Source of the DNA: Rhodopseudomonas sp. AAP120
GTDB taxonomy: Bacteria; Pseudomonadota; Alphaproteobacteria; Rhizobiales; Xanthobacteraceae
Reading direction: 5' to 3'
DNA length: 64,000 nt
Assembly (NCBI RefSeq): GCF_001295845.1
Contig: NZ_LJIC01000129.1
Coordinates: 1 to 64,000, forward strand
Position numbers and translations under genes: made by a program. A model generated the notes under the pieces. It was not told the DNA's origin. It saw nothing but the letters and a program-made list of their open reading frames with translations, and searched no databases. Shown here in pieces: positions 1 through 64,000 of the stretch. Position 1 is the stretch's first letter; the number at the start of each line of letters is the position of its first letter.

Positions 1-6
1 ACGGGG

Positions 7-47
7 CTTCTGGATTGCTTCGTCGCTTCGCTCCTCGCAATGACGAA
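7..47. repeat. Dispersed palindromic repeat, family A (partial copy)
   Basis: Contains the phrase ggattgcttcgtcgcttcgc followed by ctcctcgcaatgacg. The same phrase closes the complete copy at 30811-30894 and a degenerate one lies at 13393-13473. Only the right arm is present here. Confidence 0.7.
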
Positions 48-90
48 CATTCAAGGTCGTATTTCTGGGATCGAATTTCCGGTCGGGCGC

Positions 91-190
91 TGAGGAGCCT
101 GGTTAAGCCGGGCGTCTCGAAGGATGGGGCCACGAGTACCTGCGGCCCCAGGTTCGAGACGGCGTTGCGCGCCTCCTCACCATGAGGGTG
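91..190. repeat. Dispersed repeat, family B
   Basis: About 100 bp running from tgaggagcc through gcgtctcgaaggatggggcc to ggttcgagacggcg and cctcaccatgagg. A second copy with the same order of blocks lies at 7197-7323. The inner part is an inverted repeat (gtctcgaaggatggggcc / ggcccc-ggttcgagac). Bases 1-255 hold no gene, only this and the family A fragment. Confidence 0.75.
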
Positions 191-255
191 TGCTTGTGGT
201 GGGTGCCCTTGATAGCAGCGGCCTTGATGTCAAGAGCCTCTGATAGCAAGGGCGC

Positions 256-1782
256 TCACGCGTCCGCCGTCTCCCGTGCCAGAAACCGCTCGCGTAGCGT
301 CGGCTTGTGCACCTTGCCGGTGGCGTTGCGGGGCAACGCCTCGACGAAGATCACGCGCTGCGGGCATTTGAAGCGGGCCAGCCGCTCGCGGCAATGCGCG
401 TGCAGCGTTGTCTCGGGCAATTCGTGGCCACTCTTCACCGCGATGATCGCGACGCCGGTCTCGCCCCATTGCGGATCTGGCGCGCCGATCACGGCGGCTT
501 CGGCGATCTCGGGCAGCTGATACAATACGTCCTCGACCTCGGCCGGATAGACGTTCTCGCCGCCCGAGATGTACATGTCCTTGGTGCGGTCGACGATGTA
601 GTAGAAGCCTTCGTGGTCGACGCGCGCGGCGTCGCCGGTGTGCAGCCAGCCGTCGGTGAAGCTGGTCCGGTTGGCGTCCGGCCTGTTCCAATAGCCGGGC
701 GTGATGTTCGGGCCCTTGACCCAGAGTTCGCCCATCTCGCCGGGCGCGACCGGCTCGCCGTCCGGCCCGACGATCTTCAGATCCGCGTGCAGCACCGGCT
801 TGCCGGCCGAGCCGGCCTTTCGCGCGGCGTCGTCGGCGTCGAGCATCAGCACGGCCGGGCTGGTCTCGGTCATGCCGTAGCCCTGCATCAGCACGCAGCC
901 ACGGTCCTGCCAGATCTTGAGGAGCGGCACCGGCATCGGCGCGCCGCCGACGCCGGCGACCTGCAGCCGCGACAGATCGGTGCCGGCGAAGGCCGGATGC
1001 TGGCACATGAACTGATAGATCGACGGCACGCCGAAGAAATGCGTCAGCCCGATGCCGGCATCGCCGATCAGCCGCAGCGTTTCGGCCGGATCGAACGCCC
1101 GCATCAGCATCACCGTGCCGCCGGCGTGCAGCACCGGGTTGGTGTAGCAATTGAGACCGCCGGTGTGGAACAGCGGCATCACGCAGAGAAACACCGTCCG
1201 CTGCGAGATGAAGGTCGGGATGCCGAGATTGACCGCGTTGATGAAGGTCATGCCATGGGTGATCATGGCTCCCTTCGGTTTGCCGGTGGTGCCCGAGGTG
1301 TACATGATGGTCGAGACGTCCTCGAGCGTCACCGCTTCGGTGCGGCCGAGCCGGGGCGCGGCGGCGATCGCCGCCTCATAGGCTTCGCCGAACTGCAGCA
1401 GATGCGGCACGCTGCATTTGCCCTGCAACTCGCCCGCCATCGCGGCGAAATCGGAATCGTGAGCCAGCACCCGGGGCGCGGCGTCGCCGACGATAAAGGC
1501 GAGTTCGTGCACCGTCAGCCGCACGTTCAGCGGCACGAAGATCGCCCCAAGCCGGAAGCAGGCGAACTGCACTTCCAGCGTGTCGGTGGTGTTGGCGGCC
1601 AGTACGGCGACGCGGTCGCCGCGAGAGACGCCGAGTTTGTCGAGATGAGCTGCCAGGCGGTCGACGCGCTCATCGAGGGCGCGATACGTCAGCCGGCGCT
1701 GCGTCGCCAGATCGACCACGGCGATTCGGTCGGGGCGCACTTCGGCGTGGTGGGCGATCCAGTCGTAATAAGCAAAGCTCAT
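256..1782 (-). CDS. Acyl-CoA ligase (AMP-forming, fatty-acid type)
   Basis: Activates a carboxylic acid, probably a fatty or aromatic acid, to its CoA thioester with ATP through an acyl-adenylate. The 508-residue product has the AMP-binding signature TSGTTGKPKG near residue 160, the GYGMTE block, the TGD motif (LHTGD) and a C-terminal RNATGKVHKP with the catalytic lysine; all are complete and the length is normal. I chose the ATG at 1782, followed by SFAYYDW, because gggagga lies just upstream; an upstream ATG would add 49 unconserved residues. It stands alone on the minus strand. Family assignment is secure, but the substrate cannot be read from the sequence. Confidence 0.93.
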   Translation of the reverse strand: MSFAYYDWIAHHAEVRPDRIAVVDLATQRRLTYRALDERVDRLAAHLDKLGVSRGDRVAVLAANTTDTLEVQFACFRLGAIFVPLNVRLTVHELAFIVGDAAPRVLAHDSDFAAMAGELQGKCSVPHLLQFGEAYEAAIAAAPRLGRTEAVTLEDVSTIMYTSGTTGKPKGAMITHGMTFINAVNLGIPTFISQRTVFLCVMPLFHTGGLNCYTNPVLHAGGTVMLMRAFDPAETLRLIGDAGIGLTHFFGVPSIYQFMCQHPAFAGTDLSRLQVAGVGGAPMPVPLLKIWQDRGCVLMQGYGMTETSPAVLMLDADDAARKAGSAGKPVLHADLKIVGPDGEPVAPGEMGELWVKGPNITPGYWNRPDANRTSFTDGWLHTGDAARVDHEGFYYIVDRTKDMYISGGENVYPAEVEDVLYQLPEIAEAAVIGAPDPQWGETGVAIIAVKSGHELPETTLHAHCRERLARFKCPQRVIFVEALPRNATGKVHKPTLRERFLARETADA

Positions 1783-2092
1783 GTGTCGTCCTCCCTCGGG
1801 CGTCCGCCGGCTCTTGTGGCCGGCTGGAGCGACGCAAGTGAAGTCGCGGCCCTGGGAGAAGTCAATTGCCGCAAGGCTTCCGCTGCGCTGCGGCATGACG
1901 TGGCCGGGCGTCGCCGTGCTCGCTGTCACACTTGATTCGCCGTCGGGTGGAATGATCGCCGGTGCAGTTTGTAGGTGAGCGCCTGACGCCAGCGCCCGCT
2001 CCCGGTAGTTAGCTATTCCTGTCTTTGTGGATAACTATCGGGTGGCTGGCTTTTGCGGTAGATGCACGGATACTTTGCTCAAGTGAGTCGGA
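1783..2092. other. Intergenic region, nothing recognised
   Basis: This 310-bp stretch separates the acyl-CoA ligase from the winged-helix protein, which are divergently transcribed. It presumably holds both promoters. I see no convincing operator, RNA structure or small gene. Confidence 0.5.
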
Positions 2093-2557
2093 GTGTTGGT
2101 TGTGTCGGTGCATGTGGCGATCCTGAAGGTCTTGTCGACCTATCCTGGCGGCCTCGCTGCACCCGCGGCCCTGAATGCCGATCTGGCCGTGCTGTCCGGC
2201 AGTGAGGACTGGACCAGCCGGATGCGCAGCTATGCGGCGCGCGAGCCGGCGCTGGATATCTTCACGCAGAGACTCGTCGTTCGTGACGAGCGCGGATGGC
2301 AGATCACGGCGGCCGGCCGGGCGATGATCGAGCGCCTCGAGGGCCGGCATCCGGCCGATCCCGAACCGCCAAGTGTTTCAGAAGACTCGTCCGACGCGGC
2401 CGGGATCGATCCGTGCATCGCGAGCGGTCCGTCGGCCGATCCGGTGACGAGCGTGCAGCCGCGGCCGCAATTGATGCTGATCCAGGGTGGCAAGAGGAGG
2501 CTGCGCGTAGCGGCCGCAACCGGCTCGGCCGTGAAAGGCGCGGCGTCGAGGACCTGA
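2093..2557 (+). CDS. Small winged-helix-like protein of unknown function
   Basis: A 154-residue protein. Residues 8 to about 82 (AILKVLSTYP...ITAAGRAMIERLE) have the helix-strand pattern and the W-x-ITxAGRA ending of Mrr-N-like winged-helix domains. The remaining half is low-complexity and ends basic (KRRLRVAAATG). The start is a GTG at 2093; other GTG codons at 2102 and 2108 are possible. The fold suggests DNA or nucleoprotein binding, but that is inference. It faces away from the acyl-CoA ligase. Confidence 0.6.
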   Translation: MLVVSVHVAILKVLSTYPGGLAAPAALNADLAVLSGSEDWTSRMRSYAAREPALDIFTQRLVVRDERGWQITAAGRAMIERLEGRHPADPEPPSVSEDSSDAAGIDPCIASGPSADPVTSVQPRPQLMLIQGGKRRLRVAAATGSAVKGAASRT

Positions 2558-2590
2558 GGCGCAACGCCGGTCAGGCGCGCCGAAGCGTCG

Positions 2591-2815
2591 TCATTTGCCG
2601 TCTTTGGACAATTCGGTGTCGAGCTTCTCGATCGCGGTCGGGGAGGCCGGCATTTTGCGGAATTCGCGAATCGCGATCGCCAGCTCCTGGTCCGACATCG
2701 GCTTGATCGGCTGTTTCAGACGCCCTTTGGCGAGCGACTCGGCGATCAGATCGAGATGTTCGCTCGGGCCTTCGAACAGGCGGCGAATCCTCTCCAGGAA
2801 TTCTCGATAGGCCAA
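2591..2815 (-). CDS. Small conserved-looking hypothetical protein (74 aa)
   Basis: A short, charged, predicted all-helical protein (FLERIRRLFEG...AIREFRKMP) starting at a TTG codon. I do not recognise the family. It is convergent with the winged-helix gene and divergent from the Crp-type regulator. The amphipathic pattern and lack of low-complexity sequence favour a real gene over a shadow, but no motif confirms it. Confidence 0.45.
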   Translation of the reverse strand: MAYREFLERIRRLFEGPSEHLDLIAESLAKGRLKQPIKPMSDQELAIAIREFRKMPASPTAIEKLDTELSKDGK

Positions 2816-2954
2816 CTCGGCAGTCTCCGGGGTTCCACGATCGCCCGGCTGCCAACGCGGCCCGACATTTCGACGGTGGCGAGGTCGATGATTGAAACCC
2901 GCTCACGGCCCGGGAGTTTAGTGGTTCCGAGACTTTCGAGGCGTATCAAATGAT

Positions 2955-3722
2955 ATGCTTCATTCAACGGAGCCCTGCGTGGAGCGCATTCACCGTATCC
3001 TGATTGACAAGTTGAGAGAGCATTCCCGAATCACCAATGACGACGCGGTCGCGCTTCAATCGCTGAGCTTTACGGTGCGCGAGCTGGACCGCAACGAAGA
3101 CTTCATTCGCCAGGGCGACACCGCGAAGGTCTCCGCCCTCGTCGTCGAAGGCATGGTGGCGCGCTATCATCTGCTGCCCAACGGGCGCCGTCAGTACCTG
3201 TCCTTCCATATGGCCGGCGACATGCCGGACTCGCAGACGCTGTTTCTCGACCGGATGGATCATGCCGTGTGCTCGATCGGCACCGCCGTGGTGGCGTCGA
3301 TCCCGCACAAGCAGCTGGCGCGGCTGTTCGAGCTGCGGCCGCTGATCGGATTTGCCGTGTGGCGGGAGACGCTGATCGACGCCGCGATCTTCCGCGAGGC
3401 GATCACCAACAACAGCGCCCGCGACATGACGGCGCGGATGGCGCATCTGTTCTGCGAGCTGTTCTATCGCGCCGAGGCGTCGCGGCTGACGCGCGGCAAT
3501 GTGATGTCGCTGCCGATCGGCCTCGCGCAGCTCGGCGAGACCCTCGGCATGGCGATCGCCACCGTGAACCGGACGCTGGCGGAGCTGCGCGGGGCGCAGG
3601 CGATCGAATTTCGCGGCGGCGAGCTGGAGGTGCTCGACTGGGCCCGGCTGGTCGAACTCGGCCAGTTCGACCCCGGCTATCTGCACCTGCGCAAGACGCC
3701 GCTGATCGCCGAGGACAGCTGA
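2955..3722 (+). CDS. Crp/Fnr family transcriptional regulator
   Basis: A 255-residue cytoplasmic regulator with an N-terminal cyclic-nucleotide-binding-type beta-roll (about 30-150, including LLPNGRRQYLSFHMAGDM) and a C-terminal winged helix (about 180-235, LPIGLAQLGETLGMAIATVNRTL, the recognition helix being TVNRTL). It lacks the N-terminal cysteine cluster of FNR proteins and the Arg/Ser phosphate-binding pattern of true CRP, so its ligand is unknown. Many alphaproteobacteria carry numerous paralogues of this type. It is a single gene, convergent with the metal GTPase downstream. Confidence 0.9.
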   Translation: MLHSTEPCVERIHRILIDKLREHSRITNDDAVALQSLSFTVRELDRNEDFIRQGDTAKVSALVVEGMVARYHLLPNGRRQYLSFHMAGDMPDSQTLFLDRMDHAVCSIGTAVVASIPHKQLARLFELRPLIGFAVWRETLIDAAIFREAITNNSARDMTARMAHLFCELFYRAEASRLTRGNVMSLPIGLAQLGETLGMAIATVNRTLAELRGAQAIEFRGGELEVLDWARLVELGQFDPGYLHLRKTPLIAEDS

Positions 3723-3741
3723 GCGGCGACGCGCCTCGGCC

Positions 3742-4950
3742 TCAGGAGGCCGGCGCGCTGCTCCAGGCCGGGAACGGATCGGGCAGCGCGCGCCAGGCGT
3801 CCGGCGTAAAGTGCTGAGGATCGCCGACCAGGCAGGCGTCGAGCTGCCGGCGCAGCGCGATCTCGTCCATCTCGCCGGTGCCGATGAACACGATCTCCTG
3901 GCGCCGGTCGCCCCACACCGGATCGAAATACGGCGCCATCGCCTGGCGCCACGAGTCCTGATCGGGCCAGCGGGTCTTGGCCACCGCCGACCACCACAGC
4001 CCGCGCTTGGAGGTTCGCACCATGGCGCCGGCCTGCGCCAGCTCGCCGACATATTGCGGCCGCGTCGCCAGCCAGAAGAAGCCCTTGGCGCGGATCACGC
4101 CCGGCCAGTTGCGGTTGCAGAAGCTTTGGAAGCGCGCCGGATGAAACGGCTGCCGGGCGCGGTAGACGAACGAGCTGATGCCGTATTCGTCGGTCTCCGG
4201 CACATGATCCTTGAAGCCGTTGAGCTCCTTGAACCACAGCGGATGCTGGTGCGCCTTGTCGAAGTCGAACAGGCCGGTGCGCAGCACGGCGCCGAGCGGC
4301 ACCTCGCCGAAATCGGTCTCGATGATGCGGGCGTCGGAGTTCAGCGAGCGGACGATGGCGCGGGCGGCTTCGCGGCGCGCCGGCGAGGTGGCCGACACCT
4401 TGTTGAGCACGATCACGTCGGCGAATTCGATCTGCTCGACCAGCAGGTCGACCAGCGTGCGCTCGTCCTCGTCGCCCGCGACCTCGCCGCGATCGCGCAA
4501 GAATTCCTGGCTGGAGTAATTCGCCAGCAGGCTGGCGGCGTCGACCACCGTGACCATCGTGTCCAGCCGCGCGATGTCCGACAGGCTGGCGCCGTTCTCG
4601 TCGCGGAATTCGAAGGTGGTGGCGATCGGCAGCGGCTCGGCGATGCCGGTGGATTCGATCACCAGCGCGTCGAACCGGCCGCTTTCCGCGATCTTGCGCA
4701 CCTCGACCAGCAGGTCGTCGCGCAGCGTGCAGCAGATGCAGCCATTGGTCATTTCCACCAATGATTCTTCCGATCGGGTCAGGCCGCCGTCCTGCCGCAC
4801 CAGCTCGGCGTCGATATTCACTTCGCTCATGTCGTTGACGATCACGGCGATGCGCTGGCCGTCCCGGTTGCCCAGCATCCGATTGAGCAGGGTGGTTTTG
4901 CCGGCGCCGAGAAAGCCGGACAGGACGGTGACCGGGAGCAGATGATCCAT
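3742..4950 (-). CDS. CobW/ZNG1-family GTP-binding metallochaperone
   Basis: A G3E-family GTPase of 402 residues. It shows a Walker A at 12-20 (GFLGAGKTT), the EVNIDAELV block at 43-51, the metal-binding CICC at 71-74, and the NKVS guanine-specificity motif (LNKVSATSP). The C-terminal CobW domain ends the protein. Family members deliver metal ions, in particular zinc under starvation, to client proteins. The Zur-type operator 41 bp upstream of the start supports zinc here rather than cobalamin or nitrile hydratase maturation. No cobalamin genes lie nearby. Its length is normal for the YeiR/ZNG1/ZigA branch. Confidence 0.93.
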
Positions 4951-4988
4951 GGCGGAGGGGCCTTCCGTGGTGTCGAGGGTGATTTATT

Positions 4989-5006
4989 GATATGTTATAA
5001 CATTAC
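4989..5006 (-). promoter_or_regulatory. Predicted Zur operator
   Basis: Contains a perfect 12-bp palindrome atgttataacat at 4992-5003, flanked on the right by tac. This is the core of the alphaproteobacterial Zur box. It lies 41 bp upstream of the CobW-type gene start, where a bound repressor would block transcription. Seen in sequence; assignment to Zur is by consensus. Confidence 0.8.
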
Positions 5007-5262
5007 ATTCACGACAGGCAACGGGCCGTGCCGGGAACGGAGCCGCGTCCGTTCAATTGATCGTGCACAGCTGTCGGCGAGCGGCCTCCGAGGGGCTGCC
5101 CCGCGCGCTGACATCGGCCTGCGCGCCCGGCGACCATTGAGAGGCCGCTGGTTCTGCAGTAAGGCTTGGTGATGGTCGCTTTGCTTCGGCGCGCCTTTCA
5201 CTGAAGCCCTTTTCGGCCGCCGGCGCGCCCTCCGGCGACGGACAATTTCACGGAACAGTTCA

Positions 5263-7119
5263 ATGCCTGCTTATCGATCGAGAACGACGACCCACGGCCG
5301 CAACATGGCCGGCGCCCGCGGCCTGTGGCGCGCCACCGGCATGAAGGACAGCGATTTCGGCAAGCCGATCATCGCGGTGGTCAACTCGTTCACGCAGTTC
5401 GTGCCCGGCCACGTCCATCTCAAGGACCTCGGCCAGCTGGTCGCGCGCGAGATCGAGGCGGCCGGCGGCGTCGCCAAGGAGTTCAACACCATCGCGGTCG
5501 ACGACGGCATCGCGATGGGCCACGACGGCATGCTGTATTCGCTGCCGTCGCGCGAACTGATCGCCGACAGCGTCGAGTACATGGTCAATGCGCACTGCGC
5601 CGACGCGATGGTGTGCATCTCCAACTGCGACAAGATCACCCCCGGCATGCTGATGGCCGCGATGCGGCTGAATATTCCGGCGGTGTTCGTCTCCGGCGGC
5701 CCGATGGAAGCCGGCAAGGTCGTGCTCAAGGGCAAGACGCATTCGGTCGACCTGATCGACGCGATGGTCGCCGCCGCCGACAGCAGCATGAGCGACGAAG
5801 ACGTGCAGACCATGGAGCGCTCGGCGTGTCCGACCTGCGGCTCGTGCTCGGGCATGTTCACCGCCAATTCGATGAACTGCCTCACCGAAGCGCTCGGCCT
5901 GTCGCTGCCCGGCAACGGCTCGGTGCTCGCCACCCACGCCGATCGCAAGCGGCTGTTCGTCGAGGCCGGCCACACCATCGTCGATCTCGCCCGCCGTTAC
6001 TACGAAAACGACGACGCCTCGGTGCTGCCGCGCACCATCGCCAGCTTCAAGGCGTTCGAGAACGCCATGACGCTCGACATCGCGATGGGCGGCTCGACCA
6101 ACACGGTGCTGCATCTGCTCGCCGCCGCGCGCGAGGCCGAACTCGACTTCTCGATGAGCGACATCGATCGGCTGTCGCGCCGGGTGCCCTGCCTCAGCAA
6201 GATCGCGCCCTCGGTGCCCGACGTGCACATGGAAGACGTGCACCGCGCCGGCGGCATCATGGCGATCCTCGGCGAGCTCGACCGCGCCGGCCTGCTCGAT
6301 ACCTCGTGCCCGACCGTGCATAGCGAGACGCTCGGCGCCGCGCTGGCGCGCTGGGACATCCGCCAGAGCAACAGCGAGAGCGTGCGCACCTTCTTCCGCG
6401 CCGCGCCGGGCGGCGTGCCGAGCCAGACCGCGTTCAGCCAGGACCGCCGCTACGACGAACTCGATCTCGACCGGCAGAAGGGCGTGATCCGCGACGCCGA
6501 GCACGCCTTCAGCAAGGACGGCGGCCTCGCCGTGCTGTACGGCAACATCGCGCTCGACGGCTCGATCGTGAAGACCGCCGGCGTCGATGCGTCGGTGCTG
6601 GTGTTCTCGGGCCCCGCCAAGGTGTTCGAGAGCCAGGACGACGCGGTTTCGGCAATCCTCACCAACAAGATCGTCGCCGGCGACGTCGTGGTGATCCGCT
6701 ATGAGGGTCCGCGCGGTGGTCCGGGCATGCAGGAGATGCTGTATCCGACCAGCTACCTGAAATCGAAGGGCCTCGGCAAAGCCTGCGCGCTGATCACCGA
6801 CGGCCGCTTCTCGGGCGGCACCTCGGGCCTGTCGATCGGCCACGTCTCGCCGGAAGCGGCGGAAGGCGGCCTGATCGGCCTGGTGCGCGACGGCGACCGG
6901 ATCTCGATCGACATCCCGAACCGCGCCATCACACTCGACGTCTCCGATGCGGAGCTCGCCAAGCGCGCCGAGGAAGAAAACGCCCGCGGCGATGCCGCCT
7001 GGACGCCGAAGGACCGCAAGCGCGTCGTCTCCGCCGCGCTGCAGGCCTACGCAATGCTGACCACCAGCGCCGCCAACGGCGCCGTCCGCGACGTCAGCCG
7101 CCGCCAGGGACGGAAGTAA
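5263..7119 (+). CDS. ilvD: Dihydroxy-acid dehydratase
   Basis: Dehydrates 2,3-dihydroxy-isovalerate and -methylvalerate to the 2-keto acids in valine/isoleucine and pantothenate synthesis. At 618 residues it is the long E. coli-type enzyme. Fe-S cluster cysteines are visible at 122 ([10 protein letters not shown]) and in CPTCGSCSG at 189-195, and the GPRGGPGM motif and C-terminal DGRFSGG block are intact. It starts at ATG 5263 with ggaac upstream. It is monocistronic here. The region 4951-5262 holds only the Zur box of the divergent gene; I saw no leader peptide or attenuator. Confidence 0.97.
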
Positions 7120-7145
7120 CAAGTCGTCCGACCGGGACGCACTTT

Positions 7146-7175
7146 GCAGCGCTTCATCATGAGATGGAGCGCTGC
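7146..7175. repeat. Strong hairpin downstream of ilvD
   Basis: gcagcgct ... agcgctgc arms extended by catc/gatg around a short atga loop. It has no T-run on either strand, so it may stabilise the mRNA end rather than act as a classical terminator. Confidence 0.5.
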
Positions 7176-7196
7176 GGCATTCCCGCAGGCACTGCG

Positions 7197-7323
7197 TCCT
7201 CATCCTGAGGAGCCGCGGCGAAGCTCGAAGAGCGAAGCCGGGGCGTCTCGAAGGATGGGGCCACGCGCGACTCGCGGCCCATGGTTCGAGACGGCGCTAC
7301 GCGCCTCCTCACCATGAGGATGT
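7197..7323. repeat. Dispersed repeat, family B (longer copy)
   Basis: Same block order as 91-190: tcctgaggagc, ggcgtctcgaaggatggggcc, ggttcgagacggcg, cctcaccatgagga. Additional bases (gcgaagctcgaagagcgaag) are inserted after the first block. Confidence 0.78.
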
Positions 7324-7381
7324 GCGTGTGGAGACGCCATTTGAGTGTGCGACAGGCCGAGCCGCTTAGCCCAACGCTTCC

Positions 7382-7500
7382 CCAGTCATCGCCGGCGAAG
7401 GCGGGCGACCCAGTATTCCAGAGCGCCAGCTTGTATCGCCCGCATCGATGAACATCGACGCTCTGCGATACTGGATCACCCGCCTACGCAGGTGATGACG
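7382..7500. repeat. Dispersed palindromic repeat, family C
   Basis: Starts gtcatcgccggcgaaggcgg, contains cagtattccag in one arm and gatactggatcacccgc in the other, and ends tgatgacg, so the whole unit can fold into a long hairpin. Related units lie at 22060-22187 and 19211-19300. With the family B copy it fills most of the 465-bp gap between ilvD and the gapR-like gene. Confidence 0.75.
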
Positions 7501-7584
7501 AGTGGAGAGCGAGGCGGCTCATCTTTAGAGCGCACGCTCAGCGCAATCGAAGACTAGCGAATCCGCTTGGATGAGGCTCTCGCC

Positions 7585-7857
7585 TCACAGCATCCCGAGT
7601 GCCTGCATATAGGTCTCGAGGATGGTCTCCTGCTCGGCGCGCTCGTTGGCGTCCTGCTTGCGCATGCGGACGATGGTGCGCAGCGCCTTGACGTCGTAGC
7701 CGTTGCCCTTGGCTTCGGCATAGACGTCGCGGATGTCGTCGGAGATCGTCTTCTTCTCTTCTTCCAGCCGCTCGATGCGCTCGATGATGGCCTTGAGCTG
7801 GTCCTTGGCGAATCGGGTCGCGGGCTCGTCTTGGACGGCGGCAGCAGAGGTGGCCAT
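7585..7857 (-). CDS. gapR: GapR-like nucleoid-associated protein (DUF2312)
   Basis: A 90-residue protein with the continuous DUF2312 signature ([21 protein letters not shown] at 15-35, then [17 protein letters not shown] and the RKQD...ETYMQALG end). In Caulobacter GapR is a coiled-coil DNA-binding protein that tracks overtwisted DNA ahead of replication and transcription and supports cell division. Length and all conserved blocks match. ATG 7857 has aggag at good spacing. It is a single gene. Family call is firm; function is by homology. Confidence 0.93.
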
Positions 7858-8069
7858 CGTTCACTCCTGGAAACTGATGATCGGGAAAGGGCGGCAGGGA
7901 CGGTCGCCACGCGCCGCGTCTGCGCCGGACAGTCTTCGCGGCGGCCCTCTCCGTCAAGACCCCTCGTGCTCATCCACAGCGACCGCACAGACAAAAATCG
8001 CTCTGCGAAATTCGGCGCTGGACTTCCGGCCCACCTATCTGCGAGTCGCTGGCGTGCCTTCGGTTTGCC

Positions 8070-8363
8070 TCAATGATTGTGGGTCTTCTTGAAGGCCTCG
8101 ACCTGCGCCGGAGTCGCAGCGCTCTGGTGCTTGGCCTTCCACTCCTCATAGGGCATGCCGTACACCGCCTCGCGACTTTCGTCCTTGGTCAGCGCCACGC
8201 CCTGCGCATCGGCCGCATCCTTCAGCCAGTTGGACAGGCAGTTGCGGCAGAAGCCCGCGAGATTCATCAGGTCGATGTTCTGCACGTCGGTGCGCTCGCG
8301 CAGATGCGCCACCAGCCGGCGAAACGCCGCCGCTTCGAGGTCGGTCCGGGTCCTGTCGTCCAT
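8070..8363 (-). CDS. DUF1244 family protein
   Basis: A 97-residue protein with the full DUF1244 pattern: AAAFRRLVAHLRERTDVQNIDLMNLAGFCRNCLSNW with a Cx2C pair, then ESREAVYGMPYEEWKAKHQ. The ATG at 8363 (MDDRTRTD) fits family starts; an earlier codon would add unconserved residues. The function of the family is not established; members are small soluble proteins common in proteobacteria. Confidence 0.9.
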   Translation of the reverse strand: MDDRTRTDLEAAAFRRLVAHLRERTDVQNIDLMNLAGFCRNCLSNWLKDAADAQGVALTKDESREAVYGMPYEEWKAKHQSAATPAQVEAFKKTHNH

Positions 8364-8548
8364 CACACTCACCTTCTCGTGCACGCTACGCCCCTGCTCA
8401 GATGGGCGCTGACTCCGATTTTGCCACATCTCGCCCGTAGAACGGACCGCGCCATCAACGCCGAACGGCGGACGAGGCCTCCGCCGCAGCCGTTGACAGC
8501 CCCATCATGTCACGCGAAACCATTCCCGTTCTGTTATAGCTTGCCGGC

Positions 8549-9160
8549 ATGATCAGCTCAGATTCTCTTCCCCGCCTTGCACAACCGCGCCGTGTGCCGC
8601 TGGCCCTCATGGCCGCGCTGACGCTCAGTGCCCTGCTGCTCGCCGCTTCGCCGGCGGCGGCGGATTTCCGGCTGTGCAACAACACATCGAGCCGCGTCGG
8701 CATCGCGCTCGGCTACAAGGACGTCGACGGCTGGACCACCGAGGGCTGGTGGAACGTGTCGTCGCGCAGCTGCGAGACGCTGCTCCGCGGCACGCTGGTG
8801 GCGCGCTATTACTACATCTATGCGCTGGACTACGACCGCGGCGGGGAATGGTCCGGCCAGGCCTTCATGTGCTCGCGCGACAAGGAGTTCACCATTAAGG
8901 GGACCGAAAACTGCCTGGCGCGCGGCTTCGACCGCACCGGCTTCTTCGAGGTCGACACCGGCGAACAGCGCGCCTGGACCGTGCAGCTCACCGAGAGCAA
9001 CGAGCAGAACACCCAGAAACTGCCGGGATTGCCGAGCGGTTCACCGCCCGGTGCCGGCATGCCCGGCATCCCGCCGACGCCGGGCCGCACCGCGCCGGTC
9101 ACGCCCGCGCCAATCCCCGACACCGGGGCCAAGCCGAGCGACGGCGGGGGCAAGCCATGA
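8549..9160 (+). CDS. Exported DUF1036 protein
   Basis: A 203-residue secreted protein. A signal peptide covers about 1-38 (hydrophobic LALMAALTLSALLLAASPAAA, cleavage after AAA), followed by a DUF1036 domain (FRLCNNTSSRVGIALGYKD...EGWWNVSSRSCETLL) and a Pro/Gly-rich tail. The gene overlaps the pyruvate kinase start by four bases (atga), so the pair is translationally coupled, an arrangement I know from related genomes. The role of DUF1036 is unknown. Confidence 0.92.
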   Translation: MISSDSLPRLAQPRRVPLALMAALTLSALLLAASPAAADFRLCNNTSSRVGIALGYKDVDGWTTEGWWNVSSRSCETLLRGTLVARYYYIYALDYDRGGEWSGQAFMCSRDKEFTIKGTENCLARGFDRTGFFEVDTGEQRAWTVQLTESNEQNTQKLPGLPSGSPPGAGMPGIPPTPGRTAPVTPAPIPDTGAKPSDGGGKP

Positions 9161-10590
9161 GACGTCTCCGCAGAATCAAGATTCTCGCGACGCTCGGCCC
9201 AGCATCTTCCGACAGCACGATGATCCGGAAGCTGTTCGAAGCCGGCGCCGACGTCTTCCGCATCAACATGAGCCACACTCCGCACGACAAGATGCGGGAG
9301 CTGGTGAAGACGATCCGTAACGTCGAGTCGAGCTATGGCCGCCCGATCGGTATCCTTGTCGATCTGCAAGGGCCGAAGCTACGCGTCGGCTCGTTCGCCA
9401 ACGGGCCGGTGCAGCTCAACAACGGCGCCAGCTTCGTGCTGGATTCGAGTAAGGAGCCGGGCGACGCCGATCGTGTTTGCCTGCCGCATCCCGAGATTCT
9501 GTCGGCCCTGAAGGTCGGCGATGCGCTGCTGCTCGACGACGGTAAGGTCCGGCTGATCTGCGAAGAGACATCGCCGGATCGTGCCGTGACCCGCGTTGTG
9601 ATCGGCGGCAAGATGAGCGACCGCAAGGGCGTCAGCCTGCCCGACACCGACCTGCCGATGTCGGCAATGACCAACAAGGACCGCGCCGATCTCGAGGCCG
9701 CGTGCGAGACCGGCATCGACTGGGTGGCGCTGTCCTTCGTGCAGCGCGCCGAGGACGTCGCCGAAGCCAAGCGGATGATCCGCGGCCGCGCCGCGGTGAT
9801 GGCCAAGATCGAAAAGCCGCAAGCCATCGAACGTCTGCAGGACATCCTCGACGTGTCGGACGCGTTGATGGTGGCCCGCGGTGACCTCGGCGTGGAGATG
9901 CCGCTGGAGCGCGTGCCGAGTCTGCAGAAGCAGATGACCCGGATGGCGCGGCGCGCCGGCAAGCCGGTGGTGGTCGCCACGCAGATGCTGGAATCGATGA
10001 TCACCAGCCCGGTGCCGACCCGCGCCGAAGTCTCCGACGTCGCCACGGCGGTCTACGAAGGCGCCGACGCAATCATGTTGTCGGCCGAATCCGCCGCGGG
10101 CAAGTATCCCGTCGAGGCGGTGTCGACGATGAACCGTATCGGCGAAGAGGTCGAACGCGACACGTTGTATCGCGGCGTGCTGACCGCGCAGCGGCCGGAG
10201 CCCGAGGCGACCGCCGGCGACGCCATTGCGGGGGCTGCGCGGCAGATCGCCGAGACGCTCGATCTGTCGGCGATCATCTGCTGGACGTCGTCCGGCTCGA
10301 CCGCGCTACGCGTCGCGCGGGAGCGGCCGAAAGTGCCGGTGGTGGCGATCACGCCCAACCTCAACACCGGCCGCAAGCTCTCGGCGGTGTGGGGGGTGCA
10401 TTGCGTCGTCGCCGAGGACGCCCGCGATCAGGACGACATGGTCGACCGCGCCGGCCGCATCGCCTTCCGCGACGGCTTCGCCAAATCAGGCCAGCGCGTG
10501 ATCATCGTCGCCGGCGTCCCGCTGGGTACTCCCGGCGCCACCAACATGGTGCGGATTGCCTATGTGGGGCCGACGGATGCGGATGTGTAG
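9157..10590 (+). CDS. pyk: Pyruvate kinase
   Basis: Transfers phosphate from phosphoenolpyruvate to ADP at the end of glycolysis. The 477-residue product shows the N-terminal RIKILATLGPAS motif, DLQGPKLRVG, the active-site MAKIEKPQAIERL with catalytic lysine, VARGDLGVEMP and VVATQMLESM, and a complete C-terminal regulatory domain. It is coupled to the upstream DUF1036 gene through an ATGA overlap. Confidence 0.97.
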   Translation: MRRLRRIKILATLGPASSDSTMIRKLFEAGADVFRINMSHTPHDKMRELVKTIRNVESSYGRPIGILVDLQGPKLRVGSFANGPVQLNNGASFVLDSSKEPGDADRVCLPHPEILSALKVGDALLLDDGKVRLICEETSPDRAVTRVVIGGKMSDRKGVSLPDTDLPMSAMTNKDRADLEAACETGIDWVALSFVQRAEDVAEAKRMIRGRAAVMAKIEKPQAIERLQDILDVSDALMVARGDLGVEMPLERVPSLQKQMTRMARRAGKPVVVATQMLESMITSPVPTRAEVSDVATAVYEGADAIMLSAESAAGKYPVEAVSTMNRIGEEVERDTLYRGVLTAQRPEPEATAGDAIAGAARQIAETLDLSAIICWTSSGSTALRVARERPKVPVVAITPNLNTGRKLSAVWGVHCVVAEDARDQDDMVDRAGRIAFRDGFAKSGQRVIIVAGVPLGTPGATNMVRIAYVGPTDADV

Positions 10591-10675
10591 GGCGAGTAGT
10601 TAGCTGGCTATTCATAACCACCGTCCTCGTTGCGTTCGCTCGAACTCCCGTCACTCCCTCTACTGCAAGCAGGGG

Positions 10676-10724
10676 CTATGTATTCCGGGCTCGCGAGCTA
10701 CGCTCGCGCCCCGGAATGACGAAC
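10676..10724. repeat. Dispersed repeat, family D
   Basis: tattccgggctcgcgagc ... gctcgcgccccggaatgacg forms an inverted repeat. The same wording occurs in the larger copy at 30631-30770. Confidence 0.7.
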
Positions 10725-10749
10725 GATAGGTCGGACGACGTAAGCTGCC

Positions 10750-11178
10750 TCAATTCGCCAGCTTGGCGTCCAGCGAGATCTTGGTGTTCAGCAGCTTCGA
10801 CACCGGGCAGCCCGCCTTCGCCTTGGCGGCGCAGTCCTGGAAGGTGGCGTCGTCGGCGCCCGGGATCTTGGCGGTCAGCGTCAGGTGCACGGCGGTGATG
10901 GCGAAGCCGTCGCCCTGTTTTTCCAGCGTGACGTCGGCCTTGGTTTCCATCTGCTCGGCAGTGAGCTTGGCTTCGCCGAGGATCAGCGACAGCGCCATGG
11001 TGAAGCACGCGGCATGCGCCGCGCCGATCAGTTCCTCCGGATTGGAGCCGGGCTGGCCTTCGAATCGGCTGGCGAAGCCGTAGGGATAGTCGGAGAGCGC
11101 GCCGCTCTTGGTCGAGATTGCGCCCTTGCCGTCCTTGATGCCGCCCTGCCACTTGGCCGAACCGAACGTCGTGCTCAT
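10750..11178 (-). CDS. OsmC/Ohr family peroxiredoxin (OsmC type)
   Basis: A cytoplasmic thiol peroxidase of the OsmC/Ohr fold that reduces organic hydroperoxides. The 142-residue product has the two catalytic cysteines in their usual contexts (HAACFTMALS near residue 56 and AGCPVSKLL near 124), the N-terminal GGIKDGKG and the EELIGAAHA helix. The order and the YPYGFASRFEG segment fit the OsmC branch rather than Ohr. ATG 11178 is preceded by aggag. It is monocistronic, with a family D repeat downstream. Confidence 0.92.
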   Translation of the reverse strand: MSTTFGSAKWQGGIKDGKGAISTKSGALSDYPYGFASRFEGQPGSNPEELIGAAHAACFTMALSLILGEAKLTAEQMETKADVTLEKQGDGFAITAVHLTLTAKIPGADDATFQDCAAKAKAGCPVSKLLNTKISLDAKLAN

Positions 11179-11311
11179 GGATCACTCCTGCTGTGGTTGG
11201 TGCCCATCACATCGTAACGCGGAGCGATGACCACAATGGGAAACGACGCGATTCTGCATGCGCTGGCGTGGCCCGTTGCCGAAGCCGCGGCCGAGCGCGG
11301 CGGCGGGCGCG

Positions 11312-11980
11312 TCAGATGTCGCGACCTTCGACCTTTTCGGACAGGGTCTTCACCAGATCCGGCACCTTGTCGAGGTGCGGATTGATGGCGAGCGCTTTGC
11401 GGAAAGCGTCGAGCGCCCGCTTGTCGTCGCCGAGTTCCTGCATGATCATGCCGAGCCCGGCGAGCGCGCCGAAATGGCGTGGCTCACGCGACAACACCTG
11501 CTCGATGTCACCGAGCGATCGGGCATATTCGTTCTGCATATAATAGATCGTGGCGCGACGGTTCCAGCCCTCGACATAGTCGGGCCGGAGCTTGACCACG
11601 GCATCGAGCAACTTGACCGCGACATCGTATTGTTTGGCATCCATCGCGACCTTTGACCGCGCCATCAACAGCGCGGTCGTGTCGCTGGTGGTCTGCGTCC
11701 ACAACGCCCAGATCCGCGCTTCGACGTGCTTGGCACTGGCCTCGTCGGGTGCCGCCTTCAGCGCACCGAACAGGAAATCCAGCCCGCGTGTCTGATCACC
11801 GCCGACGCGCGGCAGCTTGGCGGGCGGCGTCGGGGGCTGATCGAGCGGCTTTTCCAGATGATGCTTGGGAGGGCCGTCCGGACGCTCCTTGGCAGACTGC
11901 GCGGCGGCGGCGAGCGGCAGCATCGCCATGGCGAAAGCCGCGCAGGACAACAACACCCGGTCGAATGCTCGAAGAACCAT
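11312..11980 (-). CDS. Exported tetratricopeptide-repeat protein
   Basis: A 222-residue protein with an N-terminal signal peptide (LLSCAAFAMAMLPLAAAAQS). Its C-terminal half carries about three TPR units (VKLLDAVVKLRPDYVEGWNRRATIYYM; YARSLGDIEQVLSREPRHFGALAGLGMI; KRALDAFRKALAINPHLDKV). TPR domains mediate protein contacts; the partner is unknown. The mature N terminus is Pro/Lys-rich. No operon partner is seen. Confidence 0.88.
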   Translation of the reverse strand: MVLRAFDRVLLSCAAFAMAMLPLAAAAQSAKERPDGPPKHHLEKPLDQPPTPPAKLPRVGGDQTRGLDFLFGALKAAPDEASAKHVEARIWALWTQTTSDTTALLMARSKVAMDAKQYDVAVKLLDAVVKLRPDYVEGWNRRATIYYMQNEYARSLGDIEQVLSREPRHFGALAGLGMIMQELGDDKRALDAFRKALAINPHLDKVPDLVKTLSEKVEGRDI

Positions 11981-12081
11981 TCGCGAAGTCTAGACGCGAC
12001 AAAGCGCGCTGCAAAGCAGCGCGCGCGTCAAACAGGCGTGATGGAGTGGCAGTCTCAGCCGGTCAAAACCGGCCGGAAGGA

Positions 12082-12207
12082 TCAACCCTGGCGGGCCTTG
12101 AACCGGCGCTGGACCTTGTTGATCACGTAGAGCCGGCCCTTGCGGCGGACCAGACGGTTGTCCCGATGACGGGAACGCAGCGACTTCAGCGAGTTACGGA
12201 CCTTCAT
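12082..12207 (-). CDS. rpmJ: Ribosomal protein L36, zinc-free (C-minus) type
   Basis: A 41-residue basic protein ([18 protein letters not shown]...[15 protein letters not shown]) of the large ribosomal subunit. It has no cysteine, so the zinc ribbon of C-plus L36 is absent. Alphaproteobacteria generally use this form. It is monocistronic. Confidence 0.95.
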
Positions 12208-12459
12208 GGGTCTATCCTGACTGTTTGAAAGGCCGTTTGGGACTGGCCGAAGGTGTAAAACATACCTTGCCCGCCGGCGGCAGCCCGCCCGGGACGGTCG
12301 GTTTCTAACCAGCCGAACCGGCCCTGTCAATCGAACCCGCACGCTCTGCATGCCTGTTCGCACCAGAAACTTGGGCGCACGCCCGGCCGCTCGATGTCCG
12401 CCCAACCGACTGCCCGATTCGGCCTGGAACGCAGTGTCAGCCGCTTCACAGGTCCGAAG

Positions 12460-12482
12460 AATAATTATAGACCATAATCAAT
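12460..12482 (+). promoter_or_regulatory. AT-rich dyad upstream of the amidohydrolase, candidate MarR-type operator
   Basis: An attat-N5-ataat dyad at 12464-12478 with partial outer symmetry stands out in GC-rich DNA and lies 37 bp before the downstream start. The symmetry is seen in sequence; the regulator class is a guess from similar MarR sites. The rest of 12208-12518 shows nothing further. Confidence 0.4.
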
Positions 12483-12518
12483 TCTCCCGCCCCAAGACGG
12501 CCCCGAAGGAAACGCCCG

Positions 12519-13388
12519 ATGCTCAATCCCGACGATCTCGTCGCCATCGATATTCACACCCACGCCGAGGAGCCCTGCGGCACGCATCCCGACGACGGCT
12601 ACGACGATTTCCAGGCGCAGATGGCCGAGTACTTCAAGTCGCCACACAAGCATCCGCCGACCGTGCCGGAAACCGCCGCCTACTATCGTGCCAAGAAGAT
12701 TGCCGCCGTGATCTTCCCGGTCGACGCCGAGCGCGAGACCGGCTTCCGCCGCTATAACAACGACGAAATGATCGAGCTCACGCGGCAGAATTCCGACGTG
12801 CTGATCCCGTTCGCGTCGATCGACCCGCACAAGGGCAAGCTCGGCGTCCGCGAGGCCAAGCGGCTGATCGCCGACTACGGCATCAAGGGCTTCAAGTTCC
12901 ACCCGACGATGCAGGGGTTCTACCCCAACGACCGGCTGGCCTATCCGCTGTACGAAGCGATCCAGGAAGGCGGCGCGATCGCGCTGTTCCACACCGGCCA
13001 GACCGGCGTCGGCTCCGGCATGCCGGGCGGCATGGGCATGCGGTTGAAGTACTCGAACCCGATGTACATGGACGATGTCGCGGTCGACTTCCCCGATCTG
13101 AAGATCATTCTGGCGCATCCCTCCTTCCCCTGGCAGGAAGAAGCGCTGTCGGTGGCGACCCACAAGCCCAACGTCTATATCGACCTGTCGGGTTGGTCGC
13201 CGAAGTACTTCCCGCCGATCCTGGTGCGTTACATCAACGGCCTGCTGCAGGACAAAATGCTGTTCGGCTCGGACTGGCCGGTGATCACACCTGACCGCTG
13301 GCTGGCCGATTTCGCCAAGCTGGAGATTCGCGACGAGGTCCGTCCGAAGGTGCTCAAGCAGAACGCGCGGAAGCTGCTGGGGATCTGA
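12519..13388 (+). CDS. Amidohydrolase-2 family metal-dependent hydrolase
   Basis: A 289-residue TIM-barrel hydrolase. It has the N-terminal metal motif DIHTHAEEP at 10-18, KFHPTMQGFYPND, the FHTGQTG histidine, AHPSFPWQEEA, and the terminal FGSDWPVITPDRWL, as in COG2159 (decarboxylase/hydratase/hydrolase) enzymes. Members include 4-hydroxyphenyl-beta-ketoacyl-CoA hydrolase of phenylpropanoid degradation, which is possible here but cannot be decided from sequence alone. The start has gaagga upstream. A single gene, preceded by an AT-rich dyad that may control it. Confidence 0.88.
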   Translation: MLNPDDLVAIDIHTHAEEPCGTHPDDGYDDFQAQMAEYFKSPHKHPPTVPETAAYYRAKKIAAVIFPVDAERETGFRRYNNDEMIELTRQNSDVLIPFASIDPHKGKLGVREAKRLIADYGIKGFKFHPTMQGFYPNDRLAYPLYEAIQEGGAIALFHTGQTGVGSGMPGGMGMRLKYSNPMYMDDVAVDFPDLKIILAHPSFPWQEEALSVATHKPNVYIDLSGWSPKYFPPILVRYINGLLQDKMLFGSDWPVITPDRWLADFAKLEIRDEVRPKVLKQNARKLLGI

Positions 13389-13392
13389 CAGC

Positions 13393-13473
13393 TTCGTCGT
13401 CACGCTGAAGGCGAAGCAACCCAGATCCCCGCGTGGGATGGATTGCTTCGTCGCCTCACCGCTGGCTATGACG
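13393..13473. repeat. Degenerate family A repeat
   Basis: gaaggcgaagcaacccagatcc ... ggatggattgcttcgtcgcc ... atgacg keeps the inverted arms of family A with many substitutions. Confidence 0.5.
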
Positions 13474-13514
13474 CTGCGTGAGGGCCCGCGATGCCGCCGG
13501 CCAAGGGTTTCGCT

Positions 13515-13997
13515 ATGAGTCTTGATTCCGTCCGCGCCTGGTTCGCTGCGCACGCTCCCGACATCGCGGTCGAGCAATCCGACAAAAGCTCGGCCACCGT
13601 CCCGCTGGCGGCGGAAGCTTACGGCGTACCGCCGGAGCAGATCGCCAAGACGCTGTCGCTGCGGCTCGGCGAGCGGGTGGTGCTGGTGGTGACCAGCGGC
13701 ACAGCGCGACTCGACAACAAGAAGGCTAAGGCCGCGTTCGGCGCCAAGCCGAAGATGCTCGGCGTCCACGAGGTGGCCGATCTGACCGGCCACGAGGTCG
13801 GCGGCGTCTGCCCGTTCGGCCTGAAGCAGCCGCTGCCGATCTACTGCGACGTCTCGTTGCAGGCGTTCGACATCGTCGTGCCCGCGGCAGGATCGACCCA
13901 CAGCGCCGTGCGGATCGCTCCGCAGCGAATGGCCGAGCTGGTCGGCGCGGAATGGGTCGATGTCAGCGAACTCCGCTCCGAGCCGCCGCAGCCTTAA
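13515..13997 (+). CDS. YbaK/EbsC-family aminoacyl-tRNA deacylase
   Basis: An editing hydrolase that clears misacylated tRNA (Cys- or Ala-tRNA-Pro type). It has the YbaK fold: AAEAYGVPPEQIAKTL, the conserved lysine in ARLDNKKAK, and VGGVCPFGL with the GGxxPFG motif. I prefer the ATG at 13515 (MSLDSVRAW; aaggg upstream), giving 160 residues. An ATG at 13491 is possible but adds eight residues with no resemblance to the family. Confidence 0.9.
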   Translation: MSLDSVRAWFAAHAPDIAVEQSDKSSATVPLAAEAYGVPPEQIAKTLSLRLGERVVLVVTSGTARLDNKKAKAAFGAKPKMLGVHEVADLTGHEVGGVCPFGLKQPLPIYCDVSLQAFDIVVPAAGSTHSAVRIAPQRMAELVGAEWVDVSELRSEPPQP

Positions 13998-14010
13998 CCT
14001 TTCATCAACG

Positions 14011-14034
14011 AAAAGCGGGGCCCGAAGGCCCCGC
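14011..14034 (-). terminator. Rho-independent terminator
   Basis: gcggggcc-cgaa-ggccccgc hairpin followed on the minus strand by tttt. It ends the small exported-protein gene at 14058-14357. Confidence 0.8.
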
Positions 14035-14057
14035 GATCCGTTCATGCCCTGTTGCTG

Positions 14058-14357
14058 TTACCAGCGGCGCCAGCCGCCGTGCCAGCGCGGACCGTAATAG
14101 CGCGGCCCACCATAGAAGCGCGGGCCGTAATACGGCCGCGGGCCATAGTAGCCGTACGCGCCGTAGTAGTTCGGACGCCACCAGCAGCGGCCCCAGGCGT
14201 TACAGACGTAGCGCACCTGATCGACGTTGGCGGCTTGGTTCGCGACCGCACCGGGGGCGCCGGCGAGGCCGTTGGGCATCGCGGCGGAAGCGGTGCCCGA
14301 GGTGAGTGCGACGGCGCCGAGAGCGGCTGCGGCGGCAACAGCGATCTTGAGTTTCAT
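14058..14357 (-). CDS. Small exported Gly/Tyr/Trp-rich protein
   Basis: A 99-residue protein. Residues 1-26 form a signal peptide (MKLKIAVAAAAALGAVALTS, cleavage after ASA). The mature part holds RYVCNAWGRCWW, with one likely disulfide, then a run of Y-G-P-R repeats ending HGGWRRW. ATG 14357 is chosen for the tgaaggaggt just upstream; ATG 14375 lacks one. Such GYR-rich small exported proteins are common in Bradyrhizobium relatives and have no assigned role. Confidence 0.85.
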   Translation of the reverse strand: MKLKIAVAAAAALGAVALTSGTASAAMPNGLAGAPGAVANQAANVDQVRYVCNAWGRCWWRPNYYGAYGYYGPRPYYGPRFYGGPRYYGPRWHGGWRRW

Positions 14358-14506
14358 CGGATCAACCTCCTTCAATCCAACTCTGAAAACTGCGGACAGC
14401 TTAAGAAGTTGCAGGTGAATGAGCGCTGACGACCGAGTTCATCTTGATGAAATCGCCGTAAGGTAAAGCGTGTAGTAACGCTGCTCCCGCGACGCCGCGG
14501 AACCCG

Positions 14507-15829
14507 TCAGGCGGCGCGGCGCTTCGCCTCTCCGCTGCGGAGCGAGCGCAGGAATCCGCGCACAGCCTCGCCGAGGGCAGCCGCCTGATGAGCGAGCGAG
14601 TCCGACGCGGTCAGCGTCGTTCCGGCATGCTGCTCGGTCTCCGCCACGTTGACGCTGACGCTCTGGATATTGCCCGAGATGTCGCGGATGCCCGCGAAGG
14701 CCTGCTCGATGTTGCGGGCGACTTCGCCCGTAGCCGCAGTTTGCGCCTCGACCGCGACCGCCACCTGGCAGGTGATGGCATCGACCTCGCCGATACTACG
14801 GCCGATGCCGGAGATCGCTTCCACCGCGGCGCGCGTCGTCTCCTGGACCTCGGCGATGCTGACGGAGATGTCGTGCGTCGCCTTCGCGGTCTGCTGCGCC
14901 AGCGACTTCACTTCCTGCGCCACCACCGAAAAGCCCCTGCCCGCTTCGCCGGCGCGCGCCGCCTCGATCGTCGCGTTCAGCGCCAGCAGGTTGGTCTGCG
15001 CGGCGATCTCCTCGATCAATTGCACGATGGTGCCGATGCGCTCCGTCGCGGTCGACAGGCTGCCGACCGTCTCGCGGGCGTGATCCGAGGCATCCACCGC
15101 GGTCCGCGCGATCGAAGCGGAGCGGTTGACGCTGCCGAGAATCTCGTTGGCCGAGGCCGTCAATTCGGCCGTCGCGGCGGCGACCGACTCCATGTTGGTG
15201 GAGGCCTGCTCCGACGCAGCCGACACCGCGAGCGCACGGTCGCGCGTGGCGACGACGCCGCGGTTCAGGCTGCCGGCGGTCTCGCCCATGTTGCTCGACG
15301 CGGTCGACACGGTGTCGATCACGGCGCCGATGGCGCCCTCGAACTCCGCCGTATTGGCGTTGAACGCCGCGACCCTTGTCTCGATCGCCTGCATCGCATC
15401 GTTGATCGTCTGCGTGGCGATCAATAGCGATCCGCGCAGGCCGGCCGGCAGGATATGGCGATAGTATTTGTCGTCCCGAATCGCCGCCATCGCGGCACTC
15501 GATTCGCGCACGAAGGCGTCGCAGCGGTCGATCATGTCGTTGAAGGTGTGGGTCAGTGCGCCGACCCGGCCGCCTTCGCGACAGCCGATGATCCGTGCTT
15601 CGAAGTCGCCATCGGCGATGCGCCGGCACACCACGCCAAAATCGTCGAACACTCGCCCGATCCGCACCAGCATCAGGGCCAGCAGCGCCGCACAGGCCAG
15701 CACGGCGACAGCACCGATCTGCATCAGCCACGGCACGTCTGCGATGGCGCCGACGGCGGCCGCCATGATCGATATCACGACGCCCGCTAGGCAGGCGCCC
15801 GCGTTAAAGAGAGAAGACGAACTGATCAT
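14507..15829 (-). CDS. Methyl-accepting chemotaxis protein, transducer half of a split Aer/CetA-like energy-taxis receptor
   Basis: A 440-residue membrane transducer. Two closely spaced membrane segments at the N terminus ([21 protein letters not shown] and [20 protein letters not shown]) form a hairpin with no periplasmic sensor. Next come a HAMP-like linker ([24 protein letters not shown]) and a full cytoplasmic signalling hairpin with [35 protein letters not shown]. It starts at ATG 15829, overlapping the end of the upstream PAS gene by 26 bases in another frame. Together they match E. coli Aer cut in two, like CetA (this protein) and CetB of Campylobacter. Confidence 0.9.
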
Positions 15830-16325
15830 AGGAAATGTTCTTCGATTTGATGAAGTCGACCAGATGCTGGGTGCTGGCAGCAAGGCCGTCTTTGGCGTTG
15901 CGGTGGCGCGCCTCGACATCCAGGAGCTGCCTGTAAACCGGCGCCAGCGCTGCGACGACGTGGCGAGCCGGCACCCTGCGGTTGGAGTGATAACCGACCA
16001 CGCGGCCCGACGCGTCGAATGACGGGGTGACGTGAGCGAATACCCAGTAGTAATCACCTCTCCGCGTCATGTTCTTGACATACGCGAAGATCTCGCGCCC
16101 CTCGGCGAGCGTATCCCACAGCAATTTGAATACGCAGCGCGGCATGTCGGGATGGCGCACGATCGAATGCGGCTGCCCGATCAATTCCGCCTCGCTGTAG
16201 CCGCAGACATCACTGAACACTTTGTTGGCGTAAGTGATGCGGCCTTTGAGATCGGTCTTGGAGACGATGATATCGTCCGCATCGAAAAATACTTCGACGT
16301 CGGTCGGCGTGACGCTCTGTTTCAC
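15804..16325 (-). CDS. PAS-domain protein, sensor half of a split Aer/CetB-like energy-taxis receptor
   Basis: A 173-residue soluble protein with one PAS_3 domain (about 10-125) containing the Aer-type fingerprint [18 protein letters not shown], then [17 protein letters not shown]. The C terminus ([14 protein letters not shown]) resembles the Aer F1 linker. In Aer this domain binds FAD and reports redox state; FAD binding here is inferred. It starts at a GTG and its stop lies inside the transducer gene, so the two are translationally coupled. A single frameshift would fuse them, but both ends look natural. Confidence 0.88.
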
Positions 16326-16635
16326 GGCGAATTCCGGCTTGAATGACTTCGAACGATCCGGCCGGGCCTTCGCGGCTCCGGCCTCGAAGAATTACGAGCC
16401 ATGGCTTAAGAGTTAGTTCGTCCAAGCCATGCGCGCTCTGTCCAGAGACGGAAAACAGGGCGATTATCGACGCAGTTTCCTACACCTCGATACAGTTGTT
16501 AGCGAGCTACCCGACGAAAGACGTAGACCGCAGCTCATCAGTAACTGCACCGGCGCGACGGCAGCAAGAAATGCGGATCTATGAGGCATCTATTCCGCGA
16601 GCTACTCGCGATTAAAGCGGCACGATGCTGACGCG
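16326..16635. other. Intergenic region, nothing recognised
   Basis: This 310-bp gap lies between the PAS gene and the small membrane protein, both on the minus strand. It must hold the promoter of the taxis operon. The only structure seen is gctgacgcgtcagc at its right end. Confidence 0.4.
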
Positions 16636-16842
16636 TCAGCTCTTGTCGGTCTTGCGGCCAATGCCGGCAACCAACAGAAAGGCGACCACCAAGCTTGCCA
16701 CGTTCAGGGCTGCGCTGCGAACCGACGCTCCCGAATAGCCGAGGGTCTGATTCGAAACCGCGTACAGCCCCCCTGCGACAGCGACGGCCGCCAGCCCGGC
16801 GAATGCAACGCGCCAGATCGTCCGGGACGTGAGCCTTGGCAT
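16636..16842 (-). CDS. Small two-pass membrane protein (68 aa)
   Basis: Two hydrophobic segments (VAFAGLAAVAVAGGLYAV and ALNVASLVVAFLLVAGIG) with a basic N terminus and charged C terminus (GRKTDKS). ATG 16842 has caggag at ideal spacing. I do not recognise the family. A ggaac-N16-tgtt sequence 67 bp upstream resembles an EcfG promoter, so a stress role is possible. Confidence 0.7.
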   Translation of the reverse strand: MPRLTSRTIWRVAFAGLAAVAVAGGLYAVSNQTLGYSGASVRSAALNVASLVVAFLLVAGIGRKTDKS

Positions 16843-16908
16843 GAGTCGTCTCCTGACACGGCGCGGCTTCCAGTCGGAAGCTCAACCGCCAACCGCGAGT
16901 TCCCATTC

Positions 16909-16933
16909 AACATCAGCCGCGGTTCCCGGTTCC
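16909..16933 (-). promoter_or_regulatory. Candidate EcfG-dependent promoter
   Basis: GGAAC at 16933-16929 and TGTT at 16912-16909 on the minus strand, spaced by 16 bases. The EcfG consensus is GGAAC-N16/17-CGTT; one base of the -10 element differs. It lies 67 bp before the small membrane protein gene. Confidence 0.4.
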
Positions 16934-17080
16934 ACCCGGGATAGCACCAGCCTCTGCCTTAACGACGATTCACGATGACGGAGACCGCACGTCCAACCGA
17001 ATCGTAACGTCTCGTTGCTAGACGGATCAGGCTACCGCGGACCATCGCGGCCTGGCATTTGGGGGTTCGCTTTGGCTGCC

Positions 17081-18442
17081 ATGGATGCTCCTCCGGCAAC
17101 ATCGCCGACCTCGGGCCTGAGGGCTCGCCTTGCCGGCCTGTTCGGCTCGGGCAATGAGCGGTCTCTGACCAACCGTCTGGCGGGCACGATCTTCCTGATC
17201 CGCGTTGCCAGCGCCGGCCTCGCCTACCTCGCCCAGATCCTGCTGGCGCGCTGGATGGGCGGCTCCGATTACGGCGTCTACGTCTATGTCTGGACCTGGG
17301 TGCTGTTGCTCGGCTCGATGCTCGACTTCGGCATTTCCGCCTCCGCGCAGAAGATCATTCCCGAATACCGCGCCAGCGGCGCCGAGGACCGGCTGCGCGG
17401 CTTCCTCTCCGGCAGCCGCTGGGCCACGTTGGCAGCGTCCAGTCTGGTGGCCCTGCTGCTTGCTGGACTGGTGTTCGTGCTGTCAGGTGCGATCGACGCT
17501 GCGACCTTGCTGCCGCTGTATCTCGGCTGCCTGACGCTCCCGGCCTTCGTGGTCGCCAATACCCAGGATGGCATCGCGCGCTCGCACGACTGGATGAAAC
17601 TCGGCCTGATGCCGCAGTTCATCATCCGGCAGGGCCTGATCATCGGCTTCACCGCCGGGCTGTTCGTGCTCGGCTTCCAGCTCGGCGCGGTCGCCGCGAT
17701 GGCGGCGAGTTGCGCCGCGGTGTGGATCGCGATGATCGGGCAGATGATCGCGCTGAACCGCAAGCTGCGCGTGCACGTCCCGGCCGGTCCGCGCGCCTAC
17801 GACTTCCGCGGCTGGTTGGCGACGTCGCTGCCGATCCTGCTGGTCGAGAGCTTCTATCTGCTGCTGTCTTACACCGACGTGCTGGTGTTGCAGCAATTCC
17901 GCCCGGCCGAGGAGGTCGGCGTCTACTATGCAGTGGTGAAGACGCTGGCGCTGGTGTCGTTCATCCACTACGCGATGTCGGCCACCACCGCGCACCGCTT
18001 CACCGAATATCACGCTGCCGGCGACAAGGCCCGGCTCGCCGCCTATGTGCGGCATGCAATCGTCTGGACGTTCTGGCCCTCGCTCGGCGCCACCGTGCTG
18101 CTGCTGGCGCTCGGCGAACCGATCCTGTGGCTGTTCGGGCCGCAATTCACCGAGGGCTATGGCATCATGTTCGTGGCCGCCATCGGCCTTCTGGTCCGCG
18201 CCGCGATCGGCCCGGTCGAGCGGCTGCTGAACATGCTCGGCCACCAGAATATGTGTGCCCTCGCCTACGCGCTGGCGTTCGGCGCCAATCTGGTGTTGTG
18301 CCTCGTGTTGGTGCCGAAATTCGGCGGCTACGGCGCAGCGGCAGCGACTTCGGCGGCGCTGACGTTCGAAACCGTGCTGCTGTTCTGGATTGTGCGCAAA
18401 CGGTTAGGGCTGCACGTGCTGGCGTTCGGGAGAAAAACGTAG
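17081..18442 (+). CDS. Polysaccharide flippase/exporter (Wzx-MOP family)
   Basis: An integral membrane protein of about 453 residues with 12 or more predicted membrane segments. It has the MOP flippase N terminus (LTNRLAGTIFLIRVASAGLAYLAQILLARWMGGSDYGVYVYVWTW). It should flip lipid-linked oligosaccharides across the inner membrane for surface polysaccharide assembly. No glycosyltransferase or polymerase gene is adjacent, so it is an orphan flippase. Start uncertain: ATG 17081 (MDAPPATSP) is preferred, 17015 is possible. Confidence 0.87.
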   Translation: MDAPPATSPTSGLRARLAGLFGSGNERSLTNRLAGTIFLIRVASAGLAYLAQILLARWMGGSDYGVYVYVWTWVLLLGSMLDFGISASAQKIIPEYRASGAEDRLRGFLSGSRWATLAASSLVALLLAGLVFVLSGAIDAATLLPLYLGCLTLPAFVVANTQDGIARSHDWMKLGLMPQFIIRQGLIIGFTAGLFVLGFQLGAVAAMAASCAAVWIAMIGQMIALNRKLRVHVPAGPRAYDFRGWLATSLPILLVESFYLLLSYTDVLVLQQFRPAEEVGVYYAVVKTLALVSFIHYAMSATTAHRFTEYHAAGDKARLAAYVRHAIVWTFWPSLGATVLLLALGEPILWLFGPQFTEGYGIMFVAAIGLLVRAAIGPVERLLNMLGHQNMCALAYALAFGANLVLCLVLVPKFGGYGAAAATSAALTFETVLLFWIVRKRLGLHVLAFGRKT

Positions 18443-18533
18443 GGCGGGCGCAGCGCAGCGTGCCCAAGGCCGGACATTTCGAGCCAGTATCGGAATGCGC
18501 GTGGCACGGCGCTACGCGCGTTTTCTGACCACA
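18438..18533. repeat. Dispersed repeat, family E
   Basis: gtagggcgggcgcagcgcagcgtgccca ... tggcacggcgctacgcgcgtttt gives an imperfect inverted repeat. A fragment of the right arm recurs near 19159-19190. Confidence 0.5.
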
Positions 18534-18599
18534 TCCGGCTCGCGATCGACAGCCACGGGTAGGCTCGCCTGACCTATCCGGCTGTGTTAGTGTCAAACA

Positions 18600-18830
18600 A
18601 TGAGTTCGGATCTGAAAGCCGTGATTGATCGTGCCGAGAGCTGGCCTGAGGCGGCTCGGGAAGAACTCGTCTCGATCGCCGAGCAGATCGAGACCGAATT
18701 GAAGGCGAAAGAATACCTTGCGAGCGCGGACGAGTTGCGCGTAGTCGACGCCGCTATGGCCTCGCTCGACCAGGGCGAACAAGCCTCCGACGATGACGTC
18801 AGGGACGCCTTTGTTCGTTTCCGACAGTGA
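18600..18830 (+). CDS. Antitoxin of a ParE-type toxin-antitoxin pair
   Basis: A 76-residue acidic protein (AESWPEAAREELVSIAEQIETEL...DDDVRDAFVRFRQ). The helical, acidic C terminus is the expected toxin-binding part. It overlaps the toxin start by four bases (gtga), the classic arrangement. The sequence is not a textbook RHH or Phd fold by eye, so the family is unassigned; the role rests on context. Confidence 0.8.
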   Translation: MSSDLKAVIDRAESWPEAAREELVSIAEQIETELKAKEYLASADELRVVDAAMASLDQGEQASDDDVRDAFVRFRQ

Positions 18831-19108
18831 AACTGATCTATTCGCGGCAAGCTGTCGGGGATCTCAAGCGGATCGCCGAGTATTACAGATCCGAAGCTAG
18901 TCCGTTTGTTGCCCGAGCGATCGGGCAACGTATCGAAGATGTGATCGCGCGAATTGCGATCTCTCCCGAGTCCGCGCCACGCGTTTCGCAGCGCTCGAAT
19001 GTTCGAACTGCGGCGGTGATCCGTTATCCATTCCGGATCTTCTACCGGGTGCAGACCGACCGGATCGAAATCCTTCACATCCGCCACACCTCGCGGCGCC
19101 CCCTTTAG
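18827..19108 (+). CDS. RelE/ParE-family toxin
   Basis: A 93-residue basic protein with the ParE pattern: YSRQAVGDLKRIAEYYRSEASPFVARAIGQRI, the central RVSQRSNVRTAAVIRYPFRIFYRV and the terminal IEILHIRHTSRRPL. ParE proteins poison gyrase; RelE proteins cleave ribosome-bound mRNA. The HIRHTSRRP ending favours the ParE side. It starts inside the antitoxin stop with GTG. The pair is flanked by dispersed repeats, consistent with an acquired chromosomal module. Confidence 0.88.
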   Translation: MKLIYSRQAVGDLKRIAEYYRSEASPFVARAIGQRIEDVIARIAISPESAPRVSQRSNVRTAAVIRYPFRIFYRVQTDRIEILHIRHTSRRPL

Positions 19109-19210
19109 GGGCCTGGCAAAGCGATGCTGGTAGCCAAACAGGCACGCTAAGCGAAACTGCGCGTGGGCACAGCGCTTCGCGCCTTTTCCATGCCGCGTCT
19201 CACTATCGCC

Positions 19211-19300
19211 GGTCATCGCCCGGCTCGTCCGGGCGATCATGTAAGTGAAATCGTCAATGCCGAGGGATACTGGATCCTCCGCTTTCGCGGAGGATGACAG
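19211..19300. repeat. Dispersed palindromic repeats, family C-like
   Basis: ggtcatcgcccggctcgtccgggcgatcat hairpin followed by gggatactggatcctccgctttcgcggaggatgaca. It shares the gatactgga and gtcatc-type ends with 7382-7500 and 22060-22187. Confidence 0.65.
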
Positions 19301-19353
19301 ATCATGACGTGGCTAAGGCTACGACTGCGACGACCGATCAAAGTCCGCCGTGA

Positions 19354-20145
19354 TCAAGCGGCCGTCCAGCCGCCGTCCATCGACAGGTTGGCGCCGGTGA
19401 TCTGGCTGGCGTCGTCGCTGCACAGATAGACCGCGAGGGCGGCTACCTGTTCGGCGGTGACGAACTCCTTGGTCGGCTGCGCCTGCAGCAGCACGTCGTT
19501 GATCACCTGCTCCTTGGTGAGCCCGCGCGCCTTCATGGTGTCGGGGATCTGCTTTTCGACCAAAGGCGTCCAGACGTAGCCGGGCGAGATGCAGTTGCAG
19601 GTGATCTTGTGGGTCGCGACTTCGAGCGCGACCGTCTTGGTCAGACCGGCGATGCCGTGCTTGGCGGCCACGTAGGCCGACTTGAACGGCGAGGCGACCA
19701 GCGAATGCGCCGAGGCGGTGTTGATGATGCGGCCCCAGCCGCGCTTCTTCATGCCGGGCACCGCGGCACGAATGCCGTGAAACGCCGACGACAGGTTGAT
19801 GCCGATGATCGCGTCCCACTTCTCGATCGGGAAATCCTCGATCGGCGACACGAACTGGATGCCGGCATTGTTGACCAGGATGTCGACCGAGCCGAAGCTC
19901 TTTTCGCCGAGCGCGACCATCTCGGCGATCTCGGCGGGCTTCAGCATGTCGGCCGGAGAGTACACCGCCTTAACGGCGAAGTCGGTCTCGATCGACTTGC
20001 GCTCCTTCTCGATCGCGTCGGCGTCGCCCATGCCGTTCAGCACCACATTGGCGCCGGCCTTGGCGAAGGCGCGCGCGTAAGCGAGGCCTATGCCCGAGGT
20101 CGAGCCGGTCACGACTGCGGTCTTGCCCGTGAGATTAGCCATCAT
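19354..20145 (-). CDS. bdhA: 3-hydroxybutyrate dehydrogenase
   Basis: Oxidises D-3-hydroxybutyrate to acetoacetate with NAD+ in PHB and ketone-body catabolism. A classical SDR of 263 residues with TGSTSGIG at 14-21, NNAG, catalytic Ser in NTASAHSLVASPFKSAYVAAKHG (Tyr-x3-Lys), and the HBDH-type insert WTPLVEKQIPD and QPTKEFVTAEQVA. It lies 39 bp downstream of a patatin-like gene on the same strand, forming a likely two-gene operon for storage-polymer or lipid turnover. Start may be the first or second ATG. Confidence 0.95.
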   Translation of the reverse strand: MMANLTGKTAVVTGSTSGIGLAYARAFAKAGANVVLNGMGDADAIEKERKSIETDFAVKAVYSPADMLKPAEIAEMVALGEKSFGSVDILVNNAGIQFVSPIEDFPIEKWDAIIGINLSSAFHGIRAAVPGMKKRGWGRIINTASAHSLVASPFKSAYVAAKHGIAGLTKTVALEVATHKITCNCISPGYVWTPLVEKQIPDTMKARGLTKEQVINDVLLQAQPTKEFVTAEQVAALAVYLCSDDASQITGANLSMDGGWTAA

Positions 20146-20184
20146 CTGCTCCTGTTCGATCGTCTGAAGCGGCGTGAACGACCG

Positions 20185-21321
20185 CTATTTGAACGCATCC
20201 CGGGTCAGGTCCCAGGTCACCATGGCCTCGCCGTCCTGCGGCCCGCGCTGCCATTCCTGATCGCGCATCGAGACATAGACATCCTGCTCTCCGGATTTCC
20301 AGTGTTCGATCATGTTCAGGCGGGAGAAATCGTAGTCCTTCGAGGACGCCTCGTAGTCTCTCTTACGATAGATCAGATGCACCACGGTGACGGAGTTTTC
20401 CTTCGCTGCTTCGTGCAGGATCGCGTAGGTCGGATCGTTGCGCAGCTCGTCCGGCAGCCGATCGATCAGATGCCGCAGCGCCTTGCGGGTGTTGTGGATC
20501 TGCTTGTTCTTGTCGGTGTTGAGCCGGGTGCGGCTGGAGAAGCGGATGTCCTTCTCGCGCTCGGCTGCTTCGAGCAACGTCTGCGGCAATCGGCCATGGG
20601 AGCTGAACAGGTCGACCTGAAAGATCAGCAGGCTGTCGCGCTGCTCGCTGTCGAGCACGTAGTCGAGCGGCGTGTTCGAGGCAATGCCGCCATCCCAATA
20701 GTACTGGCCGTCGATCTCGATCGCCGGAAAGCCGGGCGGCAATGCCGCGGAGGCCATGATATGCTCCGGCCCGATCGTCACCCGCGTATTGTCGAAATAC
20801 TCGAAATTGCCGGTGACGACATTGACGGCGCCGACGCTGAGCCGGATGCCGTTGCTGTTGAGCAGATCGAAATCGACCAGGCGTTCGAGCGTCGCGCGCA
20901 GCGGTTTGGTGTCGTAGTAGCTCAGTGTCTCGGGATCCGCGGTCGGCATCAAATGCGCCGGCGGAAACCGCGGCGTGAAGAAGCCCGGCACACCGAACGC
21001 CGCGATCATCGCGGCGCTGGCCTCGTTGAACAGCGAATGCGCGTGGTCGGTGTGCAGCATCGGCTGCCAGGGCACCGGCGACGACGCCATTTCCCAGAAC
21101 TGCTTCAGCTTCTCGACGCGTTTCTCGCGCGGATTGCCGGCGATGATCGCCGCATTGATCGCGCCGATCGAGATGCCGGCGAGCCATTCGGGCTCGAAAT
21201 CATGGTGGCACAGAGCCTGATACGCGCCGGCCTGATATGAGCCGAGCGCTCCGCCGCCTTGCAGCACGAGCACCCGACGCGGATGAACGGCGGGTTTGGG
21301 GTGATGATGGGGAGAATTCAT
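20185..21321 (-). CDS. Patatin-like phospholipase with C-terminal DUF3734
   Basis: A 378-residue serine hydrolase. The patatin domain shows the oxyanion motif QGGGALGSYQAGAYQAL at 20-36, the nucleophile elbow GISIGAINAA and the DGG dyad motif (YYWDGGIASNTP). The C-terminal part is the DUF3734 extension (RTRLNTDKNKQIHNTRKALRHLID...). Start set at ATG 21321. Co-transcribed with bdhA, suggesting release of hydroxyacids or fatty acids from a polymer or lipid; this is context, not proof. Confidence 0.92.
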   Translation of the reverse strand: MNSPHHHPKPAVHPRRVLVLQGGGALGSYQAGAYQALCHHDFEPEWLAGISIGAINAAIIAGNPREKRVEKLKQFWEMASSPVPWQPMLHTDHAHSLFNEASAAMIAAFGVPGFFTPRFPPAHLMPTADPETLSYYDTKPLRATLERLVDFDLLNSNGIRLSVGAVNVVTGNFEYFDNTRVTIGPEHIMASAALPPGFPAIEIDGQYYWDGGIASNTPLDYVLDSEQRDSLLIFQVDLFSSHGRLPQTLLEAAEREKDIRFSSRTRLNTDKNKQIHNTRKALRHLIDRLPDELRNDPTYAILHEAAKENSVTVVHLIYRKRDYEASSKDYDFSRLNMIEHWKSGEQDVYVSMRDQEWQRGPQDGEAMVTWDLTRDAFK

Positions 21322-21407
21322 GAGTTCGCCACGGACAGGATCGGCACCGTGGCGCTCCGCAATCCCGGCGTCAATCGCGCGCCCGGTCAAACCCGATCAC
21401 GGCCGGG

Positions 21408-21920
21408 TTATCGCGGCGGCTCGGTCGAGGCCAGGATCAACGTCCAGAATACTTTATATTTCGTGTTCGGCGCATAGACGGCGGCGATGCCGAGCTTGGT
21501 GACGCCGTTCTTCAGCATATTGGCGCGATGCGGCGGCGAGTCGCGCCAGCCGGAGAACGCTTCCGCCAGCGTGTGATAACCAGCCGAGACGTTCTCGACC
21601 GCGATCGACGCCGGATAGGCCGAGGCATTGAGCCGCTGCGCCAGCGGCGCCTTGGCGTCGTGATCGAGCTTGTTGCGCCGGGCCATGTTGGCGGACTGGT
21701 CTTCCGCGAGCTGCGTGAGCGCCGGATCGACCACAACCGGGCCGAGCCCGTTGTTCTGACGATATTGCGAGATCATCGTGGCCGCAGCGATCGAGTCGAC
21801 CTTGGCGCCTTCGCGCGCCATGCTGGCATACATCGACGGCGTTTCGACGGTCGGCGCCACCTCGCCGGCACATCCCGCCAGCAACACGAGGCCGAGCACG
21901 GCCATCACCCCACGCAACAT
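21408..21920 (-). CDS. CAP/SCP-domain lipoprotein
   Basis: A 170-residue lipoprotein. The signal is MLRGVMAVLGLVLLAGC with lipobox LAGC, and the lipidated Cys is at 17. The CAP (SCP/PR-1) domain follows: ISQYRQNNGLGPVVVDPALTQLAEDQSANMA, LDHDAKAPLAQRL, VSAGYHTLAEAFSGWRDSPPHRANML and a final WTLILA. Bacterial CAP lipoproteins are of uncertain biochemical role. ATG 21920 is chosen for the gggga upstream; 21935 and 21959 also fit. Confidence 0.88.
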   Translation of the reverse strand: MLRGVMAVLGLVLLAGCAGEVAPTVETPSMYASMAREGAKVDSIAAATMISQYRQNNGLGPVVVDPALTQLAEDQSANMARRNKLDHDAKAPLAQRLNASAYPASIAVENVSAGYHTLAEAFSGWRDSPPHRANMLKNGVTKLGIAAVYAPNTKYKVFWTLILASTEPPR

Positions 21921-22059
21921 CCAGCAATTCCCCATCCACGCATGCAAGCCGATCCCCATCGGCCCCGCAACGCGCGAATGTTGTTGCACATCAACCGTGG
22001 CTGAAAGGTGAAGACGGCAGAAGGAGCCGTGCTGACCACATCCGCTCCACATCATGACC

Positions 22060-22187
22060 GTCATCCCCCGCGCATGCGGGGGATCCAGTATTCCAGTGCA
22101 AGCGATTTCTGGCAGGAAGCGAGCGCCCAGAACCGATCAGCGGCTCTCTGGGATACTGGGTCGCCCGGTCAAGCCGGGCGATGACTG
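22060..22187. repeat. Dispersed palindromic repeat, family C
   Basis: gtcatcccccgcgcatgcggggg then atccagtattccag, and on the far side gggatactgggtcgcccggtcaagccgggcgatgac. Each arm ends in its own small hairpin. Confidence 0.72.
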
Positions 22188-22224
22188 TCTTTTCCGGCGT
22201 TGTACCCCCGCCCCCCAAACGACA

Positions 22225-22250
22225 ACGGCCCGGACTTGCGTCCGGGCCGT
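22225..22250 (-). terminator. Rho-independent terminator of glnII
   Basis: acggcccggac-ttgc-gtccgggccgt, an 11-bp perfect stem, followed on the minus strand by ttgtcgttt. It lies 47 bp after the glnII stop. Confidence 0.75.
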
Positions 22251-22296
22251 CTGCGGGCGCCCTGGAGGAGGAGGCGTCCGCGGGGTCAAGGATGGA

Positions 22297-23331
22297 TCAG
22301 GCCGCAGCGGCCTTCGAGGTGGGGACTTCCGAGATCGTCTTCAGGATCTGCGACGCGATCTGGTAGGGGTCGCCCATGGAGTTCGGGCGGCGATCTTCCA
22401 GATAGCCCTTGTAGCCGTTGTTGACGAAGGAATGCGGCACGCGGATCGAGGCGCCGCGATCCGCCACGCCGTAGGAGAACTTGTTCCACGGCGCGGTTTC
22501 GTGCTTGCCGGTCAGACGCATGTGGTTGTCCGGACCGTACACGGCGATGTGGTCGTGCAGGTTCTTCTCGAACTGCCCCATCAGCGCTTCGAAGTACTCC
22601 TTGCCGCCGACTTCGCGCATGAACTTGGTCGAGAAGTTGGCGTGCATGCCCGAGCCGTTCCAGTCGGTGTCGCCGAGCGGCTTGCAGTGCCATTCGATGT
22701 CGATGCCGTAGCTTTCGCACAGACGCAGCATCAGATAGCGCGCCATCCACATCTGGTCGGCGGCGGTCTTCGAGCCCTTGCCGAAGATCTGGAATTCCCA
22801 CTGGCCCTTCGCCACTTCGGCGTTGATGCCTTCGTGGTTGATGCCGGCGGCGAGGCAGAGGTCGAGATGCTCTTCGACGATCTTGCGGGCGATGTTGCCG
22901 ACGTTCTTGAAGCCGACGCCGGTGTAGTACGGGCCCTGCGGCGCCGGATAGCCGGCCTCCGGGAAGCCGAGCGGACGGCCGTCCTTATAGAAGAAGTATT
23001 CCTGCTCGAAGCCGAACCAGGCGCCTTCGTCATCCAGAATGGTGGCGCGGGTGTTGCTGGCATGCGGGGTGACGCCATCGGGCATCATCACTTCGCACAT
23101 CACCAGGATGCCGTTCTTGCGGGTGGCGTCGTGGAACATCGCGACCGGCTTCAGCACGCAATCCGAGCTGCGGCCTTCGGCCTGCATGGTCGAGGAGCCG
23201 TCGAAGCCCCACAGCGGCAGTTGCTCGAGCGTCGGATAGACTTCGAATTCCTTGATCTGCGTTTTGCCGCGCAGGTTCGGCACCGGCGTGTAGCCGTCGA
23301 GCCAGATGTACTCGAGCTTGTACTTGGTCAT
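22297..23331 (-). CDS. glnII: Glutamine synthetase type II (eukaryotic-like)
   Basis: Condenses glutamate and ammonia to glutamine with ATP. This 344-residue enzyme is GSII, as in rhizobia and plants: LEYIWLDGYTPVPNLRGKT start, WGFDGSSTMQAEG, WFGFEQEYFF, GINAEVAKGQWEFQIFG, NGSGMHANFSTK and GVADRGASIRVP. It lacks the adenylylation Tyr region of GlnA, so control should be transcriptional and translational. A sigma54-type promoter lies 87 bp upstream and a divergent GstI-like gene sits beyond it. Start at ATG 23331 (MTKYKLEY). Confidence 0.97.
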   Translation of the reverse strand: MTKYKLEYIWLDGYTPVPNLRGKTQIKEFEVYPTLEQLPLWGFDGSSTMQAEGRSSDCVLKPVAMFHDATRKNGILVMCEVMMPDGVTPHASNTRATILDDEGAWFGFEQEYFFYKDGRPLGFPEAGYPAPQGPYYTGVGFKNVGNIARKIVEEHLDLCLAAGINHEGINAEVAKGQWEFQIFGKGSKTAADQMWMARYLMLRLCESYGIDIEWHCKPLGDTDWNGSGMHANFSTKFMREVGGKEYFEALMGQFEKNLHDHIAVYGPDNHMRLTGKHETAPWNKFSYGVADRGASIRVPHSFVNNGYKGYLEDRRPNSMGDPYQIASQILKTISEVPTSKAAAA

Positions 23332-23417
23332 GCGGTTCTCTCTGTTGACTGCAAAGGGTGAGGACCCGAAGCGGAGACGGAACCGCACCCCGGCGGCCGA
23401 CATCCGGCTGTCACGTA

Positions 23418-23433
23418 AGCATGTGCCGTGCCA
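23418..23433 (-). promoter_or_regulatory. Sigma54 promoter of glnII
   Basis: On the minus strand TGGCAC-GGCAC-ATGCT matches TGGCAC-N5-TTGCW with one mismatch and the exact GG to GC spacing. The start codon is about 85 bp downstream. NtrC-dependent expression is known for rhizobial glnII; here it is inferred. No clear NtrC site was spotted in 23434-23808. Confidence 0.72.
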
Positions 23434-23808
23434 ACGTGCGCAGCCTCTGCGACAAAATCGCGCGACAAGACACCCCTTTAAGGAACTTCTGTGTCGGACG
23501 CCGCTTGGTTTGGCGAAATGATCGATTTCAGCGGGGATTCAGGCGCCGGACCTATCGCCAGACAATGTTAACCGATGAAGCGCACGCTTTAGGCATGGGC
23601 GGCGCCCCAATGCTTTCTGAAGGCAGAAGACAGCCTTCGCGCCAATTTCAGTGGCTACTCGCCGCGCAATGTCAGAAATGCTCAGTTCTAGAGCAATCGA
23701 TGATTTTTCCTTGAGCATATTGCACCTCGCCTAGGCGGGCCCGATATTCACAGACCGTGCATCAAGGCGCGCGACGGAAGAGCAACACAAGGAGAGAAGG
23801 AGAACAGC

Positions 23809-23985
23809 GTGAGGAGCTTGGAGCAGACATCCGCAAAAATCTACCAGTTTCCGGTCGGCGGCCGTGGTGGCATCGCCCGGCGCGAGCAGGCGACGACCGA
23901 GACGGTCAGCCACGCTGTCGTGACCAGTTCGAGCTGGTATCACGAGGCAGCGATGCTCGACGAGCAACCGCGAAAGCCGCAATGA
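23809..23985 (+). CDS. gstI: GstI-like small protein (DUF2735), probable inhibitor of glnII translation
   Basis: A 58-residue protein from GTG 23809, with aggag eight bases upstream. It has the DUF2735 signature: N-terminal SAKIYQFPVGGRGG at 8-21 and TSSSWYHEAAMLDEQPRKPQ at the end. In Rhizobium leguminosarum the equivalent gene, gstI, is transcribed divergently from glnII and its product blocks GSII translation when nitrogen is ample. Size, position and orientation match exactly. It is followed by a clear terminator. Family call is strong from the motif; the regulatory role is by homology. Confidence 0.85.
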   Translation: MRSLEQTSAKIYQFPVGGRGGIARREQATTETVSHAVVTSSSWYHEAAMLDEQPRKPQ

Positions 23986-24032
23986 CACCGGAGCCGACAA
24001 CGCCCTGGGGCGTAACATTCCAAATCTGACGA

Positions 24033-24068
24033 AGGGCCGGCGTGCGAACGTTTCGGCCCTTTGTTTTG
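24033..24068 (+). terminator. Rho-independent terminator after gstI
   Basis: agggccg ... cggccct hairpin followed by ttgtttt. Confidence 0.75.
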
Positions 24069-24081
24069 CGCGCCCGCTGGA

Positions 24082-25017
24082 TCAGCCTCCGAAGATCGAC
24101 CAGCCGAGCCGCTTGGTTAGCGCCTCTAGCGCAATCCGGCCGAGATGGGAATTGCCTGCGGCATCCAGCCCAGGCGCCCACACGGCGATCGACGCCTTAC
24201 CGGGCGCAACGGCCAGCACGCCACCCCCGACCCCGCTCTTGCCCGGCAGACCGACCCGGTAGGCGAATTCGCCCGAACCGTCATAGTGCCCGCAGGTCAG
24301 CATCAACGCATTGATACGCCGGGCGCGCTGGGGCGAGACGACATTGTGCCCGGTGGAGGGGTTGCGGCCGTTATGCGCCAGGAAGCGCCCGGCCATCGCG
24401 AGTTGGCGGCAGCTCATCGCAATCGCGCAATGGTGGAAATAGACGCCGAGCGTGTACTCGACTGGATTGTCGAGGACGCCGAACGACTTCATGTAATTGG
24501 CCAGCGCAGCATTGCGGAAGCCGGTGCGCTGCTCGGAGGCGGCGACCGCCTCGTCGATCACGATGCTGTCGTCACCGGCGAGGAACTGCATGAAGCGCAG
24601 GATCTCGCCGAGCGCCTCGCGCGGCTGGTGGCCCGAGAGGATCAGGTCGGTGACGGCGATCGCGCCGGCGTTGATGAAGGGATTGCGCGGGATGCCGCGC
24701 TCGCGCTCGAGCTGCACGATCGAATTGAACGCCGATCCCGACGGCTCGCGCCCGACCCGCCGCCACACCCGATCGCCGGACTTTCCAAGCGCCAGCGTCA
24801 GCGTGAACACTTTGGAGATGCTCTGGATCGAGAACGGCACATCGGCATCGCCACCAGCCGCGACATGGCCGTCGGCGTCGATCACCACGAGGCCGAAGCG
24901 CTGCGGATCGACGTTCGCCAATTCGGGGATGTAGCTCGCGACCTCGCCACGGTCGGTGCGCTGCGCCATGTCGCCGGCGATCTCGGCGACGACGTTGTCA
25001 AGGTGTGAGGCGTTCAT
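24082..25017 (-). CDS. glsA: Glutaminase
   Basis: Hydrolyses glutamine to glutamate and ammonia. The 311-residue product has the beta-lactamase-like catalytic SxxK in [25 protein letters not shown], the NYMKSFG segment and [19 protein letters not shown] near the end. Length is normal for bacterial GlsA. It is convergent with gstI and near glnII, so a glutamine-forming and a glutamine-degrading enzyme lie within 2.5 kb. Monocistronic. Confidence 0.96.
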
Positions 25018-25110
25018 GGCGGCGGAGAAAACGGCAAGCTACGCGCCAAAGCAAGTTCAAAGAGGAAGCAACAGGCGGCTGGTGATGTGAGGCGATGTCC
25101 CAAGCGCGGC

Positions 25111-25301
25111 CTGCTCCTTCTCCCCGCGCGCGGGGAGAAGGGTGGGATGAGGGGGCGTCTCCACAAGGCCGAGCGCCAATCCTCGACGATGATCAGTCTA
25201 AGCAACCCGGCCGCTCAGGCTCGCGGAGGCCCCCCCTCACCCGACCTGGCTTCGCTGCGCTCAGCCAGATCGACCTCTCCCCGCGCGCGGGGAGAGGTCA
25301 G
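25111..25301. repeat. Dispersed palindromic repeat, family F
   Basis: Contains ccttctccccgcgcgcgggg-agaagg and, at 25273-25298, acctctccccgcgcgcggggagaggt, a perfect palindrome, plus ggtgggatgaggggg / cccccctcaccc arms. It occupies most of the 305-bp gap between glsA and the DUF934 gene. Confidence 0.75.
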
Positions 25302-25322
25302 GCCCTGCTCGGCTCGACGATG

Positions 25323-25832
25323 CTACGTCGCCGCAGCCTTGTGGCGCTGCTTGCGCAGCTGCAGGGCGCTGAGGTGGCCGTCGCCGGTGGGCTGATAGAA
25401 TTCGGTGTAGCGGTGCGTCGCCTCGCGGAAGGCGTGGGCATCGGCTTCCTTCTTGGCATCGAGCGAATCGAAGCCGTTGCGCACCAGGAAGGTGAACTGG
25501 TCGCGCAGCACTTGCCCCGTCGCCCGCAGCTCACCGCGATAACCATAGATCTCGCGCAGCCGGCGCGCCTGGCTGTGGGCGCGGCCGTCCCTGAAGGTGG
25601 GAAACACCAGCGTGATCAGCGCCAGCCGGTCGAGCCACGGCTTGAGCTCGGCGACGTCTCGGTTGTTCGGCCAGGCGACACCGAGTGCGCGATTGCTGTT
25701 GGTCAACGTCCCTGCGTCGGCGAGGAAACGCGTTGCCGACAGCAGGACGGCGCCCTCGGCCGGCAGCTCGGCGTCGTCCGCGACCGTTACGAACTCATCG
25801 GCAACGATCTGCGCGTTCTTAACGAGTGGCAT
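25323..25832 (-). CDS. DUF934 protein associated with sulfite reduction
   Basis: A 169-residue protein with the DUF934 pattern LALITLVFPTFRDGRAHSQARRLREIYGYRGELRATGQVLRDQFTFLVRNGFDSLD. The gene overlaps the cysI stop by 14 bases, so it is translationally coupled to it. In alphaproteobacteria it is almost always next to cysI and may support sulfite reductase; the biochemical role is unknown. Start ATG 25832 (MPLVKNAQIV). Confidence 0.9.
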   Translation of the reverse strand: MPLVKNAQIVADEFVTVADDAELPAEGAVLLSATRFLADAGTLTNSNRALGVAWPNNRDVAELKPWLDRLALITLVFPTFRDGRAHSQARRLREIYGYRGELRATGQVLRDQFTFLVRNGFDSLDAKKEADAHAFREATHRYTEFYQPTGDGHLSALQLRKQRHKAAAT

Positions 25833-27474
25833 AGACGCGCTCCTTGAACGGTTCGACGCCGAGCCGCTTGACGGTGTCGACGAACAGCTCCTCCGGCCGC
25901 TCGCGCAGCGCCAGATAGGCCTCGACGATATCCTCGACCACGTCCGCGACTTGCGCATACGGCACCGCGGGGCCGATCAGTTCGCCGAGCTTGGCGTGCT
26001 CGTCGGCGCGGCCACCGATGGTGATCTGATAGACTTCCTGATCGTTTTTCTCGACGCCGAGGATGCCGATGTGGCCGACATGGTGATGGCCGCAGGCGTT
26101 GATGCAGCCCGAGATATTGACGTGGAGCCGACCGATCAGATTGGCGGTCTCATGATTGGCAAAACGCCGCGTCAGCTCCTGGGCAATCGGGATCGAGCGG
26201 GCATTGGCGAGCGAGCAATAATCCAGCCCCGGGCAGGCGATGATGTCGCTGACCAGATTGACGTTCGGCGTCGCGACGCCGATCGCGTCGAGCGCGGTCC
26301 ACAGCGCCGGCAGATCGCGCTGGGCGACATGCGGCAGCGCCAGGTTCTGCTCGTGGCCGACGCGGATCTCTCCGAACGAGTATTTGTCGGCGAGGTCGGC
26401 GATCGCATCCATCTGCTCGGCGGTGGCATCGCCGGGTGGGCCACCGACCGGCTTCAGCGACAGCGTCACGATGGCGTAGCCGGGCTGCCGATGCGGGGCG
26501 ACCGAGTTTTTGCGCCACGCCTCGAACCTTGCATCGGCCGCGGCGGCGCGCAGCTCGGCGGGATCGTCCGTCAGCTTCTCATAGGCCGGATAAACGAAGC
26601 GCGAGCGGATCTCCTCGATCATCTCGTCGTCGAGCGTCAGCGGGCCGTCGGCGATCTCGCGCCAGGTCTGCTCGACTTCGGCCGCAAACTTCTCGATGCC
26701 GAGCTCGTGCACCAGGATCTTGATGCGCGCTTTGTAGATGTTGTCGCGGCGGCCGTACTGATTGTAGACTCGCAGGATCGCCTCGACATAGCTGAGGATG
26801 TCGCGGCCGGGGACGAACGGCTTGATGGTCTTGGCGATGAACGGCGAACGGCCGAGGCCGCCGCCGACCAGCACCTCGAAACCGGTCTCGCCGGCGTCGT
26901 TCTTGACCAGCCGCAGGCCGATGTCGTGCACCTTGATGGCCGCGCGATCATGATCGGCCGCCGTGATGGCGAACTTGAACTTGCGCGGCAGGAACGAGAA
27001 TTCCGGATGCAGCGCGGTGTGCTGGCGCAGGATCTCGGCCCACACGCGTGGGTCTTCGACTTCGTCGGGCACAACGCCGGCCCATTGGTCGGCAGTGACG
27101 TTACGGGTGCAGTTGCCCGAGGTCTGCATCGCGTGGATGCCGACTTCGGCGAGATCGGCGAGCGCGTCGGGAAGGTCCTTCAGCGCGATCCAGTTGAACT
27201 GGATATTCTGCCGCGTCGTGAAGTGACCGTAGCCGCGGTCGTATTTGCGAGCCACATGCGCGAGCTTGCGCAGCTGCGCCGACGACAGCGTGCCGTAAGG
27301 GATCGCGACGCGGAACATGTAGGCGTGCAGCTGCAGGTAGACGCCGTTCATCAGCCGCAGCGACTTGAATTCGTCCTCGGTCAGTTCGCCGGACAGCCGG
27401 CGCTGGACCTGGTCGCGAAACTCCGCGACGCGTTCGTTGACCAGGGTCTGGTCGAGGTCGTCGTAAACATACAT
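25819..27474 (-). CDS. cysI: Sulfite reductase hemoprotein (nitrite/sulfite reductase family)
   Basis: Reduces sulfite to sulfide with six electrons at a siroheme-[4Fe-4S] centre. The 551-residue protein has two ferredoxin-like and two NIR/SIR domains, RQNIQFNWI, TSGNCTRNV, and the cluster ligands in CPGLDYC and SGCINACGHHH. Its neighbours (siroheme synthase, DUF2849, DUF934) make assimilatory sulfite reduction the likely job rather than nitrite. Cytoplasmic. It is third of a four-gene operon, with a 13-bp gap from DUF2849. Confidence 0.93.
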   Translation of the reverse strand: MYVYDDLDQTLVNERVAEFRDQVQRRLSGELTEDEFKSLRLMNGVYLQLHAYMFRVAIPYGTLSSAQLRKLAHVARKYDRGYGHFTTRQNIQFNWIALKDLPDALADLAEVGIHAMQTSGNCTRNVTADQWAGVVPDEVEDPRVWAEILRQHTALHPEFSFLPRKFKFAITAADHDRAAIKVHDIGLRLVKNDAGETGFEVLVGGGLGRSPFIAKTIKPFVPGRDILSYVEAILRVYNQYGRRDNIYKARIKILVHELGIEKFAAEVEQTWREIADGPLTLDDEMIEEIRSRFVYPAYEKLTDDPAELRAAAADARFEAWRKNSVAPHRQPGYAIVTLSLKPVGGPPGDATAEQMDAIADLADKYSFGEIRVGHEQNLALPHVAQRDLPALWTALDAIGVATPNVNLVSDIIACPGLDYCSLANARSIPIAQELTRRFANHETANLIGRLHVNISGCINACGHHHVGHIGILGVEKNDQEVYQITIGGRADEHAKLGELIGPAVPYAQVADVVEDIVEAYLALRERPEELFVDTVKRLGVEPFKERVYATR

Positions 27475-27487
27475 TGGAAAAACAGCC

Positions 27488-27802
27488 TTAAGCCTGAGCG
27501 GTCAGCGCGATGGTTAGACCGGTCTTGCGGATTTGTTCGCGCAGATTGCCGGGGATGATGGTGCCGGCGTCGTCGATCTTCACCGGGGCGATGTAGGCGC
27601 CGACCGCACCGACATCGTCGGCGACGGCTTCGGCGAGCAGCGCACGCGCCGGTTCGGCCTCGCGCACGATCGCGGCGTCGGCGAGATCGGTCGACCAGCC
27701 GCCGTTGTTAGTGCGGTAGATCACGACGCCGTCGAAGGTGCGGTTCGCGGTCACGACCGAGGGGCCGGTGATCCGGATTTTCTGTTGCAGCGGAGACGTC
27801 AT
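27488..27802 (-). CDS. DUF2849 family protein
   Basis: A 104-residue protein (QQKIRITGPSVVTANRTFDGVVIYRTNNGGWSTDLADAAIV...) of the DUF2849 family, always found between cysG and cysI in related bacteria. Its ATG overlaps the cysG stop in an ATGA. Probably a small accessory of sulfite or siroheme metabolism; no catalytic motif is visible. Confidence 0.9.
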   Translation of the reverse strand: MTSPLQQKIRITGPSVVTANRTFDGVVIYRTNNGGWSTDLADAAIVREAEPARALLAEAVADDVGAVGAYIAPVKIDDAGTIIPGNLREQIRKTGLTIALTAQA

Positions 27803-29235
27803 TCGGCGGCCACCTGATAGGTCGAAACGAGTTGCTGAAGTTGCTGCTGGCGCCACGGCGCCGAATGGGCGACGACGTCGCCGATCACCAGAACGGCCGG
27901 GCCACCTTCGACCTGCTCAACCAGCGCCGGCAGATCGTCCAGCACGCCGACGGCGGCCTTGGAATCCGGCCGCGTGACGCGTGCAAACACGCCGACGGGC
28001 GTCTGCGGCGGACGGCCGGCTTGCAGCAGGCCGGCGCGCACCGTCGGCGCCGCGCTCATGCCCATGTAGACGACGACGGTCATCTTCTCGTCAGTGAGGA
28101 CGGACCAGTCGACCGCCTCGGCGTCCTTGGCCTTGTGCGCGGTGAGGAAGGTGATGCGCAGCGCCTCGTGACGATACGTCAGCGGCACCTCGAATTGCGC
28201 GGCGGCGCCGAAGCCGGCGCTGATGCCGGGCACCACCGAATAAGAAACACCCGCGTCTCGCAGCGCTTCGACTTCCTCGCCGCCGCGGCCGAAGACGAAG
28301 GAATCGCCGCCCTTCAGGCGCACGGCGCGCTGGCCGGCCTGCGCGGCTTCGATCAGCAGCTTGTTAATGGCAATCTGGCCGATGCCGGGCTTGTTGACGC
28401 GGCGGCCAACCGGCACGCGCGCTGCGTCGCGGCGGATGCGATCGAGAATTTCGGCGGAGACCAGCTCGTCGTAGAACACGACGTCGGCGTCCTGCAGGGC
28501 GCGCAGCGCCTTGATGGTCAGCAGATCAGGGGCACCGGGACCGGCGCCGACCAGGGTGACGTGGCCTTCGGCATGGCCGGTCGCGGATTGGCGCGCATAA
28601 GCGGACGGATCCGCAATCTCCTTGAGCTGATCTTCGGCATCGGCGCCTCGCCCTTCGAGCACGGCGGTGCCGATCGGGCCGTCGACCACGCGCTCCCAGA
28701 ACCGGCGACGCAGCGGAAATTCGGGCAGTCGCGCTTTAATCGGATGACGCCAGCGTCCGATCAGCGCGGCAAGATCGCCGATCCGGGCCGGCACCACGGC
28801 CTCGATCATCTCACGAACGCGCCGCGCCACCACCGGCGACGAACCGCCGGTGCCGACCGCGACCACGACATCGCCGCGGTCGACGATCGCCGGAAAGATG
28901 AAGGTCGAATGCGACAGCTCGTCCATGACGTTGACCGGAACGCCAATCTCGCGGGCCCGCGCCGCGAGCGGCGCCGCGAGGTCGCCCGCGCCGGCGCACA
29001 GCAGCGCGATCGCGCCGCGCAGATCGGCCTGCAGCGGATCGCCGTCCGCAAAGCTGATGCGGGCGCGATCGGCGTCGCTGACGCCCGACAGATCGCGATC
29101 GCCGTCGACCGCGTACCAGCGGATCGATGCGCCGGCCGACAGCAGCAGCCGTAATTTGGCGCGCGCCATCTCTCCGGCGCCGACCAGAATCACTGGCCCT
29201 GCCGCGAGATCGAGAAAGACCGGAAGAAACCGCAT
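27799..29235 (-). CDS. cysG: Siroheme synthase (methyltransferase/dehydrogenase/ferrochelatase)
   Basis: A multifunctional 478-residue enzyme converting uroporphyrinogen III to siroheme. The N-terminal NAD-binding dehydrogenase/chelatase half (VILVGAGEMARAKL) is followed from about residue 225 by the SAM-dependent methyltransferase (VTLVGAGPGAPDLLTIKAL, VFYDELVS, RLKGGDSFVFGRGGEE, VPGISAGFGA, PLTYRHEALRITFLTAHK). Siroheme feeds the sulfite reductase of the same operon. First gene of cysG-DUF2849-cysI-DUF934. An inverted repeat lies 30 bp upstream. Confidence 0.95.
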   Translation of the reverse strand: MRFLPVFLDLAAGPVILVGAGEMARAKLRLLLSAGASIRWYAVDGDRDLSGVSDADRARISFADGDPLQADLRGAIALLCAGAGDLAAPLAARAREIGVPVNVMDELSHSTFIFPAIVDRGDVVVAVGTGGSSPVVARRVREMIEAVVPARIGDLAALIGRWRHPIKARLPEFPLRRRFWERVVDGPIGTAVLEGRGADAEDQLKEIADPSAYARQSATGHAEGHVTLVGAGPGAPDLLTIKALRALQDADVVFYDELVSAEILDRIRRDAARVPVGRRVNKPGIGQIAINKLLIEAAQAGQRAVRLKGGDSFVFGRGGEEVEALRDAGVSYSVVPGISAGFGAAAQFEVPLTYRHEALRITFLTAHKAKDAEAVDWSVLTDEKMTVVVYMGMSAAPTVRAGLLQAGRPPQTPVGVFARVTRPDSKAAVGVLDDLPALVEQVEGGPAVLVIGDVVAHSAPWRQQQLQQLVSTYQVAAE

Positions 29236-29264
29236 GCCCGCTCCGTTGCCCTTTCGGGTCCGCC

Positions 29265-29289
29265 AGAATTATTTTCTACGTGGAATTCT
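29265..29289. promoter_or_regulatory. Inverted repeat upstream of cysG, candidate operator
   Basis: agaatt-N13-aattct, AT-rich in a GC-rich context, 30-54 bp before the cysG start. It could bind a sulfur regulator controlling the minus operon. The rest of 29236-29565, the divergent region with sbp, shows no other clear signal. Confidence 0.45.
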
Positions 29290-29565
29290 TACAAGTCGCG
29301 GCGGAAGAAAACCAATCCTTTGCAACCCGGAGGCGGCGAAGGGAATTTCCATCCCTTCCGGCGGATCGCCAGAGGTTATCATTCTCCGCGCCCGTTCGAA
29401 CCTTGAGGCAAACCGAAGGCAGCGCGGCCGAGGCTGCGGCGCGGCGGCTTCACACTCCCTGCTATCTCACCTATCTCACCACGAACCCCGCGTTCCCTTG
29501 GCGCAACCATCGCTTCGCTCGACAGCTCAGCGAGGCTCATCCAAGGCCAGCAATAAGGAGTTCTC

Positions 29566-30573
29566 GTGAACCGCTTCGCCCTCGCCCTGCTCGCCGGCCT
29601 CGGCGCACTCGCGACCGCATTCCCGGCGCAGGCGCAGACGTCCACCACGCTGCTCAACGTCTCCTATGACATCGCGCGGGAACTCTATGGCGAGATCAAC
29701 GCCGCGTTCGTCCCGTATTGGAAACAGAAGACCGGCCAGGACATCACCATCAACCAGTCACATGGCGGCTCGTCACGGCAGGCCCGGTCGATCCTCGAAG
29801 GCCTCGAGGCCGACGTCGTCACCTTCAATCAGGTCACCGACGTTCAGGTGCTGCACGACAAGGGCAAGCTGATCCCGGCCGACTGGGCCAAGCGCCTGCC
29901 CAACAATTCATCGCCCTACTACTCGCTGCCGGCGTTCCTGGTGCGGGCCGGCAATCCAAAGGGCATCAAGGACTGGGACGATCTGGTGAAGCCGGACGTC
30001 AAGGTGATCTTCCCGAACCCGAAGACCTCCGGCAACGCGCGCTATACGTATCTGGCCGCCTACGCGTTCGCGAAGCATAAATACGGCAGCGAGGCCGAGG
30101 CCGACGCCTTCATCAAGAAACTGTTCGCCAACGTGCCGGTGTTCGACACCGGCGGCCGCGCCGCGACCACGACCTTCGTCGAGCGCCAGACCGGCGACGT
30201 GCTGATCACCTTCGAGGCCGAGACCAGCGCGATCCGCGACCTCGCCGGCGCCGACAAGTATCAAGTGGTGGTGCCGCCGACCAGCCTGCTGGCCGAGTTC
30301 CCGGTGACGGTGGTCGACAAATACGCCGACAAGCACGGCACCCGCGCGCTCGCCACCGCGTATCTCGAATATCTGTACTCGCCGGAGGGCCAGACCATTC
30401 TGGCCAAAGCGTATAATCGCGTGCACGACAAGGCCGTGATCGAGAAGTTCAAGGACAAGTTCCCCGACGTGAAGCTGTACAAGGTCGAGGACGAGTTCGG
30501 CGGCTGGGACAAGCTGAACGCCGAGCACCTGGCATCGGGTGCGAAGCTCGATCAGTTGTTCGGGGGGCGGTGA
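29566..30573 (+). CDS. sbp: Sulfate ABC transporter, periplasmic binding protein
   Basis: A 335-residue periplasmic protein that captures sulfate or thiosulfate. A signal peptide covers about 1-24 (cleavage after AQA). Family motifs are LLNVSYDIARELY, QSHGGSSRQARSILEGLEADVVTFNQVTDV, PNPKTSGNARYTYLAAYAFA, and EFPVTVVDKYADKHGT. GTG start with aaggag upstream. It is the first gene of the sulfate uptake set but is separated from cysT by a 398-bp repeat-filled gap. Confidence 0.95.
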   Translation: MNRFALALLAGLGALATAFPAQAQTSTTLLNVSYDIARELYGEINAAFVPYWKQKTGQDITINQSHGGSSRQARSILEGLEADVVTFNQVTDVQVLHDKGKLIPADWAKRLPNNSSPYYSLPAFLVRAGNPKGIKDWDDLVKPDVKVIFPNPKTSGNARYTYLAAYAFAKHKYGSEAEADAFIKKLFANVPVFDTGGRAATTTFVERQTGDVLITFEAETSAIRDLAGADKYQVVVPPTSLLAEFPVTVVDKYADKHGTRALATAYLEYLYSPEGQTILAKAYNRVHDKAVIEKFKDKFPDVKLYKVEDEFGGWDKLNAEHLASGAKLDQLFGGR

Positions 30574-30630
30574 AGTCCGAGGCGGGGGCCTAGCCGATAC
30601 GGGCCCTTCCCACGTCACGATCTCGAAGTT

Positions 30631-30770
30631 CGTCATTCCGGGGCGCGCCAACGGGTCCGGCCTCCGGCCGGCCCGATGACAGGCTCCGCGCGAGCCCGGA
30701 ATCCATAACCACCGCCGGGAGTATGGATTCCGGGCCTGCGCGCAAGAGCGCGCATCCCGGAATGACGAAC
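30631..30770. repeat. Dispersed repeat, family D (large copy)
   Basis: cgtcattccggggcgcgcc ... gagcccggaatccataacc ... tatggattccgggcctgcgcgc ... gcgcatcccggaatgacg, a long inverted repeat lying inside the sulfate transporter operon. Confidence 0.78.
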
Positions 30771-30810
30771 GAGAGGCAGGTCGTCGTCCCGGAATGAAAA
30801 ACGCTAAATT

Positions 30811-30894
30811 TCGTCATTGCGAGCGCAGCGAAGCAATCCAGCGCAGTGCACCGGCTCTGGATTGCTTCGTCGGCTTCGCCTCCTCGCAATGACG
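30811..30894. repeat. Dispersed palindromic repeat, family A (complete copy)
   Basis: cgtcattgcgagcgcagcg aagcaatccag ... ctggattgcttcgtcgg ... cctcgcaatgacg, inverted arms of about 35 bp. Adjacent to the family D copy, it fills the sbp-cysT gap. Confidence 0.8.
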
Positions 30895-30971
30895 CGGTGA
30901 GGCACCCATTCCCAACTGATACCGACTGACTACCCGAGCTCACCATTCCACTCGCCACCCGGATCATCCCC

Positions 30972-31799
30972 GTGCAACGCAGCGTCATTCCCGGTTTCGG
31001 CCTCGGCCTCGGCATCACGGTGCTGTATCTCGGCGTGATCGTGTTGCTGCCGCTGGCGGCGTTGATCTTGAAGGCGTCGGATATCGGGGCGGCGCAGCTG
31101 TGGGCGATCCTGTCGTCGCCGCGGACGGTGGCGGCGATCCGGTTGACGGTGACGATGGCGCTGGCGGCGACGATCTTCAACGCGATCTACGGCACGCTGC
31201 TGGCCTGGGTGCTGGCGCGCTATACGTTTCCGGGCAAGCGCGTGCTCGATGCGCTGGTCGACGTGCCGTTCGCGCTGCCGACCGCAGTCGCCGGCCTCGC
31301 CCTCACGGCGCTGTTCGCAAAAACCGGATGGTTCGGCAGCGTGCTGGAGCCGCTCGGGCTCAGCGTGGTCTACACGCCGCTCGGCATCGGCATCGCGATG
31401 GCGTTCACCAGCATTCCGTTCGTGGTGCGCACGGTGCAGCCGGTGATCGAGGATCTCGGCAGCGATGTCGAAGAGGCGAGCCGCTCGCTCGGCGCCAATG
31501 ATCTGCAGATCCTGGCCAAGATCATCTTCCCGTCGATCTTCCCGGCGCTGCTCGCCGGCTGTTCGCTGGCGTTCGCGCGCAGCCTCGGGGAGTTCGGCGC
31601 GGTGATCTTCATCGCCGGCAACCAGCCGATGAAAACCGAAATCGTCGCGCTGCTCGCCTTCATCCGGCTCGAGGAATACGACTACCCGGCCGCCGCGACG
31701 ATCGCCGTGGTGATGCTGGCGATGGCCTTCACGATGCTGCTGGTCACCAACGCGGTACAGGCCTGGCAGCTGCGCTATCTAGGCCGTGGAGGCGTGTGA
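30972..31799 (+). CDS. cysT: Sulfate ABC transporter permease CysT
   Basis: A 275-residue inner-membrane permease with six predicted membrane segments and the binding-protein-dependent transport signature (EEASRSLGANDLQILAKIIFPSIFPALLAGCSLAFARSLGEFG), which contacts the ATPase. GTG start. It overlaps cysW by four bases. No cysA lies in this cluster, so the ATPase must be supplied from elsewhere. Confidence 0.95.
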   Translation: MQRSVIPGFGLGLGITVLYLGVIVLLPLAALILKASDIGAAQLWAILSSPRTVAAIRLTVTMALAATIFNAIYGTLLAWVLARYTFPGKRVLDALVDVPFALPTAVAGLALTALFAKTGWFGSVLEPLGLSVVYTPLGIGIAMAFTSIPFVVRTVQPVIEDLGSDVEEASRSLGANDLQILAKIIFPSIFPALLAGCSLAFARSLGEFGAVIFIAGNQPMKTEIVALLAFIRLEEYDYPAAATIAVVMLAMAFTMLLVTNAVQAWQLRYLGRGGV

Positions 31800-32677
31800 T
31801 GAGCAAGCCTAACACGCCACTCAAGGCCACACATAAGAAGGACTGGATGGTGACGCCGGTCGGTGCCGGCCCGGTGACACGCCTCGTGGTGCTCGGCATC
31901 GTCGGCGTCATCACGCTGTTCATCCTGATAGCGCCATTGGCGGTGATCCTCAGTTCGGCCTTCGCCCAGGGCATCGGCGTGTTCCTGCGCAACCTCGGCG
32001 ATCCCGGCACGCTGCACGCGATGTGGCTCACCACCGTCACGGCGTTGATCGTGGTGCCGGTGAATATCTTGTTCGGTCTCGCGGCGGCGTGGACCGTGAC
32101 CAAGTTCGACTTCCCCGGCCGCACCCTGCTGATCGCGCTGATCGAGCTGCCCTATTCGATCTCGCCGATCGTCGCCGGCGTAGCCTATCTGTTCGTCTAC
32201 GGCACGCAGGGGCTGTTCGGCCCGTTGCTCGATATGCTCGGGCTGAAGGTGATGTTCGCGCTGCCCGGCATCGTGCTGGCCAGCATGTTCGTCACCGCGC
32301 CTTATGTGGCGCGCGAGCTGATCCCGCTGATGCAGGTGCAGGGCACCGACGAGGAAGAGGCCGCGGTGACGCTGGGCGCCGGCGGTTTCGCCACCTTCCT
32401 GCGCGTCACCCTGCCGAACATCCGCTGGGCGGTGCTGTACGGCGCGATCTTGTGCAACGCCCGCGTGCTGGGCGAATTCGGGGCGGTCTCGGTGGTATCG
32501 GGTAACGTTCGTGGCCAGACCACCACGTTGCCGCTGCAGATCGAGCTACTGTACCAGGACTATAATGTCGCAGGCGCCTTCGCGGCCGCCACCACGCTGA
32601 CGGCGGTGGCGCTGCTGACGATCCTGCTCAAGATCGTGCTGGAGCGACTGGCGGCGGACGAGCATCCGGCGTCCTAG
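31796..32677 (+). CDS. cysW: Sulfate ABC transporter permease CysW
   Basis: A 293-residue second permease subunit. It has six membrane segments, the LPYSISPIVAGVAYLFVYG block of CysW, and the EAA loop EEEAAVTLGAGGFATFLRVTLPNIRWAVLYG. ATG overlaps the cysT stop. The operon ends here: malate synthase G follows after 149 bp, where the ATPase gene cysA is normally found. Confidence 0.95.
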   Translation: MMSKPNTPLKATHKKDWMVTPVGAGPVTRLVVLGIVGVITLFILIAPLAVILSSAFAQGIGVFLRNLGDPGTLHAMWLTTVTALIVVPVNILFGLAAAWTVTKFDFPGRTLLIALIELPYSISPIVAGVAYLFVYGTQGLFGPLLDMLGLKVMFALPGIVLASMFVTAPYVARELIPLMQVQGTDEEEAAVTLGAGGFATFLRVTLPNIRWAVLYGAILCNARVLGEFGAVSVVSGNVRGQTTTLPLQIELLYQDYNVAGAFAAATTLTAVALLTILLKIVLERLAADEHPAS

Positions 32678-32730
32678 CTCCCGGCCGCTTCCCCCGGGGC
32701 CCCTTCCAATACCCGCTCCTTTGGCGCTAA

Positions 32731-35001
<2,271 letters not shown>

Positions 35002-35055
35002 TCGCGTAACGGGTTAGCCGGACCACCGTCGAGGTCCGGTCATGCGCCATAATCA

Positions 35056-35091
35056 AGGCCTCTCCCGGATGCGGGAGGGGCCTCTTTGTTT
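35056..35091 (+). terminator. Terminator after glcB
   Basis: aggcc-ctccc / gggag-ggcct hairpin (35056-35083, with small bulges) followed by ctttgttt. Confidence 0.65.
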
Positions 35092-35206
35092 GGCGCGCTA
35101 TTCGACTGCGGCTTACGCCCCTCAGCAGCGGGCGACGCATCGTCACGGCCCGCAACCATCATGTTCGCCGCCGGTTGCCTTCGTATCAGATGATGGAGGA
35201 AGACCG

Positions 35207-35407
35207 ATGGATTGGAACCGTGTGGAAGGCAACTGGAAGCAGTTCAAGGGCAACATCAAGGAGAAGTGGGGCAAGCTCACCGACGACGATCTCGACGTGA
35301 TCAATGGCCGCCGCGATCAGCTCGAAGGCAAGCTGCAGGAGCGCTACGGCTACGCCAAGGACAAGGTGAGCAGCGACGTCGACGACTGGTTCAAGACGTT
35401 GCGCTGA
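35207..35407 (+). CDS. CsbD family stress protein
   Basis: A 66-residue charged protein with the CsbD signature (MDWNRVEGNWKQFKGNIKEKWGKLTDDD...GKLQERYGYAKDK). ATG 35207 has atggaggaag just upstream; longer readings lack support. CsbD proteins belong to general stress regulons in many bacteria; their molecular role is unknown. No good EcfG promoter was seen before it. Followed by a strong terminator. Confidence 0.93.
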   Translation: MDWNRVEGNWKQFKGNIKEKWGKLTDDDLDVINGRRDQLEGKLQERYGYAKDKVSSDVDDWFKTLR

Positions 35408-35430
35408 TCCGGCAACTGGCCTGTAAGACA

Positions 35431-35465
35431 AGAAAGCCCCGGCAGGTCGCGGGGCTTTCTTTTTT
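35431..35465 (+). terminator. Rho-independent terminator of the CsbD gene
   Basis: agaaagcccc ... ggggctttct stem followed by ttttt. Confidence 0.9.
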
Positions 35466-35568
35466 GGGCGTTTGAATGTCTCGCAATCCGGGGGTTCGGC
35501 GATGTCTAACCAAAATGGGCGCCCGCCGGATCGGTGGACGCCCGTTTGGTCGCCATCGGCTGCCGGCG

Positions 35569-35724
35569 CTAGAACACTGCCAGATACTTCAGCAGCGAGA
35601 TGATGCCGATGATGATCACCACGGCGCGGGCGATTTGCTTTGCCCGGCCGTCCAGCGGCAGCAGGTTGATCAGGTACAGAACCAGAATGACGACAAGAAA
35701 CGTAACCAGAATACCGATCAGCAT
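35569..35724 (-). CDS. Small two-pass membrane protein (51 aa, Thivi_2564-like)
   Basis: MLIGILVTFLVVILVLYLIN, a short polar loop LLPLDGRAKQIAR, then AVVIIIGIISLLKYLAVF: two membrane helices joined by a charged loop. Start ATG 35724 has agagga upstream. I recognise this as the small conserved membrane family often labelled Thivi_2564; its role is unknown. A ggaac-N16-tgtt motif 44-68 bp upstream suggests general stress control. Confidence 0.8.
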   Translation of the reverse strand: MLIGILVTFLVVILVLYLINLLPLDGRAKQIARAVVIIIGIISLLKYLAVF

Positions 35725-35767
35725 CGCATAATCCTCTCAGCCCGCGGTCTGCCCGCGCCGCCGTGAC

Positions 35768-35792
35768 AACAAACGGCAGGGCCGAGAGTTCC
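35768..35792 (-). promoter_or_regulatory. Candidate EcfG-dependent promoter
   Basis: Minus strand GGAAC (35792-35788), 16-base spacer, TGTT (35771-35768). It fits GGAAC-N16/17-CGTT with one -10 mismatch and lies 44 bp before the 51-residue membrane protein gene. Confidence 0.5.
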
Positions 35793-35831
35793 GACACCGG
35801 AACCAAGCGATTAAGCAGCGATGTGCGCCGA

Positions 35832-36485
35832 TCAGTTCGAAGCCACCACCGGGATCTTGCCGTAAGCGGCGCGCACCGACGCCGGGACCGGGGAGTAGTT
35901 GACGGCCCCGTCGCGACGGTCGATCCGGCTGGCCACCTTGAGACCGTCCTCGCCGGCTACGATATCGCCGCGTCGCAAGGTCGGATCATCCTCGACCTTG
36001 ATCTTGGCCAGACCGAAATGGTCCTTGCCGTTGCAGGTGCAGCCATCGACGATCTCGCTGCGGAACTTGAACGCGTTGGGAAGCTCCGAATACGGCTTGC
36101 CGGCAGCCGTTCGTGCAGCGTCGATCGTCGATCCGTACACGACCTTGGTTTCGCTGGCCGGACAGAAGCTGTTGCAGGTCGCGTCCTTGCTCTCGCCGCC
36201 GGTCGCCGAGATCGGGAAGTAACGGCCGTCGCAGGTGCGGACGCAATAGGCTTGTCCGCCGGCGCTGGCATAGCCGCGCTGCGCCGGTCGGGCGGATCGC
36301 GGCGCGCCGTAGTCGCCCTCACTTGCGAACGGAAAGGCCCGCGGCATCTGCGGTGCGTAGCCGCGCTGCGGCTGGAAGCCTCCGAACAAGGCGGAGAAGA
36401 AGTCCTGCGCCTGGGCGCCGGAGCTGAGACTGACGACCAGAATGGCCGCTGCGGCGGCGGTCGATTTGGCGACAGAGCGGATCAT
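35832..36485 (-). CDS. Exported DUF2865 protein
   Basis: A 217-residue secreted protein. A signal peptide covers about 1-27 (cleavage after AQA). The DUF2865 region holds paired cysteines (YCVRTCDGRYFP, CNSFCPASETKVVYG, DGCTCNGKDHFGL), probably disulfides. ATG 36485 follows ccggaggt. Function unknown; its neighbour is an L,D-transpeptidase on the same strand, 25 bp upstream, so a cell-envelope role and operon are plausible. Confidence 0.92.
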   Translation of the reverse strand: MIRSVAKSTAAAAAILVVSLSSGAQAQDFFSALFGGFQPQRGYAPQMPRAFPFASEGDYGAPRSARPAQRGYASAGGQAYCVRTCDGRYFPISATGGESKDATCNSFCPASETKVVYGSTIDAARTAAGKPYSELPNAFKFRSEIVDGCTCNGKDHFGLAKIKVEDDPTLRRGDIVAGEDGLKVASRIDRRDGAVNYSPVPASVRAAYGKIPVVASN

Positions 36486-36510
36486 TCTGGACCTCCGGTC
36501 CGTGTGGACG

Positions 36511-37269
36511 TTAGTCGACCGACGAGACCGAAATGTTCATCGCCTGCCGGCCCGGCTGAGTCTTACGGGCTTGCAGGTTCGGCGAGGATTTCGGCAGTAC
36601 CACCACCCGCGTGCCAACTCGCGCGCGGCTAAACAGGTCTTCGACATCCTCATTGGTCAATCGGATGCAACCGGAAGAGACGAACTTGCCGATCGTCGAC
36701 GGATCGTTGGTGCCGTGGATTCGATACTCGGTCGAGCCGAGATACATCGCCCGCGCACCGAGCGGATTACCCGGACCGCCGGCCATGAAGCGCGGCAGAT
36801 AAGGCTGGCGCGCGATCATCCGCGCCGGCGGATGCCAGTCCGGCCACTCGGCCTTGCGGGTGATGGCCTCGGTGCCGGACCAGGTGAAGCCCTCGCGGCC
36901 GACGCCGACGCCGTAGCGAATGGCGCGACCACCGCCGAGCACGTAGTACAGGTAGGTATTGGCGGTATCGATCACGATGGTGCCGGCGGGCTGATTGCCG
37001 CCATAGGCGACGACTTGGCGGCGAAGGCGATCGGACAACTGAGCGTCCTCATCGGCCGGCACCGAGCCATCCGGCTCTACCGCCGGGGGCGCCGCCAGCA
37101 CGTCCTCGTCACTGCTGAACGGGCCGGCTTGCGGAGCAGCCGCATAGCCCATCATCTGCTGCGCGGTAGCGGCGCCGGGCAGCGCGGCGGTCATCACAAG
37201 AGCGGCGGCGACGGCCAGGATCGGACGCGCCATCCGGTTGCTTCGCGCTGCGATCTCCGAAGTCATCAT
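36511..37269 (-). CDS. Exported L,D-transpeptidase (YkuD domain)
   Basis: A 252-residue periplasmic enzyme. It has a signal sequence near 13-37 (ILAVAAALVMTAALPGAATAQ) and then a YkuD domain with HGTNDPSTIGKFVSSGCIRLTNEDVEDL, containing the catalytic Cys of SSGCIRL and its His. Such enzymes form 3-3 peptidoglycan cross-links or anchor proteins to peptidoglycan. ATG 37269 has cgcgggga upstream. Probably co-transcribed with DUF2865. Confidence 0.94.
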   Translation of the reverse strand: MMTSEIAARSNRMARPILAVAAALVMTAALPGAATAQQMMGYAAAPQAGPFSSDEDVLAAPPAVEPDGSVPADEDAQLSDRLRRQVVAYGGNQPAGTIVIDTANTYLYYVLGGGRAIRYGVGVGREGFTWSGTEAITRKAEWPDWHPPARMIARQPYLPRFMAGGPGNPLGARAMYLGSTEYRIHGTNDPSTIGKFVSSGCIRLTNEDVEDLFSRARVGTRVVVLPKSSPNLQARKTQPGRQAMNISVSSVD

Positions 37270-37443
37270 GATGATATCCCCGCGTTTGTCGGCGCATCGT
37301 CGTGGATGCCGCTGAGCAACGCGACCGCGTCATAACTGTTCCGCGCCTCCCTCCGCACGCACTAACTAAGCGCCGGAGGCCGCGCCGGAACTTTCGCGAA
37401 TGCTTGCTGTTGAAGCCACGAACTGCCGCGTACTTGCCCGGCG

Positions 37444-38619
37444 GTGCAACCGGCGCGCCGCGCGCCGTCCTCTGTCAACGCGATCTCGACCGCAGAAGCT
37501 GGGTGGGCACTCGTGCGAACTCTTCCCATCGAGCCCGCCGGCACTCCGCTTCCCGACAGCAACGAGGAGCGGCCGCCGCTGATCCGGCGCACCGAAGTCG
37601 TCGCTTTCGCGCTCGTCGCCTTGCTGATCGTGGTGATCACCGGCCTGCTCTACGTCGCCAAGCCGTTCTTCCTGCCGATCGTCACCGCCTTCGTCGTCGG
37701 CACCATGCTGTCGCCGGCCGCGACCTATATGGAGCGCTGGCGAATTCCGCGCGCGGTCTGCGCCGTGCTGATCGTCGGCTTCGCTTTGATCACCGTCGGC
37801 TTCATGGTGGCGCTGATTTCAGTGCCGCTGATCGAATGGAGCAGCCGCCTGCCCGAACTCGGCGGCCTGCTGCGCGAAAAGCTGAGCTTTCTGGAGCGCC
37901 CGATCGGGCTGTGGCGGCAATTGCAGGCGTCCATCGGCGGGTCGGAAGCACTGCCCTCTTCGCCGATCCAGATGCCGCAAATCGACTGGATGCAGCCGAC
38001 GCTGGAATTCGTCTCCCCGACGCTCACCGAGTTTCTGCTGTTTCTGGTGACTCTGGTGCTGTTCGTCGCGAGCTGGAAGGATCTGCGCCGCGCCCTGGTG
38101 ATGAATTTCGGCGGCCGCGACGCGCGGTTGCGGACCTTGCGCATTCTCAACGAGATCGAACTCAGTCTCGGCGGCTATCTGCTGACGGTGACCACCATCA
38201 ACCTGTGCTACGGCGCGGCGACCGGCGTGATCTGCGCGCTGGCCGGGATGCCCAATCCGGCCGGCCTCGGCGCGCTGGCGGCGATCCTCAACTTCATTCC
38301 GATCATCGGGCCCTCGGTGATGTTCATTGTCCTGACCCTGGTCGGGATCATCAGTATGCCGACGCTCGGCGAAGGCCTGATCGGGCCCCTCGGCTTCGCC
38401 CTGCTGACCTTCGTCGAGGGGCACTTCATCACGCCGACCATCATCGGACGACGGCTGGAGCTCAATGCGCTTGCCGTCTTCATCGCGCTGGCCTTCTGGA
38501 CCTGGCTGTGGGGACCGATGGGCGGCTTCCTGGCGTCGCCGCTGCTGATCGTCGGCCTGGTGATGAAGGAGCACCTGTTGCCCGAGGACGCGCCGCATCT
38601 GCCCGGCAACGAGACCTGA
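37444..38619 (+). CDS. AI-2E family transporter (PerM/TqsA-like)
   Basis: A membrane protein of up to 391 residues with about seven or eight helices and the family block AALAAILNFIPIIGPSVMFIVLTLVG and EGHFITPTIIGRRLELN. Members export small molecules or ions; the AI-2 label comes from E. coli TqsA and need not apply. The true start may be the GTG at 37513 (VRTLPIEPAG), since the first 23 residues look unconserved. Hairpin at 38658 follows. Confidence 0.9.
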   Translation: MQPARRAPSSVNAISTAEAGWALVRTLPIEPAGTPLPDSNEERPPLIRRTEVVAFALVALLIVVITGLLYVAKPFFLPIVTAFVVGTMLSPAATYMERWRIPRAVCAVLIVGFALITVGFMVALISVPLIEWSSRLPELGGLLREKLSFLERPIGLWRQLQASIGGSEALPSSPIQMPQIDWMQPTLEFVSPTLTEFLLFLVTLVLFVASWKDLRRALVMNFGGRDARLRTLRILNEIELSLGGYLLTVTTINLCYGAATGVICALAGMPNPAGLGALAAILNFIPIIGPSVMFIVLTLVGIISMPTLGEGLIGPLGFALLTFVEGHFITPTIIGRRLELNALAVFIALAFWTWLWGPMGGFLASPLLIVGLVMKEHLLPEDAPHLPGNET

Positions 38620-38657
38620 GGCGGCACTCTAGACCCAGGCATGCATCCAAACGACAA

Positions 38658-38682
38658 CATCCGCCACCGTGGGTGGCGGATG
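38658..38682 (+). terminator. Possible terminator
   Basis: catccgccacc-gtg-ggtggcggatg, an 11-bp perfect stem followed by ctttc only. It lies between two convergent genes and could act in both directions with weak T-tracts. Confidence 0.55.
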
Positions 38683-38719
38683 CTTTCAGGCTAACCACTC
38701 TTGAGAGGAAGCAGGACCG

Positions 38720-39097
38720 TCAGGTCATGCAACGGCCGGGCTCGAGCTGTTTGGCGACGTCAGTGAGGACGCTGACTACCGGCTCGCAGGCGACCATCCG
38801 GCGCGGCGCTGCGGAGGGCTGCTGGGCGCGCGGACGACCGGCCTGACCGACCTGCGCATCCGGAACTCTAACCAGAACGGACTGGCCAACCAGAGTCACC
38901 CCGTAGGTCTGGCCCGGCGCCGACGACATTTGGCTCACCGCGCCGCGGTCGGCCTTGCCGTCCCGGTTCACGGCCTGCGCTGCGGCTTGCTCCTGCAGAC
39001 GAGGCTGCCCGAGGTCACCGCCGATCGCCAATTGCGCGACACCCAGCGTGCCCGTGACCGCGATGACGCCGAAAATTCCCCGCACGATCTGTGACAT
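38720..39097 (-). CDS. Exported hypothetical protein (125 aa)
   Basis: An N-terminal hydrophobic segment (IFGVIAVTGTLGVAQLAIG) suggests export. A Gln/Ala-rich middle is followed by a conserved-looking C terminus, MVACEPVVSVLTDVAKQLEPGRCMT, with two cysteines that could form a disulfide. I recall similar C termini in Bradyrhizobium proteins of unknown function. Single gene, convergent with the AI-2E family gene. Confidence 0.68.
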   Translation of the reverse strand: MSQIVRGIFGVIAVTGTLGVAQLAIGGDLGQPRLQEQAAAQAVNRDGKADRGAVSQMSSAPGQTYGVTLVGQSVLVRVPDAQVGQAGRPRAQQPSAAPRRMVACEPVVSVLTDVAKQLEPGRCMT

Positions 39098-39252
39098 GGT
39101 GATCCAGCCGCTGTTAGCTCGCCGCGGCAGAATCGCCGCATCCTGGTTTCAGCGGCTTGTCAATCCCCGCTGCATAAATTAATCGCCTCAGCGGGCATCA
39201 GGTTCGATCATGGTTGATCAACTAAGCGTGTGACGTTTTTTGTCGGGGGAGC

Positions 39253-39278
39253 GGAACGAAATCTGATGGCCGCGTGTT
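39253..39278 (+). promoter_or_regulatory. Candidate EcfG-dependent promoter of the sRNA
   Basis: GGAAC at 39253-39257, a 17-base spacer, and TGTT at 39275-39278, directly before the predicted RNA. One -10 base departs from CGTT. Confidence 0.5.
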
Positions 39279-39284
39279 CTTCGA

Positions 39285-39366
39285 AGGCCGGTTAGTCCCC
39301 CTGCCCCAATTAACCGGCGATACAGGGCGCAGCTGTGGTGATGCCAGCTGCGCCCTGTTCTTTTTT
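39285..39366 (+). ncRNA. Candidate small RNA with C-rich loop and strong terminator
   Basis: No plus-strand gene lies upstream, yet a perfect 14-bp terminator stem (acagggcgcagctg / cagctgcgccctgt, 322-335 and 345-358 after 39000) with t-c-tttttt ends at 39366. Before it, gccggtta / taaccggc (39287-39294 with 39311-39318) closes a stem whose loop is ccccctgcccca, a potential anti-Shine-Dalgarno surface. An EcfG-like promoter places a start near 39285, giving about 82 nt. It sits between an exported protein gene and phyR. Structure is seen; transcription is predicted. Confidence 0.65.
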
Positions 39367-39470
39367 CAGCACCCTATCAGTTTCGACCGCAGCATCCGGC
39401 CGGCGAAACAGCCGGCAAGCAAAAGCCGCCCGCGCTTTGGCACGAGCGGCTTTCGTGGAATGGACGGCGG

Positions 39471-40283
39471 TCAGGACGCGGCGGCGTTCGGCGTCCTGTT
39501 GCGCGAATTGCGCTGGAAGAACAACGCCTGGCTGGCGACGGCCGAAACCATCGCGGGCTGGAACGGCTTGGAGATCAGGAACGCCGGCTCGGGCCGTTCG
39601 CCGGTGAGGAAGCGCTCGGGATAGGCAGTGATGAACACCACCGGCACCTCGAAGGTCTTCAGGAGTTCATTGACCGCATCGAGACCGGAGCTGCCATCCG
39701 CAAGCTGGATATCCGCCAGGATCAGGCCCGGCTTCTTGGTGCGCGCCAGAGCGATTGCATCGGAGTGCGTGCGAGCCACGCCGATCACGTTGTGACCGAG
39801 GTTCTTCACGAGGCTTTCGAGGTCCATCGCGATGAAGGTCTCGTCCTCGATGATCAGCACATCGGTCGCGATTTCTTCGGCCATTTCGCGGCCGGCGGCG
39901 TCGGCGAGCTGACGAACCTCGTTGACGTCGGTGTGCAGGACGAAAGCTACTTCTTCTTCGGAAAAGCCTTCTAGCGACAGCAGCAGGAAGGCCTGACGCG
40001 GCAGCGGCGTGATCGCGGACAAACGCCGCTCCGACGGCATCGGCAGAGAGCGAACCTCGGAATCATCGTTGAGGGCGACCGAATTCCAGATCTGCGCGAA
40101 CAGCCTGAACAGCGCCGCGCGCGGACCATGACGCTCGTCCAGCAGGCCCGGGTCCTGCAGCAAAGCCTCCAACATCGCCGCTACGTAAGCGTCTCCGGAA
40201 GCCTGGCTCCCGGTCAGCGCGCGCGCATAACGGCGCAGTAACGGCAAATGCTCAGCAACCAATTGCGATCTCGACATCCCCAC
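39471..40283 (-). CDS. phyR: General stress response anti-anti-sigma factor PhyR
   Basis: A 270-residue response regulator with an N-terminal sigma-like domain (about 1-135, LPLLRRYARALTGSQASGD...LSLEGFSEEEVAFVL) and a C-terminal receiver (about 141-260) with phospho-acceptor D191 in LILADIQLAD and K in FLISKPF. When phosphorylated it sequesters NepR, freeing EcfG. Divergent from nepR-ecfG, the standard arrangement. A second ATG six bases downstream (MSRSQL) may be used. A GGAAC-N16-CGTA element lies upstream. Confidence 0.97.
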   Translation of the reverse strand: MGMSRSQLVAEHLPLLRRYARALTGSQASGDAYVAAMLEALLQDPGLLDERHGPRAALFRLFAQIWNSVALNDDSEVRSLPMPSERRLSAITPLPRQAFLLLSLEGFSEEEVAFVLHTDVNEVRQLADAAGREMAEEIATDVLIIEDETFIAMDLESLVKNLGHNVIGVARTHSDAIALARTKKPGLILADIQLADGSSGLDAVNELLKTFEVPVVFITAYPERFLTGERPEPAFLISKPFQPAMVSAVASQALFFQRNSRNRTPNAAAS

Positions 40284-40347
40284 TCCAATCTCGAAGCTTG
40301 TCTCGGCCCGTCATCGAACGGGGCGGCCGGGCCCCTGCAGCACTACC

Positions 40348-40372
40348 TACGCCGAACGGGACGAAAAGTTCC
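40348..40372 (-). promoter_or_regulatory. Candidate EcfG-dependent phyR promoter
   Basis: Minus strand GGAAC (40372-40368), 16-base spacer, CGTA (40351-40348). It matches the EcfG consensus except the last -10 base, and lies 65 bp before phyR. Autoregulation of this locus is known in relatives. Confidence 0.55.
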
Positions 40373-40497
40373 ATCGCGCCCGGGAACTTTAGAGCCGCTG
40401 TCGAATTAGGCTCCCAGTGACACGGCAAAACCTTCAAAAATCAAGCAAAACCCTAGATTTTCAGGGACTTGACCATGGGGAAAACATTGGATCAGTC

Positions 40498-40719
40498 ATG
40501 GCAGAATTCAAGGCTAAAACCATGAAGAAGTCGGCGCCTGGCAGTAAGGGCGGTTTGAATCAGGAGATTCAAGCGAGAATCGGCCACCAGCTGCGCGCGA
40601 TGTATGACGATGTCGTCCGGCAAGGCGTACCCGATCGTTTCGCGGATCTGATCAAACGGCTAGACGAGCCCCAGCAACAAAGCGATTCCGCAGCGGTCGA
40701 CAGCGAGAGGAGGGATTAA
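40498..40719 (+). CDS. nepR: Anti-sigma factor NepR
   Basis: A 73-residue protein with the NepR core LNQEIQARIGHQLRAMYDDVVRQGVPDRFADLIKRLDE. It binds and inhibits EcfG and is titrated by phosphorylated PhyR. Start at ATG 40498 (MAEFKAK); an earlier start adds unconserved residues. Its stop overlaps the ecfG start (taatg), coupling sigma and anti-sigma synthesis. Confidence 0.94.
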   Translation: MAEFKAKTMKKSAPGSKGGLNQEIQARIGHQLRAMYDDVVRQGVPDRFADLIKRLDEPQQQSDSAAVDSERRD

Positions 40720-41264
40720 TGCCTCTCACCGACTCCCTTCGAGACGACATCCTCGCCGCGGTGCCGAGCTTGCGCGCTTTCGCGATTTCGCTGAGTGGCA
40801 ACGGCGACCGGGCCGACGATCTGGTGCAGGAAACCCTGCTGCGGGCGCTGGCGAATATCGACTCCTTCCAGCCCGGCTCCAATCTGCCGGCCTGGCTGTT
40901 CACGATCCTGCGCAACCTGTTTCGCTCCGACTATCGAAAGCGCCGACGTGAAGTGGAAGATGCCGACGGCAGCTACGCGAAGACGCTGAAGTCTCAGCCC
41001 GGCCAGAACGCGCATCTGGAGTTCGAGGAATTCCGGACCGCGCTGGACAAGCTTCCGCAGGACCAGCGCGAGGCCTTGATCCTGGTCGGCGCCTCAGGCT
41101 TCTCCTACGAAGATGCGGCGGCGATCTGCGGATGCGCGGTCGGCACCATCAAGAGCCGCGTGAACCGCGCCCGTTCGAAGCTGAGCGCCCTGCTGTATGT
41201 CGACGGTGCTGAAGACTTTGGGCCGGACGACACCGTCCGTGCCGTGATCGGCAGCAACGGCTGA
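40719..41264 (+). CDS. ecfG: ECF sigma factor EcfG
   Basis: A 181-residue ECF15-group sigma factor. Region 2 (LSGNGDRADDLVQETLLRALANIDSFQPGSNLPAWLFTILRNLFRSDYRKRRRE) and region 4 (LDKLPQDQREALILVGASGFSYEDAAAICGCAVGTIKSRVNRARSKL) are complete. It directs the general stress regulon from GGAAC-N16/17-CGTT promoters. gaggaggga precedes the ATG. Convergent with the sensor kinase gene. Confidence 0.96.
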   Translation: MPLTDSLRDDILAAVPSLRAFAISLSGNGDRADDLVQETLLRALANIDSFQPGSNLPAWLFTILRNLFRSDYRKRRREVEDADGSYAKTLKSQPGQNAHLEFEEFRTALDKLPQDQREALILVGASGFSYEDAAAICGCAVGTIKSRVNRARSKLSALLYVDGAEDFGPDDTVRAVIGSNG

Positions 41265-41283
41265 TAGCTTCCCGTCCCTCATC

Positions 41284-41313
41284 AAAAGCGAAGCGGCCGA
41301 AAGGCCGCTTCGC
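41284..41313 (-). terminator. Terminator of the sensor kinase gene
   Basis: gcgaagcggcc-gaaa-ggccgcttcgc, an 11-bp stem with a GNRA tetraloop, followed on the minus strand by tttt. It is shared by convergent ecfG and kinase genes. Confidence 0.82.
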
Positions 41314-41365
41314 CATGTCGTGACTCGTGATCCGAAGACCCCGTCAAAGCGGCGAGCGTGACCGA

Positions 41366-43021
41366 TCAGTTGCGCCGGACGGGCGCCGAGATCTGGCCGG
41401 TTCGGTCGCGTTCGTTCATGTCGACCACGGTCTCCATCGGCGCGGTCAGCTCGTACACGTAGCTGACGTCGGTGAAATAGCGCTTGGCAGTGCCGCCCAG
41501 GGCCTCCGGCGCGACGCGATCGAGCAGAATGACGCCGAAGTCGCTGTCGGGCCGCCGTGTCGCTTCGCTGGTATTGAACTCTTCCCAACGGAAGTTGAAC
41601 ATCGACTCCGCCCCGTCTCCGCTGACCTCCCAGCTCGCAACGATGTGCGGATGCTTGCCGACCAGCGATAATCCCTCGTCGGAGTGTGAGGCGAGTTCGA
41701 AAAACAGCAGCGACAGGCTCTGCGCGGCGCGGGCGCTCACCGCGATATCCGGACCGTTCACTGCGATGCGGTCGGCGTGCGGAATGGCGCGGGCCTCGAA
41801 CAGCCCTTTCAGCATCACGCCCTGCCATTGGCTCTCGCTCAGCAGGGACACCACATTGGACATCGCGTGGATCCGGCCGATCAGCAATTCCCGCGCGACG
41901 TCCATGTCGGACCCATGCCGCAGCGTTCGGGTCACGATCGACTGGATGACGGCCAGAATGTTCTTCACGCGGTGGTTGAGTTCGTCGATCACCGCGGTCA
42001 ACCGCCGCTCGAACCCGATCCTGATCTCGATTTCCCGGCGCAAGCGAATGTTGCTGTTGGTCACGTAGCCGAACAAACCGCAAACGATGAAGGTCAGCGA
42101 TAATCCGATCGCCGCCACGATCGCGGCGACCTGCTGGGCACGCACATAGGGGCTCACCTTTGCGTAGTACGCCAGGGACCAGTCGCGGTCGCCGAATGTG
42201 ACGGTTCTGACGATAGTGGGCGGCTGCCCGTCCGGATTGGTCTGACGCTCGCTGACTTTACCGCGCTCGTCGGCCACCAGTTCGACATTGGGCTGGCGCG
42301 GATCCTTCAACACCACCGAGAACAAGGACATATCGTCGTTGGTGAGCATCAGCGCGGAAAGGTCGTAGGAGAAGGTGATGAAGCCGACGGCCTCGGTCGC
42401 ATCCTCGCTCATCACGGGCGCGGCCAGAACGATGCCGATCGGCCCGCCGGGCACCTGCAAACGAGCCGGGTCGGAGGCTTCGGGCTTCCCATCGGCCAGC
42501 GAACGGGCGAACATCTGCCCGAGCACCGGATGATCGTCGAGCGACTTGCCGAGTAGCGCGGTCGTCTCGTCGTTGCGCGGCTCGACATCCATCACCACGT
42601 CGAGCGGCTCGCTCTGCGTTGCAGGATCGATCAGGCTGCCGTCCGAATGCCGGATCTTGATATCGGGGAAACCGGCGTTGGCCAGCTCGGCCTCGGCGGC
42701 CGCGAATTCCGGCCCTTTCAGCCGCACCACCCAGCTCGCAAGCAGGAAGTCTGTCTTGAACGCATAAATCGACGACCGCAGCGGCTTCAGCATATCGGCC
42801 TTGATGACCGCCGGCGTCCGGAACAGGCCTGAAGCCACGCGCCCCAGCAACTCCCGTTCGGTCAGCCGATCCTGGACCTGGCTGGCATGAACGTCGATGG
42901 CGCGGCCGAGCGCGATTCGCTCGACCGCAGACTCTTGATCGTAAATGCGAAAGGCCGCGAGACCCGAAAGCAGGACCCCGACGATCGCCACCAGCGCAAT
43001 GATGAATCCCAGCCGAACCAA
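41366..43021 (-). CDS. Membrane sensor histidine kinase of the HWE/HisKA_2 group, GSR-locus (PhyK-like)
   Basis: A 551-residue protein with membrane helices at about 4-24 and 298-320 flanking a large periplasmic sensor (about 25-295), which has a CHASE-like character. The H-box is LNHRVKNILAVIQSIVTRTL with His350. Position beside phyR-nepR-ecfG suggests it phosphorylates PhyR. Unusually, the N-box reads FELASHS where ELATNA is expected, and the following G-box region (DSDFGVILLDRV) is weak, so catalysis may be impaired. TTG appears to be the start. Confidence 0.9.
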   Translation of the reverse strand: MVRLGFIIALVAIVGVLLSGLAAFRIYDQESAVERIALGRAIDVHASQVQDRLTERELLGRVASGLFRTPAVIKADMLKPLRSSIYAFKTDFLLASWVVRLKGPEFAAAEAELANAGFPDIKIRHSDGSLIDPATQSEPLDVVMDVEPRNDETTALLGKSLDDHPVLGQMFARSLADGKPEASDPARLQVPGGPIGIVLAAPVMSEDATEAVGFITFSYDLSALMLTNDDMSLFSVVLKDPRQPNVELVADERGKVSERQTNPDGQPPTIVRTVTFGDRDWSLAYYAKVSPYVRAQQVAAIVAAIGLSLTFIVCGLFGYVTNSNIRLRREIEIRIGFERRLTAVIDELNHRVKNILAVIQSIVTRTLRHGSDMDVARELLIGRIHAMSNVVSLLSESQWQGVMLKGLFEARAIPHADRIAVNGPDIAVSARAAQSLSLLFFELASHSDEGLSLVGKHPHIVASWEVSGDGAESMFNFRWEEFNTSEATRRPDSDFGVILLDRVAPEALGGTAKRYFTDVSYVYELTAPMETVVDMNERDRTGQISAPVRRN

Positions 43022-43240
43022 CGCTTCTACTCGATCAACAGACGGAGGGCTTCGCGCCCTTCATCCCGATGCCCGCGCCCATCAGGAAAGCCGATCTGCC
43101 GCGAGGCAACTGGGACCATTGCTGGTGATATCCTTGCAGCACGACTTGTCGGGTCCGAAGCGGCACAACGTGAGCAGCCCCGGATTGTTCCAGCTTTGGC
43201 TATTTTTTGCCGAAAAGCCAACGGGTTACTAGGTGCGCCA

Positions 43241-43873
43241 TCAGACTGTCGCAGGTTGCGGGCAAAGACCGCCTTTGGCCTCGATGAAGCTGATGATGCG
43301 GTCGAGCCCGTCGCGCTTCTTCAAGTTGGTCATGATGAAAGGGCGCTCGCCGCGCATCCGGCGGGCGTCGGTATCCATCTTTTCCAAAGAGGCGCCGACA
43401 TGCGGCGCAAGATCGATCTTGTTGATCACCAGCAGATCCGAGCGCGTGATCCCAGGTCCGCCCTTGGAGGGAATCTTGTCACCGGCCGAGACGTCGATGA
43501 CGTAGATGGTCAGATCGGCCAGTTCAGGCGAGAACGTCGCGGCGAGATTGTCGCCACCGGACTCGATCAGCACCAGATCGAGCCCCGGAAACTTGCTGCG
43601 CATCTCCGCGACGGCTGCGAGATTCATCGACGCGTCCTCGCGGATCGCGGTGTGCGGGCAGCCTCCGGTTTCGACGCCGGCAATGCGATCGGCCGTCAGC
43701 GACCCGGACCGCACCAGAAACTCGGCGTCCCACTTGGTGTAGATGTCGTTGGTGATGGCCGCGATGTCGTAGCGATCCCGCATCGACTTGCAGAGCAAAT
43801 CCATCAGCGCAGTCTTGCCGGAACCTACCGGGCCGCCGATGCCGACGCGCAAAGGACCATGATGAGTTGGCAT
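43241..43873 (-). CDS. ureG: Urease accessory GTPase UreG (orphan)
   Basis: A SIMIBI-class GTPase that drives nickel insertion into urease. The 210-residue protein has [25 protein letters not shown], the metal motif [30 protein letters not shown] and [14 protein letters not shown] 43873 (MPTHHGPLR) has gggaaa upstream. No other urease gene lies on either side; its family normally sits at the end of ureDABCEF. It therefore serves a distant urease cluster or is a relic. Confidence 0.95.
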
Positions 43874-44157
43874 GACTATTTCCCGACAACGCAGCTTCAA
43901 GAGACGACGGGGCGTCAAGGCAAGCTGACACCGCCGTGCCATGGGAATAAGAACGATGAAGCAGAAGATTGCAAGTCACGTCGTCGATCGCCACGCGGCA
44001 GGATCAACCGACGATGGTCGGGCAGCTAACACGAGGTCCGCTTGACTCGCGGCCCTGCTCCCATCAGGCAGCTGCGAGCTGACGCCCCCAGACTAAACTT
44101 GGACGCGCGTGCGCGTCCCTATCAGCCCGTCCGGCAGCCTTTATATCTATCAGCGCT

Positions 44158-44403
44158 TCAAGCGGCCTTGGGTGAAGGCGTCGGCGCGTCGAGGCTTTTT
44201 GGGTGAGCCTGTTTTGCCGTCGCGTCCTTGCGCGGCTCGGGCACCGGCTTCTTCGTGGATTTTCCATAGCGCGATAGCGCGGCGAGCTCCGCTTCGAGCT
44301 CGGCCTGCCGGGCGGCGACCTTTTCGGCCAACTTTTGGGCTGCATCATCGCGCAACGATGCCAATTCCTCGATGCTGAGCGCGTCGAGATCAATCTTCGC
44401 CAT
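44158..44403 (-). CDS. Shortened H-NS-family-like protein
   Basis: An 81-residue protein. The start MAKIDLDALSIEELASLRDDAAQKLAEKVAARQAELEAELAALSRYG matches the N-terminal oligomerisation coiled coil of alphaproteobacterial H-NS-family proteins. The usual C-terminal DNA-binding segment (W-x-GRG-x2-P-x-W type) is missing and replaced by a Lys/Pro tail (STKKPVPEPRKDATAKQ). ATG 44403 is preferred for the ggagacagg upstream. It could modulate full-length H-NS proteins. No C-terminal domain appears in another frame downstream. Confidence 0.72.
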   Translation of the reverse strand: MAKIDLDALSIEELASLRDDAAQKLAEKVAARQAELEAELAALSRYGKSTKKPVPEPRKDATAKQAHPKSLDAPTPSPKAA

Positions 44404-44552
44404 CGCCTGTCTCCATTTAAGCAACTTTGGCTACCGGGTACCGCTTTTCACCGCAAGCGAACCGCAGATTTATCCACCGGCAGAAGGACAGCGGCCGCGT
44501 TCGGGTTGACGCCCGGGAATCGCGAACTCAATGATGTTGATCGAGGATCATA

Positions 44553-44942
44553 ATGACTTCATCGAAATCGCCGAATAGCGAGCCCAGCTCGGGCTCTGAC
44601 TCTTTGGACACCGAGCCCTTCGCCTCCCCCTCTCGAAATTGGATCGAACAGCATCCGGTTGAGATATCAGGCCAGCACTCGCATTCCTCCGCACAGACGA
44701 CGGATACAGCTACAACAGCGAACGAAGCCGCTTCGGCGTCCACCCGCTCCCCTGTGCCCCCCGTAAATGCCGCAATACCGGCTGCTGAGCGCGAGGCAGC
44801 GGAGCGCGCAGAAATTCTTAAACGCATTGCTGCATTCCGAAATCTGCAGATCAAGCTGCGGCAGGATCGCGAAAAGTACTACGATCAAACCCTGGCCCGC
44901 GCCCGATCACTGCTGTCGCAGCCCCTGAAGCCGCGCCGCTGA
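44553..44942 (+). CDS. Hypothetical protein with disordered N terminus and basic helical C terminus
   Basis: A 129-residue protein. Residues 1-75 are Ser/Thr/Ala/Pro-rich and probably disordered; 80-129 form a charged helix (EREAAERAEILKRIAAFRNLQIKLRQDREKYYDQTLARARSLL). gagga precedes the ATG at good spacing. No known family recognised. Divergent from the H-NS-like gene. Confidence 0.6.
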   Translation: MTSSKSPNSEPSSGSDSLDTEPFASPSRNWIEQHPVEISGQHSHSSAQTTDTATTANEAASASTRSPVPPVNAAIPAAEREAAERAEILKRIAAFRNLQIKLRQDREKYYDQTLARARSLLSQPLKPRR

Positions 44943-45296
44943 GGCCGTCGGGACACTCTCCGTTAGTCGCACTACGTCTTTGGTTGGACGGATATCCCGC
45001 GATGCGGACGGTCCGCCGGCTCGGTGTGCTACCAGCATCGATCGTGGCGAATCAGCGCACCCCCGAGACGATCAGCAGCCACAGATCGACACAAATCCGC
45101 TCCGCCGACGTCCTAATACTCAGCGCAAGCCCCGTATTTGCTACCTAAGCGGTGCTGATTTTCGCCAAAATCTCAACTAAGCAGACTTAAGCGATTGCTA
45201 ACCGCGGCCGTCGCGATGAGTTAGATTTCGTGAAATTGAGAATTGTCGACACGAAACGAGTGTAGTAGAAGGGCGCTTCACTAAAGGAGCCTACGC
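44943..45296. other. Intergenic region, nothing firm recognised
   Basis: A 354-bp gap before the histone-like gene. Its last 120 bp are AT-richer than the neighbourhood (ttagatttcgtgaaattgagaattg) and probably hold that gene's promoter, but no defined element was identified. Confidence 0.4.
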
Positions 45297-45560
45297 GTGG
45301 CAAAGAAAGCTAAAGCAAAGACTGCAAAGACTGCAGCCAAGTCGAAGAAGGCGAAGACCGTAGCGAAAACCGCTGCCAAGCCCGCCAAGAAGACGAAGAT
45401 CACTCGGCGCGAGTACACCAAGGAAGACATCAAGGAGTTGCGCGCGCACTCGAAGGCGCGGACCCCGGTCGCCGAGATCGCGAAGCTGACCAAGCGTACC
45501 GTCGGCTCGCTGCGTCAGAAGGCGCTCAAGCTCGGCATCGGCCTCGGCCACCAGCGCTGA
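45297..45560 (+). CDS. Lys/Ala-rich histone-H1-like protein with C-terminal helix-turn-helix
   Basis: An 87-residue, strongly basic protein. Residues 1-35 are a Lys/Ala tail (KKAKAKTAKTAAKSKKAKT) like eukaryotic H1 tails. Residues 39-87 form a compact helical domain (YTKEDIKELRAHSKARTPVAEIAKLTKRTVGSLRQKALKLGIGLG) that reads as a helix-turn-helix. GTG start with aaaggag upstream. Probably a nucleoid-associated protein; two genes away from the H-NS-like protein. Confidence 0.83.
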   Translation: MAKKAKAKTAKTAAKSKKAKTVAKTAAKPAKKTKITRREYTKEDIKELRAHSKARTPVAEIAKLTKRTVGSLRQKALKLGIGLGHQR

Positions 45561-45628
45561 GATCGTAAAACCGCCTCGCGAAGCGCGTCTCGGGCTGCTG
45601 ATCCGCGGCCTGGCCGCTGGTTCGGATA

Positions 45629-47740
45629 TCAGTCGCGCTTCGCGGGCGCCGGTAAGGCCTTCTTGATCCACACTTTATTGTCGTGAAACGCCGCGCCACC
45701 ATGCGGCGCGACGGAATCCGCGCTGGTCAGCACGTTGATTCCGATTCCTCCTGTATGCGCGCTGTTCGGAAACACCGATTCAGCGATCAGCACCCCGCGG
45801 CGCAAGCCACCGTCGAGCCTGGCCGTCAACGTGGTCTCACCCCGCTTATTGCCGAGGGTGACCATGTCCCCCTCCTGAACCTCGATCACAGCGGCGTCAG
45901 CCGGATGTATCAGCACCGTCGGGACGCCTTCCCGCTGGCGCGACGACGGCGTCTCGTTGAACGTCGTATTGAGAAAGCTCCGCGCCGGACTGGTCGCCAG
46001 TCGGAACGGGTGCTCGTCGTCGCTCTGCTCGGTAACAGCCCAGTGGTCCGGGAGGCTCGGCATCTGCTGCCACGGCCCGAACTTCAACTGTCGGGGCACC
46101 TTGACGTTGCTCCAGTCGGCCCGGAAGTGGAACTTGCCGTCGGCATGCGCGAAGCCGTCGAGAAAGTGCGCAGTTCTGAACTCCGGCTGCAGATCGCGCC
46201 AGAGATCGGCCTCCAGTTGCTCGATCGTGCCGCGTCCGCTTCTCTTCAGCGTCGCGTCGATCACTTCGCGCGGCGTCATATCGAACGCCGGATGGTGGAC
46301 GCCCAGCCGCGTCGCCAAGCCCTGTAGCACCTCGTGGTTCGACCGGCACTCGCCGGGCGGATCGACCAGGCGGGCGCCGACCGAGATGTGCTGATGGCCG
46401 CCGCCATAGTACAAATCATCGTGCTCCAGAAACATCGTCGCCGGCAGCACCAGATCGGCCATTTGCGCAGTTTCGGTCATGAACTGCTCGTGGACCGCAA
46501 CAAACAGGTCGTCGCGCGAGAAACCGGCGCGTACGAGAGCCTGCTCGGGGGCGACCGTCATCGGATTTGTATTCTGGATCAGCATGGCCTTGACGGGCGA
46601 ACCGCCACCGAGCGCCTCGGTGTCGCCGGTCAGGATGCGACCGATTTTGGACTGATCGAGGACGCGCGTCGTCGGATCGAGCGTGTCCAGTCCCTCGATC
46701 AGCGTCTTGTCGAAGCCGAAGATCGCCCCATTGTTGAAGAAGGCGCCGCCGCCCTCGTACTGCCAGGCACCTGTGACCGCGGGGATACACAACGCGGCAT
46801 GCATCTGTGCGGCGCCGTTGCGACTGCGGGTGAAGCCGTAGCCGAGCCGGAAGAAGCTGCGCTTGGTTTCTCCGACCGCGCGCGCGAACGCTTCGATCTC
46901 TTCGACGGGCACGCCGCAGATGTCGGACGCCCATTCGGGCGTACGCATTGCAAGGTGCGCTTCGAGTTCGGCCGGACAATCGGTGTAGCGCTCCAGATAG
47001 GCGCGATCGGCGTAGCCTTCACGAAACAGCACGTGCATGACGCCGCAGGCGAAGGCGCCGTCAGTGCCCGGACGCAGGATGATCCGGATATCCGCCTGCT
47101 TCATCGTATCGTTGTCGTAGATGTCGACCGCCGCGATCCGGGCGCCCCGTTCTTTTCGGGCCCGCGCGGCGTGGGTCATGACGTTGACCTGGGTCGACAC
47201 CGGATTGGTACCCCAGATCACCACCAGGTCGGACTTCGCCATCTCACGGGGATCGACGCCGGCGACCTTGCCGGTTCCCGCCGCATAGCCGGACCAAGCA
47301 ATATTGGAGCAGATCGTCGAATAGAACCGGGAATACTTCTTCGCATTGGCGAGCCGGTTGATGCCGTCCCGCATCACCAGCCCCATCGTTCCGGCGTAGT
47401 AGTACGGCCAAACTGCCTCGGCGCCGAACTCCGCTTCGGCGGCTGTGAACCGTGCCGCGATCTCGTCCAGCGCCTCGTCCCAGCTGATACGGACGAACTG
47501 CCCAGATCCCTTCGGGCCCGAACGGCGCATCGGATAAGTGAGGCGGTCCGGATGATGGATGCGCTCGGCGTAGCGCGCGACCTTGGCGCAGACGACCCCG
47601 GCTGTGTAAGTCTGACGCTTCGAGCCGCGCACGCGTCCGATCGTCGAGCGGTCGATCACCTCGACCTCGAGCGCACAGGCCGACGGGCAATCGTGCGGGC
47701 AGGTCGAGTGGCGAACATCGATGCTGGTACGCGGGTTCAT
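45629..47740 (-). CDS. Molybdopterin-dependent oxidoreductase (DMSO reductase superfamily)
   Basis: A 703-residue enzyme. The N terminus binds a [4Fe-4S] cluster (STCPHDCPSACALEVEV ... GVVCAKVARYAER). The catalytic domain includes KKYSRFYSTICSNIAWSG and VIWGTNPVSTQVNVMTHA, and the C-terminal MGD domain has VPTVLIHPADAAVIEVQEGDMVTLGN. No Tat signal is seen, so it is probably cytoplasmic. No electron-transfer subunit or chaperone gene is adjacent, so the substrate cannot be assigned. Confidence 0.92.
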   Translation of the reverse strand: MNPRTSIDVRHSTCPHDCPSACALEVEVIDRSTIGRVRGSKRQTYTAGVVCAKVARYAERIHHPDRLTYPMRRSGPKGSGQFVRISWDEALDEIAARFTAAEAEFGAEAVWPYYYAGTMGLVMRDGINRLANAKKYSRFYSTICSNIAWSGYAAGTGKVAGVDPREMAKSDLVVIWGTNPVSTQVNVMTHAARARKERGARIAAVDIYDNDTMKQADIRIILRPGTDGAFACGVMHVLFREGYADRAYLERYTDCPAELEAHLAMRTPEWASDICGVPVEEIEAFARAVGETKRSFFRLGYGFTRSRNGAAQMHAALCIPAVTGAWQYEGGGAFFNNGAIFGFDKTLIEGLDTLDPTTRVLDQSKIGRILTGDTEALGGGSPVKAMLIQNTNPMTVAPEQALVRAGFSRDDLFVAVHEQFMTETAQMADLVLPATMFLEHDDLYYGGGHQHISVGARLVDPPGECRSNHEVLQGLATRLGVHHPAFDMTPREVIDATLKRSGRGTIEQLEADLWRDLQPEFRTAHFLDGFAHADGKFHFRADWSNVKVPRQLKFGPWQQMPSLPDHWAVTEQSDDEHPFRLATSPARSFLNTTFNETPSSRQREGVPTVLIHPADAAVIEVQEGDMVTLGNKRGETTLTARLDGGLRRGVLIAESVFPNSAHTGGIGINVLTSADSVAPHGGAAFHDNKVWIKKALPAPAKRD

Positions 47741-47886
47741 GTGCGAATCGTTAGCATGTCGAACGGCCGCTGAGAACGCCCCCCGACCTGCAACCGCTGT
47801 TCCCTAACGGGCACCAAATTCCCGCGCTGCTTGGCAACTTCTTTGCTGCTGCGCAGTTACCGCGCCGACCAACGATCGAGCGGCGC

Positions 47887-48216
47887 GTGCACCCCGGAAA
47901 AATCGTCCAATTCGAGCGGCTGGTTCAGGAGTTTCGCGCCTGGACAGCCATCCCCGACAGCGAACGCGCGCCGGCGGCCGCGTGGTGGTGGGGAACCGCT
48001 ATGGAGCTCCGCGACGAACGCGCTGCCATGCCGCCGGACTATTGCGCCGCACTGGATCTTCCGGATGGCTGTTGCTACGCGGACGCAGCCGGCAAACTGA
48101 TGGACCTGATCGCTCCGCAAGCGTCTCTGGCTTCTTCGGCGCGCTTTCCCCGCAAGCCGGCCAAACCAGACGAGCCGGAAACGTTGTCAGCCCCGACCGA
48201 GGACGAGTCATCCTGA
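47887..48216 (+). CDS. Hypothetical protein (109 aa)
   Basis: A GTG-start reading frame (IVQFERLVQEFRAWTAIPDSERAPAAAWWWGTAMELRDERAAMPPDYCAALDLPDG). The Trp-rich helix and non-repetitive composition argue for a real product, but I recognise no family. It is convergent with the K+ channel gene and divergent from the molybdoenzyme. Confidence 0.5.
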   Translation: MHPGKIVQFERLVQEFRAWTAIPDSERAPAAAWWWGTAMELRDERAAMPPDYCAALDLPDGCCYADAAGKLMDLIAPQASLASSARFPRKPAKPDEPETLSAPTEDESS

Positions 48217-48264
48217 CTCGCCGCCGCCGCGTGACGCGCAGCGGCATCCGAATGGCATCCGACG

Positions 48265-49518
48265 TCAGTCGATCTTCTCCAAGGGGACGTCCGCCGTCAC
48301 GTCCTCCTGGCCTTCGACGTCGGCGATCTCGAGGTTGAGGGTTCGGCCGGTGCGCCCTTCGACGATCTCGTTGATCTTGCGGGCGATCCCTGGCTCGCGG
48401 CTGATCAGGGAGCGCAGATCCGCCGCATCCAGCACCAGCAGCCGCGCCCGCGACACGGCCTTGACGGTGGCCGAGCGCTCGACGCGGTTCAGCACTGCGA
48501 TCTCGCCGAAGAAATGCCCGGCCCCGAGGCGGATCCGCCTCGATCGCTCCTCCGGGCCGAGTTCGATCTCGACGTCGCCCTCGGCGATGAAATACATCGC
48601 CGTCGCCGGGTCGCCGCGGCGGAAGATGACCTCGCCGCGCTCGATCTGCCGGGCCTGCAGCAACTGCATGATATGCGCGATATCGCCGGCGGTGAGGTGC
48701 GAGAACAGCGGCACCCTCGCCACCATGCTCCAATTGACGATGAAATCGCGGCGATGGATCACTTCCGAGAAGGCGTTGGCGACGATGCCGACCGGCAGCG
48801 CGATCATGATCAGGCCGCCGACGATCGTCACCGAGGCGATCATCCGGCCGATGCCGGTGGCCGGCACGACATCGCCGTAGCCGATCGTGGTCAAGGTCAC
48901 GATCGCCCACCACATCGCATCCGGAATGGTGCCGAATTTGTCGGGCTGCACGTTGCCTTCGACGATGTGCATCGCCGTGGCGGACACCAGCGTCGCACAG
49001 CCGAGGATCACCAGGCACGCGAGCAGCGCGCGGCGCTCGGCTTCCAGCACCTCGAGCAGCGAGCGCATCCCGGACGAATAGCGGGCGAATTTGAGCACGC
49101 GCAGGACGCGCAGGATGATCAGCACCCGCAGATCGTCGAAGCCGAGCATCGCGACCCACAGCGGCATCACCGCAAGGCAGTCCACGATGCCCTGCGGGCT
49201 GATCATATAGGCCCAGCCGGCCCGCACCGAACTCATTTCGCGGTAGGGCACGTGCTCCGGGGCGATCCAGATCCGGATGTAGTATTCGATCGAAAAGAAC
49301 ACGAGGCAGACGAACTCGAGCGCGCGAAACAGCGAGCCGTAGTCGTCACGAAATCGCGGCACCGACTCCAGCACCGTGACGCCGATGCTGAGCATGATGA
49401 AAAACACGATGACGCGGTTGGCGAACACGCCGACCGGCGTACTCTGCGCATGGGATTCCAGGATCTCGTAGAAGTACTGCCGTGCTCGGAGATGCAGCGG
49501 CCGGTCGTGGCGCATCAT
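48265..49518 (-). CDS. Cyclic-nucleotide-gated potassium channel
   Basis: A 417-residue six-helix channel. S4 carries arginines at three-residue spacing (RVLIILRVLRVLKFARY, 131-147). The selectivity filter is TIGYGD at 211-216, and a cytoplasmic cyclic-nucleotide-binding domain covers about 270-390 (IFRRGDPATAMYFIAEGDVEI, GHFFGEIAVLNRVERSATVKA). It resembles the MlotiK1 type, with an S4 that retains more charge. Probably gates K+ flux in response to cAMP. It is 47 bp downstream of aadR on the same strand and might be co-transcribed. Confidence 0.94.
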   Translation of the reverse strand: MMRHDRPLHLRARQYFYEILESHAQSTPVGVFANRVIVFFIMLSIGVTVLESVPRFRDDYGSLFRALEFVCLVFFSIEYYIRIWIAPEHVPYREMSSVRAGWAYMISPQGIVDCLAVMPLWVAMLGFDDLRVLIILRVLRVLKFARYSSGMRSLLEVLEAERRALLACLVILGCATLVSATAMHIVEGNVQPDKFGTIPDAMWWAIVTLTTIGYGDVVPATGIGRMIASVTIVGGLIMIALPVGIVANAFSEVIHRRDFIVNWSMVARVPLFSHLTAGDIAHIMQLLQARQIERGEVIFRRGDPATAMYFIAEGDVEIELGPEERSRRIRLGAGHFFGEIAVLNRVERSATVKAVSRARLLVLDAADLRSLISREPGIARKINEIVEGRTGRTLNLEIADVEGQEDVTADVPLEKID

Positions 49519-49565
49519 TGGGCCTCGAATGGGTCCCAGGCGGACGCGCCGTCGAACGAACCGTA

Positions 49566-50285
49566 TCAGGCCGCGGCGAGCGCGTCGAAACGCTTCGGAT
49601 CCAGCACGCGCACCCCGTCGGGGACGATCACGATCAGTTTTTCCCGCTCCAGCTTGGTGAAGGTGCGGCTTACGGTTTCGATGGTGAGGCCGAGGAAATC
49701 GGCGATGTCTTGCCGTCCCATCGGCAGGCTCACGGTCTTGGTAACGCCCTCCAGCCGGGCAAGCCGGTCGCGCCAGCCGACCAGGAAGGCGGCGACCTTT
49801 TCTTCAGCGGACCGGCGACCGAGCAGCAGCATCTGATCCTGAGCCAGACTCAGTTCGCGCGTCGCGAACTCGTTCATCCGCAGCAGCATGTGCGGACGGT
49901 TTTCGATGAAGCGCATGAATGGACCACGGAAGAATTTACAGACCGTGACGCCGCCGATCGAATCGGCCGAAAACGAGTAGCGCGCCGAGGGCGCCATGCC
50001 GAGGAAATCGCCCGGGAGTGCGAACCCGATGATCTGGCGCCGGCCATCGGGAAGCAGCTTGTAGAGCCGCGCGATGCCTTCGACCAGACTGTACACCGCG
50101 TCGGCGACTTCATCCTCGGAGAACAGCGCCTCTTTCGGCCCATAGCGAACATGCTGAGCGAGACGTTCGAATTCTTCGTGCTCGAGCTGCTCCAGTTCAC
50201 CGCAAATCGCCAGTGGACGGACCGAACAATGGGTCGCGCAACGAAAACCGTCGCAAGTCGAGTTCGGAAAAGCGAGGTGCGGCAT
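49566..50285 (-). CDS. aadR: FNR-type oxygen-responsive regulator AadR
   Basis: A 239-residue Crp/Fnr regulator with an N-terminal cysteine cluster (C11, C16, C20, C28; a C-x3-C-x7-C core) and an internal C116, sufficient for an oxygen-labile [4Fe-4S] cluster as in FnrN. The HTH LPMGRQDIADFLGLTIETVSRTF carries the E-x2-S-R recognition pattern for TTGAT-N4-ATCAA sites. In R. palustris AadR activates anaerobic genes including aromatic degradation. Its distance from phyR and the gene order fit what I recall for that species. A FNR box lies in its upstream region. Confidence 0.9.
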   Translation of the reverse strand: MPHLAFPNSTCDGFRCATHCSVRPLAICGELEQLEHEEFERLAQHVRYGPKEALFSEDEVADAVYSLVEGIARLYKLLPDGRRQIIGFALPGDFLGMAPSARYSFSADSIGGVTVCKFFRGPFMRFIENRPHMLLRMNEFATRELSLAQDQMLLLGRRSAEEKVAAFLVGWRDRLARLEGVTKTVSLPMGRQDIADFLGLTIETVSRTFTKLEREKLIVIVPDGVRVLDPKRFDALAAA

Positions 50286-50394
50286 CCATCACTCCATGCG
50301 GTCGCCAGATTAACTTCATGTGCCGCGCACTACCGTCGTAGATCACGTACGATGCGCCCGAAAAGTTAATATGTCGGCAAATCGTCAAGGCAGC

Positions 50395-50408
50395 TTGACA
50401 CAGATCAA
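50395..50408. promoter_or_regulatory. FNR/FixK box between aadR and cytochrome c
   Basis: ttgac-acag-atcaa, a full TTGA-N6-TCAA match. Its centre is 70 bp before the cytochrome start, ideal for activation at -41.5 with a short leader. It is 110 bp from aadR. Confidence 0.78.
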
Positions 50409-50471
50409 GGCCGTACCAAGCCGCGCACTGAATGGTCGATCGACGAAGCGCCCTTCCGGATCGAACGCCGA

Positions 50472-50786
50472 ATGCGAATCATTTCTGTTCTAATATCGGC
50501 AACGCTTCTGATGATCAGTTCAGCCGACGCCGCGACGCGCGCCGAACAGCGCGGGTTCGTTTTCGCCAAATCCCATTGCGCGCGCTGCCACGCGATCGGA
50601 CGCACGGGCAAAAGCCGGCTGAAGCAGGCCCCTGCATTTCGAACGCTGCACACCCGCTACCCGATCGAAACGCTGGCCGAGGCCTTCGCCGAGGGCATCT
50701 ACACGGGGCATCCGAAGATGCCGGCCTTCGAACTCGAGCCGGACGAGATCAATGACCTTTTGTCGTACCTGAAGAGCCTGGACTGA
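50472..50786 (+). CDS. Small periplasmic c-type cytochrome
   Basis: A 104-residue class I cytochrome c. A signal peptide spans 1-20 (cleavage after ADA). The heme motif CARCH is at 36-40, and the probable axial Met83 lies in HPKMPAF. Such proteins carry electrons in the periplasm. Placed under a FNR/FixK box and divergent from aadR, it is likely induced at low oxygen. Its 3' end overlaps the convergent MCE gene by 38 bases. Confidence 0.93.
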   Translation: MRIISVLISATLLMISSADAATRAEQRGFVFAKSHCARCHAIGRTGKSRLKQAPAFRTLHTRYPIETLAEAFAEGIYTGHPKMPAFELEPDEINDLLSYLKSLD

Positions 50787-51918
50787 TCGGCCTGGCTTCG
50801 CCGGCCCCGCCCGACAGGCTGCTCACGGTCCATGGAATAAGCGCCTTGGCGACCGCGTCGAACGACGCATCGAAGGCCGTTACCGCCGCCGCCGGCTCCG
50901 GCTTATCCAGCTTGGACGCCTGCTGAAACAGCCGCGCCGCGACTAATTTACCGTTCTTGTCGATGATCTTGGCGCCCAAGCTGACATCGGCCGTCGGCTC
51001 GCTGTCGCCCGCGATCTGGAAGCTTCGAATGTCGATCAGGAGCTGATAGTCCGGCGTCACCGCATCGTTCGGCCGCAGCGGCGGATGCGCGATGTCGTAG
51101 TTCTCAAAACTCTGGATCAGCTTTTCCTGCACCAGCTTCGGAATGCTGTCGCTCCATTGCGCGCCGGCGAACGCCGGCAGGTCGAGATTCGGCGCGACCA
51201 GCATCTTCTGGCTATCGAACAGCACCACTGTGGTCGGCTCGGGAATGGTGAGTTGTCCCTTGATGGCGCCTGCGGGCGGCGGAAAACCGGCCGCCGGCTG
51301 CAGATCGTACACCACCTTCTTCACCACCGGCTCGTTGGCGCCGGTCATGCGCTCGACGCCGCCGAGAATGCCGTCGAGCGCACCCGTCTTGCTGGAGAGC
51401 CATTCCGAGAAGGTCTTCAGATTGCCGATGGTGTCCTTGAGCGGCTGAGCGTTCTCGCCCAGCACGGTGTCGACCTTGCGGAGTGCCTCGCGCGCCGCCT
51501 GAGTCATGCTGAGCCCCGCCCCCGGCTCGGCGACCAGCGTGGTGGCGATGGCGGAGCCAGTGAGATCCTTGCCGCCTTCCAGCGCGACCACCGGCACACC
51601 GGTGAGGCCCTGGAAGTCGAGCCCCACCTTGGTGTCGGGTCGAACCGGCGTATCGGTCGCGACGGCGATGGTCGCGTTCACCCGGCGCGGATCGTCGGTC
51701 GCCAGGCTGAGCGCCGTCACTTCGCCGACGCGGATGCCGTTGAACAGCACGGCGGCACCGACCAGCAGGCCGGGCACCGGATCGCGGAACTGGATATGAT
51801 AGCTGGTGCGCGCCCCGATGCCGCTGGTGTTGTGCAGCCAGAACACGAAGCCGAACACCGCCAGGATGGCTGCGAGCACGAACGCACCGACGACGACAAA
51901 GGGAGCTCGGGTTTCCAT
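50749..51918 (-). CDS. MlaD-type MCE protein fused to an ABC auxiliary lipoprotein-like domain
   Basis: A 389-residue protein. A single membrane anchor at about 9-29 precedes an MCE/MlaD domain (SYHIQFRDPVPGLLVGAAVLFNGIRVGEVTAL), a helical stretch, and from about 220 a second domain (GQLTIPEPTTVVLFDSQKMLVAPNLDL...WSDSIPKLVQEKLIQSFENYD). The latter resembles the ABC-type transport auxiliary lipoprotein (PqiC-like) but lacks its own lipobox. Forms the periplasmic part of the lipid transporter encoded by the next two genes; spacing 7 bp. Confidence 0.9.
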   Translation of the reverse strand: METRAPFVVVGAFVLAAILAVFGFVFWLHNTSGIGARTSYHIQFRDPVPGLLVGAAVLFNGIRVGEVTALSLATDDPRRVNATIAVATDTPVRPDTKVGLDFQGLTGVPVVALEGGKDLTGSAIATTLVAEPGAGLSMTQAAREALRKVDTVLGENAQPLKDTIGNLKTFSEWLSSKTGALDGILGGVERMTGANEPVVKKVVYDLQPAAGFPPPAGAIKGQLTIPEPTTVVLFDSQKMLVAPNLDLPAFAGAQWSDSIPKLVQEKLIQSFENYDIAHPPLRPNDAVTPDYQLLIDIRSFQIAGDSEPTADVSLGAKIIDKNGKLVAARLFQQASKLDKPEPAAAVTAFDASFDAVAKALIPWTVSSLSGGAGEARPISPGSSGTTKGH

Positions 51919-51925
51919 GGGCGTC

Positions 51926-52705
51926 CTAGTCCTGTTTGGGCTGCAGCATCGCCGAGCGCTTGCCGTGGAAATAAGCATGCACCCAGGGATGCTCGGATTG
52001 CAGCAAATCGTGCATCGGGCCGATCGCGACGATCTTGCCGTCCGCCAGCGCGGCGACGCGATCACAGACGACGTTGAGACTGGCGAGATCGTGCGTCACC
52101 ATGAATACGGTGAGGCCGAGCGTCGTCTGCAGCGTCTTGATGAGCTGATCGAAATCGCCGGCCGCGATCGGATCGAGCCCGGAAGTCGGCTCGTCGAGAA
52201 ATACGATGCCGGGATCCAGCGCCAGCGCGCGGGCCAGCGCCACACGCTTGGTCATGCCGCCGGACAGCTGCGCCGGGTATTTGTCCCAATCGTCCGGGCC
52301 GATGCCGACCATCTCGAGCTTTGCGGTCGCGATTTCGTCCTGCAGCTTGTCCGACATGGTGAGCATCTCGCGCAGCGGAAACTGCACGTTCTGCCGCGCC
52401 GTCAGCGACGAGAACAGCGCGCCCTGCTGAAACAGAATGCCCCATGTAGCCGCAACCGAAGCGCCGACACGGCCGAGCCCACGTTCGGTGACGCGGCCCA
52501 TCACCTCGATGTGCCCGCTTTGCTTGGGGATCAGTCCGATGATGGTGCGCATCAGCACCGACTTGCCGCCGCCGGAGGCGCCGACCAGGCCGAGGATCTC
52601 GCCACGCCGCACGTCGAGCGACAGATGATCCAGGACGACCTGCCGGCCGAAGCCGACGACGAGGTCGGAGACGCGGATGGCGTAAAGCTCGGCGAGCGCG
52701 TCCAT
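51926..52705 (-). CDS. MlaF-like ABC transporter ATPase
   Basis: A 259-residue ATPase. Walker A GASGGGKS, Q-loop FQQGALFSSLT (typical of MlaF), ABC signature LSGGMTKRVALARA, Walker B IVFLDEPTSGLD and the switch His in THDL are all intact. Energises phospholipid or hydrophobic-compound transport between the membranes with the MlaE-like permease. Starts 2 bp after the permease stop. Confidence 0.94.
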   Translation of the reverse strand: MDALAELYAIRVSDLVVGFGRQVVLDHLSLDVRRGEILGLVGASGGGKSVLMRTIIGLIPKQSGHIEVMGRVTERGLGRVGASVAATWGILFQQGALFSSLTARQNVQFPLREMLTMSDKLQDEIATAKLEMVGIGPDDWDKYPAQLSGGMTKRVALARALALDPGIVFLDEPTSGLDPIAAGDFDQLIKTLQTTLGLTVFMVTHDLASLNVVCDRVAALADGKIVAIGPMHDLLQSEHPWVHAYFHGKRSAMLQPKQD

Positions 52706-52707
52706 CG

Positions 52708-53844
52708 TCACATCCCGATCGAGGCGAAGAACACGGCGAACAGGCCGTCGAGCACGATCACCAGGAAGATCGACTTCACCACCGAGGTCGTAGTCTGCAG
52801 ACCCAGCGACTCGGCGCTGCCCTGGACCCGCAGCCCCTCGCTGCAGGCGACGATGCCGATCACCAGCGCCATGAACGGCGCCTTCCACATCCCGACCTCG
52901 AAGCTCGACAGCGACACCGCCTCGTGCAGCCGCGCGATATACACCGCCGGCATCATGCCGCCGTAGAACCACGCCGTCAGCAGTCCGCCATACAGCGCCG
53001 CCATCGAGCCGATGAAGGCCAGAATCGGCAGCGCAATCACCAACGCGATGATCCGCGGCAGGATCAGCACCTCGACGGGATCGAGCCCCATGGTGGAGAG
53101 CGCGTCGATTTCCTCGCGCATCTTCATCGAACCGAGTTCGGCCGTGTAGGCGCTGCCGGAGCGGCCCGCCACCATGATGGCGACAATCAGCACGCCGATC
53201 TCGCGCAGCACCAGGATGCCGACCATGTCGACGACATAGGACTCGGCACCAAATTTGCGGAAGTGGAAGATGCCCTGCTGGGCAATGATGGCACCGATCA
53301 GAAAGGTGATCAGCACGATGATCGGGATCGCCTGCCAGCCGACGCGATAGACCTGGTAGGTCAACGAGGTCAGGCGCAGCGACCGCGGGCGCCGCAGCAC
53401 GCCGAGCAGCGCCATCGCCAGCGCGCCCAGCATATCGAGAAACACCGAGATGTCCTGCGTCGCGCTGTAGGCGGAGCGGCCGAGTTGGTCGAGCCGCGCG
53501 ATAATCGGATTGACCTTCGGCCGCGGCGCCGGGCCGCGACGATTGACCTGGCGCACCTCCTCGATCAGCCCGGCGTAACGATCGCCGACGCCGACGAACA
53601 AGGCGGTGCGCCCGGCTTGCACCGCCTCGCGGGACACCTTCTCCAGCAACCAGGCCCCGATCGTATCGATTTCAGCCACGTCGCTCAGGTCGATCTTGAG
53701 CGACCGCGCGGCAGCGACCTGTGGGGCGACTCCGGCGAATAATCGTTCAAGTACCGCCGAATGCGTCGCGGTCCACGCGCCGCCCGGACGCAACTCGAGC
53801 ACATCGCCATCGGTGGCCGCATTCAGGACGGGCGCAGAACTCAC
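52708..53844 (-). CDS. MlaE-like permease with N-terminal STAS domain
   Basis: A membrane protein of 378 residues from GTG 53844 (ggag 10-13 bases upstream); an in-frame GTG at 53946 would extend it. N-terminal STAS-like domain (about 10-100, LKIDLSDVAEIDTIGAWLLEKV), then the MlaE permease domain with five or six helices (GAIIAQQGIFHFRKFGAE, REIGVLIVAIMVAGRSGSAYTAELGSMKMREEIDALSTMG). First gene of a three-gene lipid transporter operon. The STAS-permease fusion is known in alphaproteobacteria. Confidence 0.93.
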   Translation of the reverse strand: MSSAPVLNAATDGDVLELRPGGAWTATHSAVLERLFAGVAPQVAAARSLKIDLSDVAEIDTIGAWLLEKVSREAVQAGRTALFVGVGDRYAGLIEEVRQVNRRGPAPRPKVNPIIARLDQLGRSAYSATQDISVFLDMLGALAMALLGVLRRPRSLRLTSLTYQVYRVGWQAIPIIVLITFLIGAIIAQQGIFHFRKFGAESYVVDMVGILVLREIGVLIVAIMVAGRSGSAYTAELGSMKMREEIDALSTMGLDPVEVLILPRIIALVIALPILAFIGSMAALYGGLLTAWFYGGMMPAVYIARLHEAVSLSSFEVGMWKAPFMALVIGIVACSEGLRVQGSAESLGLQTTTSVVKSIFLVIVLDGLFAVFFASIGM

Positions 53845-54020
53845 GGCAGCTTCGCTCCGACTTTCAACGCCGCCATCCGGTACTCCGTTTGCGAATCGCC
53901 GGCCGCCTCGCAGCCCATCGATGCGACAGCTTGCGTCGCGATACACGATTGATGCAAATCAATTATGGCGGCGGAGCGCTGCGTAAGCTTTACGCAATCA
54001 AGGACGACAGGATCGATCCG

Positions 54021-54431
54021 ATGACCAAGGGCTCTCCGTCCGCCATCCTCAACACGTCGTTGCCCGCGCGCTTCCGTCAAATTCGACTCGAACTCGCTCG
54101 CGAACCCGGTCATCCGGAGGGGGCTTCGCAGATCGCGTATGTGATCGTCGCGCCGCTGGATGAGAACGACCGCATCGATGCCGAGATCTGGCGAAGCCAT
54201 CGCGAGGCCTGCCGGGTCGCCCGGCAGCGGCCGCAACAGGCCGACAGCCTCGGCCATCTGGTCCACCGCCCGGGCGGATCGTGGGCATTCCAGTACGAGG
54301 CCGACGCCGCGATTCCGGATGAAGCGGGCTATCACTTCGGCGACGAACGTTTCGTCCAAGGCGAATACGTGTCGATCCGCGAGGAAGGCGACATGCATAC
54401 CTTCCGGGTGGTGTCGGTCAGCCGACTCTAG
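54021..54431 (+). CDS. Hypothetical protein (136 aa)
   Basis: A soluble mixed alpha/beta protein (LPARFRQIRLELAREPGHPEGASQIAYVIVAPLDENDRIDAEIWRSHREACRV, ending EYVSIREEGDMHTFRVVSVSRL). ATG 54021 is preferred; 53952 would add 23 residues. I do not recognise the family name, though the composition is that of a genuine conserved protein. Divergent from the Mla-type operon, convergent with the Pat-like gene. Confidence 0.75.
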   Translation: MTKGSPSAILNTSLPARFRQIRLELAREPGHPEGASQIAYVIVAPLDENDRIDAEIWRSHREACRVARQRPQQADSLGHLVHRPGGSWAFQYEADAAIPDEAGYHFGDERFVQGEYVSIREEGDMHTFRVVSVSRL

Positions 54432-54470
54432 GCCCACCAAATACGCTGCTTAAACAGCGCGCCCGCGCAA

Positions 54471-57194
54471 TCACGCCTGCGCGGCAGCCCTTGCCGACGC
54501 CTCGGTGAGCGCCAGCGTCACGTTGAGGATGTCCGGCTCCGAGTGATCCGCCTTGGCCTCGAAGCCGAGGTGACGGCACATGCGCAGCATCGCCGCATTC
54601 TCGCGCAGCACCTGGCCGCAAACGTATTTCAGGCCTTCGGCCCGCGCGTATTCGATGATCAGTTTCATCAGCGCCCAGCCGAGCCCTTTGCCCTTGAGGT
54701 CGGAACGCAGCAGGATCGCGTATTCGCCGCTCTCGTAGATCGAGTCCGAGTGGATGCGCACCACGCCGAGCGTCTCGCCGGTGGCTTCATCGATCGCGAT
54801 GAAAGCCATCGCGCGCGCGTAGTCGATCTGGGTCAGGCGCGCGATGAAGGCGTGGCTGAATTCCTTCATCGCCGCGAAGAAACGCAGCCGCAGGTCCTCC
54901 GGCGTGACGTGCTTGAGGAATTCGTGGATGGCCGGCTCGTCGTCCGGACGCAGCGGCCGGGCCAGCACGCGCCAGCCGTCCTTCACCTCGAGGTGCCGCT
55001 CCCATTGCGACGGATACGGCTTCACCGCGAAGGTGGTATTGCCGAGGCCTGCGAATTTGCGCTGCGCCTTGCGGACCATCACGCGCGCATCGATCACCAC
55101 CACGCCGCTTTCATCGGCAAGCAGCGGATTGATGTCGAGTTCGTGGATCTGCGGAAAATCCGCCGCCATCTGCGACAGCTTCACCAGCGTCAGAGCCACC
55201 GCACCGTCCTTGACCGCCGGCACATCGCGATAGGCCTGCAGCAGCTTGGAGACGCGGGTGCGGGCGATCAGCGAATTGGCGAGCGGCAGATCGAGCGGCG
55301 GCAGCGCCAGCGAGCGATCGTCGATGATCTCGACGGCGGTGCCGCCGTGGCCGAAGGCGATCACCGGCCCGAACGTCGGATCGTCGGCGATGCCGACGGT
55401 GAGCTCGCGCGCCTTGCGGCGGATGATCATCGGCTGCACGATGACGCCCTCGATCCGCGCCTTCGGCCGCAGCCTCGCGGCGCGGTCCAGGATATCGACC
55501 ACCGCGGAACGCACCGCCTCGACGCTGGTAAGGTTCAGCACCACCCCGCCGACATCGGACTTGTGGGTGATGTCGCGCGACATCACCTTGACCACCACGG
55601 TCACGCCCTGGGCCAGAAACGGCTCGGCCCAGGCCACCGCCGCATCCGCATTCGGCGCCGCGAGCGTCGGCACCATCGGGATCTGATAGGCGGCGAACAG
55701 CGCCCCGACCTCGATCGGATCGAGCCACGAGCGGCCCTCCGCCAGCGCCTTCTCGATCACCAGCCGGGCCGCCTCTGTATCGGGATCGAACTCCTTGGGC
55801 AGGCTCGGCGGCACCTCGGTGAGAAGTTGCGCCGCCTCGCGATAACGCACCAGATTCATGATGCTGCGGACCGCATCGTCCTCTGTCGGGTAGTTCGGAA
55901 TCCCGGCGGCATCGAACGCATGGGTGACGAATTCTTCAGCGCCGACCCAGACCGCGAACACCGGCTTGAAGAAGGTGCGGCGCACCCGCTCCTCGCCGAC
56001 CAGCCGGATCACCGATTTGGCGATCTCGCTCGGCGACGCCATCGCGGTCTGCACGTTCATCACCAGAACCGCGTCGTTATCGGGGTCGGCCAGCAACGTC
56101 GACAGCGCGGTCGCGTAGCGCTCGGCATCGGCATCCCCGGTGATATCGACCGGATTGGAACCCGACCAACTCGGCGGCATCGTCGCGTTGAGCTTGTCGC
56201 AGACATCCTTGGAGAGCGTCGCCGGAATGCCGCCCAGTTCGGCCAACCGATCGACGGCCAGCACACCGATGCCGCCGCCATTGGTGAGGATCGCGACCCG
56301 CTTGCCACGCGGCGCGCTGACTCGACCGAGCGTCTCGGCGCAGTCGAACAATTCGCGCAGATCGAACACCCGCAGCATGCCAGCGCGGCGGAAGGCGGCA
56401 TCGTACACTGCGTCGGCGCCGGCGAACGCCCCGGTGTGGGTCGCGGCCGCTTGAGCGCCGTGTGCGAGACGGCCCGACTTCACCACCACCACGGGCTTGA
56501 CGCGCGCTGCGGCGCGAGCGGCCGACATGAATTTGCGCGCGTCGGTGATGGCCTCGATGTAGAGCAGGATGGCGCGGGTTTCGAGATCGGCCGCATAGTA
56601 GTCGAGCATGTCGGCGATATCGACGTCGAGCTGGTCGCCGATCGACACGATCCCCGAGAAGCCGATATCCTTGACGGCCGCCCAATCCACCATGCCGGCC
56701 GCGATCGCACCGGACTGTGAGATCAGCGCGAGATGGCCGCGCCGCGGCATGTGAGCCGCGAAGCTGGCATTGAGATTGGAAGCCGGCACCATCAGGCCGA
56801 GGCAGTTCGGCCCGAGCAACCGGATGCCCGATTTGCGCGCCGCAACATTGGCCGCTTCGGCGTAGGAGCCTTTGCCCCGCCCCATTTCGGCGCTGATGAT
56901 GATCGCACCGGCGACGCCGCGTTCGCCGGCATCGCCGACGATCTTCGCCACCGAACGCGACGGCGCAGTGATCACGACCAGATCCGGAACGAATGGCAGC
57001 TCCGCGAGCGTGCGGACGGTCTTGAACCCTCCGATCTCGGGATAGCGCGGGTTGACCACGCCGATCTCACCCTTGAAACCGGCGCTGCGCAGATTTTCGA
57101 GGACGGCGCGGCCGAGCGACGCCGGGCGCGGACTGGCTCCGATCACCGCCACCGCAGCGGGCGCCAGGAGATTGCTTAATCGATAGGTCGACAT
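54471..57194 (-). CDS. ADP-forming acyl-CoA synthetase fused to GNAT acetyltransferase (Pat-like)
   Basis: A 907-residue, three-part protein. It has a CoA-binding/ligase domain (about 8-460; AVIGASPRPASLG), an ATP-grasp domain (about 480-700; VVKVMSRDITHKSDVGGVVLNL) and a C-terminal GNAT domain (about 730-890; LRPDDEPAIHEFLKHVTPEDLRLRFF, RSDLKGKGLGWALMKLIIEYARAEG). Pat proteins of this layout acetylate lysines of acyl-CoA synthetases and so switch them off. The synthetase phospho-histidine motif THTGAFAG (His253) is present. gaggtgag precedes the start. Downstream of a CBS gene. Confidence 0.93.
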   Translation of the reverse strand: MSTYRLSNLLAPAAVAVIGASPRPASLGRAVLENLRSAGFKGEIGVVNPRYPEIGGFKTVRTLAELPFVPDLVVITAPSRSVAKIVGDAGERGVAGAIIISAEMGRGKGSYAEAANVAARKSGIRLLGPNCLGLMVPASNLNASFAAHMPRRGHLALISQSGAIAAGMVDWAAVKDIGFSGIVSIGDQLDVDIADMLDYYAADLETRAILLYIEAITDARKFMSAARAAARVKPVVVVKSGRLAHGAQAAATHTGAFAGADAVYDAAFRRAGMLRVFDLRELFDCAETLGRVSAPRGKRVAILTNGGGIGVLAVDRLAELGGIPATLSKDVCDKLNATMPPSWSGSNPVDITGDADAERYATALSTLLADPDNDAVLVMNVQTAMASPSEIAKSVIRLVGEERVRRTFFKPVFAVWVGAEEFVTHAFDAAGIPNYPTEDDAVRSIMNLVRYREAAQLLTEVPPSLPKEFDPDTEAARLVIEKALAEGRSWLDPIEVGALFAAYQIPMVPTLAAPNADAAVAWAEPFLAQGVTVVVKVMSRDITHKSDVGGVVLNLTSVEAVRSAVVDILDRAARLRPKARIEGVIVQPMIIRRKARELTVGIADDPTFGPVIAFGHGGTAVEIIDDRSLALPPLDLPLANSLIARTRVSKLLQAYRDVPAVKDGAVALTLVKLSQMAADFPQIHELDINPLLADESGVVVIDARVMVRKAQRKFAGLGNTTFAVKPYPSQWERHLEVKDGWRVLARPLRPDDEPAIHEFLKHVTPEDLRLRFFAAMKEFSHAFIARLTQIDYARAMAFIAIDEATGETLGVVRIHSDSIYESGEYAILLRSDLKGKGLGWALMKLIIEYARAEGLKYVCGQVLRENAAMLRMCRHLGFEAKADHSEPDILNVTLALTEASARAAAQA

Positions 57195-57320
57195 CTCACC
57201 TCGGCACCGGGCACCGGAGGCCTATGTCCGTGGATGCATCGTGTCCCGGCGCCCGCCGACTGTGTAGTACAAATACGCGCCCGATTCCAATTCCGGTCGC
57301 CGCGGCTCAGCGCCGCGCGA

Positions 57321-57752
57321 CTAGGGCGCAGCCTTGGTGAAGCTCGCCAGCGCCCTGATCACGTCCTCGCGGGAGATGATGCCCTCCAGCTTGCGGTCGT
57401 CTTCCAACACCGGAATGCTGCGGGTCTGGTGCTCGACCATCAATTGCAGAACCCGCGTCAGCTTGGTGTCGGCATGAACATAGATGAAGTCGGGCGTCAT
57501 GATGTCGCCGACGGTCCGATTCATCAGATCGTCATAGTGAGGCAACATCTGGGTCGGATGGAACGCGAAGCAATTGAGAAAATCGTACTTCGTCACCAGT
57601 CCAATGGCGCGGGCGTTCTCCACGACCGGATAGGCATTGTAGTCGTCGCGCTCGAACTGGTCTTCCAGCTCGCGCATCGTCATTTCCCGCGATACGGATT
57701 TCACCGAGCGCGTCATGTGGTCGGCAACGGTGGCCTCGAGAAACTTGTACAA
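57321..57752 (-). CDS. CBS-domain protein
   Basis: A 143-residue pair of CBS domains (VADHMTRSVKSVSREMTMRELEDQFERDDYNAYPVVENARAIGLVTKYDF; VGDIMTPDFIYVHADTKLTRVLQLMVEHQTRSIPVLEDDRKLEGIISREDVIRAL). Such modules sense adenylates and act on partners. I place the start at TTG 57752 (LYKFLEATV) because homologues begin M-Y-K-F-L-E; a TTG at 57836 is possible. It is 126 bp upstream of the Pat-like gene on the same strand, with a FNR box upstream. Confidence 0.9.
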   Translation of the reverse strand: MYKFLEATVADHMTRSVKSVSREMTMRELEDQFERDDYNAYPVVENARAIGLVTKYDFLNCFAFHPTQMLPHYDDLMNRTVGDIMTPDFIYVHADTKLTRVLQLMVEHQTRSIPVLEDDRKLEGIISREDVIRALASFTKAAP

Positions 57753-57862
57753 GAGCAGATTCCAATCGCCCGCAACGTTAGTCCGAGGGCGCAGGCTACG
57801 CGTATCGAGGCACCTGCTAATCGCCCTTTCGGGCAAATTGACCGCAGCTTTGCGGAATTGAA

Positions 57863-57876
57863 TTGATTAAGGTCAA
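57863..57876. promoter_or_regulatory. FNR/FixK box between CBS protein and phosphotransferase genes
   Basis: ttgat-taag-gtcaa, a full TTGA-N6-TCAA match. It is about 110 bp from both divergent starts, so either or both genes could respond. Confidence 0.72.
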
Positions 57877-57983
57877 TCACCCTCCGTTTTCCCGGACCTC
57901 TTGTTATCCTTGCAACAAATCCGTCCGACCGACCTGCACCACTGATCCAATTCCGGACAATACGTAGGTTCCCGAACATCCCC

Positions 57984-59549
57984 ATGGACGATCCGATCCC
58001 CGCCTCCGAACGCTCAAGGCAGGAGCAGGTGTTCCGATTTGTCGCGGAAGCGACAACGCACGACGGTGCGTCCGCCACCCGGATCGATACCCACGGCGCC
58101 GTCGTGTTCTTGTCCGGGGATCGCGCGCTGAAGATCAAGCGCGCAGTGCGGTTCCCGTTTCTCGACTATTCGACGCTGGCGCGCCGCAAGGCCGCCTGCG
58201 AGCAGGAGCTCGAGATCAATCGCCGCTTCGCGCCGCAAATCTATCGCCGCGTGGTGCCGATCACGCGCGCTGCGAACGGCGCATTCGAAATCGGAGGCAA
58301 CGGCGAACCGGTCGAATGGGCCGTCGAGATGCAGCGGTTCGACGAAAGCCGCACGATCGACCGTCTCACCCGGGAGCAACCGCTCGCGCCGGCCCTCGCC
58401 GACGCCATTGCGGATGCGATCGAGGCTTCGCATCGTTCGGCGCCGAAAGCCGACACGGCGACGTGGGTGGCATCGCTGCTCCCGATCCTTGCCGACAACA
58501 CCAGCTCTTTCATCGCCGGCGGCTTCCCGCCCGACCGCGTCGCGGCGCTGGATCGTGCCAGTCGCTCCGCCTTCGAGCGAATCCGCCCGTTGCTCGAACA
58601 GCGCGGCGCGCAGGGATTTGTCAGGTGGTGCCACGGCGACCTGCATTTGGCGAACATCGTACTGATCGACGGCAAGCCCGTGCTGTTCGATGCGATCGAG
58701 TTCGACCCAGTCTTCGCTTCGGTCGACCTGCTCTATGATCTTGCTTTCCCGCTGATGGATCTGATCCAGCACGATCGCTGCGACGCAGCGGCCGGAGTGC
58801 TGAACCGTTATCTCGCGGTCGGCGACGAGGCCCATGCAGAAGGGCTGCGGGCCCTGCCGCTGTTGATGTCGCTCCGCGCCGCCGTCCGCGCCAAGGTGAT
58901 GCTGTCGCGACCGGCCCTGGACGTTGCAACGGAGCGCAGCAACCGGCAAATCGCCATGTCCTATTTTGCTCTCGCCGAGCGACTGATCGCGCCGCCGCAC
59001 CCCCGCCTCATCGCAGTGGGCGGCCTCTCAGGCACCGGAAAGTCGGTGCTTGCCCGGGGGCTATCGGGCCGCGTTCCGCCTCTGCCCGGCGCGGTGGTGC
59101 TACGTTCGGATGTGATCCGAAAGCGGCTCTTCGGGGTCGCCGACACCGAGCGGCTGCCGCAGGCCGGCTATTCGCGAGACGCGACCGCCGACGTGTATCG
59201 AATTCTTGGCGAGCGCGCCGCGCACATCCTGGCGCAAGGCTGTTCGGTGATCGTCGACGCCGTATTCTCCAGGCAGGAAGAACGCGCCGCGATCGAAGCC
59301 GTCGCCCGGGATCAGGACGTCGAGATTTCCGGGCTCTATCTTGTCGCCGACGTGAAGACCCGGCTCGATCGTGTCGCTCACCGGATCGGCGACGCGTCCG
59401 ACGCTACACCCGACATCGTGCGGCAGCAGCAGGCCTATGAGCAGGGCGACATCGGCTGGACGACGATCGATGCGTCCGGCTCACCGGACAAAACCCTGAT
59501 ACGTGCCCTGGCGGCACTGCGGCTCGTCGATCAGGTCTGCAGCACGTAA
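57984..59549 (+). CDS. Two-domain protein: aminoglycoside-phosphotransferase-like kinase plus P-loop kinase
   Basis: A 521-residue protein. The N-terminal APH-like domain (1 to about 335) has the catalytic loop CHGDLHLAN at 216-224 and metal Asp236 (FDAIEFD). The C-terminal domain is a gluconate-kinase-like P-loop kinase with GLSGTGKS at 347-354. Its substrate is unknown; it is not an antibiotic-resistance gene by context. In other proteobacteria this architecture accompanies Usp and CBS genes of the hypoxia response. Divergent from the CBS gene, with a FNR box between them. Confidence 0.9.
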   Translation: MDDPIPASERSRQEQVFRFVAEATTHDGASATRIDTHGAVVFLSGDRALKIKRAVRFPFLDYSTLARRKAACEQELEINRRFAPQIYRRVVPITRAANGAFEIGGNGEPVEWAVEMQRFDESRTIDRLTREQPLAPALADAIADAIEASHRSAPKADTATWVASLLPILADNTSSFIAGGFPPDRVAALDRASRSAFERIRPLLEQRGAQGFVRWCHGDLHLANIVLIDGKPVLFDAIEFDPVFASVDLLYDLAFPLMDLIQHDRCDAAAGVLNRYLAVGDEAHAEGLRALPLLMSLRAAVRAKVMLSRPALDVATERSNRQIAMSYFALAERLIAPPHPRLIAVGGLSGTGKSVLARGLSGRVPPLPGAVVLRSDVIRKRLFGVADTERLPQAGYSRDATADVYRILGERAAHILAQGCSVIVDAVFSRQEERAAIEAVARDQDVEISGLYLVADVKTRLDRVAHRIGDASDATPDIVRQQQAYEQGDIGWTTIDASGSPDKTLIRALAALRLVDQVCST

Positions 59550-61300
59550 CTCCCTGGCGCATCCGGTAGTGCGGCAGCGTTCGCATCCGGCAGCCCCATC
59601 CGCGGCGGCGACACCGGGGCGCCCGATCGACCCGCGAGCCAATTCGCCCATTCGGTCCACCACGAGCCTTCGGCGTGCGGCGCTTCGGCGAGCCAGACGT
59701 CCGGTCCGACATAGGGACCATCGGCTTCCTTGACCATGACCTGATAGCCGTGAGCTTTCGGCGACGGCGGCGAGACGATGCCGGCATTGTGGCCGCCGCC
59801 GGTGAGGCAGAAGGTGATCTCGGCATCCGCCAGCAGATGGATCTTGTAGGTCGAGCGCCAAGGCGCGACGTGATCGCGCACGGTACCGACCACGAAGATC
59901 GGCGTGTGGATGTCCGACAGCGCGATCGGCTTGCCGTCGACCACGTAGTGGCCTTCGGCGAGATCGTTGTCGAGGAACAGCTTGCGCAGATATTCCGAAT
60001 GCATCCGATAGGGCATCCGGGTCGCATCGGCATTCCACGCCATAAGGTCGTTGGGCGGGAACCGCTCGCCCATCAGATAGTCGCGCACCATTCGCGACCA
60101 GATCAGGTCGTTGGAGCGAAGGATCTGAAAGGCACCGGCCATCTGGCTGGTGTCGAGCACGCCGCGTTTCCACATCATGTCTTCGAGGAAGGCGACCTGG
60201 CTCTCGTTGATGAACAGCGTGAGCTCGCCGGCCTCGGTGAAGTCGGTCTGCGCGGCGAACAGCGTGATGGACTTCAGCCGATCGTCGCCGTCGCGCGACA
60301 TCGCCGCCGCGGCGATCGACAGCAGCGTGCCGCCGAGGCAATAGCCGGCGGCATGAATCCGCTGACCCGGTACGATGGCGCCGACCGCATCGAGCGCAGC
60401 CATCACGCCGAGCCGGCGATAATCCTCCAGCGAGACGTCGCGCTCCTTCTCGGTCGGGTTGCGCCACGACACCATGAATACGGTGAAGCCCTGTTCGGTG
60501 AGGTACCTGACCAGCGAGTTGTGCGGCGACAGATCGAGGATGTAGTACTTCATGATCCACGCCGGCACGATCAGAACCGGCTCCGGCCGGACCTCTGCGG
60601 TGGCCGGGGCGTACTGGATCAGTTCGATCAGGTCGTTGCTGTACACCACCTTGCCCGGCGTCACGGCGACATCCCGGCCGACCTTGAAGTCGGGGTTCGG
60701 CTCCGGCTCGCGCGACACGGCGTGCAGCAGATCTTCCCACCAATTATGCAGGCCGGCCGTGATATTGCCGCCGCCGGACGCCAGCGTCTTCTGGATCACC
60801 TCCGGGTTCGTACCCGGAAAGTTCGACGGTGCGAATACGTCCAGCATCTGGCGCGTCGCGAACTCGACGATCTTCTCGTTCTGCCTCGACACGCCGCGAT
60901 TGCCGGTGGTGGCCGCGTGCCACCATTCCTCGGCGAGCAGGAAGCTCTGCGCCATCAGGTTGAACGGCGGTTGCTGCCATTCCGGTGCGCTGAACCGCCG
61001 GTCCTGTGCCTGGGGCGCGATCAACGACCATGGTGCGACGGGAAACAGCGCCGCCTCCGTCACACGCGAGGCGCGGCGCAACGCATCATGGGCGAGTTCG
61101 AGACGACGCGCCGGCGACCAGAACAGATGCGACAGCCAGTCCGCATAGGCCAGCAGCAGCGCGGTGGGCGACAATCCGCCTGTCAGCGGCGCCAAGGTCG
61201 CATGCAGACCGCGATCGCTGTCCCTGGCGCGCGCATGCGCGGCTGCCTGCGGCGACTCGACGTTGGCGGGAAGCCCTGGGGCTTGGTTCTGCAGCATCAT
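59531..61300 (-). CDS. phaC: Poly(3-hydroxyalkanoate) synthase, class I type
   Basis: Polymerises 3-hydroxyacyl-CoA, mainly 3-hydroxybutyryl-CoA, into PHB granules. The 589-residue product shows the PhaC N domain, PAWIMKYYILDLSPHNSLVRYL, the lipase-like box GYCLGG with catalytic Cys321, the Asp in GTVRDHVAPW and the His in GGGHNAGIV. Start ATG 61300 or 61297. No phaE partner or phaA/phaB is adjacent. A perfect FNR/FixK box 202 bp upstream suggests low-oxygen induction. Its 3' end overlaps the convergent phosphotransferase gene by 19 bases. Confidence 0.95.
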   Translation of the reverse strand: MMLQNQAPGLPANVESPQAAAHARARDSDRGLHATLAPLTGGLSPTALLLAYADWLSHLFWSPARRLELAHDALRRASRVTEAALFPVAPWSLIAPQAQDRRFSAPEWQQPPFNLMAQSFLLAEEWWHAATTGNRGVSRQNEKIVEFATRQMLDVFAPSNFPGTNPEVIQKTLASGGGNITAGLHNWWEDLLHAVSREPEPNPDFKVGRDVAVTPGKVVYSNDLIELIQYAPATAEVRPEPVLIVPAWIMKYYILDLSPHNSLVRYLTEQGFTVFMVSWRNPTEKERDVSLEDYRRLGVMAALDAVGAIVPGQRIHAAGYCLGGTLLSIAAAAMSRDGDDRLKSITLFAAQTDFTEAGELTLFINESQVAFLEDMMWKRGVLDTSQMAGAFQILRSNDLIWSRMVRDYLMGERFPPNDLMAWNADATRMPYRMHSEYLRKLFLDNDLAEGHYVVDGKPIALSDIHTPIFVVGTVRDHVAPWRSTYKIHLLADAEITFCLTGGGHNAGIVSPPSPKAHGYQVMVKEADGPYVGPDVWLAEAPHAEGSWWTEWANWLAGRSGAPVSPPRMGLPDANAAALPDAPGSYVLQT

Positions 61301-61501
61301 CGCCTCTTCTGGGTGCGCCTCGGGTGGCACTGGAAGGTATCGCCGGCCGCTTCCCCGCGGCAGCGCGACTTCATCGACAGATAGGATGACGAAGCTGTCA
61401 TAGCGTCGTCACAGGACGGCGGATCGCAGCGATTTGTCTGATGGTTAAGCTTGCGTCGCGATGCGTCGGTCCTCAGCCTGGCAGCCGCTGCCGAAGAGGC
61501 G

Positions 61502-61515
61502 TTGATGACGATCAA
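61502..61515. promoter_or_regulatory. Perfect FNR/FixK box upstream of phaC
   Basis: ttgat-gacg-atcaa matches TTGAT-N4-ATCAA in all ten positions. It lies between the Usp stop (61557) and phaC, oriented to drive phaC with a leader of roughly 165 nt. Confidence 0.83.
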
Positions 61516-61556
61516 TGCGGGATTGGACGGAGCCGATCTCCGAGGCTGCGGATCGC

Positions 61557-62387
61557 TCACCGGGCGAGGAACACACACCGGGCGGATTGTTCAAGAAGAT
61601 GCTGGGTGACGCCGCCGAGAATCCACTCCCGAAACCGGGAGTGACCATAGGCCCCCGCAATGACAGCGCCGGCGCCGATGTGGTCGGCGACTTTGTCGAG
61701 CCTTGCGGCGACCTCACCGGCCTCGGCGGGCACGTCGCCCACCGCATGGATATGATGCCGGGACAGCCAGTCGACGACGTCGTGGATGCCCGCCAGCGCC
61801 TCGGCCCGGTCACCGTCCTCCTCGACGATCTCGACCACGGTGACATGGCTGGCCTGGCGCAGCAGCGGCAGAGCGTCGACGATAGCGCGACGCGCTTCCG
61901 GATTGTCCTTCCACGCGACCATCACGCTCGACAGATCGACCCGACAGACCCCGGCCGGCACCGCCAGCAACGGGCGTCCGATCCGCATCACGAGATCGGC
62001 CGGATCGGCGACGGTGAACGGGTCGGTCAACGCCCCGCGATCGGCTGCGCCGGCCACGACGACGTCGGCTGCCCGGGCTTGCTGCACGATGTACTTGGCC
62101 GGCTGGCCGATCGCCGAGCGCCATTGCAGTTCGCGGGCACGGCCGCGCATCGCCTCGCGGAACTCGGTCTCCAGATCGGCGAGCCGCTGCCGGATCGTGC
62201 TGATCCCCTGTTCGAGCAGCCGGTCGGCCTGATCTCCCGAGGTATAATACAGCGGCGGGCTGAGGTCGGACGCCGCGACGCCGATCAGCCGCGCCTCGAA
62301 CCGCTCCGCCAACTCTGCGGCGACCCCGAGCGCATACGCATTCGGCTGGTCGCATTGCAGCGCGACCATGACCGTCGAATACGTCAT
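61557..62387 (-). CDS. Tandem universal stress protein
   Basis: A 276-residue protein made of two UspA-like halves. The first (about 1-145) begins YSTVMVALQCDQPNAYALGVAAELAERF. The second (about 150-276) carries the AVIAGAYGHSRFREWILGGVTQHLL motif of ATP-binding Usp domains (G-x2-G-H-S-x8-G). ggaggt precedes the ATG. Divergent from a second Usp gene, with a FNR-like box between them. Probably supports survival under anaerobiosis or energy limitation. Confidence 0.93.
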   Translation of the reverse strand: MTYSTVMVALQCDQPNAYALGVAAELAERFEARLIGVAASDLSPPLYYTSGDQADRLLEQGISTIRQRLADLETEFREAMRGRARELQWRSAIGQPAKYIVQQARAADVVVAGAADRGALTDPFTVADPADLVMRIGRPLLAVPAGVCRVDLSSVMVAWKDNPEARRAIVDALPLLRQASHVTVVEIVEEDGDRAEALAGIHDVVDWLSRHHIHAVGDVPAEAGEVAARLDKVADHIGAGAVIAGAYGHSRFREWILGGVTQHLLEQSARCVFLAR

Positions 62388-62486
62388 CGGAACCTCCCTT
62401 TGGACTGGTCGCCCGAACTAATCGTCCTGACCGGGCGCCTCCTTGCTGCAGGCGAGCCATGTTCGGGCAGCGGGCATATCGACACG

Positions 62487-62500
62487 ATGAGCTAGATCAA
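62487..62500. promoter_or_regulatory. FNR/FixK-like box between divergent usp genes
   Basis: atga-gctaga-tcaa matches TTGA-N6-TCAA with one mismatch. It is 71 bp before the plus usp start and 100 bp before the minus one. Confidence 0.6.
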
Positions 62501-62570
62501 AGTGCAGCGGCCTCAGGCGGATATATTCCGGACCACAAATCGCCGCACGTGCGATCCGGAGACCACTGCC

Positions 62571-63404
62571 ATGCTGAACGATGTCGTCGTGCACATTCCG
62601 GCGGACCGGCCGGCAGACGGAATCATCGACTGCGCTGTTTCGGTCGCCAAGACCTTCGACGCTCATCTGGACGGCATCGTCTGCACCTATCAGCCGATCA
62701 ATCCGGCGATCGTGGTCGGTGCTTCGACCGCCTACTACGCCGCTGTCAATCAGTACAACACCGACAATGACGACGCCGCCGCGCGGCTCGACCAGTTCGA
62801 GATCGCAGCCCGCGCCGCGGCCGTCACCCACGGCGCACGCAGCGTCTGCGACACGCCGGTGCTCGCCAACGAATCGCTTTCGGAGATCTCGCGGCTGTAC
62901 GACCTCAGCATCGTGCCGCAGCCCGATCGCGCCAAGCCCGGCCATCAGGATCCGCTGCCGGAAAGCATTCTGTTCAACTCGGGCAAGCCGATGTTGATGG
63001 TGCCGTATATCCACAAGGGACCGCTGAATCTCGACCGCGTGCTGGTGTGCTGGGACGGCGGCCGCCCGGCTGCCCGCGCCGTGCACGACGCGATGCCGTT
63101 CCTGCGCCGGGCCAAGACGATCGACGTGTTGGCGGTGAACGAGGACGAGGATGACGTCGGCCAAGCGACGACCAAGGCGCTGCTGGCCCATCTGATGCGC
63201 CACGACCTCGCCGCCACCGCCCACCACTTCACCGCGCCGCCGACCAACGTCCACAACACCATCCTGTCGATGGCGTCCGACTGTGGAGCCGACCTGCTGG
63301 TGATGGGCGGCTACGGTCATTCGCGGCTGCGGGAGTTCATTCTCGGTGGTGTCACCCGCGGCATCTTCAAGTCGCTGACGCTGCCGGCGCTGATTTCGCA
63401 CTGA
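62571..63404 (+). CDS. Tandem universal stress protein
   Basis: A 277-residue two-domain Usp (N half MLNDVVVHIPADRPADGIIDCAVSVAKTFDAHL; C half ADLLVMGGYGHSRLREFILGGVTRGIFKSL, with an intact nucleotide-binding G-x2-G-H-S motif). It is similar in plan to its divergent neighbour but diverged in sequence. ATG 62571 has cggag upstream. It is followed after 77 bp by a CBS gene on the same strand, probably in one operon. Confidence 0.93.
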   Translation: MLNDVVVHIPADRPADGIIDCAVSVAKTFDAHLDGIVCTYQPINPAIVVGASTAYYAAVNQYNTDNDDAAARLDQFEIAARAAAVTHGARSVCDTPVLANESLSEISRLYDLSIVPQPDRAKPGHQDPLPESILFNSGKPMLMVPYIHKGPLNLDRVLVCWDGGRPAARAVHDAMPFLRRAKTIDVLAVNEDEDDVGQATTKALLAHLMRHDLAATAHHFTAPPTNVHNTILSMASDCGADLLVMGGYGHSRLREFILGGVTRGIFKSLTLPALISH

Positions 63405-63481
63405 GCTGCGTCCGCAGCGATCGCAAACGGGCGAACGGACTTCGATCAAGGCGGCACCGATGTGCCGGAGGGGATACGGAT

Positions 63482-64000
63482 ATGCGCGCAGACCAGATCA
63501 TGACATCGCCAGTGGTGACGATCAGCCCCGAGGCTTCGATCGTCGATGCCGCCAACGCGATGCTGCAGCACCACGTCAGCGGCCTGCCGGTGGTGGATGC
63601 CGACGGACGGCTGATCGGCATCATCTCGGAAGGCGACTTCATCCGCCGCGCCGAACTCGGCACACAGCGCAAGCGCAACCGCTGGCTACGGCTGCTGCTC
63701 GGTCCGAGCACCTGCGCGGACGACTTCGTCCATGAGCACGGGCGCAAGGTCGGCGAGGTGATGACCCATCATCCTCACACGATCACCGGGGACACGTCGG
63801 TCGAGACGATCGTCCGGACGATGGAGAAGCACCACGTCAAGCGGCTGCCGGTGATGCAGGGCGACCGTCTGGTCGGGATCGTCACGCGCAAGAACCTGCT
63901 GCGCGCGGTCGCCGAACTCGCCCGTCAGGCGCCGGACCCGTCCGCCGCTGACGACAAGATCCGGGACCGGATCATCGCCGAAATCGAGCGCAACGACTGG
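63482..64000 (+). CDS. CBS-domain protein, cut by the window end
   Basis: 173 residues are visible with no stop. Two CBS domains (DQIMTSPVVTISPEASIVDAANAMLQHHVSGLPVVDADGRLIGIISEGDF; VGEVMTHHPHTITGDTSVETIVRTMEKHHVKRLPVMQGDRLVGIVTRKNL) are followed by DKIRDRIIAEIERNDW, which is how a C-terminal BON domain begins in related proteins. ggaggggat lies before the ATG. It sits with the Usp genes and may tie adenylate status to the same response. Confidence 0.92.
   Translation, partial: MRADQIMTSPVVTISPEASIVDAANAMLQHHVSGLPVVDADGRLIGIISEGDFIRRAELGTQRKRNRWLRLLLGPSTCADDFVHEHGRKVGEVMTHHPHTITGDTSVETIVRTMEKHHVKRLPVMQGDRLVGIVTRKNLLRAVAELARQAPDPSAADDKIRDRIIAEIERNDW

Follow-up and report, generated by a model that had tools for sequence, protein, structure and literature searches.

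A conserved candidate small RNA gene with an EcfG-type promoter near phyR in Rhodopseudomonas and related genera

In the general stress locus of Rhodopseudomonas sp. AAP120, an intrinsic terminator lies on the plus strand without a plus-strand gene leading into it, which raises the question of whether a small RNA (sRNA) gene of its own ends there and, if so, of what kind. The window, the whole stretch of 64,000 nucleotides that was analysed, lies on contig 34 of the 6.16-Mb genome. Within it, phyR, nepR, ecfG and a gene for a likely PhyR kinase are found on one side of the terminator, and a gene for a small hypothetical protein, divergent from the putative sRNA gene, on the other (Table 1). 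Going upstream, the first plus-strand gene to have a Pfam match encodes an AI-2E-type transporter and stops at 38619, with a minus-strand open reading frame in between, in agreement with the original prediction that no plus-strand gene precedes the terminator. The sRNA gene and phyR are convergent, with phyR reading toward the sRNA.

Table 1. Features of the predicted sRNA gene and its neighbourhood, in positions of the window
Feature	Position	Strand	Basis
Gene for a small hypothetical protein, usual neighbour of the sRNA and divergent from it	38720..39097	-	No Pfam match; relative beside the match in 49/52 loci
GGAAC, -35 element of a sigma-EcfG-type promoter	39253..39257	+	Sequence; 84/84 copies
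TGTT, -10 element, 17-nt spacer after GGAAC	39275..39278	+	Sequence; nGTY in 74/84 copies
Predicted sRNA, ~82 nt	39285..39366	+	5' end inferred from promoter, 3' end from terminator; fold z -5.8; family-wide covariation
5' hairpin, 10 pairs, arms 39287-39296 / 39309-39318	39287..39318	+	Fold; 7 pairs in family model, 3 changed on both sides
C-rich 12-nt loop CCCCCTGCCCCA, presumed target-binding site	39297..39308	+	Unpaired in fold
Intrinsic terminator: 14-bp stem, loop TGGTGATGC, T-tract	39322..39366	+	Fold; 12/13 modelled pairs changed on both sides
Separate terminator-like hairpin and T-run of phyR	~39420..39450	-	By eye from minus strand
phyR, response regulator with sigma-like domain	39471..40283	-	Pfam PhyR_sigma2, PhyR_sigma-like, Response_reg
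nepR, anti-sigma factor, start codon uncertain	40417..40719	+	Pfam NepR
ecfG, general stress sigma factor	40719..41264	+	Pfam Sigma70_r2, Sigma70_r4_2; position
Likely PhyR kinase (HWE histidine kinase, CHASE domain)	41366..43021	-	Pfam

The terminator had been described as a perfect 14-bp stem with a T-tract to 39366, and this was exact on direct reading of the sequence. The arms at 39322-39335 and 39345-39358 form 14 perfect pairs around the 9-nt loop TGGTGATGC and are followed by T, C and six T. The stem of 8-10 bp said to expose a C-rich loop just before the terminator was likewise borne out, with 10 pairs, of which the eight outer ones are Watson-Crick and are followed by a G.U and then a U-A pair, enclosing the 12-nt loop. 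Folding of 39283-39370 gave an energy of -45.1 kcal/mol against a shuffle mean of -26.8 (sd 3.2; z -5.8), with 0 of 200 shuffles as stable. The 5' hairpin by itself (39285-39321) gave a z of -2.9, and 1 of 200 shuffles was equally stable. The terminator hairpin of the sRNA was not listed by a simple terminator scan, whose loop limit is 8 nt against the 9-nt loop present here, and the same simple scan found no sigma-70-type promoter in 37500-41000.

An EcfG-type promoter of the form GGAAC-N17-TGTT, which the original prediction had placed so as to start an RNA of about 82 nt, is present at the expected position, and 82 nt follow from ~39285. GGAAC stands 28-31 nt ahead of the model start in all 84 copies compared, against a chance of 0.7% per 10-nt stretch or 3.5% per 40-nt stretch. 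A -10-like tetramer nGTY occurs at a spacing of 15-17 in 74 of these copies and is absent at spacing 15-18 in the other 10. Sixteen of the 84 copies belong to the genus, 50 (43 distinct RNAs) were taken from named phyR loci, and the remaining 18 come from other genera. The count is without L099, a half-lost copy in which GGAAC is not in place, L170, which is a terminator only, and L163, a similar hairpin with GGAAC not in place and with phyR absent from its 3.1-kb contig; eight Rhodopseudomonas loci (L048-L055) were omitted because the genus was already represented by the 16 genus genomes. In the alignment of those 16 genomes the promoter spacer and flanks vary, while GGAAC is invariant and the C-rich and terminator loops are nearly so.

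Upstream of the sRNA promoter, a block at ~39178-39234 (TTAATCG..GGTTCGAT..GATCAACT.AG.GTGTGA) appeared by eye to be shared by most of the 16 genus genomes, with poorer conservation in L015 and L017. It is possibly the site of a regulator or the promoter of the divergent gene.

The proposed structure is also upheld by comparison. RNAalifold, applied to the 16-copy genus alignment that had not been fitted to any model, returned 20 pairs, 10 of them with kept double changes. Among 53 aligned copies, which include eight from loci with PhyR only 66-68% identical, 97.9% of pair cells were standard pairs; none of the covariation measures was reached in 500 shuffles, and partner-slid controls fell to 27-49% paired. 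The original prediction had staked itself on compensatory changes in the stems across relatives, and these were found, with 15 of the 20 pairs changed on both sides. A set of 59 matches (52 distinct) at named phyR loci, which overlaps the 53-copy set and includes the half-lost L099, gave 99.5% standard pairs and 12 of 20 pairs changed on both sides. Both of these alignments lean toward the model because they were fitted to it; the unfitted 16-copy alignment agrees with them on covariation. A spurious reverse-strand row (L015) was excluded from the alignment through a stricter search cut-off.

These changes also bear on whether the transcript could instead be the mRNA of a short peptide. Frames of 9-21 codons can start within the modelled stretch in the 16 genus copies. 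However, the length of the C-rich loop shifts by single bases among close relatives and the stems carry compensatory changes, so that a peptide mRNA is scarcely credible.

Both loops are conserved in sequence over much of this range. CTGCCCC is found in the C-rich loop of 15/16 genus copies, 50/50 copies at named phyR loci and 6/18 others; the 18 copies from other genera have C-runs of 4-6 in varied sequence. At the terminator loop, GTGATGCC is present in 16/16, 50/50 and 8/18 copies, respectively. A terminator loop need not be conserved, yet this one is, and it may therefore be a second contact site. The terminator-loop motif TGGTGATGCC occurs at 124 sites in the genome against 4 for a control pattern, and was considered as a genome repeat; this was rejected, as among 28 of the 124 sites that were folded only the sRNA site is a terminator hairpin. 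In a Bradyrhizobium genome (G148), a second hairpin with the same GTGGTGATGCC loop, a relative of the sRNA reduced to the terminator, lies at L139:1501-1581, ~1.6 kb from the full copy.

By DNA search, every one of the 16 genus genomes contains a single match to the element. Model R1, built from these copies, was run on 296 family genomes representing 47 genera and has matches in 105 of them, spread over 15 genera. Twenty R1 matches were re-fetched, comprising the 15 weakest loci, doubtful ones among them, and five stronger ones; 17 of the 20 adjoin phyR, the exceptions being L163 and L166, on contigs of ~3 kb, and L170, a terminator alone. Eighty phyR loci were fetched by name, and in 58 of them the RNA was located less than 3 kb downstream of phyR (distances of 67-2718 nt). 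It also adjoins phyR in eight loci of distant genera with PhyR only 66-68% identical. Bradyrhizobium sp. Arg816 (L099) retains a half-lost copy at phyR (5466-5556), a terminator-only relative, and has a full copy elsewhere in its genome. For the 21 remaining genomes, those of 21 phyR loci without a nearby RNA plus L099 and with L109 left out, a full-length match was found somewhere in 20, the exception being a metagenome bin (L083).

The full copy lies 6.7 kb from phyR in Bradyrhizobium sp. AT1 and ~2 Mb from it on the same 8.17-Mb contig in B. nitroreducens TSA1 (with coordinates assumed to run the same way), and both copies still adjoin the divergent hypothetical gene. A relative of this gene adjoins the RNA in all 20 of these genomes with a full-length match, and stands beside the match in 49 of 52 loci tested, where the other three (L137, L138 and L139) are not the sRNA. 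No relative was found in the eight most divergent phyR-linked loci or in L160. Through the inner part of the family, the divergent position next to the RNA is generally occupied by the gene for the small hypothetical protein, also where phyR is distant.

The location of the element on the 3' side of phyR in the window could suggest that it merely terminates phyR or a transcript from upstream. A T-tract is found on the plus strand alone, however, and phyR has a hairpin and T-run of its own; the conserved 5' hairpin and GGAAC would have no role in a terminator; and the AT1 and TSA1 copies stand far from phyR beside the divergent gene. Since in some Bradyrhizobium the RNA is found away from phyR with the divergent gene alongside, it is an independent gene and not the phyR terminator. 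That alternative is refuted as far as sequence allows, and we regard it as very improbable.

The element is thus real, conserved and correctly read, and its kind is already known. The original prediction had found no RNA family to name, and Rfam 15 gave 0 matches in the window at gathering cut-offs; 17 sub-threshold matches at 39200-39400 all belonged to unrelated families. Alphaproteobacterial stress sRNAs with C-rich loops include the CcsR or 'cuckoo' RNAs of Rhodobacter and rhizobia, which have CCUCCUCCC loops, are arranged in arrays and are under RpoH control. In contrast, the RNA described here has one copy per genus genome (16/16), an EcfG-type promoter and a CCCCCUGCCCC loop. Membership of the cuckoo group was rejected on the single match in each of the 16 genomes and on a loop other than CCUCCUCCC. 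The BjsR and BjrC sRNAs likewise come from the Bradyrhizobium/Rhodopseudomonas lineage (PMC5082802, PMC4842269). In the available portions of these B. japonicum transcriptome papers no BjsR or BjrC RNA is described at phyR, and the BjsR RNAs tabulated there have RpoD, RpoN or no predicted promoters (PMC5082802).

The closest likeness is to GsrN of Caulobacter crescentus. According to the accessible text of Tien, Fiebig and Crosson (2018, PMC5869019), GsrN is a direct target of SigT, the EcfG homologue, binds the katG leader through a C-rich 5' loop, and confers protection against peroxide. Its gene usually lies close to phyR-nepR-ecfG, with C. crescentus itself as an exception, and the presence of gsrN in R. 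palustris and B. diazoefficiens was predicted on two grounds alone, nearness to the stress locus and an EcfG site (PMC5869019). An RNA arm of the general stress response is therefore a known idea, as GsrN is exactly that, and the novelty claimed for such an arm in the original prediction falls away. What the comparison supports is the predicted sRNA gene beside phyR itself, equipped with a C-rich loop, a terminator of its own and a promoter of the EcfG type. GsrN and this sRNA have in common an EcfG/SigT-type promoter, here as the sequence element GGAAC in every copy compared, a length of ~80-100 nt, an exposed C-rich loop in the 5' part, evident here from the fold and the loop comparison, a 3' intrinsic terminator, and usual proximity to the stress locus, which holds for the window and the 58 phyR-linked loci with several Bradyrhizobium as exceptions. 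They differ in that the loop here reads five Cs (six in many relatives), UG and four Cs, in that the predictions made here gave no sign of katG-leader pairing, and in the terminator loop, which is conserved in this lineage.

Because it has the position and promoter features predicted, the sRNA is very probably the gene meant by Tien et al. (PMC5869019), and hence a local version of the Caulobacter stress RNA already predicted in print for the group; having the features of the predicted gsrN, it is filed here as GsrN-like in how it works. Beyond PMC5869019, titles and the openings of abstracts pointed to no other publication on this sRNA gene. New here are the covariation, the family-wide promoter, the lack of an Rfam match, the independence from phyR in some Bradyrhizobium, the constant divergent neighbour and the conserved terminator loop. 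What was in print as a prediction from position and promoter alone thereby gains firm comparative support, in the form of a family whose stems covary, whose promoter is constant and whose distribution is mapped. The covariance model, the named strains and a gene that is an easy target for knockout provide a handle, in phototrophs and legume symbionts, for asking if an RNA layer belongs to the general stress response of all alphaproteobacteria.

The gene anatomy, the conserved promoter sequence, the covarying stems, the conserved loop and the position are directly established. From these we infer transcription, EcfG dependence, pairing, a part for Hfq and the existence of targets, and consider it probable, with good confidence, that the locus encodes a free-standing, EcfG-driven, trans-acting regulatory RNA of the GsrN kind whose C-rich loop pairs with mRNAs. 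In such a system, stress would activate PhyR, and NepR would release sigma-EcfG by partner switching. Sigma-EcfG would then drive synthesis of the RNA from the GGAAC-N17-TGTT promoter, and the RNA would end at its own terminator. The C-rich loop of the 5' hairpin would base-pair, presumably aided by Hfq, with G-rich segments of ribosome-binding sites or mRNA leaders, and this pairing would alter the translation or stability of the target mRNAs.

The search for targets covered katG and a single 11-mer. This 11-mer, GGGGCAGGGGG, is the exact complement of the loop and has 49 sites outside the sRNA gene in the 16 genus genomes, against 19 for the reversed control pattern. Fifteen of the 49 have, no more than 40 nt downstream, a candidate start codon that opens a frame of 60 codons or more; several of these candidates are GTG. 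Just one site is neatly placed, 7 nt ahead of the ATG for a membrane-type protein; it is found in two relatives (L221 and L276) and not in the genome of the window, where none of the three complement sites resembles a ribosome-binding site. One of the sites in that genome (L269) has an ATG 26 nt on, and is placed inside a gene because the frame is open through the site. All 16 genus genomes possess katG. The best predicted pairing of the loop with it is to the first codons in 15 genomes and to the leader in the remaining one. Against the katG leader the loop did no better than against shuffled leaders in any of the 16 genomes, where 53-296 of 300 shuffles were as good (53 in the genome of the window), which gives no ground for carrying the katG link over from Caulobacter.

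A strongly conserved loop for which the 11-mer and katG search gave no clear mRNA target would also suit an RNA sponge or protein-binding RNA, whose C-rich loop would titrate an RNA-binding protein or a G-rich sRNA instead of pairing with mRNAs. That search was shallow, however, and GsrN, with the same layout, acts through mRNA pairing according to the accessible text of PMC5869019; a sponge is accordingly judged improbable, and pairing with mRNAs is preferred.

A separate matter is descent. Searches with R1 and R2 covered samples of 347 genomes from the order, family members among them, and 337 from the class; under stricter filters, which lose weak matches, they turned up nothing credible outside the family. 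Weak matches considered as distant homologues were rejected. L137/L212 is a terminator right after phyR, and L138 a terminator after a gene that, from its last residues, we take to be rho. In L217 and L218 a terminator with a C-rich loop lies behind a coding end, and the layout is not shown in L213, L214, L216 and L219. L210, L211 and L215 have C-rich hairpins and terminators, but are without GGAAC.

A scan for the layout of promoter, C-rich loop and terminator was positive at 2 of 29 phyR loci (L295 and L311) against 1 of 290 shuffled loci. The 29 loci were the best matches of the 49 positive genomes among 318 of the class, with the window's own excluded, and the scan misses some copies, since it recovered only 11 of 16 known ones. 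L311 is a doubtful match and L295 a good GsrN-like candidate. The latter, from another family of the order, lies beside phyR on the minus strand (from position 1259 of that strand) and has a GGAAC promoter, a CCGGCC/GGCCGG stem, a C-rich loop and a terminator. R2 has no match in its genome (G409). The element at L295 hints at a continuum.

These results bear on the possibility that the sRNA is a lineage-specific, EcfG-driven RNA that arose independently of Caulobacter GsrN and converged on a C-rich loop. As this concerns descent, it is compatible with the preferred reading, which concerns how the sRNA works. The lack of a credible copy outside the family, the nature of the weak outside matches (ordinary terminators, coding stretches and C-rich elements without GGAAC) and the BLASTn matches to GsrN, reported in the accessible text of PMC5869019 only within Caulobacteraceae, all speak for independent origin. 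On the other hand, the filters of the large searches lose weak matches, copies with quite different loops still adjoin phyR inside the family, and the GsrN-like L295 stands beside phyR in another family, though missed by R2. Loss of detectable similarity is to be expected because short sRNAs diverge fast, as the varied loops at phyR and the missed L295 illustrate. We take convergence seriously, while doubting it more than we believe it. Less likely again, though not negligible, is a fuller version in which this is a second, independently evolved EcfG-controlled sRNA family, present only in the Bradyrhizobium/Rhodopseudomonas family, with functional C-rich and GUGAUGCC terminator loops and functionally tied to the divergent small protein even where phyR has moved away.

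Two of the rejected loci deserve mention in their own right. L210 and L215, from other families of the order, have hairpins with C-rich loops followed by terminators, with GGAAC absent upstream, and are perhaps other C-rich sRNAs.
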